A stretch of 64,000 nucleotides of DNA from Rhea pennata. Taxonomy: Eukaryota; Chordata; Aves; Rheiformes; Rheidae. Within the stretch, counting starts at the first letter, position 1. The number at the start of each line of letters is the position of its first letter. The notes below the pieces were generated by a model. The model was not told the origin of the DNA, did not search any database, and saw nothing but the letters and a program-made list of their open reading frames with translations. Position numbers and translations under genes: made by a program. The DNA lies in the NCBI RefSeq assembly GCF_028389875.1, contig NC_084675.1, positions 21,476,412 to 21,540,411 of the forward strand, in the 5' to 3' direction. This document shows positions 1 through 64,000 of the stretch, piece after piece.

Positions 1-482
1 AGGGGCTGCAGCACGGCTTCCCCCCCCCCCCAAACACAGGCTCGAGCCCCGCGAGCAGCATCCTCCCGCGGCGGGACCGGCTCGGGCTGGCGCTCGAGGG
101 GCGGCAGCACCCGAGGACGCGGCCCGGGGTGTGCAGCGCCTGGTGCTTCCCGGGGGCCGGGCCGGGCGGGGAGGCCGCGGGGATGGGGGTGAAGCAGGCA
201 GAGCCCCGGCGAGGGATGGAGGGCCCTGCTCGCTCGCACGTGCACAGCGCATCCCCCAGCGCCCTGCGCCTGCCTGCTGGCCCCGGGGTGGGGGGGGGAG
301 GAGAGGGACCACCACCACCAAGGAGCGGGCTTTCCGGCCGGGCGCCGCCGGGATGCCAAACTGCCGGAGACGGGCCATCCAACAGCCAGCCTGGAAAACC
401 CCCAGCAAAACCCCCTCGGCGCGTCCGCAGAGCAGCCAGGGCGAGGGGCGAGAGCCGGCGCACGCGCGCGGACCTGCCCCTG

Positions 483-640
483 GCTTTAACTTTACCCCGC
501 ACTATCTGTCAGCAAATCATCCCGCTTACCCAGATAAGGAATAATTGATGCAAAGAAGCCATCTGTCTGCGAGCACGGAGTATCTGCTCAATTAGGAGGG
601 ACCTGTCCGCCCAGATAAAGCATCTGACAGCCCCTCCCGG
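483..640. promoter_or_regulatory. Candidate conserved enhancer module with GATA and E-box motifs
   Basis: This is an AT-richer island in GC-rich surroundings. It contains two AGATAA GATA sites (532-537 and 613-618), CATCTG E-boxes, and TAATTGAT and CAATTAG homeodomain-type sites. CTG at 603-605 lies seven bases before the second AGATAA, the arrangement of composite TAL1/GATA elements. The motifs are seen directly. Enhancer function is inferred. Confidence 0.35.
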
Positions 641-1815
641 GGAGGGGGGCTTCCCTCCCCGACCGGGCCCTCGAGGACTCGCCCCCAATTAGAGGCGAGC
701 GGAGTGCGCTGGGCACCACCATGCTAGCTGGCACCCGGAGGCGCCCCGGCCGAGCCACAGCACGGTCCTCTGCCGTGCCGGGGAGCGCCAAAACCCAGGA
801 GACGCCGCCGCCGCCGCCGGCTCGCTGCTACGGGGCGACCGAATTCGAGCCCAAAGCCGCCAGAGAGGCAGGGTGGCCCTGGGCACCGCGCCGGGCGCCG
901 GCGGGGAGCGCGGCCCCGGGCAGGGTTCCCGCGCGGGGCAGCCGCGCAGCGCGGTGACGGCGACGTGCCAGCGCTCCGTGACATTACCAAGGCGGGAAGA
1001 AGCGAGCCGCCAGGCCCGGGACGGCCGCGGCTGCACGCCCCAAGCGACCGCTGCCCTGTCAGCGATATCTGCCGGTCGTGCCCAGGGAAGGCGCCAGGGC
1101 GATCCCGCAGGCGACAAAGCCGCTCCGCGGGAGGAAGGCTCGGAGCGGAGCCGGCGGGCGTTGCACCACGCCGGGACCCCCGGCAAAAGCATTTTGCACC
1201 CCCAGCGTCTGGGTCCCACCAGCAGCGCGGTGCCCGGGGCAGGTGGCTTTGCAGCCAGGTGAAGCGGCACCCGCATCCATCCGTCCTCCCCCCGCGTGCC
1301 GGCCAAGGGCACCTTCTTCCGCACCCGGCGCCAGGGACAAATGACCGCGGCGGCACCCGCCGCGCCAGGGCCGCCGCCAAGCCGAGGCTCAGAGACGGAG
1401 CAGGAGAGCCGAGGGCACCGGCCGCCCGCGCCCCCCCGAGCCGCGCCGCAGGGGGAATTCCTCCGGAGGGGAATCCCACCGCTCCTCCCGCCTAGCAGGA
1501 AGCGCAACTCTGCAAAGGGATATGGGACACAGGAACCGCACCGCAGCCCCCCACGTCAAGGGGAGGGGGTCTGAGCGGACCCCCAGCGCTAACGCCACCG
1601 GGTCCCGGCACGGCTCCCCCCCGGACAGAGCTCCTGGCGCTGTGGCGCAGCTCGCAGGGCTGCTCTCCAGCCCGGGATCTACCACGCGGCAGGTCCGCGT
1701 GACACCGCGGCGCGTTTCCTGGGGCCTTCGGAAAAGGCAGCTTCCTCATTCCAAGTTCCCCGTTTGCTTCACCTGCTGCGAGGGCTCGGCAGGGGCAGGG
1801 GCACGCTCCAGGGCC

Positions 1816-2749
1816 GTGCACGGCGCTGCACCGGGCTCCTGCGCCCCATGCACGGCACTGCACCAGGCTCCAGCGCCCCATGCACGGCGCTGCACCGGGC
1901 TCCAGCGCCCCGTACGCGGTGCTGCACCGGGCTCCCGCACCCCGTACGCGGTGCTGCACCGGGCTCCCATGCCCCATGCACGGCACTGCACCGGGCTCCA
2001 GCACCCCATGCACAGCACTGCACCAGGCTCCAGCGCCCCATGCACGGCGCTGCACCAGGCTCCCGCACCCCGTACGCGGTGCTGCACCGGGCTCCCGCGC
2101 CCCGTGCACGGCGCTGCACCGGGCTCCCGCGCCCCATGCACGGTGCTGCACCAGGCTCCCGCGCCCCGTGCACGGCGCTGCACCGGGCTCCCGCGCCCCG
2201 TACGCGGTGCTGCACCGGGCTCCCGCACCCCATGCATGGCGCTGCACCAGGCTCCCGCGCCCCGTGCACGGCGCTGCACCGGGCTCCCGCGCCCCATGCA
2301 TGGCACTGCACCAGGCTCCCGCGCCCCGTACGCGGTGCTGCACCGGGCTCCCGCGCCCCATGCATGGCGCTGCACCAGGCTCCCGCGCCCCGTGCACGGC
2401 GCTGCACCGGGCTCCCGCGCCCCGTACGCGGTGCTGCACCGGGCTCCCGCACCCCATGCATGGCGCTGCACCAGGCTCCCGCGCCCCGTGCACGGCGCTG
2501 CACCGGGCTCCCGCGCCCCATGCATGGCGCTGCACCAGGCTCCCGCGCCCCGTACGCGGTGCTGCACCGGGCTCCCGCGCCCCATGCATGGCGCTGCACC
2601 AGGCTCCCGCGCCCCGTGCACGGCGCTGCACCGGGCTCCCGCACCCCATGCATGGCGCTGCACCAGGCTCCTGCGCCCCGTGCACGGCGCTGCACCGGGC
2701 TCCCGCGCCCCATGCACGGTGCTGCACTGGGCTCCTGCGCCCCGTGCGC
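1816..2749. repeat. 32-bp minisatellite, 29 units, with a 7-unit higher-order period
   Basis: Twenty-nine consecutive 32-bp units start at 1,816, and the thirtieth is cut off after 2,749. Every unit has the body CTGCACCRGGCTCC, followed by a variable hexamer after CCCC. The hexamer is GTGCAC, ATGCAT, ATGCAC or GTACGC. From unit 13 onwards the hexamer order repeats with a period of seven units (224 bp: 2,200-2,423 and 2,424-2,647). Since 32 is not a multiple of three and the unit has no stop codon on either strand, all six frames stay open for 300-450 codons. These frames are not genes. Confidence 0.95.
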
Positions 2750-4247
2750 GGCAGCAACGCGCCGCACAGCCCCTGCAAGCTGGTTTAATGCTAGCTCGCG
2801 CCTGGTGTTGGCGAGGCGGGTCGCTGCGCTGGCAGGGGCCCAGCGGCACGCTTGGGGCTGCCGGCTGGTTAGGCGTTTAACCAGGCATGGCGTGGGCAGG
2901 CCAGGCGGCACGTGAGAAGCACGCAGGGGCTGTTCTGCCCGGCCCCAAAGCGCTGGCCCTTGCACTGCCGCTCGGAAACGTCTCCCCAGTCTCCCTGTGC
3001 CCCGCCGCCCCATTCCCGACCCCGCAGCCCCGGCTCACCCACCGCAACCTGCCCCGCGCCGCCAAGCCCAGCTCCAGCTCGCCCGCGGCAGGCTCGGGGA
3101 GGGCACAGGGGCCGGGGCCGTGCCCGTGCACGCACGCCCCTCCGCAAGCGGGAAAGGAGCGTCGGGGAAATTCCCGACCGCCCGGCGGCCTGGCACGCAG
3201 CCCTCGCAGGCTGGGGCGGGGGGACGCTCCCGGGGCAGCCGGATCCGGGAGCTCAGCAGCACCCCTCGCTTGCCTCGGCAGGGCACGGGGCGCGCTGCCA
3301 GAAGGGATGCGCCGCGGACGCGCCGGGCGCTCAGCAGCCCCTTGGGTTGCACCGGCGGTGCGGGAATCCACCGCGGCGGCGGCGGCACCGTCGGAGCCCT
3401 CTAGCGGGAGCGCACGCAGGCGGCCGGGCATCGCCTGTCCCCCCCCACCCGGCGCCCTCCCGGCCCCTCTCCGGGCACGACGCCAGCCCGCTCGGAGCAA
3501 AACCCCGCGGGCGCTCCAGGGGAACAAGCCGGAGCTGGTATCCAGCAAGGAGCCTTGCCTTTGGCACAGGGGCTGGACGGGGGGGGGGGAGGGGGAAGCG
3601 GGCGCTCAGCCCGGCTCTGGGATGCCGGCTGCTCCACGAGCAGCTCCAGGCCCCGCTTTCCAGGCTTTCGGGGGGAGCCAAGTCCCCGCCACCCCCCCTC
3701 CCCGAGCCCGCTGCTCCTCGGCGCGTTGACTGAGCCGCGCTCCCCCCGCCGCCGCGGGCGCGCGGGGCTGCACTAGAAAGAAAAGGCGCTTGGAGTGTTT
3801 ACGGCTGGAGCGAGCGGCCCCCCCGGCCCCCTTTGTTGGCGGAGCCGCCGAGCCTCCGGCTCACGCTGTGGCTTTATCGCCGCCAGCCGCCAGCCGCCCC
3901 GCGCAATTACCGCCGCGGAGGGCACAGCCCCAGGCACTTGTCAGGCCAGCCGGTTTCAGCTGCTCTTCCCTCCAGGAAGTCATCTCCCAGCACCGCCTCC
4001 CTCCTCCTCCTCCTCCTGCAAGCACCAGCTCCCGCGGGCCGCAAGCCAGAGGTTTCTGCCCCAAAAAGCTGGGGCAGGGGCAGGGTCTGAGCCTGGAGAT
4101 GCAACCTGCCCCCGGCGCTGCTCCGGGCGGCGCTGAGCACCCCTGGAGCAGGGCATCCCCAATGTACTGCCGTCAGGGGTAGAACAGTCCGGACCACACG
4201 TGCAGCAGTTTGCAAACACGATGGGCCTCAGCACCTTCTCTAGGCCG
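2750..4247. other. GC-rich noncoding DNA, no gene seen
   Basis: The sequence is CpG-dense with several short C or G runs. No exon with plausible splice sites and no clear repeat is visible. Open frames here have proline, arginine, alanine and glycine compositions typical of GC-rich chance frames. Confidence 0.6.
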
Positions 4248-4490
4248 GGCGCCTGCTCCCGCGGCCGAGCATCCCCACTCCTGCGGCCGAGCATCCCTGC
4301 TCCTTCTCCCACAGCTGAGCATCCTCACTCCTGTGACCGAGCATCCCCGCTCCTGCTCCGGCGGCCGAGCATCCCCGCTCCCGTGGCCGAGCATCCCTGC
4401 TCCTCCTCCGGCGGCCGAGCATCCCCGCTCCTGCTCCCATGGCCGAGCGTCCCCACTCCCGCTGCCTCAGCTGAGCATCCCTGTTCTCCA
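4248..4490. repeat. Degenerate minisatellite built on GAGCATCCC
   Basis: About nine imperfect copies of a 21-33-bp unit are headed by GAGCATCCC or a one-base variant, preceded by GCGGCC or CAGCT and followed by GCTCCTGCTCC-like sequence. Unit length varies, so this is an old or slippage-prone array. Confidence 0.8.
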
Positions 4491-4714
4491 GCCTGCAAAA
4501 ACACCCAGCCCCGTGGCCCTGTCCTGCAGAAGCACCCTTCCAGGGAGGCTGCCCCCCGCCAGGGCACTGCTCGCAGGCACCGCAGCGCCCGCCCGGGGCC
4601 CAGCCTCCAAAGCGGGCTATCCCGGGAGACCGAGGGCTCGTCCCGGGCCGCGGGAGGCCGAGCCGCCCCCTCGCCAGCGGCCCCAGCGCGCGCTGGCTTC
4701 GCTCCTCGCTGCCG

Positions 4715-4795
4715 TACTTAAAGTTTCTCAGCCGTGTTTGCCTTCAGAAAGTTGGAACCTGCAATTACAGCTGTGATAACCTGTAATTAAAAAGG
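4715..4795. promoter_or_regulatory. Candidate regulatory module with a direct repeat ACCTGYAATTA
   Basis: ACCTGCAATTA (4,757-4,767) and ACCTGTAATTA (4,779-4,789) are direct repeats 22 bp apart, close to two helical turns. Between them are CAGCTG and TGATAA. Each copy joins an E2-box-type ACCTG to a homeodomain-type AATTA. Function is inferred from motif density only. Confidence 0.35.
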
Positions 4796-5261
4796 GGAAG
4801 GAAAAAAACGGGGGGGGGGGGGGAACAAAAGGCTCCAGTGAGAGACGATGGTGTTAACCCTTCCCGAGCTGGGGACGTGCTCAGCCTGGATGCCCCCCCC
4901 GTGAGCAACGTTTCCAGCAGGGGGATCTCCCAGTCCCTGGGGTCCGGGGACGAGCTCCGAAGGGCAGCGCCGCCGGCACGGCCGGACTGGCCCCGCTGGG
5001 CCGTGGCGCGGCGAACCGGCTGCGATCCGCCCACGTCTCGCTGGCTGGAAGCGCGGCCGGCGCCGGGGGCTGCACGGCGCTGCACGCCCCCTCCGCGCCT
5101 CCGGCCCCCTCCCCGCCGGGAGCAGAGCCCCGTGCACGCACGCACGCAGGCACGCGCGCTGCCGAGCCGGGCGGCGCGAGCCGGGACGCCTTCCTCCCGC
5201 AGCAAGCGCCCCGCCGCCGCGCGCCCCATCTCGCCCGCCGCCGCCGCGATTTTGACAGCCG

Positions 5262-5345
5262 GCTAACGAGCTGCAGGCGGCAATTTGGGTTATATATAGC
5301 CGCACCGGGGACTGCGTCTAATTGCTCCGGCACGCAGCGGCGCGG
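5262..5345. promoter_or_regulatory. Isolated TATA-like element in a CpG-rich block
   Basis: TATATATA (5,291-5,298) is flanked by GC-rich DNA on the right and by TAATTG further right. This is a core-promoter-like arrangement for an unannotated transcript in either direction. No transcript can be defined from sequence alone. Confidence 0.2.
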
Positions 5346-5509
5346 GGCCGGCGCGGGCGAGCGTGCACCCCGCCACCGCCGCAGCCGGGCACGCAGCCCC
5401 TCGCCCGCGGCAGCTGCCCGGCGAGGCGGCGGGCGCAGCTGGGCCCCCGGGCCGGGCCGGGCCGGGCCAGGCCGGGGGGAGGCCGGCGGCGGCGCGGGGG
5501 TCAGGGGTG

Positions 5510-5672
5510 AGAGCAGCAATAAGTGGTTTATGCCTTTTGTGAAGAGGCTGAACTGACAGCTCGGGGGATTAACAAAGACGCGCTCTGTTTGCCGGCAGGT
5601 CATGTGGAAAGCGCGGCGACGACCCCTGTCACTTCTTTTTCTTGCCAGAACAGACATTTGTTCGCGAGCGAG
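5510..5672. promoter_or_regulatory. Candidate conserved noncoding island
   Basis: A complex-sequence island without CpG bias contains AGTGGTTT (RUNX-like), CTGACAGCTC (MEIS/TGIF-like) and GATTAACAAAG. It sits between a GC-rich block and a run of about 20 G. Coding potential is poor. Regulatory function is inferred. Confidence 0.3.
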
Positions 5673-5685
5673 CGGGGAGGTGACG

Positions 5686-5705
5686 GGGGGGGGGGGGGGG
5701 GGGAG
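5686..5705. repeat. Run of about 20 G
   Basis: This is an uninterrupted G tract inside a G-rich segment that can form G-quadruplexes. Similar runs of 10-20 occur across 1-18 kb, for example at 4,811-4,822, 9,379-9,390, 14,643-14,657 and 17,726-17,739. They mark likely sequencing and assembly weak spots. Confidence 0.85.
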
Positions 5706-6074
5706 GGGCCGGCGCGGGGGGGCGGCGGGGGCGCGCGGCGGCCGGGAAAACCCCGGCGCCGGGAATTGCCGCAGCCGGGCTTTGCACCGCCACGGGGGCA
5801 CCCGGCATGGCCCCCCCCCCCCCCCAACACCACCACCCCCGGGTGCTTGCAGCGGGGCCACGTGCCCCCCGCAGGCAGCCTCCCCTCGCCCACATGCCTG
5901 CTGCCACCCCGGCCGCGTGGGAAGGGACGTCCTCACTCGATCTCCGGAGTGCCCATCGCTGCCCAGGGATTCGCCCCCCCCGCCCGCAGCCCCCGGGGGG
6001 GATGCACCCGCTAGACCCTGCCAGGCTGGGAAACGCTCCCTCCACCCTGCTTTCGCGGCAGAGAAACCGAGGGG

Positions 6075-6195
6075 GGGAACGATGTGAGAGTACCCAGCAC
6101 ACCCAGCACAGTGCCTGCGCAGTCATCATTAGGTTCCAGAGTCAACAGGCCAACCAGCCCATTCTGCCTTGCTGAGACAAACACTAGCTGCCTGA
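6075..6195. promoter_or_regulatory. Candidate conserved noncoding island
   Basis: About 120 bp of balanced, complex sequence includes CATCATTAGG, GAGTCAAC and TTGCTGAGACAAAC (a MAF-like half site). The abrupt fall in GC content relative to both flanks is what makes it stand out. No conserved coding frame is visible. Confidence 0.3.
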
Positions 6196-8615
6196 CCACC
6201 CTTCTCGCCGCGGGGGCCGGGAGGGAAGGGAGGCGGCACGTTCCCCAGCACAGGGACCGCAGTCCAAACCCCGCGCGGCCCCCTGAGCAAGGCAGGGACT
6301 GGCGGGTCCCTGCGGAGGCGCTGCCGTCAGAGCCCCGCTCCGTGGCCCCCCCCCCAAAACGTTAATCCGTGGATTAAACGCGCGCCATCTGCACGGGGAA
6401 GCTTCACTGCAGGATACGACCCGCAGCGCCTGCTCTGCCGCGTCACCCAGGGCGAGCGGCTCCCCGGGGGCACCCGCAGCGCCCTTCCCCGGGGTGAGGG
6501 GGCGGACGGGACGGGGGGACACCCTCCCGCGCCGCCGCTGCACCTGCTTCGATGCTTTAAGGCATCCGGAGGCTCTTTGTCAGCGCGGGAGCGGCGCGGG
6601 AGCAGCGCGCCCCGCCGCGTCCCCCCTGCGCCAGGCTGCAGTGCACGTATAGGGCCGGGCGGCCCGGCGGGCGTACGCATTACACATACGTGTAGATATA
6701 GGGGACGGGAGGGAAGGGGCTGTGCGGTGCAGCGTGGCACCCGCGGCCCGCCTGCCCAGCCGGCACGCCCGTGAATTACGCCGGATTGCGGCTCGGGGTC
6801 ACGGAGGAAACGAGCCGGGGAGGCTTCCCGCGCGCCGGCCCGCTCCCACCGGAGAATTTATGGCCGGGGCTCGGCCGCGGGCTGAGCAATTAGCGCCGGC
6901 TGAATCAGCGCGGAGCACCGGGCACCGAAGGGACGGAGCCGCAGCGGGGTGACGGCTCGCAGGGACCGAGTGAAGGGGGGTGGTATTTTTGCAGAGGGTG
7001 GGGGCGGCTCACCGGCGACGCAGTGGGAAAAGCCTGCCGGGCCGCGTTTCCCACGCGCCGCCCGCTCCCGCGTGCCGGGAACGCTGCCGCGAGCTATCGC
7101 GTTAAGGGGGCTGCAAGCGCCGGGGCCGCCCCCCGCCCGCTTTGGGCGCAGGGCTGGGCCAAGACCTGCAAATTTGCGACGGCGCCGGAGGCGCCAGGTG
7201 CCACCCAGGTCCTCCCCGGGGGCCTGGCCGCGAGGGCCGGGTCGGGGAGCGCCGCCAAGCCGTGCCCGCAACCAGCCAGCCGCCGGCGGTGAAGGGCACG
7301 GCTCCGGGCTCCGGGCGCGGGGCCAAGGCCGGCCCCGGAGCAGTCGGAGCAGCGGGAGCCCGGCCACACACAGCGCCGGGAGCCGGCCGCCCCCGCGGCT
7401 CCCGCCCGAAACAAGGGCCCCTTTCAGCGCCCAGGGGCTCCGCGCTGCCCCGTGCCGTCGCAGAGCCCCGGCGTCTTCCCCGGCGAGCGGCGCCGCGACA
7501 CAGCCAGGGCTTCGGACGGAGACGGACCCCGGCGGAGGCCGCTCCAGACGCCCGTTCCCGACCCTCGGCGGACGCAGCTCCCGCGGCGCAGAGACCGCCG
7601 AGGGTCCCCGCGGGCTCCGCAGCCCCCCGGACGACGGCGCGCCCCGGGATGCCCCCGGCTCCCGGGCATGAAAGAGGGTTTGTTCCTTCGCCGCAGAGCC
7701 CGGCACGGCGGCGAGGAGCCAGCGCAGCGAGAGCCTCCTCCCCAGCGGGCACCGCGACCTCAGGCCTCGCTCGGCTCGGCGCGGCATCCCTCGAGGACGG
7801 ACGGCTCCAGCCCGTTCTCCGGCTGAGCCGCGAGCGCCCGCGGCCCCCCCCCGAGGGTGGGATCACCCCCAAAAGACGGCAGAAACCAGGCTCGCGCTGC
7901 CCAGGGAGTCAGTGCTGCCCCCCCCTGCTCCAGCCCGGCATTGCCTGCCCCCAGAAAGAGCCCAAATCCCCGGAGCGCTGCTCCTCCAGCACGTCCCGGC
8001 CCGGGGGCAGCCGGCCCGGGGCCACATCCTGCCCCAGGAGCGGCCGGCGTGTCCGGAGCCCTGCCAAGGCCCGGCCGCGCTCTCCTAGTTTCCAGGGATC
8101 GGAAGGAGCCTTCCGCCCGGGATAATCCTTCCCTCCTGCCGGCGAGGGCTGCCCCCTCGCCCCGCAGCACCCCACGCGTGCCCCCCAACGAGGTGTGCCG
8201 GGGGGGGCTGCAAAGGGCTGCTCGCTCGCTCGAAGCGCGGGTCGGTCGGCGGGCTCGAGGCGAGCAAACCGGCCTGGCAGCACGTTGCAAAGTTTGCAGC
8301 AAGTTGCAGAGCGCCCCGGGGTGTGGGGGGGGGCGGTGGGGGAGGGCGGCAGGGGAGGGGGGGCTGCAAGGGGCCCCCCACGCTGCCACGGCACAGCAGC
8401 AGGTCCCGGCGGGGGTGGGGTGGGGGAATCCCCCTTCGTCCCCTCGTGTGTGTGTGTGTCCCCCCGGCACCATCCCCAGCCCGCCCCCCCCCCCACCCCC
8501 CCGCCCCGTGGGGCCGGGGGCAGCCCCGCGGCCGGCGGTGCACCTACCTGCGCGCTGCCGGGGGTGCTGGGACGAGCGCGGACCCCGCGGCAGCCCCGCT
8601 GGCGGCAGCCGAACG

Positions 8616-8667
8616 GGGAGGAGGAGGAGGAGGAGGAGGAAGAGGAGGAGGAGGAGGAGGAGGAGGC
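8616..8667. repeat. GGA trinucleotide microsatellite
   Basis: About 17 GAG/GGA triplets with one interruption. The purine bias on the plus strand makes it a possible triplex-forming tract. Confidence 0.95.
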
Positions 8668-8794
8668 GGCGGCAGCAGGGCCGCACGCACACACGCACCG
8701 CGCTGCCACAAATCTGGAGCTGCCGGGCGAGAGCCGGGAGAGGGAGGAAAGGAGGCGGGCAGCGGGGGGGGGGCGGGGGGGGAGCGCCGGGGAA

Positions 8795-9030
8795 ATTAAT
8801 AACCAACAGAAAAGCAACTCTGGCCCCCTGCGCCGGGCCACGTCCCGGGGGGCCGAGGTGCCCGGCGGGGGGGGGGCCGGGCCCCGGGGCCGGATCAAAG
8901 CCCGCGGGGGGGCTCGGCAGCCAGCGCCGCCTGCCACAACAAAGAGCCAGACACAACAAAAGCAGCATATGGCCCGAGCGGCGCGGGGCCGTAAATTAAA
9001 CATAAAGGGAAGATTAGGTAATTAATGAGC
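8795..9030. promoter_or_regulatory. Candidate regulatory module with paired SOX-type sites
   Basis: ACAACAAAG (8,936-8,944) and ACAACAAAA (8,953-8,961) are SOX-type sites 17 bp apart in the same orientation. They are followed by a CATATG E-box (8,966-8,971) and by homeodomain-type TAAATTAA and TAATTAAT near 8,992-9,025. A second AT-rich patch (AATTAATAACC) begins the island at about 8,795. Function is inferred. Confidence 0.35.
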
Positions 9031-9831
9031 GCGCCCCGGCCGGCCGCGGCGGCACGGGAGGGGGCTGCTCCCCGGGGCGGGGGGGGTGGGGGTGGGGGTC
9101 CGTCCCCGGGGCAGGTGGCCTGGGGGAGGGGGGCGCCGGGGCAATTTGGAGGGGGCGGGGGGAGGCCGGGGGAGGCACCTGTTGCGGAGGGAGGCTGGGC
9201 GGAGGCCGGCTGCGGCCTCGCCAGCTGCTCGGGGGCACGCGCCGCCCCGGGGCGCCAGCGCCTAAGAGGATTAGCGGGGGGGCTCACACCCCCCCCCCCC
9301 CACCACCACCACCACCACCACCTCCACCTCCACCGGCTGCAAAACCCGCTGCAGCGCGGCTCTGCACCCGCCTTATGTGGGGGGGGGGGGGTGTCCCTGG
9401 CTCTGCACCCGCCCCGGGCACCGGGCACCCCCCCCCCGTCACCCCCCCGGGCCGGGGTCCGTCTGCTCCTCTGGAGCATCTTTTGTTTGCACCGCGCTGC
9501 TCCGCCTTCGAGGCGGCTCTCTGCACCCGAAACCCGGCAGCGTGCCGCGGCAGCCGGCCCCCCCGCCTCGAGCCCCCCCCCCCGGCACCACCACCACCAC
9601 CCCCAGCGCACGGCCGCCCTCGTCCCGCGGCGCTCGGCGTTGCAGGAAGCCGACCTCGCTGCCAGGCCTTTGCCAGCTGGCTTGAAGGAAGGGGGGGGGG
9701 GGACATCCAGAAGGGCCCCCTCCCCAGGCCTCTGTCCTGCAACCTCCCCCCTCGCCTGCCCGGGGGGGGGGGCTCCGGAGCGGCGCTGGAAGGGGATGCC
9801 CGAATCGCAGGCAGCCTCAACCCCAGCCAGG

Positions 9832-9925
9832 GGAAAGAGTTAATCCCGTTATTGGCAGGCTCACAGATGGCGGCAGCAGCGGTTCCCCCCGCCTAGCAGA
9901 TTTAACAGATAACACGGGAGCGGGG
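9832..9925. promoter_or_regulatory. Candidate regulatory module with a YY1-type site
   Basis: AGATGGCGGC (9,865-9,874) fits the YY1 core. GTTAATCCCGTTATTGG lies upstream, and TTTAACAGATAACA lies downstream. The island is bounded by long G runs on its right side. Confidence 0.3.
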
Positions 9926-10469
9926 GGGGGGGAGGGGGGGCCGAGGGGGGGAGAGAGCCTCCACCTCCCCAAAAGCACGCAGGCAGCAAGACCCCCCCCC
10001 CCCCGCGGGGATGCACGGGGGACCGCGGTGCAGCGCGAGCCCCGCGCCAGCGCGGCGCTTGGAGCGGGCACAGCGGGGCCCCGCGCGACCCCCCGATCCC
10101 CCGCCCCCCCCCCGCGAGCCGAGCTGGCGGCCGGGTCAGCGCCGGGGTCCTGTTTACCGAGCGCAGGGATATTTAAGCAGCTGCTCCCAGCACTTTGGAG
10201 GTGGCATCAGCAGCCGCCGCTGTAACCCTGGGATTAGGGAGCGTCGGGAAAGGCTGGAAGGAGGCCAGTGCCGGAGAGGCAGGGCCGCGGCGCGCGCCGA
10301 GCGGGGCGGCAGGGAGGAGCTGCCCCGGCGCCCGGGTCTCGCCCGCCGCCGCTGCCGCACGGCAGCCGGGTGCGGAGCCCGGCCCCGACGGGCGGCACGA
10401 GGCCGGCGCCGTCCAAAGCAAACCTCCCCCGCTGGATTTTAAGCTGTTGCAACACACTGCGCCTTTGAT

Positions 10470-10535
10470 TTTCTGCGGGCAAAGGGGAGGCTCCGTGCAG
10501 GCGGGCAAAGGGGAGGCTCCGTGCAGGCGGGCAGC
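10470..10535. repeat. Local tandem duplication, unit about 27 bp
   Basis: GGGCAAAGGGGAGGCTCCGT followed by GCAGGC occurs twice in succession, ending in a partial third copy. Confidence 0.85.
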
Positions 10536-11109
10536 CGGCGGCGCTCTGCAAACGCCCCCGCCGCAGGCCGGGCGCGCGCCGCCCGCTGCCGTGCCCGCTG
10601 CGCACTCCCCGCGCGCCCCGCTTCCCCCACGTGCACGGCCCCTCCGGCGCAGCGGAGCTCCAGGGCGCCGGGGAGGGACTGGGAGCTGCTGAACTCCCAG
10701 GAGCTTGGCCAGCACCGGCTGGCGCGTGACCCTCTGCAAGGAGGGGGACAGCCCTGGGGGACGTGGGGCACCGCGGCTGCTCCGCGCCTCCGTTTCCACT
10801 CCCGCCAGCCAGCCAGGCACGAGAACGCCAAGGCGCCCCTTTCTCCCCGCCGCCGGACACACGGACGGATGGACAGGCAGCTCCCGGCCCAGCCGGCCTC
10901 CCCGAAGGCGGATGGAGCCCGCGCAGCTGGGGGGGCTCATCCTGGCTAATCCGCCCATATGGAAGGCGTCGCTTTAATCTCGGCCCATACGGAGCCCGGA
11001 CAAAGCCCTCGCAAATCCGCCGCGGCGAGCGCCGGGGCTGGGAGCCGGAGCCCGGTGAGCGGCGGGGCGCGCCCACGTCTGAGCGGCCGAGCAGGCTACC
11101 GACAGCCCC

Positions 11110-11136
11110 CGCCGTGCCGTGCCGTGCCGTGCCATG
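11110..11136. repeat. Pentanucleotide repeat (GTGCC)n
   Basis: Five GTGCC-type units, the last with one substitution. Confidence 0.85.
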
Positions 11137-11224
11137 CGGCGCTTCCCGCCCGTTACGGATCCGCCGATCCATCCGATCAGAGGCGACAGGTCGAGGCTGG
11201 GAGCTGCCTGTGCCGCTGCAGCCC

Positions 11225-11380
11225 AGACAGCGCTCCCGGGGGACTAATACCGGCATGTAAATATTAGATACTTTTGTCTCCTCCGAGACCAATTACACAA
11301 ATCGTGGCAGCTCCCGCAGGACTCTCCGCTTCTACTTACTGTATCATCATTAACGGCTTATTAGGGAACAGCTGCTCAAA
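11225..11380. promoter_or_regulatory. Candidate conserved noncoding island with a FOX-type site
   Basis: AT-rich complex sequence contains TGTAAATATTAG (forkhead-type), CCAATTACAC, TATCATCATTAACGG and GAACAGCTGCTC. The island is about 150 bp long with sharp GC-rich borders. No plausible exon is visible. Regulatory function is inferred. Confidence 0.35.
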
Positions 11381-11724
11381 GAGAGGGGAAAGAGGGAAAA
11401 AAGGAGAGGAGGAGAGAGACAGCAAGGAGACACGCTGCCAAGGCCACCTCCACCCCGGCAGCCGGGCCGGCCCCGGGCCGCCGGGGCAGCCGGAGCATCC
11501 CTGGGCACCGCTCGCCTCTCCAGCAGCGGACCCCCGCCCGGGGAGAGCGAGGGCGGCCGAAACGGCCGGGCACCCGCCTCGCACCTGCTTTCCCGGTTGC
11601 AAAACCCTTCACTGCCCGGTGCCCGCTGGCGACGTCCCCCCCTGCCCTTCCCGCCGCGACCCGGCGGGCGCGAAAGGCACCCCCAGCCGGCACAGCGCAT
11701 CCCGGGGGCTCCGGCTGCCAGGCG

Positions 11725-11860
11725 GCAGCTTCCTGCCTGATTGCTAATTAGCCTCGTTACTCTGTGTCAGGCGCTTCACGAAGCGCCCGAGTGATTTGCT
11801 CTTTCCCTCTAATTAGGCACGGTGCAATTACCGTCTAATCCAAGTTCAAGCTCCTCGTCC
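11725..11860. promoter_or_regulatory. Candidate regulatory module with two perfect palindromes
   Basis: GCTAATTAGC (11,743-11,752) is a perfect homeodomain-type palindrome. GGCGCTTCACGAAGCGCC (11,770-11,787) is a perfect inverted repeat with 8-base arms and a two-base centre. TCTAATTAGG and CAATTACC follow. This is the densest palindromic cluster I see in the intron. Confidence 0.4.
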
Positions 11861-12614
11861 TCGCGACCTTCCAGGCCCCGACACCGTGTCTCTGTCCCTC
11901 CCCGCCGGCGCAACGGGCGCTCGAGGCACCGGCGCGCGGTGCCGGATGCCGCGGGAAACCTACCTGCTTCCCGAGCAAGGAGGGCACAGGAACGGCTGTG
12001 TGGGGCTCCGCGGGAACCGCGCACCCCTCTCCCAGGGGCTCGTTAACCCTCCTGCTCAGCCACAGCTAATAATAATAATAAAGGGGGGGACCCTAAGGAG
12101 CCTGAACGGGAGGCCCCCGCTCCACGGTTAATTATAGCCGGGGAGAGGAAGCGCTGCGGCGCTGGGCGAGCCCGTCACCCCGCTTCCCCGCGGATGCCTG
12201 GCAGGACGCGGCTCGCGGCGGCGCAAAGCCTCCCTCCCGCGGCCCGACCGGAGCCTCCCGGCTCGGAGTCCCTCGGGAACCCGCCCTCGCCGGACACTCC
12301 ATGCGCCAACGATGCCTTGGGCGCCTCGAAGGAGAAGCCAGGCACGTGCATGGAAAAGACACAAAAAAAATTAAACAAAAAAATAGATCACTAAATGCAC
12401 CAAAACCCACCCAGCTCCCAAATTCCCCGTGATGCAGAGCGCTGAAAAGGGGGGGGGAATTGCAAAGGAGAAGCGTTGCCACGCCGCTCTCCGGGATGCC
12501 TTAGGAGACTGGCAGCACCCGGCCCTGAAAAGCCCCCCGGGACAGGGGCAAGGGGACAGGAGCGGCGGGCAGAAAGCCCCGGCGGGCGTGCCGAGCCCCC
12601 CGCCGGCATTCCTG

Positions 12615-12860
12615 CAAGGTAACGCAAGGTTAGGAGCAGGCAGGAAGACAATATCGGGACTATTTGGCCTCCCCGCAGCCAGATGTGTGCTAATAAGGCA
12701 GCTGCCCCCTAAGCTAATAAGGTCACTTACTGGCTCCAGCAAGACGAGAAAACAAGCAGGGTCTTGGCTGCGGTACAGCCTGACTTGGCACCGGCCGCAC
12801 GCCGGCTTCCTGAAGTCTTGCCGCTTCAGGAGTGGCGCAGCACCGCTGCAAAGCCCAAAT
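12615..12860. promoter_or_regulatory. Candidate conserved noncoding island with repeated GCTAATAAGG
   Basis: GCTAATAAGG occurs at 12,689-12,698 and 12,713-12,722, the copies 24 bp apart with CAGCTG between them. About 200 bp of complex sequence surround them. The block ends at a run of about 29 A. Confidence 0.35.
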
Positions 12861-12872
12861 GCAAGTAAACAG

Positions 12873-12901
<29 letters not shown>
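12873..12901. repeat. Poly-A run of about 29
   Basis: Homopolymer with no target-site duplication or retrotransposon body visible beside it, so it is treated as a simple repeat and not as a retroposon tail. Confidence 0.9.
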
Positions 12902-12903
<2 letters not shown>

Positions 12904-13864
12904 CACCCCAAATGCCCCCCCAACCCCCGCTTCGGGCATTCCCAGCGCCGCCCCGCGCCCCCCTCCGCCAGCCCCCGGGAGGCTGCGCGGCGGCGGGACG
13001 GGGCAGACCCGAGGGGCTTGGGGCACGCGCGTCCCCGCGCACCGCGGCTTAGCGCCCGCTGACACCTCCGCGGGCGGGCCGGGGCTGCGGGCCGGGGCTC
13101 GCCGGGACCCCTGCGCGTTTTCCGAGCAGTCGCACCTCGGCGAGCAGACCGCCGGCCCCCCGCCCGCCCCAATCACGGCGCCTCCAACTCCCTTTGTTTT
13201 AATATTATAAAGCAAGCCAGATGCCGGCTTTAATCCCCTCAGCTGGTGAGGATTTGCAAACGCATTAGGAGGCAGAGCCGCGGCGAGGCGGCCCCCGCTC
13301 GCCAGCCCCACGGCGCGCGCCGGCCGGCCCCATCTGCCGCCTCCGACCGGCCATCCCGGCCCCTAATTGCCTTCTCATGCCCGGATTAGGAGCCGACGAG
13401 GTGTCCCCGGTCGCACGCGCGGCCGCGCCGCGGAGCCCGCGCCTGACCCGGGGCCGCTTGCTCGACCTCCCCTGCGGCTCCGGCGATCCAGCTGGAAAAG
13501 CAGAGAGCAAACGGGAAGCGGGCTGCGGCGGCCAGGGAACCGCGGCGGCCAGGGAACCGCGGCGCCGGGGCCGCCCGGCGAGCCCGCCCCCCCGCAGCCG
13601 AGGGGATTTGCCCCGGGGCCGCGGGAGGGGGCGGCCCGGAGGCGCGGAGCTCCTGCCGCGCAGCGGCACTAGGAGACGCTGCGCTCCCGGGAGTCCCGGC
13701 GGCGCCGGCCACCCGCCGCCGCCGCCGCCCCCCGCCGGCTCCGGCCGCAGGAGCCGGGGCGCTGCCCGCATCCTCTCCCGCTCCGGCCGCCTCAAACCCC
13801 CGCGGAAGAGCCTCCGCGCAAACGCGGGGCAGCTTCGCGAGCTGCCCCGAGCCTGCCTACTTGC

Positions 13865-14110
13865 ATCGCAGAGCAAATGACGATGCTTTATTTAATTGTA
13901 TTTATTTATTTATTTAAGACAAGGATCTCCCACATACCACTTAGCAGCCAGGAGTTCAGAGAGAGCAGAGCTCAGTGTTTTAAAACGTTTCATTTGCCAA
14001 GAAACAATCCCAAGGAACAAAAAAAAAAAAAAATAAAAAAAAAGAAAAAAGGAAGAAAACCAACACAACCCAGACTCAAAGATAATTAACTCCACAAAGC
14101 AGCAGCCCTG
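13865..14110. promoter_or_regulatory. AT-rich island with A-rich tracts
   Basis: It starts with four to five TTTA/TATT units (about 13,888-13,915), continues as complex sequence containing GTTTTAAAACG and AACAATCCC, and ends in interrupted A runs (14,020-14,060). It may be a conserved element or old repeat debris. Nothing in it looks coding. Confidence 0.25.
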
Positions 14111-15219
14111 ACGAGCTCACATCTTAGCAGCAGCCACGGAGCCTGCGCTCCAAACACTCATTTCTCGCCGTCTGCACCAGGACGGCACCAGCTCTTGGAG
14201 GCCTGGGGGGATGGGGGGGGGGGGAAGGAAAAAAAAAAACAAAAAAAAAAAACACAAAAAAAGACACACACACAACCCGGGGGAGGGGGGAAGCCGCCCT
14301 TCGAGGCGCCCCCGGAGCCTCGAGAGGAGGACACGGCCCCCGAACGCCGTGCCTGCCGCTCCGGCATCCCCCTTCCCCTCCCGGCAAAGCCGCTGTCTCC
14401 GCGCACCCCTGCGGCCGGGAGGGGGGGCGGGAATGTGGAAGCAATTGCACTTGGCAAGGCAGCAAGAGTGAGTCAAAAACAGTTGTTTGGCTTGTCAGCC
14501 ACCCAGGCCCTGCAGCGCTCTTGTTTTCCTTCTCCCACCTTAACCCCTTGGGGAGCAGGCGGCCCCGAGAAGCCCCGCGGGACCCCCCCGCCACCCCCAG
14601 CCCAGGCAGCCCTTGCAAACTGGCTGGCTCAGAGCCAAATTCGGGGGGGGGGGGGGGGTAGGGCGGAAAAGACACATGCACAGCAAGCGGTGGGCGTTCG
14701 CTGCCGCCCAGTGCCGGGGGAGCCCGGGGCAGCCCGGCTCCGCGGGGGCCGCCGAGGAGCAGAGGCATGCCCGGCGCTCCCGGAGCATCCCGAAGGCGGC
14801 CGGTGGCATAATTCCTGTGGCGGGGTACGGGCTGGGCTGGCGGTCCTGCCGCCGGCCACGGCAAGGAGACCCCGGAGCAGCAGCAGCGGGTCGGGGGGGG
14901 GAGAGGGGGGGGCACACACGCTCACACCATGCCCAGAAGCTAAGCCCAGCTCCAAACCTCCTTCCTCCACCCACCCCGTCCCATGGCGCGGACCCCCAGG
15001 GATGCGCACAGGGCGGGGGGGGGGGGGGGGTCTCCCAGGTGCCGGCGAGGAGGGATGCTCCCGCTTGCCGGCCCCAGGAGGAGAAGCCTGGGAGGAAGGA
15101 GCAGGGGGGGAGCAGGAGCCAGAGCGGCGCTCGATGACCAAAGTCATTGAGCGTTTTTTGGCATGCCGGGCCCCCCCCTCCCCGCGTATCCTGGCCGCTG
15201 GCCCAGCGCGGAGCTGAAC

Positions 15220-15312
15220 TTAAACAAACTCCTGTTGCAGCCATCTGCTTGATTTTAAAATAAATCAAACAATCTGTTGAGCCGTGGGTGATCAAATTTC
15301 CATCTGTGCGGA
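15220..15312. promoter_or_regulatory. Candidate conserved noncoding island
   Basis: A 90-bp AT-rich island contains GCCATCTGCTTGATTT, AAATAAATCAAACAATC and a second CCATCTG E-box near its right end. It is sharply bounded by CpG-rich DNA. Confidence 0.3.
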
Positions 15313-15845
15313 CGCCTGCTCGCCTCCTCGGAGCCTCCGCTTGCCTCTACCAGCCAAACGCTCCTGGCAGCATGTGGCCTCCCTAATTCCTGCAGGAAAG
15401 GGAGAAACCGGACCTCCCCCCCCCGCCACCCTCCCAACACCAGCCGCGCGCTGCTTTCCCAGCCGCCCGAACCTGCTGGCATTTGGGACCAAAAGGGGGT
15501 AAGAGGAAGGGGACCCCGAGCAGGCATGCGACCCGGGGCACCAGCGGGATGAGGCGCGACCCCCCCTGTGCGCAAGCAGCGGCAGCAAGGCCGGAGGGGC
15601 CGGCAACAAGCTCTTGCATGGGATTGCAGTGAGCTGCGTGCTCAGAGGGCCCGGGAGAGCTCCCGGGAGCGGGCCGCCGGCTGCAAAGGCTTTGCACAGC
15701 TCCACAAGCGAGCAGCACCAGCCCCCTGCGCTCAGCATGGCAGAATCAGGCCTGGAGAGCGCCTGGATCAGGGACCAGTGAGGGAAACGCAGCTGGAATA
15801 AACAGGCAATGCAGGGGCTCTCTCCCTGGCAGGGCCACGACGATG

Positions 15846-16265
15846 CCAAAGCATCCTCGTGCAACCCCTGCCCGGCACCTGCCCTGCCGACAAGCCCCCC
15901 AAGCATCCCTCCGACACCAAAGCATCCTCGTGCAACCCCTGCCCGGCACCTGCCCTGCCGGCGAGCCCCCCAAGCATCCCCCCACACCAAAGCATCCTCG
16001 TGCAACCCCTGCCCGCCACCTGCCCTGCCGGCGAGCCCCCCAAACATCCCCCCACGCCAAAGCACCCTCGTGCAACCCCTGCCCGGCACTTGCCCTGCCG
16101 ATGAGACCCCCAAACATCCCTCCGACACCAAAGCATCCTTGTGCAACCCCTGCCCAGCACCTGCCCTGCCGACGAGCCCCCCAAGCATCCCCCCATGCAA
16201 AAGCATCCTCGTGCAACCCCTGCCCGGCACCTGCCGTGCCAACGAGCCCCCCAAACATCCCCCCC
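15846..16265. repeat. 70-71-bp minisatellite, about six units
   Basis: Units start near 15,846, 15,917, 15,987, 16,057, 16,128 and 16,198. Each contains CCAAAGCATCCTCGTGCAAC, then CCCTGCCCGGCACCTGCC, then GCGAGCCCCCCAA. The alternating 70- and 71-base lengths come from one base in the final CCCTCCGACA or CCCCCCACA segment. The open frames over the array are artefacts. Confidence 0.95.
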
Positions 16266-16714
16266 CAGTGCCACGGCACAAGGTGCAGCTTCGCTCCGAC
16301 ACCCGGAGCAAGCAGGTTATGCTGCACAAGCAATGCAGGGAGCCGGAGGGGATTCAAACCCCTTTTTCGGGGAGGGAAGGGCTGACAGGACCTGGCTGGG
16401 AAGCAGGAGAAAGGCCAGGTTTCCCAGTCGCCGCACAGATGTTCTGGACTGCAAACAGAAGACGACAGCAGCGAATTCATCTCCCGCTCCAGAGACACCG
16501 CAGCCAGGGCATCTGGAGCGTATCCGAAGGCAGCAGGGGTGGCGCCCCCCCGGTGCCGGGGACCCGCGGAGCCCCGCGCACCAGGGCCGCTGCAAAGGCG
16601 AGGCGCCGATGCCGGCCCCCCCGGCAGCTGGGCCCCCCCGCCGGCGTCGACCTTGGCAAGTCTGCCTCCCAGGAAAACTGAAGGGCCTGGTCTTCCCCGT
16701 GTTTTCACTTCGGG

Positions 16715-16925
16715 GTAACTCGTGCTAGTTATTGCAAGGGGGCGAAGAAAATGCAGCTGCTTTCGCAGTGACGATAAGAAAACAGGGTGGGAGACAGATA
16801 TCTATTCAAATGTTTATACACACATCTATTTTGCCTCCCGGCCAGGCTAGTAACTGAAATCATTAGCACTTGACCGTCACATGATGAAAAGCTGCTCGGC
16901 CCGACTAAAGTCCGCAGCGATTTGC
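16715..16925. promoter_or_regulatory. Candidate conserved noncoding island
   Basis: About 200 bp of complex, AT-richer DNA contain ATGCAGCTGC, GACGATAAGAAAAC, AGATATCTATTCAAATG, GAAATCATTAGCAC and CACATGATG. It is one of the longest such islands in the inferred intron. Regulatory role is inferred. Confidence 0.35.
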
Positions 16926-18014
16926 AGCTCGCCCGGCGGCCCGCGCCCGGCTCCGGGGTGCCGCGCACGGCCGGCCGGCCCCGCTGCCCGCCTCGGCTCC
17001 GCTCCGGCCGGGGCCGCGCGCCCGGCCGCCCGCGCGCCCGGCCGCGGGGGAAGCCGGGGCAGCTGCCGCTCCGACGGCGCCAGCTCAATGGATAAACACA
17101 TGACTTCAGTCTCCCGAGATCTACTAAAGCCCGGCAGCGCTTGCATTAACTTGCATCCCCCCCCAAAAAAAAAAAACCCCGCTCTGGGGCCGCCACGGCG
17201 CAGGAAGCTGTGCGCGGCCAGCACCTGCTAAACGCACCGCCAGCGCGTCCCCGTCCCCCCCGGCTCCGCAACGAGCCGCCGGGACGGCACGCTCGAGGCG
17301 CCGTCGGAGCGGCGGCGGCAGCGGGGGGGGACGCGGCAGAGCTGTCAGAGCCCTGGGCCGGGGCCCGGGAGGGTTGTGCCGCTGGAAGGTCTCCCATCTC
17401 CAGCTGTTCGCAGCGCAGGAAAACCCGGCGCGGCTGGGAGCCTGCCACCGACGGCTGCGCGCCGAGCGCGGCCCCCCCCGCCCCGGCCGCCGCTCCGCAG
17501 AGGCGCCCGCGGGGGCACGGACCTCACCGGGCCCTCCGACAGCCCCAGCAGCGGGGGTCCGTCCCCCGGAGGGGCCGTCGGGTGCCCTGCGAGCGCAACA
17601 CCCGCACGGGCTGCGGGCAGGGGACCGACCCCCCGGCAGGAGCCCCCCACCCCACGCCGGCGCGGGGAGGCAGCGCCAGGCTCGCAAGGCTCCGCGCTCC
17701 GCTTTGGGGACAGGGGAAAGGCGGGGGGGGGGGGGGGGGCCGGCAGCCAGCTGGCGCCCGGCGCAGGCAGCACGAGGTCTCGCGGCCGGCCAGCACGCGG
17801 CACCCCTGGCATTTGGGACAGCTGGGACAGCAAGGTCAGGCGAGCCAAAGCAAAAAAAATAAAATAAATAAATAAAAATAATTTTTTTTAAGCCCCTTTG
17901 CTCCCCGGCACCCAAGGACACGCGGTCCCGGAGCCGGGACGCCTCGGGGACGAGCAGTGAGGGGCCGGGCGCCCGCGGGCAAACGCGCCGCGACCTCGGC
18001 GGCAGGAAAGAGCC

Positions 18015-18460
18015 GGGGGCGCGTTTTTCCTAGTGTTGTTTCTTTGTTTGCCATCTGGGAACCCGATCCAGCGGGAGGCTGTGCCCCGAGACATGAAGTC
18101 ATGTTATGATTATATTGCCACCTCCGAGCTGGAATTGAGATCTCATCTGAAAATGCCAGACGCGTTCATTTTTAGCCGCGGCAGGCTTTATCTCCCAGAG
18201 CAGCCACGCATCCAGCGCTGAAAAAAAAAAAAAAAAAAAAAAGTCTTCTTTCCTGAAGTGCAACACGAGCCTCGCTAAACGCTTCTTTACATGCGCATTT
18301 GCTGCAAACGAGGCAAGTTTAACCTAGCAAAGTTGGTTTAAAATACCTTGGCCTGATTTTGCTCTGGTGTCTGCTCGGATTAGCGACTGCAGCAGTCAAG
18401 CCGGTCACGTTCGGATGTTTCTATTTGCACAAAAATAATCAAAGGCGCTCGAGCCGAAAG
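18015..18460. promoter_or_regulatory. Longest AT-richer noncoding island of the inferred intron
   Basis: Roughly 440 bp interrupted by an A run (18,222-18,242). The left half has CTTTGTTTGCC, ATGAAGTCATGTTATGATTA and GAGATCTCATCTG. The right half has ACATGCGCATTTGC, TTTAACCTAGC and TATTTGCACAAAAATAATC. A 62-codon open frame (18,033-18,221, plus) crosses the left half, but it lacks a recognisable domain and is probably chance. Confidence 0.35.
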
Positions 18461-21400
18461 CCTAAGAACCGAGATCCCTCAGACCTCGTCCGCTCCTCCT
18501 CCGCGTTGCCGGGAGCCCCGCTGACCGCGCCGCGATATACCCCAGCCCCGGCGAGGGGGGCCACGCTTGACCCTGCGCTTCCCAGGCTTTCGCGCCTTCC
18601 GCTTGTTTCTGCTGCTGCTCGGACTCCTCGGGACAAGGCTGAGCCGAGAATGGGAAAATTCTGATGTTTTGCCTGAAATCTTTTATAAAAAGGAGAAAAA
18701 ACAAATGCTACCACCAGCTGTAAGCTTGGCTTCGCCTTTCGAAAAACACAGCACGACATCCAGAGTTCGCGGCTCGAACGCAAGGGGCCAAACCCCCGGC
18801 CGGGCTAAGGACGCGGCCGCCGGGCGCAGGGGCCGGGGCCGTCCGGACGCGGCACCGCCGGGCGGTCGCTGTTCGGGGACGCCCCAGGAGCCGCGCAGCC
18901 CTCGGCGCCTCCTCTTCCTCCCTCGGGAGGGGGTTCCCCCCCCCTTATTTTGAACCCGGCACGAAGGCGCACGCAGAGCGGCGAGCGCCGGGTGCTCAGC
19001 ACCGCTGAGTCCAGCCGAGCGGCTCCCAGACTTACGCCGCTGCAAAGCCCGGAGCAGGTATAACCCCGGCGCGACGAGAACCACGCATTCCCCACAAAGC
19101 GCTAACGCGACACAGAAAACCAGCTGGTTTCAGCCCGAGAAGGGAAAAGCCTCGGCTTCAGCTGGCCTGAACGCTACGAGCAGCGAGCCGGATCCGAACA
19201 CTTCCGACGGGCCTCTCCTCCGCAGGACACGAGCTACGCGAGACGAGCGGCTCCGCGGTGCCGAGGGACGCGGCCGAGGCCGCGGGCGCGCAGAGCGGGC
19301 AGCGAGACGCGCGCGGAGGCCCGGGCACCCGCAGAGAGGCGCAAACTCAGCAAGGCGCCGGGCAGCGTCTTGAAGGATGCAAGAGCGGCTCGGCTCGAGG
19401 TACAACGGGATTTTAGAGCCGTCCAGAATGCACTTGCAAAAAAAGTTGCATCAGAAAAAAATAGAAGTGCAGATGCCTCTTAGGGGTAAGTAACTGTGGT
19501 GCAAAGGTGGCAATCAAACGGGGGAAAACAGGGAAAGCCAGGGGAGGATTTTCCCTGTTCAAGTGTTGGCAGACAGAAAGGATTGGAGCAAGCACAGAAA
19601 ACTCGAGACAGATCGAGCACGAGCATCCCCTTGGCCTGCGAGCATGCAGGCGACGCAGCACGCTGCCGTCGCCTACGTAAGGGAAGGAAGACGCGGATCT
19701 ACGAACCAGCGAGCCGACCTCGCTGCCCCCCTCGCAGGCGCTCCGACGGACCCGTTTTATGGTTTCTTCTTCAGCGCACCCACCCTCAACGCCCGCACAG
19801 TGCAGGGCTCGCTGCCGGCGGCCCCAGTGCCCCGGGGCAGGGGGCTCCCGGGGGCGGCAGCAGCAGCGCTAGGTCAGGACGTGGCATGACCCAGGGACAA
19901 CGTTCTCTGTCCTTCCTGCAACCCCTTGGTGACACAGCACCGCAGCACGCATCCGTGCTCCCGGGAGCTCTCCCCGGCCTGCGGGTCTCCTGTCCGAACC
20001 CTGCTTTTTCCTGCTTCTGTTTTCTGCAAGAAATTCTGTCAGCACCCGGAGGGGGCCGAGGCGTGCAGCACCCGGAGCAGGGCCCGGGTGGCCTGGCTGC
20101 CTCTCTGCAGCACAGACCGGCCGCCCCATCTGCTAGCAAACAGGGCAAAACCCTAAACTCACCCAGGCGAGCCCACGAGGGCTGGGTTTCTGCAGCCACC
20201 CCGCAGCAGCTCTGCTCCCAGGCAGCCGCGGCGGCGCCCGCCAGCGCCCCTGCCCGTGGAGAGCCGGCGAGGAGCACGGAAACCGTGCCGGCAAGGAGCT
20301 CACCTCCCTCCAACGCCCTCCCGCGCCGGTCGGGCCCGCAGGCAGCCGATCACGCCTCTCCTGCTCCTCAACACCCAAACCAGGAGCTGAGCCACCACCA
20401 CCAGCCCCCTTATAAACATCTGAGCCTCGTGCAAGCTAACGAGCTGCAGAGGTTGCTCCCTCGTTAGCTGCTCCAAGCTGTTCTGCAGACCCCCGAGGAT
20501 GCTCCTGCTGCTGCCGCCCGGTTGCTGTTGCAAACCGCTGCCCCCCGCGGTCGCCCCCGAGCGCGCGAAGGGGACGCGTGCATTCAAAAACGAAGACTGC
20601 AGAGCTGCAAGGAGGCACGGGGCAAGGGTGTTAACTCCACGGGGTGAGGCAGGCTCGTCCCCCCCGCCCCGTCCTGGGACCGCGGCAGAGCTGAAGCGCG
20701 AAAGGCCTCGTGCCGGGGGCTGGTTTCCAGCGGCCAGGGTGACCAAGTGAGAGTGCATCTTTCCAATTAGTTAAATTAGCCAAATGCCCTCCCAACTCGC
20801 TAAGCCACGTTTTAAATAAACCTGACGTCCTGGAGGTGATGGGAAGCGCGTAAGGACAGGGGAAGGGCGAGGGGAACGCGCCCCAGCAGCGCCCATTCCC
20901 CGGCCGGCGCCGTCTCGCGCGGACGAGCCCCCGCGCGCGCCCGCCTTCCGGGACGACCCGCCTTGACGTCGGGTCGCTCCGGCTTGGACCGAGGTCGCGA
21001 GGGAGCCCGGGGGGAAACCGTCGGAAAGCAACAGCTTCCGGACGATTCCCGCCTCCGGCGCCAGCCCGAGCTCGCGCTCCGGCCTGGCGCTCTCCAGCCG
21101 GCGCAGCTCCGGCCCGGCGGGCTGGAAAGCCAGGCTGGACGTCGAGCCCGTGGCTAGCACGACAGCCGGAAAATTGCCTCCGTAAGCAGGCAGGAGGGAG
21201 CAAGGGCAGCTTCACGTTTCCAAAGAAAACGCCAGCGCCGCGGGAGCCCCGGCGCGCGGGCTGCGAACCGAGTCCCACGACTTTGATAGCGAACTTAGGG
21301 ACGCGGGACGCTGGTGCTCTGCAGGGGGCGGCCCAGGCCTGGTTTGCAGATACAGAGCATCTGCTCTGCAGGAGCTGCGCTGCTGCCAGTCGGAAATTCG

Positions 21401-22491
21401 GGGACAAAAGCAGTAATTTCCCCGTTTCACGAGACAGATAAACTTGCCGCGAGTAAATCCCCCTCGCTCTTCCGTGCTGCTCTGCACGAAAGCAGCCCGA
21501 AGCGTGCCGTGCCACCCGGCTCAGGGCTCGTCCGCACCGGGACGCGCCAAAAAGAGTAATCCGTAACATAAATCAGAAGCGACCGGGTGACGCTGAACTG
21601 AGGCCACTAATTCGGGACAGGACTGTCGACACGGAGCTAAATCACAATAAATCTGTGCTCTCTCAATTCTACCTTTTTGAACATACAGCTTAACTTGAAG
21701 GAGGCAGAAGGCATTACCCTCTCCCTACAGATAAACACGGAGGAGCGGATAGCTGTGTCCCCGGGTCCCAGCCCTGCACCCAGAGGACACATCTCACCCC
21801 CGAGCTCGGGGGAGCAGCAGCCCACCCAGGCTCGGAGGCTCCTCTCCCGCGGCCGCGCACGGGCAGGGCGCAGCGGCTCGGGTCCAGGAGCCCCCGCGCT
21901 GGCTTCCCAGCCGCAGGAAGGACTCGAGTTTCTCCTCAAGGAAACCGTGTCGCTAGGGCGCCTTATAAACCCAAAGATAACTCGGGAGCTTTGCTCTGCG
22001 GCGGAGACTCCGCGCTCCTCGGGCTGGAGGAATTTCCCGAGGATCCCGTCTGCCGCGGGCAGGCCGGCCAGCGCTGCTGGCAGGGCACAGGCAGCCTGTC
22101 AGACTTCCCTCTGCTCTGGCAACTATTATTATCCATGATTAAGAGAGGTACAAGATCAGGATTTCCCATTCTGGCCACCTCGAATCACAAACAACCCCAC
22201 CTCCTCTATCTAGGGCTCCAAAAGAGCAGGCGCCAGTAACACAGATACGTGTTTTTGCAACAGGACAGAACTTGGCACCGCTGAGCCTCTTGGAAGGATT
22301 TCTCTCCATTCCTTTTCGGTTTGATGCCTCCAGAAGCTCGTTGCTAAAAGCACCCCATTTATCCACATTCGCCCCCAGAGATCAGACCCAAAAGATGAGC
22401 ATCCATCTGTAGCACCGCTCCAAACCGTACTGAAGCCAGCCTCCGGGAAAGCACGGGAGCGGAGGGAAGGGGCCCGGGCCAAGCGCCTTAC

Positions 22492-24453
22492 CTTGGGGAG
22501 CAGAGCTGGGGGCGTCGCAGCCAGAAGCTCCGGGGGCGTCACGTTCTTGCCAGCCAGGACCACGGCCCCGCACTCGGCACACGCGCCGATGGTCAGCTGC
22601 TTCCCGTCATCCACCAGCAAGCTGTTGGCCACGCGGAGCGTGTAGAGGAACACGGGGAGCCTGGCAACTTGCACTGCTTTTAATCCAAGACATCGCTTCT
22701 TCTCCTGGCGGCAGAAGAAGCAGACGAACGTCTCCACTCTGTACTGCCGGGACCAGGCGCTGCTGGGGTGGTGGGAATTCCTGCCCTCGTGCTGCAGCCA
22801 CTGCCCAAGCAGGTCGTGGTAGCAGAGCACGCAGGTGGCCACGAGCCCCGTGGAGTCCGCCGGCCTGGCCCGAGGGGCGGGCGGGTAGACCGTGAGGAAG
22901 GGGAAAAAGGGCTCCTTCTCGCCAAAGCGCCCCGGCGGGTTGACGTTGAGCTGGAACTCCTTGCCGGCTCCCAGCTCGGCCCCACAGATGTAGCAAACTG
23001 AGGTGGAGCCGGACTTGATGGTGGGGTGCCCGGGTAGGCCGCTGGGGTCGCCGGCGGAGAACACCTGGTGGTACCTTCCTAGGAAGCTCTGCACCGAGGT
23101 GATGAGCTCCTCGTTGTGGCAGGCCCTGTACATGGCCCACAGGTCCTGCAAGACCCCGTAGCACTTCCGGCAGCTGCTCACCTCCCAGTGCTTGTTCAGC
23201 CCCTTGGCGCTGGGCGGGCACGGCAGGAGGCTGAGGAAGGGGAAGTGCATGGTGCTCTTGGCGTTCCCGTTGGTGATCTTGGCGGCCACCAGCCTCACCT
23301 CTTTGCCACACTCCTCCCCGCAGAGGTAGCAGGCCTCGGGCGCCGGGGCTGGGCCTGCGCCGTCCTCCTTGAGCCCTCGCCTGCCCTTGGGGGGCATGCC
23401 CGCGGCGCCGGCGTTGAGGGGCACCACGTAGAGCCGCTGGAGCACGGGCACGTTGGCCAACTCGAAGCTTTGCCACTGCTGCATGAGGGAGGCGAAGCAG
23501 CAGGGGCACACCAGGGTGCTGCCGGTGGGCGACAGGGGCTGGGCGCCCGGCGGGGGGCTGTGCAGCCACAGGAAGGGGAAGAAGGGCGCCTGCGACGTCT
23601 TCTCCTGCTTCTGCACATGGACCCGGTGCTGCGAGGCGGGCGACAAGGGGCTGCCGCAGACGTAGCAGACGGTGCCGGCCGCCGGCGCGCCCCAAGCGGG
23701 CCGCTCGCCCTCCTCCTCCTCCTCCTCCTCCTCCTCGCTGGTGATGTTGATCTCGCTGTCCTCGGAGGAGCAGCACGGCGGCCCCCGCTTGGCCGCCGCC
23801 GGCGGGAGGGGGGGCCGCGCCGCGCCGCCCGCCCCCTCGGGCTCCGAGAGCGCCTCGGCGTCGGAGAGCTCGGAGAGCTCGGAGCCCGCCGGCGGCCCTT
23901 CCTCCTCACCCCGCTCCTCCTCCTCCTCCTCCTCGTGGTCCCGGCCGGGCGCGGCGGCGCGGCGCGGCGCGCCGGCGGGGTCCCAGCCCGGCGCCCCCCG
24001 CCGCAGCCCGCCGCCCGCCGCCGCCGCCGCCTCGCACTGGTGCGGCCGCTTGAGCCAGTACATGCGCTTCTCCACGGGCGTGCGGCTCCGCTCGAAGGAG
24101 TCCCACTGCTCGCCGAGGAAGCAGCGGCAGACGGCGCAGACCAGGGCGCAGCCCTCCGCCGAGACGGCGCGGGCGCCGGGCGCCGGCTCCTGGTGCTGCA
24201 GGAAGGGGAAGAAGGGCCGGTGGTCGCGGGGGGGCCGCACTTGCAGCTTCAGCTCCTTGCCGCGGCTGATGCCGCCGCCGCAGATGAAGCAGCAGAGCGG
24301 AGCCGCCGGGGGCTGCGGCGCCCCGGGGCCGCCCGCCGCCGCCGCCGCGCCGCCCTCGCCGGCCGCCAGCGCGGCCATGAGCCGCTGCTTGCGGGAGAGC
24401 GGCGCCGCCGCCGGCCCCGGCCCCGGCCCCGGCCCCGGCCCCGGCGCGCTCAT
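22492..24453 (-). CDS. GSE1: GSE1, large 5' coding exon with a Cys-x2-Cys repeat array
   Basis: This exon encodes 654 residues from ATG at 24,453 to a GTAAGG splice donor beginning at 22,491, in phase 0. The start is chosen as the first ATG of the conserved-looking protein: it has G at -3, and the frame upstream is low-complexity. Five units each hold two Cys-x2-Cys pairs: C55/C58 with C106/C109, C263/C266 with C316/C319, C375/C378 with C428/C431, C487/C490 with C541/C544, and C578/C581 with C625/C628. Units 1-4 have an F-P-F-L signature between the pairs (82, 292, 404 and 517). Acidic linkers lie at 174-185 and 232-249. Cysteine pairing suggests zinc binding, which is an inference. The name rests on synteny: the exon lies next to CIBAR2 and KIAA0513 in the position and strand of the extended human GSE1 transcript. 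GSE1 is known as a coiled-coil partner of the CoREST/HDAC co-repressor, but that part of the protein is outside this window. Confidence 0.65.
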
Positions 24454-24925
24454 CGCCGCCCCCGGCTCATCCCGCCGCTCCGCCGGACACGCAGGCTCGG
24501 GGGGCGGGTTTGCAGCGCCGCTTCCCCGCGCCCGCCCCCGCCCGCCCCCGCGCTCCGCGGAAAGGCAAAGGAAAAAAAAAAAAAAGAAAAAAAAAAGGAA
24601 AAAAAAAAAGAGAGAGAGAGAGAGAGAAAAGTTCGCCGCCAAAGTTTGGCTCCGGCGGCGGCGCGGAGCGAGCAGGCAGGCGGCGAGCAGGCGCCGCGGC
24701 CCCGCCGCCCCGCGCTGGCCCCGCCGGCGGGCGGCCCCGGCGCCCCCGGCCCGGCTCCTCCCCGGCCCCGCCGCCCGCCCGCCCCGCGCTCGCCTGCTCG
24801 GGGGGAGGCGGCGGCCCGGCCCGGCCCGGCCCGGCCCGGCCCGGCCCCGCCGCGCCGCAGCCGCAGCGGCGCTTGGGCGGCCGCGAGGCTCCGACAGCCT
24901 CCGCGGGAGGGGGGTGCGAGCCCGC
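24454..24925 (-). promoter_or_regulatory. CpG-island promoter and 5' untranslated region of the GSE1 exon
   Basis: Extremely CpG-rich DNA lies directly upstream of the ATG and has no convincing TATA box. On the plus strand, seven GGCCC/CGGCC pentamers (about 24,808-24,846) form a G-quadruplex-prone block. No upstream stop exists in the coding frame before 25,371, but the upstream peptide is low-complexity and I do not treat it as coding. The transcription start cannot be fixed from the sequence. Confidence 0.55.
24557..24631. repeat. Purine tract with (GA)n
   Basis: About 75 bases of almost pure A and G, ending in about nine GA units. Read on the transcribed minus strand it is a CT/T-rich tract, 100-180 bases before the ATG. 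Such tracts can form triplexes and act as GAGA-type promoter elements. The function here is inference. Confidence 0.85.
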
Positions 24926-25420
24926 CCCACGGGGCGGGGGGGACGTGCATACCGGCCCCGCTGCAGCGGGGTGCAGAGCAGCCCCACGGGGCGGGGGGGA
25001 AGGGAGGGATCGGGCAAACCGACCCCACGGGAGGGGGGGGACTGTGCAAACTGACCCCACGGGGGGGACCATGTAAGGCAATCCCACGGGGGCAGGGTTG
25101 TGCAAACCGACCCCATGGGGGGGGGTGCAAACTGCAGCGGGGTGCAGAGCAACCCCATGGGGGGTGGGGGATTGCGCAAACCGACCCCACAGTGGGAACT
25201 TTGCAAGCTGGTCCCACCAGAGGTGGGGGGAGAGGACGTGCAAACCGACCCCACTGCAGCGGGGTGCAAAGCAACCCCATAGTGTGTGGGGGGGGGCAAT
25301 GTGCGCTCTGACCCCACTGCAGCGGGGTGCAAAGCAACCCCACTGGGGGGGGGGGTGCAGACTGATCCCACAAAGGGGATTTACACCCAACCCCACATGA
25401 GGGGACCTTGGGGACCAAAC
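24925..25420. repeat. Irregular G-rich minisatellite upstream of GSE1
   Basis: Copies of GCAAACCGACCCCACGGG, or shorter variants, alternate with a second module, CTGCAGCGGGGTGCARAGCA, seen near 24,960, 25,132, 25,253 and 25,316. Long G runs separate the copies. The array lies about 0.5-1 kb upstream of the ATG and gives stop-free frames on the minus strand. Confidence 0.85.
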
Positions 25421-27515
25421 CCGCAGGGGGCATTCGCAATCCGCCCCCCAAGTGCAACTGCCCACACATGGTGTTCTGCCTCCCGTGGCAGTGCTGCGTC
25501 ACCCGCCACCCCCTCCCCACGCTGTGTGTGACCCCCCCCCCCCGTAACCCCCACCCCCACCCCTGAACGAGCATGAAAAGGCACCGCAGCTCGGAGCGTC
25601 CAGGTCTGCGCGGGCAGGAGGGATCCTGCGGCGCTTTGCAGAAGACACCGCTAATGTCTCTGTCCTTTACAGTGCTGTGCACCAGACATTAACTCAGCGT
25701 CCTGACTGAATACCAGCCCTGCTAATTTATTTCACATTTAAAAGTCCTGCTGCTGTTCCAGTTCAATACCAGATTCTATTTCCCGCTTGGTCCTAAAATG
25801 CTGCATCGGTTTGCCACTCACTGGTAAATAGCTGATCTGTTCCCAGCCAGGGCTGGCCGCATTTCAGCGATGCATGCAATAAACCCTGTATATCCTTACC
25901 TGCCTTGCAGCCTACGATAAGATTTAATGCTTGTAAAGCGCTTTGCTGTCCTTGGACAATCGGCACCGCGGAAGTGCAAACTGTGCTGAGGTCCAGCCAC
26001 AATTAAACCTGGCTTATTAACCACCCGAGCATCCAGGCAGCGAACCCACAGGCTCAGCAGAGGTCTCCCAGTGAAAGAAAAAAAAATATATATATATATA
26101 TATTAGCAGCCACAAGGATATTTTCAAGCAGTTGTTTTAGGAGGAAGCCTGCTCCTCATGGTATTTCTGAGTTCACGGCAAGAGCCGCTCCAGCCCCCCC
26201 AGTCCTGTCCTTGGGAAGCACTGAGCGTGTCCCACCGGAGGGTGCTGAGGACCTGCCGGGATCAAACCCAAAGGATGCAAGCGCCAAGCAGGAGGCCGGG
26301 GACCACCGGGGTTGGCCGGCCCTCGATGTCACCTCCGTCCTCGGCCGCCGGTGCCGGCGTAAGGCGCTGCCCGGCACCTGGCCGCGAGATCAAGCGGATT
26401 GCCTGACATCAGCTGGAGCGCGAGCGGGGGGCAGGAGGGCTCTGCGGGGCCGCGGATCCGGTTTCCACGCAGATGGCTCCAGCAGCAGGGAAACGTTGGG
26501 GGCGGGGAGGGGGGGGCCGAGCCGGAGGCACAAAGCCGAGAACACGATACCTTGGGAGAACTGCCTCCGCGGGGACGTTTGCAGGGTTTTCCAGAAGGCA
26601 GCAGGGCCTCGTTATATTTTATTTATTTATAGGCCTGATGTTGTGGCTGCTCTATGCAGCGAGGGCGTTGGGAGCGCTGCGCGTGTTGCCGTGGACGTGA
26701 CTCACGCGCTCTTTAAAGGTGCACATGGCAACGCTTCAGAGCCGCTCGCTGCGGCCCCTTGCCCGGCACGCGGCGCGGCCAGGAACGTGCCTTGTTTCCT
26801 TCCAGTCCTATCTAATGTGCCACGGTGGTAATCCGGGATTTTCTTTTCTTTTCTTTTTTCCTCCCAGAAGAGCAGAATTAGGCAAAAAGGAGCAGGCAGC
26901 CTGGGATTTCCCGGCCGCCCCGGGCCGCCCTCGCAGAGCTGCCGACGGCCGCGCTCGGACCCAGCGGCTCCTTCGTCATCCCGCGCCGCTTGCGACAGAG
27001 AGGCCGGGAGGGAGAGCGAATTTCTCAAGTCGGCCTCGGGAAGAACTGAAAACATATGCCCTGGCGGCAAAGGCGTTCCCCGGGGGCGCGGGGTTTTCCT
27101 CCGCGCCGCGCCGGCGCTGCAAAGCGGCGCGAGGCGCTGCGCAAAGCGCCTGCCGCGCCGGCGCCGCGCCGGCTGCGCGCCCGCGGGGCCCCGCTCCCCT
27201 CCGCGCGCGCGGCCGAGCCCGCCGGCGCTGCGCCCTCGCGCGCGGGCACGTGCCGCGGATCCCCGCTCCCCGGCACCGGGAGGCTAATGTGGAAATTACC
27301 AGCTGCTTATTCTTTCCAGCTGTTGCTGTGAGTCATCAAGTGCCTCAAAGAGCATTTCAAACAGCGCAGTGCCTTCGAGACAGCGTGACTGCTCCGCCAG
27401 CCACCCCCTCCGGATAATCCTCCGTGGGGTCTGCTGGTTGAAAGGGGAATATTTCTCCAAGGAGTCAATTCCCACGGGAACCGAGCCGGGCGGGAGGAGA
27501 GGGCAGGGACTTCCA
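25421..27515. other. Intergenic DNA with AT-richer islands, no gene seen
   Basis: The segment 25,620-26,030 is the least GC-rich part and contains CATTTAAAAG, TGATCTGTTCCC, ATTTAATGCTTG and AATTAAACC. It could be a conserved element. A TA microsatellite follows (26,086-26,103). The rest is GC-rich with no exon-like signals. Confidence 0.5.
26086..26103. repeat. (TA)n microsatellite
   Basis: About nine TA units directly after an A run. Confidence 0.9.
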
Positions 27516-27519
27516 CCTC

Positions 27520-28755
27520 CCTGCATGAGCTCCCATCTCCCTGCATGGCTCCCACCTCCCTGCATGGGCTCCCACCTCCATCCACGGCTCCCACCTCCAT
27601 CCACGGCTCCCACCTCCGTTCATGGCTCCCACCTCCGTGCATGGCTCCCACCTCTGTGCATGGCTCCCACCTCCCTGCATGAGCTCCCACCTCCCTGCAT
27701 GGCTCTCACCTCCCTGCATGAGCTCCCATCTCCCTGCATGGCTCTCACCTCCCTGCATGAGCTCCCACCTCCCTGCATGGCTCTCACCTCCCTGCATGAG
27801 CTCCCATCTCCCTGCATGGCTCCCACCTCCCTGCATGAGCTCCCACCTCCCTGCATGGCTCTCACCTCCCTGCATGAGCTCCCACCTCCCTGCATGGCTC
27901 CCACCTCCCTGCATGGCTCCCACCTCCCTGCATGAGCTCCCACCTCCCTGCATGGCTCCCACCTCCCTGCATGGCTCCCACCTCCGTTCATGGCTCCCAC
28001 CTCCGTGCATGGCTCCCACCTCCCTGCATGAGCTCCCACCTCCCTGCATGGCTCCCACCTCCCTGCATGGGCTCCCACCTCCCTGCATGGCTCCCACCTC
28101 CCTGCATGGCTCCCACCTCCGTTCATGGCTCCCACCTCCGTGCATGGCTCCCACCTCCCTGCATGGGCTCCCACCTCCATCCACGGCTCCCACCTCTGTT
28201 CATGGCTCCCACCTCCCTGCATGGCTCCCACCTCCCTGCATGAGCTCCCACCTCCCTGCATGGCTCCCACCTCCCTGCATGGCTCCCACCTCCCTGCATG
28301 AGCTCCCACCTCCCTGCATGGCTCCCACCTCCCTGCATGGCTCCCACCTCCGTTCATGGCTCCCACCTCCGTGCATGGCTCCCACCTCCCTGCATGAGCT
28401 CCCACCTCCCTGCATGGCTCCCACCTCCCTGCATGGGCTCCCACCTCCCTGCATGGCTCCCACCTCCCTGCATGGCTCCCACCTCCGTTCATGGCTCCCA
28501 CCTCCGTGCATGGCTCCCACCTCCCTGCATGGGCTCCCACCTCCATCCACGGCTCCCACCTCTGTTCATGGCTCCCACCTCCCTGCATGGCTCCCACCTC
28601 CCTGCATGAGCTCCCACCTCCCTGCATGGCTCCCACCTCCCTGCATGGGCTCCCACCTCCATCCACGGCTCCCACCTCTGTTCATGGCTCCCACCTCCCT
28701 GCATGGCTCCCACCTCCCTGCATGAGCTCCCATCTCCCTGCATGGCTCCCATCTC
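27520..28755. repeat. 19/20-bp minisatellite of about 1.2 kb with a 366-bp higher-order period
   Basis: More than 60 units of GGCTCCCACCTCCCTGCAT, with variants that end CATGAG or CATGGG (20 bp), CCGTTCAT, CCGTGCAT or CCATCCAC. The variant order around 27,981-28,205 recurs 366 bp later around 28,347-28,571, so at least one block was duplicated as a unit. Long open frames on both strands here come from a stop-free unit and are not genes. Confidence 0.95.
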
Positions 28756-29229
28756 CGAGCATCTGCCAGCCCCGTGGAGCTTTGCCCCGGCACGATGCTG
28801 CAGGGCCTGGGAGGGCAGCGAGCCCCAGCACGGCCCCAAGTGCGTGCTGGGCACCGTGCCACCGCCGGACTCCCGCTGGGAACAACCCCCCGGATAGCGA
28901 GCTTCCTGCTGGGTCCTGTTCTGCCACCCCTCACCGGAGACTAGCATTTTTCCACAAATCCCCCTGGGAATTGCGGCGGTGCCCAGGTCGCCAGCAGCTG
29001 GGGGGCAGAGCATGGAGGGGCGCCGGCACAGAGCCGGGTTCCCAGCTCCACCAGGCTCCTGGGAAAAGGCCCTCCGGGACCCGGCGGGGTGCGCGCGCGC
29101 AGCAGAGCGGCCACGTCACCTGCCCCGGCGAGGCTGGCAGCGCGGGCTCCGCGGGAGCGCGGCGGCTGGCCTGGAGTTCAGCAGCCTTGAACTCGGTGCA
29201 AAACAGCTGTATTTTTCCCTGCAAGCTGT

Positions 29230-29280
29230 GCTTTTTTTTTTTTTTTTTTTTTTTGCCTCTTTTTTTTTTTTTTTTTTTTA
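29230..29280. repeat. Interrupted poly-T tract
   Basis: Two T runs of about 20 each, separated by GCCTC. An A-rich run follows at 29,480-29,510. No retroposon body is visible between them. Confidence 0.85.
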
Positions 29281-29982
29281 AGAGTGATCTATGCACTCAG
29301 TTTGTGCTTATTTTTCAGATGGGAAAGATAGTGCTGGCTTATGGTAATATTCAGGATATATCCTTCTGCTGACAGTTTTTGGAGGTTCTCAAATGAGTTT
29401 TTTAATTAAAGTTTTTTATTCAGTCGTTTTGCTGGAAGAGGCCAGACGGCTTTTCTCCTACTTGTCAGCTTTTTCTTGTCAAAAAAAGAAAAAAAAAAAA
29501 AAAAAAAAAAGACAGAGAGAAGGTGTACGGTGGGGTTCCCCCTGCCAAAAATGGAAGAAATTTGTAGGAAAAGCTTTCACTGGAAAACAAGAGCCTTTCA
29601 GGGGCATGCAATCCAGCACGCGGGAGCCGGCTCTGGGAGGAGCAGGGCAGCGAGGCAGCGCGCCGGGCTTATCGAGGAGGGGGCCCGCGGGGGACGCCTG
29701 GAGGCCAGGGAAGCCCCCCGGTCCCTCGCGGTGCCTCCGGAGCCGGACGGCCTCCGCAGCCCGGCGGCCGCCGCCAGGACACGACGCTGCGGAGCCGGAG
29801 CGGCTCTGCTCTGCAAAGCGCTTTCGGGGACACTGCACAAAGAGAGGAAAAAAATAAAATAAAATTGCAGCTCCTGTGACAGCCAGAGGACGAATCCGCA
29901 CCGGGGAGGCTGTTCAGCGCCAGCTCAGCTCCCGGCCCCGCAGTCACACATCACCGAGGTCCAACTGGGGACAGCCTGGAGG

Positions 29983-30082
29983 CTGTGTGCAAACATGCAC
30001 GTGTGCACATGCATGTGCGTGTGCATGCATGCGCGTGTGCACGTGTGTGTGCATTCCTCTGTGTGTGCACGCACACGTGCGA
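29983..30082. repeat. Alternating purine-pyrimidine GTGCATGC tract
   Basis: About 100 bp are mostly alternating purine and pyrimidine, built from GTGTGCA, ATGCATG, GCGTGTGC and CACGTGTGTG. Such tracts favour Z-DNA. ATGCATGC and similar palindromes occur several times. Confidence 0.85.
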
Positions 30083-33000
30083 CAGCGAAGCGGAGATCCG
30101 GCGTCGGAGAGGGTCCCCGCATGGGTATCTGCCATCCGCACCCCTCGGCTCACCCCCTCGCAGCCCTCGATGCTGCGGCCAGCACCGGTGATTGCTTGTT
30201 TTTGGGAAGGGGCAAGAGTGACGACGCCCTCCCGGGCACCACGGAGTGGGAAGGAAAAGCCGGGGGGTGGGATCTCCGGGGCCAAACCCTGCCCGTACCA
30301 GCCTGACCTCCAGCGCGGGCGCCTGGGCTGCTCCGGGCGGGAGCAGCGGCCCGCGGCGTGACTCACGGCGTGGCACCGTTCCCTGCGAGGCAGGAGGGAG
30401 CCACGTCCCCCGGCGCGGCACAAGGGCTGGGTTGCTTTTTTTTTTTTTTTTTTTTGGGGGGGGGAAGAGAGAGAGAGAGAGGGTTTTTTTTCCTTTTCCT
30501 TTCCAGAACGCGCTGCTCTGCAAATGCCAAGCGCTGATGCCAAAGGGCCGTGTCAACAAAGAAGAATGAGTGTGGCTGTTAGAGGCTGCTATTAAAGCAG
30601 GGTGGGGAAGGCGGGGGGGGGGGGGGGGCGGGGGGAAAAGGTTTTTAAGTGCAAATATTAACATTTACAAAGCAGTAAAAATTTGGGAGCACCAGCCAGG
30701 CCCCTGCAATGCCTTGGGGGAGGGGGGTCATGCTGAGCAAGCAGCCTGCAGCCCGCGTCCTTCCCGGGGACTTGGCACCTTCCCCGCAGGGCCGGCAGAG
30801 CGTTTTTCCAAGCGTCTCCCTCCCCGCGGCGCCCGGAGCCCTGCCGGGGAGGGTGGCCCGCGCCGCCCCAGCTCGGCCGCGGGAGGCCCCCGGAGCCGAG
30901 CGCCCGGAGCTGCTCCCAGGCGGTCGCTGCCCGTCGCCGCCTTTCCCCTCGCCCCGCTCGCGTGACGGCGAAGATGCAACGGCAAGACGGGCTCTCCGGT
31001 TTCAGCTTGCTATTCCCAGCCCCTGATTCCCGGGTCCAGGATGCCGTCTGCCCGCTCCTGCCCGGCCCGGGGCCGCTGGCACCCGCGGGCGCCGGAGCCG
31101 GCCCGGCCCGGCAGGGATCCCCCGATTCCCTCCCTGCCACTCGACGCCGCTGGCTCCTGGCACACGTTTGCGCGGGAGGAGCTGGCCCGCGGCGAGCTCG
31201 AAGCCAGCCCTTTTTCTCCAGCCGGATATATCGGAAATATCAAGGGATAAACAAAGGGCAAAGCCTTCTCCCAAATTCCCCTTTAAAAAAGCAGCAACAG
31301 AAAAAGCTTGGTGTTAATGCAAATATTTCCTCAATTTTGACTTTTAAAGATTTTCCAGCTGACACTTTTTAAAGTGTGTTTTAGGCTCACGTTATCCCTT
31401 GCTCGGCTCTTGCGCCGGAGCGCACGCTGCGAGTTTCGGAATGGTGATTTTTCCGCGCTTATTTAGGAAGAAATGTGTTAGAAGGAGGTCAAACCTCCTC
31501 GAAAGGCCCTCTTTGCATGTTCCCCCCCGTCCTTGCAGAGAAAAAAACGAAAATTTTCGTCAAAATCGAAACGTTCCCACAGAAATTGGTATTTCCCGAT
31601 GGGAAAGCACTCCATCAGCAAAACGCTGACCCGCTCCGGTTACAGGCTGGTCACGGCGATGAGGCAACGCAGCTGGGAAAGGAATTAAAAGGGAGCCGGG
31701 AAGCCGCGGCGCGGCGGGGCCGGCTGCGCCCGCACGGGGCCGCGCGGCCGGGGAGCTGGCGGAGCGCAGGGCGCCCGGTGCTCACCGCCGGGCTCCCGGA
31801 TCCCCGCCGGGGCCGGAGAGCACCGGCTGCCATCCCCGTCTTAACGGCGAGAATTGGTGCAGGCAAAAATTTTGCAGCTTTTTTTTTTTTTTTTTTTTTT
31901 TTTGCTTTTTTTAGGCAGCCTGGTAAATACAGGACGCCTCCACGCAGGAGGAGCCCGTACGGGTTGTCTCTTCCAGGGCCGGCGGGGGAGGAAGGAAATT
32001 CATGCGTTGGAAAGATTTTGTGCCGGGGCAGCGCTGGGCCCAGCGGGGATGCCTCGAGCCCCGTTGCTCCAGGCCCGGAGCCGGTTCCTGGGGAAAAGCG
32101 GGCTGGAAACGCACCTGCGGCGACATCGCCTTCCCGGGGAGGAACGGAGCCCGGTGGCTCCCTGGGCCTCCCGCTAAAAGCGGCCGTCGCGGAGGGATGC
32201 GCTGGAGCCGAATCCGGATCCCGCAAATGCTCCTTCGCTCCCGTGCACCCCAGGCGCCCCCGGCCCCCCATCTCTTCCGAAAGGAGGGGGCACCAGGCGT
32301 CCCGAGAAAGCTCCATCCCGACCCCTCCGCATTCCTCCCCGCTCCTGCCCCCGCAGGAAAGCAATGCCGGCACCGTGGACTAAAAGCAAGTTTATCTTAA
32401 TGGCTTTTTTTAATATATATATTAAAAAAAATACAGCTTCATTGGAAAGACGCTTTTTGGGGGGCTGAGGGAGGGGGGAAGGTTTATGCCTCCCTGGAGA
32501 CCTCTTCAATAAACCGCGTTCTGGCTCTCCGCGCGTCTGACTGCAAATCAGGTTCCAGCCGTTCCCTTCCTGTGCCGACCTGCTGGAGTCTGCTGTTATT
32601 CTTGGCAGGGTGCCCCGAAGGAAGAAAAATCCCCCCCCGGCTCCCAGCGGCTGGGAAATGCTGATGACATGACACCTTCCAGCATTCCTCAAGGTCAAGA
32701 GGGGAGGCAGGGAAATGAAAGGGGAGAGGGCGTTCGCGGCGGGTTATTGCTCCGCTCCGGCATTTCCCTTGGATGCTCGCTCCCGGCTGCGCCCGCTCCC
32801 AGCGCGGAGAAGCCGAGCGGACGCTGCCGGCGGCGGCGGGGCCGGGTGGGACGCGCCGCGGCTCCGGGAGGGGTTTGCACCGGGCGCTGAGCGCGGCGAT
32901 GTCCCCCGGGGTCCCTCGCAGGCCACGTCTAGGTGCGCCAGCGTGGGGACCCGCGTCTCGGGCCTCGGGCTCGGAGCGGAGCAGTGCCGGCTCCCCGGCC

Positions 33001-35870
33001 GCCCCGGCATCGCTGCGGGCGGCAGGTTGCCCTGGAAGCCGGCGCGGGGCCGCATCCTGCTCCCAGGGCCGCCGCAGGAAATCCTGGAAGGCCGCCTTAC
33101 AATGCGCCGCTTCCCGTCCCCGAAGGAGTGGCGCGCACGGCCCCGCGGCCCCGCGCCGTGCAGCCCACCCGGGCGCCGCCGCCTCCGGGCAAAATGCAAG
33201 AAATGCGGCTTCCCCGGGCCGCTCCGGGCGCTCCCGCGTCGCGCTTCCCGCTGGCTTCCCCCGCGGGGCCAGCTGGCTGCCTCGGCGCTGGAACACCGTG
33301 GCCTATTTTAAACCGCTTGCACAAGGAGTCAGCAGCTCCGGCCCGTTTTTTTTTTTTTTTTTCCCCGAACTTTATTTATCCAAATGCTCCGCGGGGAAGG
33401 AGGAAGGGGGGGAGGGAAGCAGCTCCCGGCTTGCTCCGCGGCCAGCCGCTCACCTGTGCCCGGATCGCTGGATGAAAATGCCACCGTCTTGGGGATTAAG
33501 CATTAATTATATCCCCAATTTGCTCCTCTTCTCTACCATGTCCTCCAAAAACGTTTCCGAGGGGCGATCCTTTCCTGAAGACCGCAGGAGCGCTGGTAGC
33601 CCTGAAACACACTCCTAGGAGAAACTGCAAGGAAATGATTTCCGCCTCGCCGAAAAGTTTATATTCTGCAACGTGGCCAGGGCACCCATTCCCCGTGAAA
33701 TTTTTCCATGCCGCTTTTCGTTAAATCAAGCTGCTTGTTGAAGCTGTTTATGAAACGAGTCCTCCTGCACCAGGGACTGAGATGAGGTGAGCTCAGAAGA
33801 TCTCTTCCAGCTCTTTTTGTCCAAAAACCTACATTTTTGCTAAGGGTCAATGGCCACAATGATGTAAAAAGCGACTTCCTGACCCGTGTGGATGGGAAAA
33901 CACTGCAGAGAAGAGAAAGGGATGACAAGGGCTTCAAAAATTCATTTGTGCTCGAAGGTCTCCCTCTTTTTTTTTTTTTTTTGGTTTTTATTTTTTTTCC
34001 CTAAAAAGGTGGGAATCGTTCTGGCCACCAGAAATGAACGGCTTTTGGCCGAGGCAGCAGCCTCTTGGCTCGCCGGGCCGCGCTTCCGCCGGTGCGCGGC
34101 GCCCTGGGGTGCCCGGCCCGTGCCGGGGCGCTGGGGCGATACGAACACCCACATACGTGCTCTATAACCGCTAAACCGCCCGGCTAACAAAATCTGCGTC
34201 CCGGGCCCTGCGCTGTTGGCCGGAGGCCCTTTAAAGCCTGTTAGCTTGAAGAACAGCTCAACTCTTGGAAGAAAAGGGGAAAAAAAGTTATCAGCTGTTG
34301 AGTGCTAGCTGGATGCGAGAAAGCCGTTGATCTTGCTTCGCGGGCTGCGCGCCGGACAGACGGACGGATGGACGGGGAGCTGCGCGGATATCGCGCTGGC
34401 CGAGCGCTATATGTTTACGGCTCCGGCTGGAAGCCCTTCTGAGAAACCCATCGCGGTGATTTACGGCGCTTCCGATGCGCATGAATCCCGTCCTTTTCCA
34501 CTGACCAGCCCTAAAGAAAACATCTGCAATGTGTCAAAGCCGGAGAGATGCAGAAATATATAAATACATGCGCACGGCCGAGGGACGGGCGCCGCGAAGC
34601 GCCGCGCGTTTCCCCTCCGCGCGGTCGTTCCTGCGGAGGAGCCGGCGTTCCCGCTCGCGGCCGCCGGTCCCGCGGCTTTCCCGTCGAGCGGCAGCGCGGC
34701 GATAAAACACGCTTTAAATTAAACAGGCCGCCTTTCCCACCAGAGCCAGTCCGCGGGGATTGAGCCCGGCTCCGTTTCCCGCTGCGTTTACCCCGGCGAG
34801 CCCCGCGCGGGGCCGGAGGGCGCCCGGCACCCCGGCCCGGCCGGGCTCCCCGCGGCAGAGTGGGGCTCGCCCCCCGCTCTGCCGCGGGTGGGAGTGCGCG
34901 CAAACCCGCTTTGCCTTGGCGCTGCAAATTTCCTCGATGCACTCGGGTAGGAGAGGGGGGGAGAAATCCTGGAATTATGAGGCTCCAGCACCAATTAGGG
35001 CTGTTTACATTGACGTAAAGTCTGGGCAAAGTCCCCACCCCTGCTCGGAGCATATTTATGAAATTACTGCTGCTGACACGGACGAATGCAGGAGGGAAAG
35101 TCCTGGCGAACGCGTATCCCGCTCCGCCGGCGCTCCGGCGAGGGCTCCTTCGACCGGCACACTTTGCTCTTGCACCGAGGCAGCCAAGTCTTCTAAAAAA
35201 CCACCTCAGACCCCCCCCGCCCCGGGAAAGGGCATGGGAAGGCACAAGCACTTTTGCAAAAACGGGATCTTTTGGGCCCTTCCACCTGGATCCCTCTCTC
35301 GTGACCCCCCGCCCCCGACCCGTGGGAATGCGCTGCAGGATGACCGAGGTGCCCGCGTGGAAAAAGAGGAGCCGGGGAGGCGTGCGCGGAGGGACGTGCT
35401 GCCTGGTGGGGGGCAGCGCCTTTTGCTCGGCCGCATCCTGTGCAGCCCTGCACGGAAACGCTCCTCAGCGCCCTTCGGAGCCGGCAGCGAGCGCCCAGGG
35501 AGGGCGGAGGCTGCGGGAGGCGGCCGGGTGCAGCTCGGTCCGGGCGTTTCGGGGAAGGGCCTCGGGCGAGACGGCAGCAGATGAGTTTTCAGCGTGCCAG
35601 AACGCACATAAAAGCTGGTGTGAACGATTCCTATGGGCCGCTGGGCTCTAAATGAGCTGAAATCCCTCGGGAAGGAGATCTGAGCGTCGCGGCAGACGGA
35701 TCAATGCAAACCGCTCCGCTCACCGGCGGGGAAAGGCAAAACCCCAAAGGAAGCGGGGGAAAGGGGGGGGATCCGGAGCACCGGGAACGGGCCGTGCGGC
35801 CGGTACCGCACGCTCCGTTCGAGCGGCTCCGCCGGCCCACGGCACAGCCGAACGCTCTCCCGCAGAGCCG
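30083..35870. other. Intergenic DNA without a recognisable gene
   Basis: GC-rich blocks alternate with T-rich runs (30,436-30,456, 31,879-31,902, 33,343-33,362 and 33,970-33,990). Complex AT-richer patches occur at about 31,205-31,400, 33,480-33,560 and 34,240-34,330. None shows an open, spliceable coding segment. Confidence 0.5.
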
Positions 35871-35872
35871 GG

Positions 35873-35903
35873 AGAGGAGGAGGAGGAGGAGGAGGAGGAG
35901 GAG
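35873..35903. repeat. GGA trinucleotide microsatellite
   Basis: About nine to ten GGA units, purine-only on the plus strand. Confidence 0.95.
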
Positions 35904-38900
35904 CACCCACGGGAGAGGGGCAATGCGGTTAAGAGGAGCCATCAGAGCTGCAGATAAAATATTTGGGGTGAATAGCGACTGCCAGGAGCTTCCCAGCGGA
36001 ATCAGTTCGCCGCTAACCCGGGGAACTCCCTGCTCCTGCCCAACTGCAAAGCAAGAACGGGATTAAAGCACAGACTAATTCCCTCCTCAACAAATAAAAC
36101 AAATACCTGTTAGGCACTTATATGAACAGCAAAAGTAGCTGTAGGTCCATTTGCTATGATAAAAGCACGTAAATAACAGAAAGCGTCAGGCTGCAGAACC
36201 CTAACCCAGCCGGATTTGCGGATGAGGTCTCGCCGCCGCGGTCCGTAACCCCCGGCGGACGAGCCGCTTCGCTGAGCCCCGCAGGAGCGCAGCAGCCTCG
36301 GCGCACGGGGTTTTGCAGCCCCCGGGGCGCGCTGCGAAGCGCTTGCATCACTCAGCAACGCCGCAGCCCGGCAGCCCCGGGGGTGACGCTGGGAGCATCA
36401 CGCTGCCTAACACTGTGGATTTCCCCTTTATTTTTTGATGGATTCGAGATTATTTAACATAGGTTGCAAAATGACGGGTTTCCCAGCCAGAAAGCAGCTC
36501 TTTTGCTTCGGGATCTGACATGTGCACCGCTCGTGTCTAAACCCCCGCCGCCTGCACTCGCCGCAGCCAGCATCCCGCGGGTCGGAGCAGCTCGCTGGGC
36601 CGACGGGGCTGAAGATCCCTGACACCAGCTGAGTCTTAGCCTTGCAATGCAGCAACGACATGCCAAAAAAGCAGAGCTTTCAGAAATTTAACTATATAGG
36701 GCAAATCCTTGTTCCTCTCCCCAGCGTTCTTTTCACCCGGGTCCAGCTGCGTCCCACCGCGGGGACACGGTGCCGCTTTGGAGGTGAAGCTGGGAGTGGA
36801 GCTTAGGAAGCCGGGGTGCCCGCGAGCGGGAAGCCCAGCAGCATCCGTCAGCAGCCCTGGGGTAGAAGCAGAGTGGAGACACGTCACCTGAATCCCATCA
36901 CGGGCCGGGGGGCACGCGCCCCGCTTCGGGCACGCAGGCAGGGTCATGCAATGCCCCCGTGGAGGCGGACCCCACTCCGGTTTTGGTGCCTGGCGGGATT
37001 TTGCAAGGGCAGGGAGCCGATAACTCGCGCAGCTCCGACGGCTCCGGCCGGGGGCATTGGCTAAGCCCTCTCCGGTGGCTTCCCTGCTGTCCCCGTGCCC
37101 TGGCTGAGCCGGGACGGCTCCGATTCGGCTCACGGCCCCCTCCTGAGCAGTCTAGCCCGCTCCGCGCTGCCGCTCACCCCAGCTGGGCGCCCACCCAGCT
37201 TTCCCGGCGAGGAGCAGATGGCCGGCGCAGGCGGCACCGGCTCCGGTGCAAGCCGAGCTTTCGCACCTCCCCGCCGGAGGCATTTCGGCACGGCGAGCCG
37301 GCCCCCGCCTCCCGGCCAGGTGTGCGAGCCGGCGAGGAGCCCGGCATCTCCGGCGGGATGCCTTCCGCCCCAGGGCCGGGAGCGCCGGCTGCCGGCGCCG
37401 CCTCTGCATTTTTTTCCCGGGGTTTTTCCCACCTCTCCGGCCGGGCTCTGAACGCTCTTTCCTTCCTCCGTTGCCCCTCGCTCTTCCCCAGCCGCTTTTA
37501 TGACCTGGAATGTTTTTGTGAATGGAATATTGTAACCGGAGCGGGAAGGGAGCAGATGGGGAGTGCGGCGCGGCCGGGGCTGAGCGATGCGGCCAGGTGC
37601 CGCGGGCCGGCCTCGCTCGAAGGTTACCCGGCTCGCCGAAACCCGAGCTGGCAGAGACCTCACCGAAGGGCAGGCCCGTCCTTGCGGCCCCTCGCCGCCG
37701 CCTTGAAAGGTCCCCGCTGCCAGCACAGCCCCGCCGCAGCCCCCCGGGGAGGGGGATGCCTGCGCTGGCACCCCGGGGGGAGCATCCTCCCCGGGCAGCT
37801 GGTCAACCCCCCCCCCCCCCATGCCTCAGCGCCAGCCCCCAGCGCAAACAGGGAGGCGCTTTGGCCCCGGCTCCCGGCCCACGGACACCTCCCGGCCCGC
37901 GGACGCCTCCCGCCCGGCCTCGCCGGTTCGGCAGCGGGGCGCGGGAGGCGCCGGGGCCGGGCAGACCCCCCCCCAGGACACGCACGCATTCCAGTGGCTT
38001 TACCCCGTGGAGTCGGAGCGGCTGGAGAATTCCAGCTATTCCAGCATCTTTATCTTTTTTGGCCGCAATTGCTCTTTCGGCCACGCTATAAATTAAGCCG
38101 CTTTTGCTTTCAACCTCCTCCAAGCTGCACCTTTTAACCCCCCCCTCCCGGGGCCGCAGGCAGCCCGGGGGCTGCTCCCGGCCGGGGCGCTCGCCCGGAA
38201 GGCCCCGAGCCGCGTCCCCGCTCCCCCCCGCCTGCCTGCCTCCCGCTCCGCGCACGGTGCCAACAAAGGCTCCTTGCAAAAGGAGCTTGTCATTGCTGAT
38301 GGATGACGTGGCCGCGCGGCGGCTGGAGCCGGCGAGCCGGCGCGCGTCTGCGTGGGGCTCAGCCGGCCACCTGGATGGCACCGGCGGGGGCTCCGCCGCC
38401 GCCAGCGCGCCCGTGGGCCACGGCACCCCCCCCAGACCGGAGTGCAGCCCCCGCCGGCCCCCCGGGCAGGAGGGCGTCGCGGGCGCTCGGGCGGCGGGAC
38501 GTGACGGACGGGCAGCTCCGGTTTTTGAGTGCCGAGGAGTAATTCTCTCTGTCCTATGCGGCTTGCTACATGAGGTATCAGTGCTGCTCTTGATTAGAGC
38601 AAAGCTTCCCATATTACAGGCTTTTGGCTCCAGGGAGGAACAAGTTGGCCAATTGCAATTATTAAGACATTTAAAGTGCATTTAACCCAGGAGCCCTTAC
38701 TTTCCCCTTTCAATGTAACCACTAATTCCCCCTAAATGCTCTGCTCTGTGCTCAGAAGCAGACAAAGGCTTTAATGTTCGCCTGAAAAGGCTTATGGCAG
38801 AGGCGCTGCGCGCGGCGGAGAGGAGCGAAATGAAAGGCTGCTGCGGCCTCCGAGGGGAAATCAAACGCGGCGACTGGCAGCTGAGCGCGGCGCGGAGCCC

Positions 38901-41290
38901 GGCCGGGGCGCGCTTGCAGAGCGGCCTCGCCCCCGGCCGGCCCCGGCGCCCGCGGGAGCTGGGAGCGCGCCGCAAGGCTGCCGTCACCTCCCCCCCCCCC
39001 CGCCCCGGCGTGCCGACACGTGGGGTCCGCGCCGAGCCCGACCCGCAGCCTACCGCGGTCCCAGGCGGGAAACGCGCGGCTAAGGCTAAGCGGGGCAAGG
39101 ACGGGCGCGAGGAAGCGTTCGCGCCGCGCGCAGCAGTGCAGCCGCAGCAGAGGAGCCAGCCTGGCTGGGGAGCGCTGCCAAAGCCGCCGGGGCTTAGCGC
39201 GGGCAGCGCCGCCAGCAGCCCCCCCCGCCGCCGGCCGCGCCGCCGGGCACGGCGCCCCGGGGCTTGCCCGGGAGCCACGCTTTCTTCTCCTTTTCCAGAG
39301 CTGGCTTTTCGGTCTGCTCTTCTGCTAACCTCCGACGAATCCCCCTCGGGCGAAAGCCGTGGCGGCTGCGTAACCGAGGCCTGGAAGCGATGGATTTGTA
39401 CCAGGGATGAACGCGGAGCTTTAGTCTATAATAACGTTACTGTTTCCTCGCAAGGCAGCCGGCGAGGGAGGCCTCCCGACGTGCTGCTCGTCCAAAGAAA
39501 AGAGCTGCTCTGGAAGGAGGCCGGCTCCGCGCAGCCCGGCATCGCCGCGCTTAGCGCCCGCTGCCCCGGGGGCTGCGCCGCCCCGGCCGCTCGCCTCCTC
39601 CGCGCTTAAAATGCCGGGCTGGATTTATCGCCTCCGAAGGGATCCGCGTCCCCGTTGGGGCGCCCAGCTGCTCGGATACTCACGGATCGCCTCGCACATA
39701 ATTCCTCCAAGAAAAAGAGACTCTCGGAGGAAGTTTTTCCAAGCCCTGGCGTGTCTCCGGGCTCCCATTCCCACATGAAGTTATCGCCGTGCTTGGGCCC
39801 GATGGGTAAAACAGATGCGGCAGCAGATGGGAAAGTCATCGGCTCCTTCAGGGTGGGGGGGAGCCAGGCCAAAAAAGCGGAGCGAGCCGCCGAAGGGGAG
39901 CCAGATTGCCGGCGCCGGGGAGCCGGGAGGCGGCTCCGCAGCTCCATGCGCCGGATCCGGCCCCTTCGCCTCAGCTTTGCTTCCCAACCAGCAACACCAA
40001 ATCGACTGCGGATTCCAACCCGGGTGGGAAATAAAATGCAACCAAACCCAAATCCTGGGACTACGGCGGCGATTAAAGGGAACGGGAGGCCAAATGCGCA
40101 GTGAGCACCCAGCTCCTGCCCCGCACGTGACAGAGGCTGCTTTAAGCCCAGGCTGTAATTAAACAGCTGTGTTTCCTTTAAAGTACAACTTAGCGTTTGT
40201 TTGAACACCATGTTTGTAAAGCATCCGGGATTGCAAGCGAACAGCCTTCTGCAACCGCGGTTTGCAGGGGGGCCCCGAGCCTGCGGCCGGCGCGGGAACC
40301 GGAGGGAGAAGGCGCCCGGCGCGGGGCAGCCGCCAGCGAGCTCGGCCTTAACGCTCCAACCGGCCTCTCTATTAATGGCTGAGAGCTTTTAATGGTTTAA
40401 TATTAACCGGAGCGTGACGGCAGGAGCTCGGCGGCGTGCTCGGCCCTGCCGAGGGCCCCGGTCCGCGGCGGAGAGGGCGAGAGGCGGCAGCGAGCCGGGC
40501 TGGCCGGGGGGAAGCGGCACGCGCTCCGGCGGGGCGAGGAACGGCGGCCGCCGGCGCGGGCACGCGGGGGACGAGGGCCGGCGCTTCGGCTTCTAACCCG
40601 GAGCCAGCCCAGCTCGGCAGGTAGTCAATACCTAATTTGAGGTTTAGCCTTTCAACCGCTTCCCATTCATTCCAGAAAATGGATTGGATCCCCACGCCTG
40701 CCGCGAGATCGAAGGGGCTCCCGCGTGTCCCCCCCCCCCGTGCAGTCCCCGCAGTCAAGGGTGGCAGGACAGAGGCTGCAAGACTCCCCCTCCCAGCGAG
40801 TCAATGGCATTAATGGGAAGTCGATCCGACTGCTAACGACCGCTCCAGTTTTGACCTTCAAGTGGGCCCAAGTACGGAGCTATTTTGTTAGGAAAATTAC
40901 AGCGTAAGCCTGCTGGCTGGTTCACAAGGCTAATTGCAGAGTGTGGAGTCATTGGCAACTGAAAATTGGGGTTGTTGGTGCAAATCCAGTCTGGGTTTCA
41001 GGTTCCTGGTGCTGCTTCAGCCTCTGAAACCCAGCCGAGCTGGATGCGGCCGCAACCGTCTCCAGCTCCCCAACCCTTCCCCAGCGCACTCTGCCCGGGC
41101 AGGGGTCCCTGCGTGGGGGGGCTCCACCCTCGCCCATCCCTGACAATCGCGCTCCGATGGGAGCCCCCGCCCATGGGAAAGCCCAACTGTCCCCCTGCAG
41201 CAGGGGGAATATTTGGAGGGTTGCTCCCAGGCTTGGCTGAAGCAGCCCACGTGCGGGGAGCGTGTTTTGGGGGACATCTGGTTGCAAAGG
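35904..41290. other. Intergenic DNA, no gene seen
   Basis: Most of the segment is CpG-rich. AT-richer islands at about 35,930-36,200, 36,415-36,480, 38,530-38,800 and 40,120-40,230 include ATTAAG, TTTAAAGTGCATTTAA and TAATTAAAC-type motifs and could be regulatory. No exon or intact transposon was recognised. Confidence 0.5.
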
Positions 41291-41293
41291 TCA

Positions 41294-41310
41294 CTGTTGC
41301 CCTCTACTGG
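41294..41310 (-). promoter_or_regulatory. CTCF-type binding motif
   Basis: On the minus strand the sequence reads CCAGTAGAGGGCAACAG, a full match to the CTCF core pattern CCASYAGRKGGC. It is the best such site I found in the window. It lies between GSE1 and CIBAR2, about 3.5 kb upstream of the first CIBAR2 exon seen. Occupancy is not shown by sequence. Confidence 0.6.
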
Positions 41311-42374
41311 TCCAGGGACGAGGAAAGCTGGGCCAGCCTGGCACTGACACCCAAGGGCCTGGTGCCCAGGGTGGCAGGGGCGCTTCTGCCCTGGCGGAGC
41401 CCGGCCCGGTCACCCGGAGACCGGGAGGGAAGGGCACGCCGCTATGCTTTGCTTTCTTCCCCTCTCCGGGGAAAAGCAGGGGAGAAAAGCAAGAGGCGGC
41501 TGTGTCACCCACGCACCAAGCGCGCCCGGGCTCAGCCAGGCAAGCTCGTGCGTGCCTTCTTCAAGCCAGCAAGGCGCCTTCGTGCTTCATGTCACCTCTC
41601 ATGTAAGATTTGTTCTTTCCCTGGTGCCTCAAAGCCAGCCCAGCCGAGGCAACAGGTCCCGTGCGGAAAATGCATAAGATCCCGCTCCTGGGGGGGGGAT
41701 CATCGCCTCCCTGCTCAGCAGCGGGCAGAGCCCGGCCGGCGCTGGCCGCCGGCACCTCCCCAGGCGCTGCGGCTCCAGCCCGGCACGTACCGCTGCCTCC
41801 CTTCCCTTTCTCTAGGCTCAATATTTCCTCTCTCACAAACAAATCAATATGAGGTACCTGCAAGCTAGAAAGCAGAAGGCAAAGCCCGCAGCTTGCTAAA
41901 CTCGAAGCCGTAACTGCAGCTGCAGCGCCGGAGGAGAGCCGACCCTCCTCGGCGCTCCTGGCAAAAGCTGCCCGAGGAGGCTGGCTAACGGCGGACCGGC
42001 TGCTCCCCGGGGCGGAGGAAAGCTGGCACCGACAGGAATCCTTTCTTTAATTCCTCTTTCTGGAAAAACGATGGATTTTCCAGTAGCTCAAGCATGACTG
42101 TGGTTTCCCCTTCCCTTTGCCCCAGCACTTGCCTGAGATGCTCCGACTCGGCCAGAAATCGCAGCGCTCCTGTGGGTGCCAGGCTGCAGTTCCCTGCTCC
42201 CGGTCCCGCGAGAGCCTCGAAATCGCCGAAACACACGGGAGGAGGGATGAGAAAGGGGAAGCTGGCGCGGCACTGGCCGTCCCCAGCGGCCTCACACGCC
42301 GGCACTCTGGGCACTGGGAGAGCCTGGGGCCAAGCGGGCTCTGTGGCTCCCCGAAATGCGCGTGGCCCCTGTGC

Positions 42375-42690
42375 TAGGGAAGGGGATCCCAGGATCCTGG
42401 GATGGGGGGGGTCCATCAGGATGCCAGGGAGGAAGAATCCCTCAGGATCCTGGGGAGGGAGATCACTTGGGAGCCTAGGAAGGGGATCTGCCAGGTCTTT
42501 GAGGAGGAGGGATAGAGCAGCATCCTGGGGAGGGGGATCCCTCAGGACTGCGGGGTGGAGGGATGGAGCAGCATCCTGGGGAGGGGGATCCCTCGGGACC
42601 ATGGGGTGGAGGGATGGAGCAGCACCCTGGGGAGGGGGATGCCTCGGGACCACGGGGTGGAGGGATGGAGCAGCACCCCAGAGATGCTGC
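42375..42690. repeat. 51-bp minisatellite with degenerate flank
   Basis: Three clear units start at 42,521, 42,572 and 42,623 and run into a partial copy at 42,674. Each contains CATCCTGGGGAGGGGGATCC, a CTCAGGAC-type segment and GGTGGAGGGATGGAGCAG. Looser copies with GGATCCT and AGGGGGATC extend left to about 42,375. Confidence 0.9.
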
Positions 42691-45092
<2,402 letters not shown>

Positions 45093-45428
45093 TAAGCAAA
45101 TACGTCCCAGATGTGGGCCTTCCCATCAGGAAGCAATAAACACACACGAGCAATAAAGCGAGCAGCAAGCACTGCGCCGGGTCTGCGCCGCGCTGCGACC
45201 GGCGCTCTCCCGCGAGGGCCGTGCTCCGTCCCGCTCGCGCCGCCCCTGGGCAGAGACGCTGATCTGCACAGCGTGTCCTCGCTCCTTCCAACTCGGGGTA
45301 GGGGGAAGGAACCAAGCCAAGGGTTGGACCTACCTCCTTGCCAGAGACGACAGCCTGTCTCCGAGCATTTTGAGGTGGTTCCAGCCAGAAGGGAGGAATT
45401 CCCACCCCTCACCACTAGCTACCACCTT

Positions 45429-45496
45429 GTGGACACCTGGACAAAAGTGCGTCTTTCGAACCCCCTGTTTGGCACCATCACTTGACCTTGAGGCCT
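45429..45496 (+). pseudogene. CIBAR2: Decayed CIBAR2 exon 3 relic
   Basis: Between exons 2 and 4 the family has a short in-phase exon beginning V-E-R-L-E and containing T-K-V and N-P-L. Here one frame gives VDTWTKVRLSNPLFGTIT and then TGA at 45,483-45,485. The alignment needs several small gaps. No AG precedes the expected start and no GT follows the expected end. The match is short, so chance resemblance is possible, but the position is exactly as expected. Confidence 0.5.
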
Positions 45497-45732
45497 TGGT
45501 CTGGCCTGAGCATGTTGGCTGGAGGCTGTCGGTTTGGTCCTGTTCATGCCAGGCTGGTGGCTCTACCTTCCTGCTTGGCAGATAATAACCCCTTTCCTGG
45601 TAGATAGAGCGGCTGGGAACGAAGGCGGTTGAGCCCCTGAAGCTCTGCGGCACCCAACCGAGGCAGACGCGGGTAAGGCCCTGTGAAGCTGCCCTACCAG
45701 CCCCCGCCGCAAACACCGGTGTTATTTTCCAG

Positions 45733-45879
45733 GCAGAACTCAAGAGGTTCAACAGCACCCGCAGCAATGAGATAAAGCAGCTGGAGAAGCTGGTGTGGCT
45801 GCGACAGAAGGCCCTGCTGCACCGGCAGGTCATCGTCTCCTTGCCTACAGAGGATGGGCAATCGCCCATCCACAGAGAC
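45733..45879 (+). CDS. CIBAR2: CIBAR2 exon 4, central BAR-domain helix, donor uncertain
   Basis: The acceptor TATTTTCCAG ends at 45,732 and the exon begins in phase 0 with AELKRF, followed by NEIKQLEKLVWLRQK. Family similarity ends near RQVI at about 45,834. No good donor is present there (GTCATC or GTCTCC). The first in-phase consensus-like donor is GTAGGT at 45,880, which would add about 13 unrelated residues. Confidence 0.7.
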
Positions 45880-46592
45880 GTAGGTAGACATGATGCTGCT
45901 TCTCCATCTCCCCTTTCCCCACCCAGGAACTCAACAATCCCAGTCCAGGGGGATTTAGGGTCAAGACCCTCCGCGTTCCCCTGACCAAAGGTGCATTTCC
46001 AGGAAGCCCAGAGCACTGGGCTTGAGGGTTTAGCCTCCCAAGCACATTTTGGCTGCCTTAGCAGCGATGAGGCTGCACGCACTGTCTCCAGGTGCATGCA
46101 CAGACCCCACTGCCGCAAATATCTTGACTAATTTCAATGCAATTCAAGTCACATCATAAAAATATTAAATTCAGGCAAATTTCATAAGCATGGCTGGAGA
46201 CCGGAAAAAGACCTTTCTAGACCCTGCTGCAATGAAGCCTGTTGCTTGGATCACTCCTAAGCCATTAGGGAATCCAACCTGATGGCTGAGGGAGAAGGAT
46301 AGCAGGGTTGGGAAGGGAGATGGACCCCGGGAAGCACAGGCTGATGGAACAGCACAGTAAATAAAAGCAAATGCAAGCGTAGAAAAGCACCTTCCCTGGG
46401 CAGCCTTTCCTTGACTCCTGCTGCAGGCCCAGGTAAGCACCAGCCCCCCCAAACCAGCAGGATCCTGCAGCCAGGATACGGCTCCATGCTCCGGGATGGG
46501 CACAGCTGAGATGGACCCCGGAGCAGGACAGCGAGGACAGGCCTGAAATGAGCTTCATCCTGTGTCTCCAGAGGAGATATTCCTTCCCGCAG

Positions 46593-46697
46593 GCTGAATC
46601 CAGCGTGCACCAAGCTGTGGCGGACACAAGCCGCACATCCAAGCACCTGGAGGAGACCTTCAGCGGCTTCCAGCGAGGGAAGCTGAAGAACATCCAG
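46593..46697 (+). CDS. CIBAR2: CIBAR2 exon 5, BAR-domain helix
   Basis: The acceptor CTTCCCGCAG ends at 46,592 and the donor GTACTG begins at 46,698. The 105-base exon holds exactly 35 codons, starting AESSVHQAVADTSRTSKHLE and ending GKLKNIQ. Both ends are phase 0, as in the family. Confidence 0.8.
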
Positions 46698-46802
46698 GTA
46701 CTGGCTGCTCGGTCCGGTGGTTTCCCCTCCTTCCCCGGCCCCTGGGGAAGCCGTTCCCGCTGGGAGCACGCTCACGCTCTGCCCCGTCTGCCCTCCCCAC
46801 AG

Positions 46803-46960
46803 AGGATTTTCTCAGATTTAGTTGCTGTTGAAATGATTTTCCATGCCAAAGCCCTCGAGGTCTACTCCGACCCTTCCAGAGCCTGCACAGCTACGGCAGC
46901 AGGAAGGATCTGGGGACTTGCCGGAGCGGCCGGGTGGAAGCAGGGCTGCGTCGCCCCGCG
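46803..46960 (+). pseudogene. CIBAR2: CIBAR2 exon 6, frameshifted
   Basis: The acceptor CTCCCCACAG ends at 46,802. The frame then reads RIFSDLVAVEMIFHAKALEV and YS, as expected for the last BAR helix. Around 46,872 one base is missing relative to the family pattern. The continuation FQSLHSYGSRKDL appears in the next frame. In the original frame the sequence becomes unrelated. The end of the exon cannot be set. Confidence 0.65.
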
Positions 46961-47564
46961 CAGCCCCCCGGCGCGGGGGGAACCGGCGGCTGACGTGTTT
47001 CTACCTCGATCGCAGAGCTGCGGGCGCTGCCCGTGCCCCGGATCCGCTCGCCCCAAACCAGCTGCATTCCCGGGGCGCTCGCCTTGCGCCGGCTTTCCCA
47101 GCCGCTCCGAGGCTCCCCGCTGCCGGCTCCCGCAGGGACAAACACCAGCGGGTCTAAGGCCGCTGTTCAGCCGGGGCTAACAAGGCTGGCAGGGCTCTAA
47201 CGAGCCCCAGAGGCCCGAAGACGTTCACGGCTTGACCTGCCCCGTCTACCAGGGAATAAACGCGTTTCTGTGCCGCGCGCGCAGCGGCTCGGCGCGGACG
47301 GCCTGCCCGGCCCCAGCAGGGCACTGCAAAGCCCGAGGGCTTTTACAGCGGGTCTCCATCCCTCCATCCTGGAGCGGCTCCCGGAGAGCCGGGGACTTCA
47401 CCCTCCTCCTCCCCGTTTCCTCGCAGGCTGTTTTTCTCCCCCTCTCCTCCTTCCACCAAGCAGCAAATATGCTTTCAGAGCAATAAGACGGCTGTTCAGC
47501 CTTTGGAACAAATGTTCTCTGCCAGGCGTCGAGCACCGGGGTGGAGGGGGGACTCACACTGATT

Positions 47565-47640
47565 TAATGACAGTGATTTAAGCAATTTGATCCATTTTTA
47601 TGGCGCATTTACAGTCAGGGGAAAGGAAAAAAAAAAAGAG
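47565..47640. promoter_or_regulatory. Candidate conserved noncoding island
   Basis: TTTAATGACAGTGATTTAAG, TTTTTATGGCGC (posterior-HOX/CDX-like) and ATTTACAGTCAGG lie in 75 bp beside a CpG-rich block. Confidence 0.3.
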
Positions 47641-49174
47641 GAGAGTGAGAAACACAGGAGCGGAGGCAGGAAAGGCTAGGGAACGCACCCCGGCAGGCGC
47701 GCGGAGCGGGGAGAGGCTGCGGCGCCGCTGCAAGCCGTCCCCCCCGCCGCGCCGCCAGCGCGAGCCCTCGCCAGCCTCCGGCGCCGCGCGCCCGAACCCG
47801 CCGCTCGCCAGCCGGGATCCCGGCACCGCCCGCGTCCCCGCAGCCCGCCGGCGAGCTCGCGCCCGCGTCCCCGCAGCCTGCTGGCAAGCCTTGCCCGGCG
47901 CCCCGCTGAGAGCGGGCGCCCTCGTCGCACGCGTGCTCCAGCCCGGCCCCGCTCCCGAGGGGGGCCGGGGACACGGTGAGGGGCTCCCGCGCGGCTTTAA
48001 CGCGGGGCCCGGAGCCCCGTCCGCGCCGGGATGCCGCGGCTGCGACGCGGAGGGATCGATGGGATATTGATGCGCGCATCATGCGGCTTTCACCGGCGGC
48101 TGCGGCGCGCGTGACCAACGCCGGGCGAGGGGGAGGTTTGATGGATTGTCCTGGCGCCACCAGCACGGACTGGGCGGGAAAAGAAAACAACAAAAAAAAA
48201 AAGGGCGGAATAAATGTAAAAGGGGCGCAGGGAAGGCAGGGCAGCCCGAGGGAGCGCGAGGCTTGCCGGGGCGGCAGCACCTAGGGGTGGTGGTGGTGGG
48301 GGGGTTGCAAGGGCAGCAGCAGGACGAGCCGTTCCAGCACCGGAGCCGTTCCTGCCGAGCAGGCACCGCTCCTCCGTTGGGAAGCTGCCAGGAGAAGGAA
48401 GAAATCCCGCGGGAAAGCCTAGGGGACGAAGCCGGCCGCTGCCGGGGCGCTGGTGCCCGGTACGCCCCTCGCCGGCGGGAGGGTTTCCCCTCCTGCGGCA
48501 CGCGCGGCGGGGCTCGGCGGGGCTCCGGTTCCCACGCAGCCTAATAAATCCCCCCTGCCCCCGCGGAGCGAGCCCGCCCGGCCGCTCTTTCCTTCCTCCG
48601 CTCCCTCCCGGACAGGTCCCCGGGCAGGCGCTGGCTTTGCAGCAGCGGCCTCGGGATCGCTCTGGGCTCTAGTCCCAGACCCGCCCGGATTTTAAGCAGG
48701 CGCTTAAAAGCCCAGCAGAGCCGTCAGCGGGTTTAAGCACGTGCTTAAGTAATCTCCAGCTGCTGGTTCTGCTCCTGGTTAGTCGAGCTGCTCGTTGCAG
48801 CTTGGACGAGCAGGGCCTTGGGTGGGCGGGCAGCCGGGACCTGCGGTTTCTGGGCTATTCGCAAAGCGCCAGGAAGGCCGTATCTAAACAGGCTTGCAAA
48901 ACAAGCGTCTGAATGGATTTATCCTCCCCCCGCAGCTATTTTTGAAGCGAGAACGCAAGCTGCAAAGGCTCCCGCGGCGCTAACGCGCCCTGCCCGGCGC
49001 GCCTGCTCGGCGCGGGGCTCCCGCAGCGCCGAAGGGCCCGGCGGCCCCGCGGCGCAGCCGCCCTCCGAGCCTCGGGCCTCCTGCGCCAGGTCGCGCAAGG
49101 GCGGCTTTAAACGCGTTTCCCGCGGAGCCGGCCGGCTGGTCAGCCCAGCATGGGCCGCTTTCAAGTCGTGCGCC

Positions 49175-49320
49175 GGTAATATTCACGCGGTAAAGCTGTA
49201 CGCTGCAATTAAATTGGCTGTTCGTTTTGCAGGCTTCCGTGGTCAATAGTTTTATGGTACGGTAATTGCAAAGTAATGCAAAGAACAGAAGAGATTAACC
49301 CCGTTTCAGCAAGAGGCAAT
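49175..49320. promoter_or_regulatory. Candidate regulatory module with tandem POU-type sites
   Basis: TAATTGCAAAG (49,263-49,273) is followed immediately by TAATGCAAAG (49,274-49,283), two POU/octamer-like sites head to tail. GGTAATATTCACG, GCAATTAAATTGG and GAGATTAACC lie nearby. Confidence 0.4.
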
Positions 49321-49849
49321 GTCAGAAAACGTAGAGCAAAGCCCGGGCAGAGGCAGGAGAGAGCAGGAAAGAGGAGGGAGGCGACGCCGTCACATTTGGG
49401 AGCAAGCAAGAAGCCAGCAGCAGAGCAGAAAAGAGGCTGTTCAGCTCCGGGCTGCCTGTGCCGGAGCTCAGGCACCGCGTCCCAGGGCTGCGCACAACTG
49501 CGCGCCGCGAAGCTGCGCCCGGCGCCGCGGAGAGCATCTAGGACGGGCAAAAAGCCAGAGGTCCCGGCAGCGGCCCCACGCGCGGGGCCGCGACGCTCCC
49601 CAGTGCGGCTGCCGCCGGGCTCCGAACCCGCGGCCGAGCGCCCCGACACCGGCCCGTACGTGCTGCTCCTTCCCTCCGCCTCGGGGACGTGCGGTGCAGG
49701 AGCAAACCTAGCAGAGACTTGCGGTTTTTTCATGTTTTTAATGCCCTCGAGAAAAAAAGAAAAGGAGAGAGGAAAAAGGAAAAAAAAAAAAATCCAAGCA
49801 GCAAACAAAATAAATCTTCCTATCCAAGCCAAAACAGAGAGAAAATAGC

Positions 49850-49950
49850 CAGGAACCTTGGAAGGGAAGCTGTTTATTATAGTTGTGGGATTCGCTGCCA
49901 ATTTCAGCAGTTGGACAATTTTCCTTTTTCATCCCGTAAATAGACACCGC
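49850..49950. promoter_or_regulatory. Candidate conserved noncoding island
   Basis: GAACCTTGGAAGGGAAGC, GTTTATTATAGTTGTGGG and GCCAATTTCAGCAGTTGG form a complex, AT-richer 100-bp patch next to an A-rich run and a CpG-rich block. Confidence 0.25.
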
Positions 49951-51099
49951 TCTGCACCGCGGCCCCCGGCGCGCCGGGGTGGGCCGGCTCCTGCAGCTCG
50001 GCGCCCGGCCGGGAACGCCTCCCCGCGCCGGCGAGCGCCCCGAGCCGCGCACAGCGCCGGCTCGGGCGGCCCGCGCCTGCGGCGGGCTCGGCCCCCGCTC
50101 GCTCCAGCCCGCAGCATTTTGTCTCCCCGTCAAAAACCCACGAGGGCGGCAGAGCTCCCGCGGCCGCCCCGCGCCGACGGCTCAGCAGCGGAGCCGAGTG
50201 CGCTCAGCGGAAAGGAATCCGCGGGCTGCGAAATCAAATCCACGTGGGAAGCGCCTGCGAGTGAGAAAACATAATTGCGGGGCTACGCGGTGCCTGCCGG
50301 GGCTGGGAGCCGGCGGCCGAAATCCCGCGGGCTCTGGCCCAGCACAACCCCTCCCCCCACCGCACACACCCGGATTTGCCCCTTTGCAAAGTTTTTTGCA
50401 CGACGAAGGTGCCGGCGGCGGCCGCAGCTCCCGGCCGCAGCAGAGCGCCCCGGGGGACCTCACCGAGACCGGGCTCATCCCCGCACGACCTGTCGGGCGG
50501 CGGCACGGAGGCGTTTCCCTCCCTGTGCCCTGCTTTGCCAGGGAAAAAAAATTAAATTTTCGCTCAAATTTTCGCTTCGGCAGCAGAGAGCGCGGCTCAA
50601 TTTCAACCTGCTGCTCCGAAGCCTTCGCCTGGCACGGGAGAGGCTGCAGGCGCCGCACGAGCGCCCGGCTAGGCGCGAAGCCGCGCGCGCCGGGGCTGCC
50701 CGGGGCCCCGCTTGCACCAAGCTCTCGGCCGCGGTACGGGAGCGCTGCAAGCGGCCGCGGGCTGCTCCCGGAACAGCTCCCGGGCCGAACGCCACCGCTT
50801 CCGCCGCGCCACCTCTCCGCACCGCGGAACCGGTGAGCCAGCAAATCCCGGATGCCGGGGCCTCCCCCCGGAGCAGCTCCCCCCCTTGCAGCACCAGCGG
50901 TGCAGAGGAAACCGGAACCGACATCCAGGTCGGCTGCCAGTTCTAATTATCACCTGCGGCAGCAGCAGCTGCCGAGCGCCGGGTGCTCGGTGTCGCGGCT
51001 GCGCCGCGGCGCTCACCGGCGATGCCCCGCTCGCGGGAAAAGCGGGCGCGCTCCCGGGCGGCAGGTGAGCCGAGAAACCTCGGCAACAGCAGCAAGAAG

Positions 51100-51250
51100 G
51101 AAAAAAATAATAATAATAAAACCCACCCAGCCGCTGCACAGAGGTTATCCGGGGGACAGAGCAAATAATTGGCGAGGCGAACAATGCATTTTAATTAAAC
51201 CTCTGCAGGAAACGAGGGGAGGGAATCAAGTTAATTGCACAGAGCGGGAG
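51100..51250. promoter_or_regulatory. Candidate conserved noncoding island
   Basis: An ATA trinucleotide run is followed by GAGGTTATCC, GAGCAAATAATTGGCG, AATGCATTTTAATTAAACC and CAAGTTAATTGCAC, a dense set of homeodomain-type sites. Confidence 0.3.
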
Positions 51251-54200
51251 CAGGAGATTAAAAACGCTCTCCGCTCCGGCGACGGTGGCTCCCGTCTGCC
51301 TGCGCTGAGCAAAACAGGGCCACCCCAGGGAGGCTTCGCCCCGGGGGCCGTGCGTGCCGCCGGCTCGCCCTGCGCCGCTGGGCACGGAGCCGCAGCGGAT
51401 ACCAGGAGCGCCCTGGGGAGCCGCAGGGTGGGCAGCGGTCCGGGACCCCCAGGGGATGCCCGCCACCGTGGAGGGCCCGTCCCGCGGTTCCCCTCCGGCA
51501 ACAAGGGGCATTGCCGCTCCTCAGCTGTTCCTTAGTATGGGAACAGCTGCAGGAATCACGGGAATAGCGGGCACGCCAGGCAGGGGCAGCATCCGCCGCT
51601 CCCGCGCTCTGCCCTGCATCCGGCCGCCGGCTCGTTAGCGCCCGCCCGGCCCCGAGCTGCAATCAGCCCTGCTGCTTGCTGGCCATCAACCGTCGCCCTC
51701 CTTCCCTCCTCCGCACAAATTTCCCGTTTTTTTTAGACTCTGATCCTGCACTGCTTTATTCACAAGTCCCGCTGGGAGCAAGGAAATTACTCCAGCGAGC
51801 AAAATTACCCCTGCGCGGGATGCACGCACGGGCAGCGGCGCCAAGCCACGGCGCTGCTTTTCTGCACGCTGTCAAGACCAAAACAAATCTGCCGAGGAAG
51901 CTCCAAAACCAGGCGCTGCTCCTGACCGTTTATAAGAGCCAGGACAAATTATAGCAATTAGAAAGAAGAAAGAGGCGTGTCGACTTTCCTATCCGCAGGC
52001 CTCAGGGCGTACTCGGTGGCGGAGCACATTTCGCAGCCACACGCACGGACGCTTTAAACCCCGAGCCTTGCCAAAGCACGTTGCAAAACGCCCGCTGTCC
52101 TCGGCGGCACACGCTGTCCCTGCCGGCCGCGAGCGCGCCCGCCGCGCTGGCGCAGCCCGTCCGCAGCGAGGGGACGCAGGCGGCTTCGCGGCCCCGCTGG
52201 CAATGCTGTGAAATGTTTTCCCCCGCAGCTGCAAACGTACGGGCAAAAACCCACCACGCTCCGCAAAACTGCTTGCTGCTGCTGCCGTGCGAGCGGCCTT
52301 TGTGCTCGAGCGGCTGAGGGTAACGGGCAGAAAAATGCACGTGGGGGAGGGAGGAATTGCCCAATATTTTCACCCGAAATCTGAGTTAGAGGCAGGATAC
52401 GAAGCCCTTCATCCAGGCTGCGAGTAACTACAGCGTCTTCAGGCTGCCGAAGCGCATCCGAAGCGTAAACGAGGCTGGGAAAAGCCTGAAACAGAGCTCA
52501 GCATCCCTAAGAAACCAGCTGCGCAGAGACGGCCGGCTGCGGGCGCGCTCGCCACGCTCCGGGCACGGGGCCGGCCGGCCGCTGCCTGCGGGAAAACCAT
52601 CCGCAGCGCTTCTCGCGCGGCATGAGCCGGAGCTCCCCAGCGCCGAGGCCTGACGTCTGCCTCCTTCTCATTTATTTAGCACGGCAAATATTTGCCCGGC
52701 GCGGTTGCACCAGCCGCACTTTATTCAGGGACTTGTTATGCGTTATCGCTACCAGCGTATAGGGGAATAAAAAAGAAGCCACAGTGCCACCTTGGGAAAC
52801 TCGCCTCGTGGGCAGCACGCCGAGCGCCTGGCTCGAGCAGCCCTCGTCAGCCCCGCTCCTCCGGCCGCCGGCTTTCCTTTGCACCGGGGGAGATTTGCAG
52901 GCAGAAATCAATCCGCTGGCAAAAGGCAAAATAACCCGCGGCTGGAAAGGCCGGAGCTGGGGCCTCGCGCAGCGGGAGCCCCCCCCCGGGGCAGGTGCCC
53001 CCCTGCAATCTCCACCTGCGCTCCCAGCCGCGACGCTGACTCAGCTGCTTTGGGCCAGGCTCTGGAAGAGCTTCGTAGGTTCAGCGCTGAGATTCCTTGC
53101 GAATCTGAGCTCCGGAGCGCGCTCTCGCCCCGAGCCAGCCCGCGCTGGCAGGGCTCCTAACGCACTGTCCCCGGGGGCTGGCGGGAGCCAGCGCAGCCTG
53201 CGTCGGAGCAGGGAAGAGCCCTCGGGCTGCAATAAACCCACAAACGGCTTTCGCAGCACTGTCAAAATAGCACGACGAGCAGCAGCGCTGTTCTGAGCGG
53301 CATCGGTGGGGGCTCTGCGTTGCACGGGAGGGGCCGTGCCCCACAGCACCCCGGTGCCATCCGGCATGCACCCAAATTCCCCTTAACTCTTTATCTACCA
53401 GCACCATCATGGAGTGGGCAAGGAGGGAAAACCAAGGCACAGGGAGCTCCTCGGGGGAAAATATCAATAAGGCAGCAGCACCTACAGACTGGCTGTAGGA
53501 TGTCCCCAAAAGCACGAGCAGCATCCAGCACAGCTTGGCAGTCTAACCAGGGCTAAGAGGAGAAGACAGGTGCTGAGACACATCCCAAAGATCCCCTAGG
53601 TCCATAGCAACAGCACCACGTCCGACCTGAACCAAGCCCGGGCCCCAGTTATTTCTGCTGCTCCTGGACACTCCCAGGTTTGTCACCCTCAGCTCTCGGG
53701 CAACAGGTTTTATTGGGCTGGATAGAGGTGGCACATCCCCTTGGCATGGTCCTGCCCCAAATCCAAAGCTAATCTGCAGCCTGCTCTCACCACCACTGGC
53801 CTTGTGTTCCCCTGCAAAGATGCTATTTTGCAGAAATCCTCAGCTAACGCAAGCTGTGCTAACACCATCCCGCTGGCAACCGCAGCAGCACCATGCAGTG
53901 TGGCCACCACCCGCATCCTCCCCGCCAAGGCATCTTATTAGACACCAGAGAACCTAAAGAGGGGCGGCCGGGGCCAGCCAAGTGCAGCACATCGCTTCTG
54001 CTGGTCCCCTGCAAAACCCTCCCCAAGCCCAGGAGGCGTTTGCTGCCCCTGAGCAGCCTTTTCCCCCTCACCTGCAGGTAACAGCAGAGAAGCAGAGACA
54101 GGCAGGACACAAGACCACCACTCACCACCCCTGCCGGGAACGTGGCTAATGAGAAATGCGGGTGGTGGGAGGGCAGCTCCAGAGAGAGGGAAATTGCTGG

Positions 54201-55439
54201 CAGCTGAGCAGCAGCCAAATCACTCGGCAAAGCAGCTGAGAAACCTGCGGCCGCGGTGCCCAGGCTCGGCCCCTGCGGCGGTCAACGCCGGGGTTTGCAG
54301 CAGCAGCAGTATTGCTCCTCTCTGCTGCACGGCTCGAAGCCCTTCTGAGGTGGAAACGCTGGTTTAAACACGCTCCCCTTGCCCGGAAGGCTGGCCGGGG
54401 CTGCGGGAAAGGCACAGGCACCGTGGGATGTGCATCGGGGCACGCCAGGAGTTTTATTTTTGCAAAACCCCCGGCTGTCTTCAGGACTAGCTGCTGTTTT
54501 ATACTCGTCAGGCGGCAGCCTGGGTCTCCCACGGAGCCTTTGCTTTTCTTGCTCGCTCTCCAGCTCTGGCAGCTCCCGGGCGCTTTGCAAAGCGGGCGCG
54601 TAGCCCACGATGCCGGGACGGGAGAGACGGGCAGAGAGGGGCTTCTGGAGGCGGAGGCGACAGGGAAAGCGCAGCGGCGCGCGGGGATCCTCCGGCAGGG
54701 CCGGCCGCGGGGACGCGGTGCGGCGGTCGCGCCGCGTCCGGCCGCGGGCCCCCGCCGCCCGCCTGCGCGGCGCCGCTCCGGAAACCCGCCGGCCCTCCGC
54801 CTTCGCGCTGGCGATTTTTCCAACTTAAGAGCAGGTGAGGCCACATCTGTTGGGGCTTTTTTTTTTTTCCTGGAAACATCCTAGGTTTTAGGCTAGCAAC
54901 AGTTGCGTGTTTTTGCTTAAATACTTGTGTGTGATCCAAGCCGCCCCGGGCAGGACCGCGCGGGTCCGGTGCCGGGCGCCCCGCCGCCTCGGAGGAGCCC
55001 AGTGCAGTTCGCTTGGCAGACACTTGATGGGGCTGCAAAACCAATTACCATGGCACCCGGCGGGAACTGGGGGCAAAATGGCATTTTCCAGGCCTTTACT
55101 GTCCTCTTCGCTGCCTGCAGCTGCTCCGGGGGACCCTGGTTTTGCAGGGAGCCTTGGTGCGGAGCGAGCGAGTCCGGCGCACGTTCCCATCCACGGACCG
55201 CAGCGCCGAGCACCCCGGGCAGCCACCCGCCGCCCGTCCTTACCCGCCCTTTCCCGGCTAGGGCAGGCGTTTCCCCGCACCGCTGCCCGAGAGCACCGGG
55301 CCCCCACCGTGTCCCCCGGTCCCAGCTCCGGCGCTGCGTTTCTCTGCTGACCTTTGCTGGGATGCGGAGGCAGTGCAAACGCTCCCGGGACAGCGGCCGT
55401 CGCCAGGCCGTCGCCTCCCCTCGGAAAGGTGACGGATGC

Positions 55440-55522
55440 GGGCAGATCCAGGGGGGAGCGAGGACCTGCAGCCGGCAGATCCAGGGGGAGCGAGGACCTG
55501 CAGCCGGCAGATCCCGCAGGAG
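55440..55522. repeat. Short tandem repeat, unit about 32 bp
   Basis: GGCAGATCCAGGGGGGAGCG followed by AGGACCTGCAGCC occurs twice, with a third partial copy starting GGCAGATCC. Confidence 0.9.
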
Positions 55523-55784
55523 CACACGGCGCCGCAGCAAGCTGGCCCGAGCCAGGGTCTGAGAACTGGGATGCGCCAAGGCGAAATCCGTCGCGGATGC
55601 AAGCCGGAGTCGTCTCAGGGCTGCTAGCCAGGGTCAGCCGACGCCGCGTAGCGCGCTCGTTAACACCGCTGCCCACGGGCTCCCCGGGAGCTCGCCCAGC
55701 AGCTCTCGCAAGAGCCTCATCCGCCGGGACACGGCAGGAGCCGAGGCCAGAGATCCGCCGCTTCCCGAGCCGGCGGGGAGGATG

Positions 55785-56060
55785 AAGCCCACAGCCCATT
55801 AATCTAAAGGAAGTCCTTTTTAAATAAGTTAATATTGAGTAATTGATTTTTAAATACAGCAAAATCACATGGCCCGAGGCCCGCGCAGAATCCCAGCTCC
55901 GGCACAGGCTCAGCAGCGCCTGGCAGAGATTGAGCACAAAGGGGAAAAGGAAATAAAAATTAAATCTCTTTCGTGTGTCTAGATGACTCCAGGGCAAACA
56001 CCAGCATTTCTTTAAGAGGTGCATCAATTTTCTCTATTAAAAAAGCGGGTTATCAGAAGG
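55785..56060. promoter_or_regulatory. AT-rich island, conserved element or part of the 3' untranslated region
   Basis: CATTAATCTAAAGG, AATAAGTTAATATTGAGTAA and TTGATTTTTAAATAC open the island. CACATGGCC and ATGACTCCAGGGC follow. It lies 1.1-1.4 kb past the KIAA0513 stop, so it may be transcribed as 3' untranslated sequence on the minus strand. Confidence 0.3.
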
Positions 56061-56959
56061 GAGAAGCCGGAAGGGGACGGAGCTGAGGAAGGCACAGGGG
56101 ACCAACGCGGACGAGCAAGCAGAGTGGAGGCGTGTTAAAACACACGGCGGCAGCTAAAGGAGAAAGTCGGGTTTTTTTCTTTCTCTTTTTTCTTTTTAGA
56201 AAAATACTCATGCAAAATAATATACTTCTTGCCGCTAAACTCCTTTAATGTTGGAAAAATAAACAACGAAAGCGGAATCTGGGACAGAAGTGAGCGCCGA
56301 TGCGCCCTTCCGACGGGACGCAGGGTGCAAACCGGCGCCTCCAGCAGCAATTTCGCCCTCGCGAGCACGGGCGTGAGGTGACGCTTTCGGGAAGGCCCCG
56401 GAGCCCGAGAAAGTCAGCGCTGGGAGAGCCGGGCGGGAGCAGCGTCCCGGCGCTCGGAGCCGGAGCGCCCCAAGTCCCGGCAGCGGGAGAAAAACGACCA
56501 CGTGCAACCCCGTCTCTGCGGGGGCCGGCCGAGGACTAACCCGGCGCCCCCGCTCCCTCCCGCGGCACGCGATGCCTTCGGCCAGCAAGCGCCGGGAAAA
56601 ACCGCGCCGCGCGGCCCGGGGGGCTTGCCCGAGCGAAGGAGCAAAGCGCTGCGACGGGGCTATCGAAGGCGCGACCGAGCAGCGCTCCAGCCGGAGGATT
56701 AATCCCGCGAGGAGGACGGGCTTCGTGCAGCCCTCCGCCGCCCAGCGCCGCAAAGCTCGGCCGGGACCGGGCGGCCTCGGAGGCCGCACTGCCCTCTGCT
56801 TTTTTCTTTTTTTCTTTTTAAACTGACCAAATACACCTGGGGAAAGAAAGTCTGCTTGGAAAGTGCACGGGGGAGGTTCTGGCGAGGGTGGGGGCGCTTT
56901 GGATCCTATTGCTACCCGGGGCGCAGCCCCAACGCTCGGCTGGCAGTCATGCGGGTTTA

Positions 56960-57020
56960 CTGCAGGGGTGCACGGGTGTCCGCGGGTGCACGGGTGTCCG
57001 TGCGTGCACGGGTGTCCGCG
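56960..57020. repeat. Short GTGCACGGGTGTCCG repeat
   Basis: Four imperfect 13-17-bp copies of GTGCACGGGTGTCCG, 120 bp past the KIAA0513 stop codon on the transcribed strand. Confidence 0.8.
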
Positions 57021-57143
57021 GCTGTTGCATTCGGTAGCAGATCCTCCGCTGCAGAGCGCCCCGGAGGCGGCAGTCGCTGCGCTCCCGCTCCGGACGCCCG
57101 GGCTCTGCCTCCTCCGGCCCGCCGCGGCGCCCCGGCCGGGCGG

Positions 57144-57193
57144 CTATTCGGCAGCCATCTGCTCGATGTGGTCGCTCAGCAGCTTGTACTGCT
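57144..57193 (-). CDS. KIAA0513: KIAA0513 last coding exon with stop codon
   Basis: The acceptor is CCCCGCAG. The exon completes a split glutamate codon, then reads [15 protein letters not shown] and stops with TAG at 57,144-57,146. The C-terminus matches the family exactly in length. Confidence 0.92.
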
Positions 57194-57279
57194 CTGCGGG
57201 GGGGAGAGGAGGCAGGGCGGGGGGCACGGGGCGGCCGCTCGCCCCCGAGGCCGCCCGCCGCCGCCCGGCTCGCCCTTAC

Positions 57280-57374
57280 CTTCGTCCAAGCTGCCGATGG
57301 TCGCCTGCTTCTTCAGGAAGTCGCTGCAGAGCTTCTTGCTGAGGCCGAAGGCCAGCATGTTGTGGATGAAGGTG
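57280..57374 (-). CDS. KIAA0513: KIAA0513 penultimate coding exon
   Basis: This exon is 95 bases long, between acceptor GTCCTCAG and donor GTAAGG. It reads [20 protein letters not shown] and then [11 protein letters not shown] with split codons at both ends. The segment is predicted helical and conserved. Confidence 0.92.
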
Positions 57375-57536
57375 CTGAGGACAGGGAGATGTGCGCGCCC
57401 TTGGTGCAGGCAGGTCCCAGCACCTCCCCACCCCATCCTCCTCTTCCTCCCCCCGGCCCTTTGCCCGGGGCCGGGCCGCCCCCCCCTCGGCGGCGGGGTG
57501 CCGGCTGCGGGTCCCCGGCCGCGCGCCCGCGCTCAC

Positions 57537-57617
57537 CCCAGCTGCCCGAAGGTGATGTTCTCGTTGAAGCGCAGGCTGTCGTCGCGCTCCTCCTGCGTCA
57601 TGTGGCACCACTTCTCC
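57537..57617 (-). CDS. KIAA0513: KIAA0513 exon with the [17 protein letters not shown] segment
   Basis: This exon is 81 bases long, between acceptor CCTTGCAG and donor GTGAGC. It has 26 complete codons ending NENITFGQL. The intron before it (57,618-61,084) is the longest KIAA0513 intron in the window. Confidence 0.92.
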
Positions 57618-60600
57618 CTGCAAGGCACGAGCACCGCCGTCGCCCCGCGCGGGACCCCCCCCCTCCCCGCCCCAAGGCCCGCGACCCTCTGCGTTTCGAC
57701 CGTCCCAAGCCCCGGAGCATCCGCTTTCTCTCCGAGCCCAACACCAGGAGCAACTTCAGCTCACGGCAAAACCCAAATCCGCCCTCGGCTCCTCCTCGCA
57801 GGCGCTACGTGTTTGCACCGGCACGAGGAGGCGGCCGGGTCCCCGGGCACGCGTCCCCCTCGCCGGGCCTTCGGCGGCCGAGCCGGCGCGGCGCCGAGCG
57901 GGGCGGACGTCACCGTGCCAGGGCATGATGCCGGCTATGGATCAGTGCGTGCACGTCGGGAAAGCTACAGCTCCGGGGTGAAGCCAGCCCTCTTCCGGAT
58001 AGAGGTCGGGGAAGGGTACAGATGAGGGTAAGAGGATAAAAGAAAAGGAAGGAAAAATAGGGACAGGTAGAAGAAAAAAAAATATATATATATATATATG
58101 TGTGTGTGTATATATATATATATGGAGGAGAAGCAAGAGGACAGCACGAATAGACCACGCGCGCAGCACACGGCGCAGCCCGCCCCCAAACAGGATCAGA
58201 GACGCGGCGCCGGACGGAGGCGGCTGCCTGGGAAGGGGGGGGGTTCGCCGCTAGTTCAGCGGTGCAAGTGCGGAGGCAGTGAGCGCGGCTGTTGCTGAAG
58301 CTGGAGGACGACGAGCGCTCGACGAGGCTTGCCCACGAAGACGCCTGCCCTCGCTCAAGTCGGCTCTGGCGCGCAGAAGCTGCTGAGCGGGGCCTTCGCT
58401 CAAGGGGGTGGGCCGCCTAGAGCGACACGGCTCCGCGAACTTCGTACGAGACTTTAAAAAAGGATTTAAAACAAAAATTTTCTCCCAGATAAAGCTCACG
58501 ATAGCAGGGGAAACATATCCGGAGGTTGAGAAGAACAGAGAAGAATCAAGCTTTTATCAAAGCTTTGAAAGCTGGAAGCAAAACTTCACAGGTCTCACTG
58601 GCCCCTTTACAGGGGGAGCAAGTTTGCATGCTGCTTCTTTCTTCTTTTTTTTTCTTTTCTTTTTTTCTTTTTTTTTTTTTTGCCTTTTTATGTTTTTCAT
58701 GGAGGAAGGGAAAAAGAATTATCAAAGTGGCCAAGAAAAATTCACCGTGCTTCTGGCCTGTTACGCAGCAGTAAGGTGCCTGGAAAGGGGGAACGCCCCA
58801 CGCGCGGCTCTATCCAAACCCTTCGAGCTGCGCGCTGGCCCGGCAGGGCCATCTCCTCCCCTCTTGCAAACGTGACCCCGTTTCGGCTGCCCGCCGGCGT
58901 GCGGAGGAAGCGTCTCAGCCCCTGCGAGGGCAGATCCTGCTGCTGCAGCCGCCTGCCGCGACGCGCCAGCAAGGCTCGGCCCACACCACCACGCCGGGCT
59001 CCCAGCAGCGGCGGTTCGCCCCGACGGCTAACCCGAGCCACGCTCTATCTGAGCAAGTTTTGGTTATCCAGCTCCCAGTGCACGCCTTAGCCACGCTAAA
59101 AATTTACTGCCAGGCTCCCACGGGCCTTCGTTAGTGCTGTCGCTTCAAGCGGTTTGCTCCAACGTCAAGTTTTCCAAGCGCCAGCGGTAGGGCAAAGACC
59201 CTCCACCCCTGCGGATCCCACCTCTGATCGCCGGCGGACGTGGCCGCTTCCAGGCTTTGCAAGCCGCAGCGCGCGCTTGCGGCTGCAGCGTGCGGCCGCC
59301 GCTTGCATTTCTCTTTTTGTGCAAGGATGGCAACGTGAGGGCACGCGGGAAAGAAAAAATAAATGAATGGAAAAAGGATCAGCTCTTCCAACCGGACAGA
59401 GGTCTTCCCTACCCCAACGCAACGGCACAACCAGGGACGCGCGAAAGCCAGACCGGGGCGTCCGCCCCGCCGGGACGGACACCGAAGCAGCAGCCAGCAG
59501 CACTCGCACGGTGCCGCCACGCGGGTCAACAGCAAGGGGGGAGCAGGAGGCACAGGAGGGGATGACGTTTCCCCCTTCTCCACTAAAAAGACTCAGTTCA
59601 TGTCCAAAAACTGCCCATGGAACAGGCTTGCTGGCGGTGGCTGCCGGGAGGTGCAAGCCGTCCGGTTCCCCATCAGCCGTGCGCCCTGTTTCCACGCCGG
59701 AAGACCGTAACGTGGCAGCCTGAAATTGGTCGGGCTTGTTTTTAAAAAAAACGGCATTAAGGAGAAACCAATCGGAGGTTTTTTAGCTGCTGGGAGGCGG
59801 GCAGCTCGGAGCCCCCCCCCCCCCCGCCGCCTCCGGAGCCTTTCACCCCCCCCCGGGCAGGATTTGGACCCGAAGTGAGTCGGCCCTGTCAGACAGCGCA
59901 ACCAGGTAATGTGGACAGACGGACGGACAGACACACCTCTTTTCCTCTTCCTCTCCAGCGTTCCCTCTGGAGTGGCAGCAGAAACGGGGCCAACAAAGGT
60001 TGGGTGTTAAAGATCATGCAAGATAGATGGATGGGGGAGAGAAAAAGAGGGAGGGGGGAAAAAAGAAGAGAAGAACAGATGATAAAGTTGTTACAGGCAG
60101 AGAGAGAGAGAAAAGAGAGAAAAAAGAGGAATTTAGTTCTTTTTGCTTCCCACTCTCCCCTTCCCTCCCCACCATGGTTGGAAAAAGGGGACCCTGCAGA
60201 AGCCCCGTGCAGATTTCGGGGAAACCGGGGCGGGATTTCCCTTGCAGAGAAGGCTCAGCCACGGGGTGAATTGGGGGAGGCGCTCGGAGCAGAGAGCAGC
60301 TGCCAGGGGCTTATGTCCTTGCGAGACATTTTGCTCCTGCTAATTTGGGGCTTAATCGAAACAAATGTGGTTACGGTTACATTACTGTTCAATAGTTTCT
60401 TTCACTGGTTTGCTTGGGAAAAAAAAAGAAAAAAGAAAAGGAGGAAAGTGTTAAAGGAGAAAGAAAAGACCGATCAGTTCACCGAGCCTGGCAGAGCATC
60501 CTTAAGTGCAAGCAGACGCTGTCGTGGTTGAGCTGCAGGTGCTGGGGGAGGATGCCGGAGGGCTGGCTGCTTCAGCAAGTGCTCGGAAAGGGGACTGGGC

Positions 60601-61084
60601 TAAAACGCTCAGCGGCTTTCCCCCAGGGAGCTCCAGGCCTCTGAGGTATCTCCAAATCCCAGAAAAGGGATTAATTATTTCCTTCCGCGGCAGAAAGCGG
60701 AGCGTTTGCCTGCAGCGCTTCTGCTCAGGGCTGTCGGGAGCAGGGGAAAACGCAGGGACGACCCTGGGTCCACAACCCCCCCCCCGGCTCCTGCCACTCC
60801 ACGCACCCACGTCGCCGCGGGGTCTCGGTTTCGCTGCTGGCCCCCTAACCGGGGCAGCCGGGAGCACTGAAAGGACCTTCTGAAGAAAACAAACCCCAAG
60901 CCCAGGGCTCCAAGCACGGGGGACGTTGCTGAATTCGTTGCACACGAGGACGAGCTGCAGCCACTGCCTTCCCGGGGCAGCGGGACCCAAAGCGCCGCTG
61001 CCGCTCGCGGCGGGACAGCTGGACACCACGGCCCCTCCGCGGGCAGGGGATGGCCGAGGCGGCCGCGTGGGGCTCGCTTCCTAC
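57618..61084 (-). other. KIAA0513 intron
   Basis: About 3.5 kb without coding signal. It contains a TA/TG microsatellite (58,081-58,122), a T-rich tract (58,646-58,682), C runs near 59,812-59,826 and an A/G-rich patch (60,035-60,130). Confidence 0.8.
58081..58122. repeat. (TA)n(TG)n(TA)n compound microsatellite
   Basis: About eight TA units, then about four to five TG units, then about eight TA units. The two TA arms can pair, so a hairpin or cruciform is possible. Confidence 0.92.
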
Positions 61085-61162
61085 CTGGTGGTGGGAGACC
61101 TCTTCCTCCGCTCGCAGTGAACCGCGTCGAAGAAGGCGGCGTTCCAAAACCTCAGGTTGTGC
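61085..61162 (-). CDS. KIAA0513: KIAA0513 exon with the [19 protein letters not shown] segment
   Basis: This exon is 78 bases long, between acceptor CTCGGCAG and donor GTAGGA. It holds 25 complete codons, [20 protein letters not shown] then RSPTT, flanked by split tryptophan and arginine codons. Confidence 0.9.
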
Positions 61163-61624
61163 CTGCCGAGGAGGAAGGAGGCGCTCGCTGCAGCAAAGCC
61201 CCCAACCGGCCCTCCAGCTCCCTGGGAGGCCAAATTTCCCTTGGGAGGTCCGCGTTGGAGATGAGGATCATTGTAAAGAGGAGCCTCGCGCTAACGCTTC
61301 GCAGCCATTAAAGCGACGCCAGCAAACTGCTGCCGAAAGGCTCCGTCCTGCTCCCGTCACCCGCCTGCGCTCCCTGCACGGGCCACAGGCAGGTGAGGGT
61401 CAGCCAGGACCAGCTCCCCAAACCAGCCCCCTGCGTGGCTGCAAACGCCTTCCCCGGCACAAGGGCATGACCGTCTGTTTTAGGGGCAACAACAACTTAA
61501 AAGCAATCAGGAGAGTTCGGGCAAAAGGCAACATGGAGGCAGGGTGGTCAAATCCCCTCTTGCGTTTCCGACCCCAGGGAGCCTCACGCGAGGTGGTAGC
61601 TCAGCCAGCTCCGGGCAGGTTTAC

Positions 61625-61703
61625 CAGATTGGCTGTTGCTTGAGGTGCATGTACAGGTAGATCTTCTCTCCTTTCTTCTCCTCCTCTGGGCTCTGCACGG
61701 AAA
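61625..61703 (-). CDS. KIAA0513: KIAA0513 exon with the [15 protein letters not shown] segment
   Basis: This exon is 79 bases long, between acceptor CCCCACAG and donor GTAAAC. It reads [14 protein letters not shown] and then [12 protein letters not shown], with the tryptophan codon split across the donor. Confidence 0.9.
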
Positions 61704-62273
61704 CTGTGGGGATGCACAATGACACACGGCGCCCTGGAGGACCCTCGCACCCGCGCACAGGCTTGGCACTCCCTGGTGGGTGTCCGAGTGGCCACCATGG
61801 CGAGGTCTGCAAACCAAACGCTTGGCCCCAGCACATCTCCACCAACAAGGAGAAGAGCTTTTGTCCCCTTTGTAGGCAGACATGAAGTCAGACCAACGTG
61901 CAAATGTCCCAGGAGGATGCTTGAGGGCTGGACCCCTCTTTCAGCAGCACAGGTGGCCACTGGGAGGGTGACAAGAGCAACAGGAGCAACGCTAAAGCTC
62001 AGAGACAGCAGACGCCCAAACCTCTCTGCAACCTAACACCTCTGAGGACAAGATGCCTTTGGGTCCCGGTGGGACAGTATATGATATTGCTCCAAAACAA
62101 CAAGCTAAAAGGACTGAAGTGCTTTGAAGCACTTCTCCAGGAGCTTGGGGGAGATATCCCCAGTCCTTCCTGTCACATCTCTACCCCACAGCTCCAGCAA
62201 CACCAGGCATCTCGCACCACTTCCAACCCTCACTCCTTCCCATGCTTAACTCAGCCGCACTGACTCCACTCAC

Positions 62274-62317
62274 CCGTCTTCTTTAGCTTCTGCTTTGGCT
62301 TGTCCTCCCCTTCACTT
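62274..62317 (-). CDS. KIAA0513: KIAA0513 small lysine-rich exon
   Basis: This exon is 44 bases long, between acceptor ATGTCACAG and donor GTGAGT. It reads SEGEDKPKQKLKKT between split codons. It links the acidic/basic linker to the next conserved segment. Confidence 0.85.
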
Positions 62318-62596
62318 CTGTGACATAAAAAATCAGCGTCAGCTCCAAAGAAGCCTGTCCCCACCCAGCCCACAAGGTGAAACCCTGGCTTCCCTGGCAA
62401 GGAAGCCACCTTCTTGGGCATGGTCCCCAGGGCCAAAAAGGTGGCCAGAGATATCTCCATGCACTGCCTTCCCTTGGCAGCAACAACCCTGGCTTAGGGG
62501 TGTCCATGCCGAGGAGGTTTCTGGCTCGGCCACATTATGAGTGCATGCCCCCAGCCCACCCAGCCTGCCTGGAGCACCCAGTGGAGTGGTACCCAC

Positions 62597-62804
62597 TCGC
62601 TCTTCCAGGCTGCAGGACCCTTCAGTTTGGTCTCCAGGCCCCCAAAGAAGCCCTTCACGTTCTCAGTCTTGGCTGACGTGTTCTTCAACAGCCGCTCCGC
62701 TATGTCCTTCTTCTCAGCCAGCCAGCTGTTGGCTGACTTCAGGTATGAGTCAATGCTGCCCATGGGCTTCTCCTTGGTCTCCAAGGGCAGAGCATGTGGT
62801 TTGC
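62597..62804 (-). CDS. KIAA0513: KIAA0513 exon with the [19 protein letters not shown] segment
   Basis: The acceptor is CCCCCAG and the donor GTGGGT. The 208-base exon carries two bases of a split glycine codon, 68 codons and two bases. It contains [20 protein letters not shown] and [15 protein letters not shown], hallmark stretches of the protein. The non-canonical-looking donor is supported because only it gives the phase needed by the next exon. Confidence 0.9.
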
Positions 62805-63432
62805 CTGGGGGAAGGCAGCAGGAGCTCAGCGGGCTCTTGGGCCCCACAGCAAACATATAGCTGGGCAAATCTCTGCTGCAAAGAGCACCGCTCTCACGGC
62901 CCAATGCAGCAGGTGCCACCAGCCCCCAGAGGATCTGCTCCAAGCAATGCTGAAAATGCAACGCAAAGACCAGGAGCCAGACTGGAATGATCCAGTCTCC
63001 ATCCCATCACAATTCTTGTAGGTTCTTCCTCCTCTCCCCATTTTGGATAGAAAACCCAGTGTCCCGCATAGGAGTGACTGCCACACACCAGGCAATGAGC
63101 AGAGGCATTTCTGGGTTGGAACTGGATTCATGTGACATCCCCAGGATAAGGGGACATCTGGGGATTGCCACATATGAATTTCCCTGGCTAGCTCAGGTAT
63201 GAGAAGCAATGACGCACCAACCCAACACAAGTAGGGTCTGCAGCAGGTAGGCACAGCCTCCATGCCATGAAGGCCCTTCTCCTATCAGCATCTGAGTCAG
63301 CCAGCATAAACCAAGTTCAGAGATGCCTTCCATCACCCTTCCCCATGCAGGGCAAACCTCAGCACCGGGGCCAAAAGCATTTCAGCATCTGTCTCCAGCA
63401 CAAAAAAACCCGAGGCTGCAGACACCTCTTAC

Positions 63433-63503
63433 CGATGTAGTAGTAAGTGAAACACATGGTCATTATATTCTTGGCAGGGCTGAAGTCATCCATCTGGTGA
63501 CAC
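63433..63503 (-). CDS. KIAA0513: KIAA0513 internal exon (first in the window)
   Basis: On the minus strand the acceptor is GATTCCAG and the donor GTAAGA. The exon has 71 bases: one base of a split codon, 23 codons ([20 protein letters not shown], then YYI) and one base. It is the most upstream exon visible. Confidence 0.88.
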
Positions 63504-64000
63504 CTGGAATCAAGGGAGAACTAGATGAAGATGCCTGGTGATGGCAACTTGAAGCAGCGTAACAGTTCCTGCTTGGCCCCTCCTGTAGTCGTGGCTCTGC
63601 TCTCATGGGGCAAGGGCAACTTTCCTGCAGCAAAGCCCTGAGAGGGCCAGAGAAACCACCTCTAAATAGCTGTCCCAGCACCCCTCAAGCTTGCCCTGCA
63701 TGGAGACTGACAGCAGCGAGTCCAGACAGTGCCAGCAGCACCCCATGCTTAGGGCAGCACCGTACCTAGCTGGGTCAAGTCCTGCACCACATTCAGGCTA
63801 AAAAACCTTGATTTTTGGCAAGGCTTATTAAATGGGGTGACCAGACCCTGCTGACTTCAGCATCTGCACTGCACTCCTCCTCACCTGCTCCCTAGCTCAG
63901 GTCAGACTGCAACCACCCGATGGGGCCACAACATGCGGGACAACCCAGCAATGCTTCGCATCAGCCCTCTGCTTCCTTGGGCCAAAGCAGCAGAGCAGGT
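63504..64000 (-). other. KIAA0513 intron, no exon seen
   Basis: The next upstream KIAA0513 exon should encode a cysteine-containing stretch that ends in FE. No such segment with suitable splice sites is visible before the right edge. Confidence 0.6.

Follow-up and report, generated by a model that had tools for sequence, protein, structure and literature searches.

An array of four homologous cysteine modules encoded by a single, probably real exon upstream of GSE1 in Rhea pennata

In a 64,000-nucleotide stretch of Rhea pennata DNA, the window of the present study (C13:21476412-21540411), we found on the minus strand an exon, probably real and coding, whose 654-codon frame encodes four homologous cysteine modules of roughly 85-95 residues each. 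The homology of these modules is well supported by sequence comparison, each is likely to bind zinc, and the module, repeated four times, has no Pfam entry. The balance is even for our account as a whole, in which a 5′ exon upstream of GSE1 would supply four zinc modules as a scaffold and a long form of GSE1 would be its likeliest product.

The exon extends from an ATG to a splice donor at 22492..24453 (-), or C13:21498903-21500864(-) in the assembly, and its 1962 bases form an open frame of 654 codons with a phase 0 donor. We discarded the plus-strand reading of 22492-24453, as it contains stops, whereas the minus frame is open for all 654 codons; in simulations using a first-order Markov model of the exon's composition, the frame stayed open in 0 of 2000 runs. 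G+C content by codon position was 0.69/0.56/0.94 in the exon, falling to 0.55/0.56/0.53 over the 282 bases that follow the donor, and in steps of 30 codons the third-position excess set in at the ATG and ended at the donor. As the codon signal ends there, read-through past the donor in place of splicing was rejected. The donor GT itself (22490..22491, minus strand, first intron base 22491) reads AAG/GTAAGG and scored 11.4, the top score among the sites listed, by a simple donor matrix. The kilobase round the start (24001-25000) is CpG-rich, having a G+C content of 0.80 and an observed/expected CpG ratio of 1.01. A six-codon upstream frame at 24450-24470 (-) closes with a TGA that shares bases with the ATG opening the 654-codon frame, in the form ATGA.

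The encoded protein contains ten CxxC pairs, starting at residues 55, 106, 263, 316, 375, 428, 487, 541, 578 and 625, and four FPFL motifs, at residues 82, 292, 404 and 517. Two CxxC pairs are present in each of the four units and, as the first-pass annotation had described, FPFL lies between them in every case. Unit 1 (residues 55-138; 24040..24291, minus strand) reads CFIC ... FPFL ... CAVC followed by QW; unit 2 (residues 263-350; 23404..23667, minus strand) reads CYVCG ... FPFL ... CPCC, again followed by QW; unit 3 (residues 375-468; 23050..23331, minus strand) reads CYLCG ... FPFL ... CRKC; and unit 4 (residues 487-575; 22729..22995, minus strand), the unit chosen for modelling, reads CYICG ... 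FPFL ... CVLC followed by QW. The starts of units 2, 3 and 4 at residues 263, 375 and 487 reproduce the exact spacing of 112 residues reported earlier. Shuffling the protein 20,000 times never gave the observed ten CxxC pairs (maximum 9) or more than one FPFL, and the CxxC-FPFL-CxxC plan did not arise. Units 1 and 2 are separated by an acidic, serine-rich low-complexity linker (residues 172-250; 23704..23940, minus strand), within which EINITSEEEEEEEEE (23710-23754, minus strand) resembles a SUMO-interacting motif.

Comparison of the units with one another by BLAST gave E values of 3e-20 for units 1 and 2, 5e-17 for units 2 and 4 and 1e-16 for units 1 and 4, with weaker matches for units 3 and 4 (1e-8), 2 and 3 (2e-6) and 1 and 3 (1e-4). 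Each of the four was also recovered by a profile built from the other three, at probabilities of 95.5-98.9%, unit 3 being the weakest (95.5%). The array had been described as having five units, the last of which we could not confirm. The fifth CxxC-x43-CxxC segment (residues 578-628; 22570..22722, minus strand) is not demonstrably a unit: residues 573-654 matched the profile of units 1-4 with a score of 17.5, a probability of 3.2% and an E value of 0.014, over 15 columns in which the segment's second CxxC pair aligned with the units' first. BLAST gave the same short match, to unit 4, at 52% over 21 residues and an E value of 0.007. Full shuffles favour a weak likeness, as none of 200 reached the score of 17.5 (maximum 16.5), but shuffles in which the cysteines were held fixed do not, as 16 of 200 reached it. 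We therefore count four units and one unassigned segment, given the weak profile match, the misaligned pairs and the cysteine-fixed shuffles, and do not accept a fifth homologous unit. The spacing of 47-54 residues originally given for the pairs likewise holds for units 1-4 (47, 49, 49 and 50 residues), but not for the fifth segment (43). In an alignment of all five segments C10, C13, F40, C64 and C67 (modelled-segment numbering) are invariant, and identity to unit 4 is 37% for unit 1, 33% for unit 2, 29% for unit 3 and 23% for the fifth segment.

No named domain had been recognized for this pattern, and our searches agree: with the whole 654-residue protein, no Pfam family passed its curated cut-off, the scores below it including the Rad50 hook (10.0 against 24.3 bits), Rpr2 (13.5 against 29.3) and DUF7576 (13.6 against 27). 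Single segments gave weak Pfam matches, the best with an E value of 0.0067 (Rad50 hook, in one of five segments). A PDB sequence search returned one match, to HMGB1, at E 0.23, and a PDB search with the unit profile returned none. Among the best candidates scored in the 1.27 Gb assembly, the whole protein matched only its own exon at E ≤ 0.001 and unit 4 matched only the four units, the next E value being 3.95. We found no relatives in bacterial and archaeal genomes, plasmids or viral contigs, collections in which a vertebrate gene is not expected. The open-licence literature searched yielded no description of the exon, which is not proof of absence, and an automatic GSE1 isoform model containing the exon may already exist in public annotation. 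Elsewhere in the window, long open frames of short repeated units at 1495-2784 and 15295-16353 (-) look like minisatellites rather than genes, and any Pfam match that they gave fell short of cut-off. On the side away from GSE1, minus-strand exons at about 57000-63000 look like those of KIAA0513, and three queries built from these gave no Pfam match.

AlphaFold2 modelled unit 4 with a confident core holding both CxxC pairs, and the four-cysteine zinc site suggested by the first-pass annotation is plausible on this model. In the prediction, a helix spans positions 65-81 and the second CxxC pair, at 64-67 (modelled-segment numbering), sits at its N-terminal end. Structural comparison of the model gave weak fold matches, with treble-clef-type chains among the top matches listed. 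The unit 4 model resembles treble-clef zinc fingers, a group that includes the FYVE, ZAD and T4 endonuclease VII types, in that a small fold is built round two CxxC pairs, the second of which starts a helix. It differs from the ZAD domain of insect zinc-finger proteins in that no sequence relation was seen in the profile search, and also in copy number, as ZAD is usually single and lies at the N-terminal end of the protein, whereas four modules are found here. The usual pattern for zinc is a CxxC knuckle of the CYxCG type and, because of this cysteine pattern and the unit 4 model, zinc binding by each unit is likely. A very improbable alternative is that the cysteine pairs have a structural or redox role and are not zinc ligands, or that the modules bind nucleic acid and not protein; it draws on the absence of metal from the unit 4 model and on the lack of a family match that would give a function, but the knuckle pattern and the placing of both pairs within one small confident core both speak against it.

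A single locus matched the GSE1 domain PF12540, at C13:21425273-21425749(-), approximately 73 kb from the exon and on the same strand. GSE1 lies downstream of the exon on the same contig and strand; the array exon nevertheless has a donor phase that misfits GSE1 exons 2 and 3. The naming and numbering of exons 2-4 as GSE1 is our assumption, made from PF12540 together with the human protein. Exon 2 (MSHESKSPSLGMLSTATRTT; C13:21433099-21433317, minus strand) lies approximately 66 kb from the array exon, begins GC/ATG and has 219 bases with phase 1 at both ends; exon 3 (about C13:21431714-21431916, minus strand) begins GG/TCG and is also entered in phase 1; and exon 4 (about C13:21429986-21430164, minus strand) accepts phase 0. 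Within the 64-kb window, BLAST with the human protein found no exon of the short GSE1 protein below E 3.3, and the short form is not known to have such an array. An excerpt of PMC6507234 describes a frame shift on loss of human GSE1 exon 2. Exon 2 as defined here could be skipped with the frame kept, given its 219 bases and phase 1 ends, which is unlike the human exon 2 of that excerpt, and either the exon numbering or the exon structure differs.

The suggestion that the whole exon is spliced to GSE1 is not supported as it was put, since its donor is in phase 0 and exons 2 and 3 are entered in phase 1. Among exons 2-4, joining the exon's donor to exon 2 gives LLPKA and a stop (AAG GCA TGA), with one further residue; joining it to exon 3 gives LLPKGRPR and a stop, with four further residues; and only the junction to exon 4 is in frame, reading LLPK-(Q)DAGSRGGG. 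The acceptor of exon 4 is a tandem CAGCAG (L005 8165-8170, minus strand), so one glutamine may be optional. Judged by these three exons, an isoform with the full array would have to skip directly to exon 4 or include a bridging exon 3n+1 bases long. A weaker donor-like GT inside the exon (23908..23909, minus strand; phase 1; score 7.9 against 11.4) lies 3′ of unit 1, and splicing from 23909 to exon 2 would read ...DHEEEEEEERG-MSHESKSPS without a stop, in a form that has unit 1 but none of the others. Such a form would probably not be the sole one, as the codon signal is strong past 23909 too.

With rough, home-made splice matrices and codon scores, the search of the window for a bridging exon gave no candidates at strict splice scores (one on the control strand) and five at relaxed scores, none of which had a positive codon score (eight on the control strand, one of them just positive). 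Outside the window, we trusted no bridging exon near 26 donor-like sites on the minus strand of L006-L010, between the exon and GSE1 exon 2; these came from non-systematic pattern searches, after which the upstream sequence, in places little over 100 bases, was judged by eye, and two stretches of L006 are N. One candidate at about 2099-2150 of L009 had the right phase and was set aside for an acceptor that looked poor by eye and G+C at only 7 of 17 third positions. Two candidate GSE1 first exons, MFGLKPPLYYLPG (L007 4570-4606, minus strand) and MEERSPRWTARPLG (L010 619-658, minus strand), both lie between the array exon and exon 2, end in phase 1 and are in frame with exon 2. There may be a third at about 2938-3031 of L007, in phase 1 by eye.

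Membership of the exon in GSE1 is plausible and, we infer, the likeliest single reading; its chief rival is a separate gene. The exon could be the first of an independent transcription unit, flanked by GSE1 and the KIAA0513-like gene, with its other exons in the approximately 66 kb before exon 2, and its own ATG, a donor phase that misfits GSE1 exons 2 and 3 and the distance of approximately 26 kb to the nearest candidate GSE1 first exon seen would all fit such an arrangement. No other coding exon was recognized, however, in a look that covered part of the interval: of 23 minus-strand frames with at least 200 residues at 1-22 kb of the window, 10 were scanned and none matched a Pfam family above cut-off. 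No coding gene is known in the corresponding mammalian interval, and a separate gene seems rather unlikely to us, if worth keeping in view. Less likely still, in our judgement, would be a GSE1 5′ exon joined mainly to exon 2, the nearest shared GSE1 acceptor recognized. The AAG GCA TGA junction would then end a 655-residue protein in LLPKA, so that the array would be made alone, with GSE1 itself possibly translated by reinitiation, or the mRNA lost to nonsense-mediated decay. The stop in this frame overlaps the ATG of MSHESK as ATGA, but the overlap may be chance, and a stop before many downstream junctions normally triggers decay, and ribosomes seldom reinitiate once a long frame has been translated.

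Under the reading that we prefer, in which the exon belongs to GSE1, a 5′ coding exon within CpG-rich sequence encodes four homologous modules, each probably folding round one zinc ion held by its two CxxC pairs. A treble-clef-like layout is envisaged for the module, in which the first pair forms a knuckle, a short strand follows, the FPFL turn packs inside and the second pair opens a helix. The array would act as a protein-protein interaction scaffold, its modules offering separate docking surfaces and an acidic disordered linker following the first of them. A long GSE1 form could arise via a bridging exon or by skipping of exons 2 and 3, so that a CoREST/HDAC partner would carry the array N-terminally, and the internal donor might yield a minor form containing only unit 1. 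We infer the scaffold role from the multiplicity of the modules, the acidic linker and the place of GSE1 in the HDAC1/CoREST complex, to which it belongs according to an excerpt of PMC10681733.

We tentatively propose, as a possibility that falls short of an even chance, that the modules form an undescribed tandem family of four-cysteine zinc modules in a far-upstream GSE1 exon, serving as a large N-terminal docking scaffold on a CoREST/HDAC partner produced from one promoter and missed by studies of short GSE1. Splice choice within the exon could set the number of modules at one or four. Should the exon belong to GSE1, studies of the short forms of this HDAC1/CoREST partner would have overlooked a folded array, and the promoter used would determine whether additional docking modules enter the complex. 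Were it part of a separate gene instead, the exon would still encode a repeated cysteine module without a Pfam entry, present in four copies.
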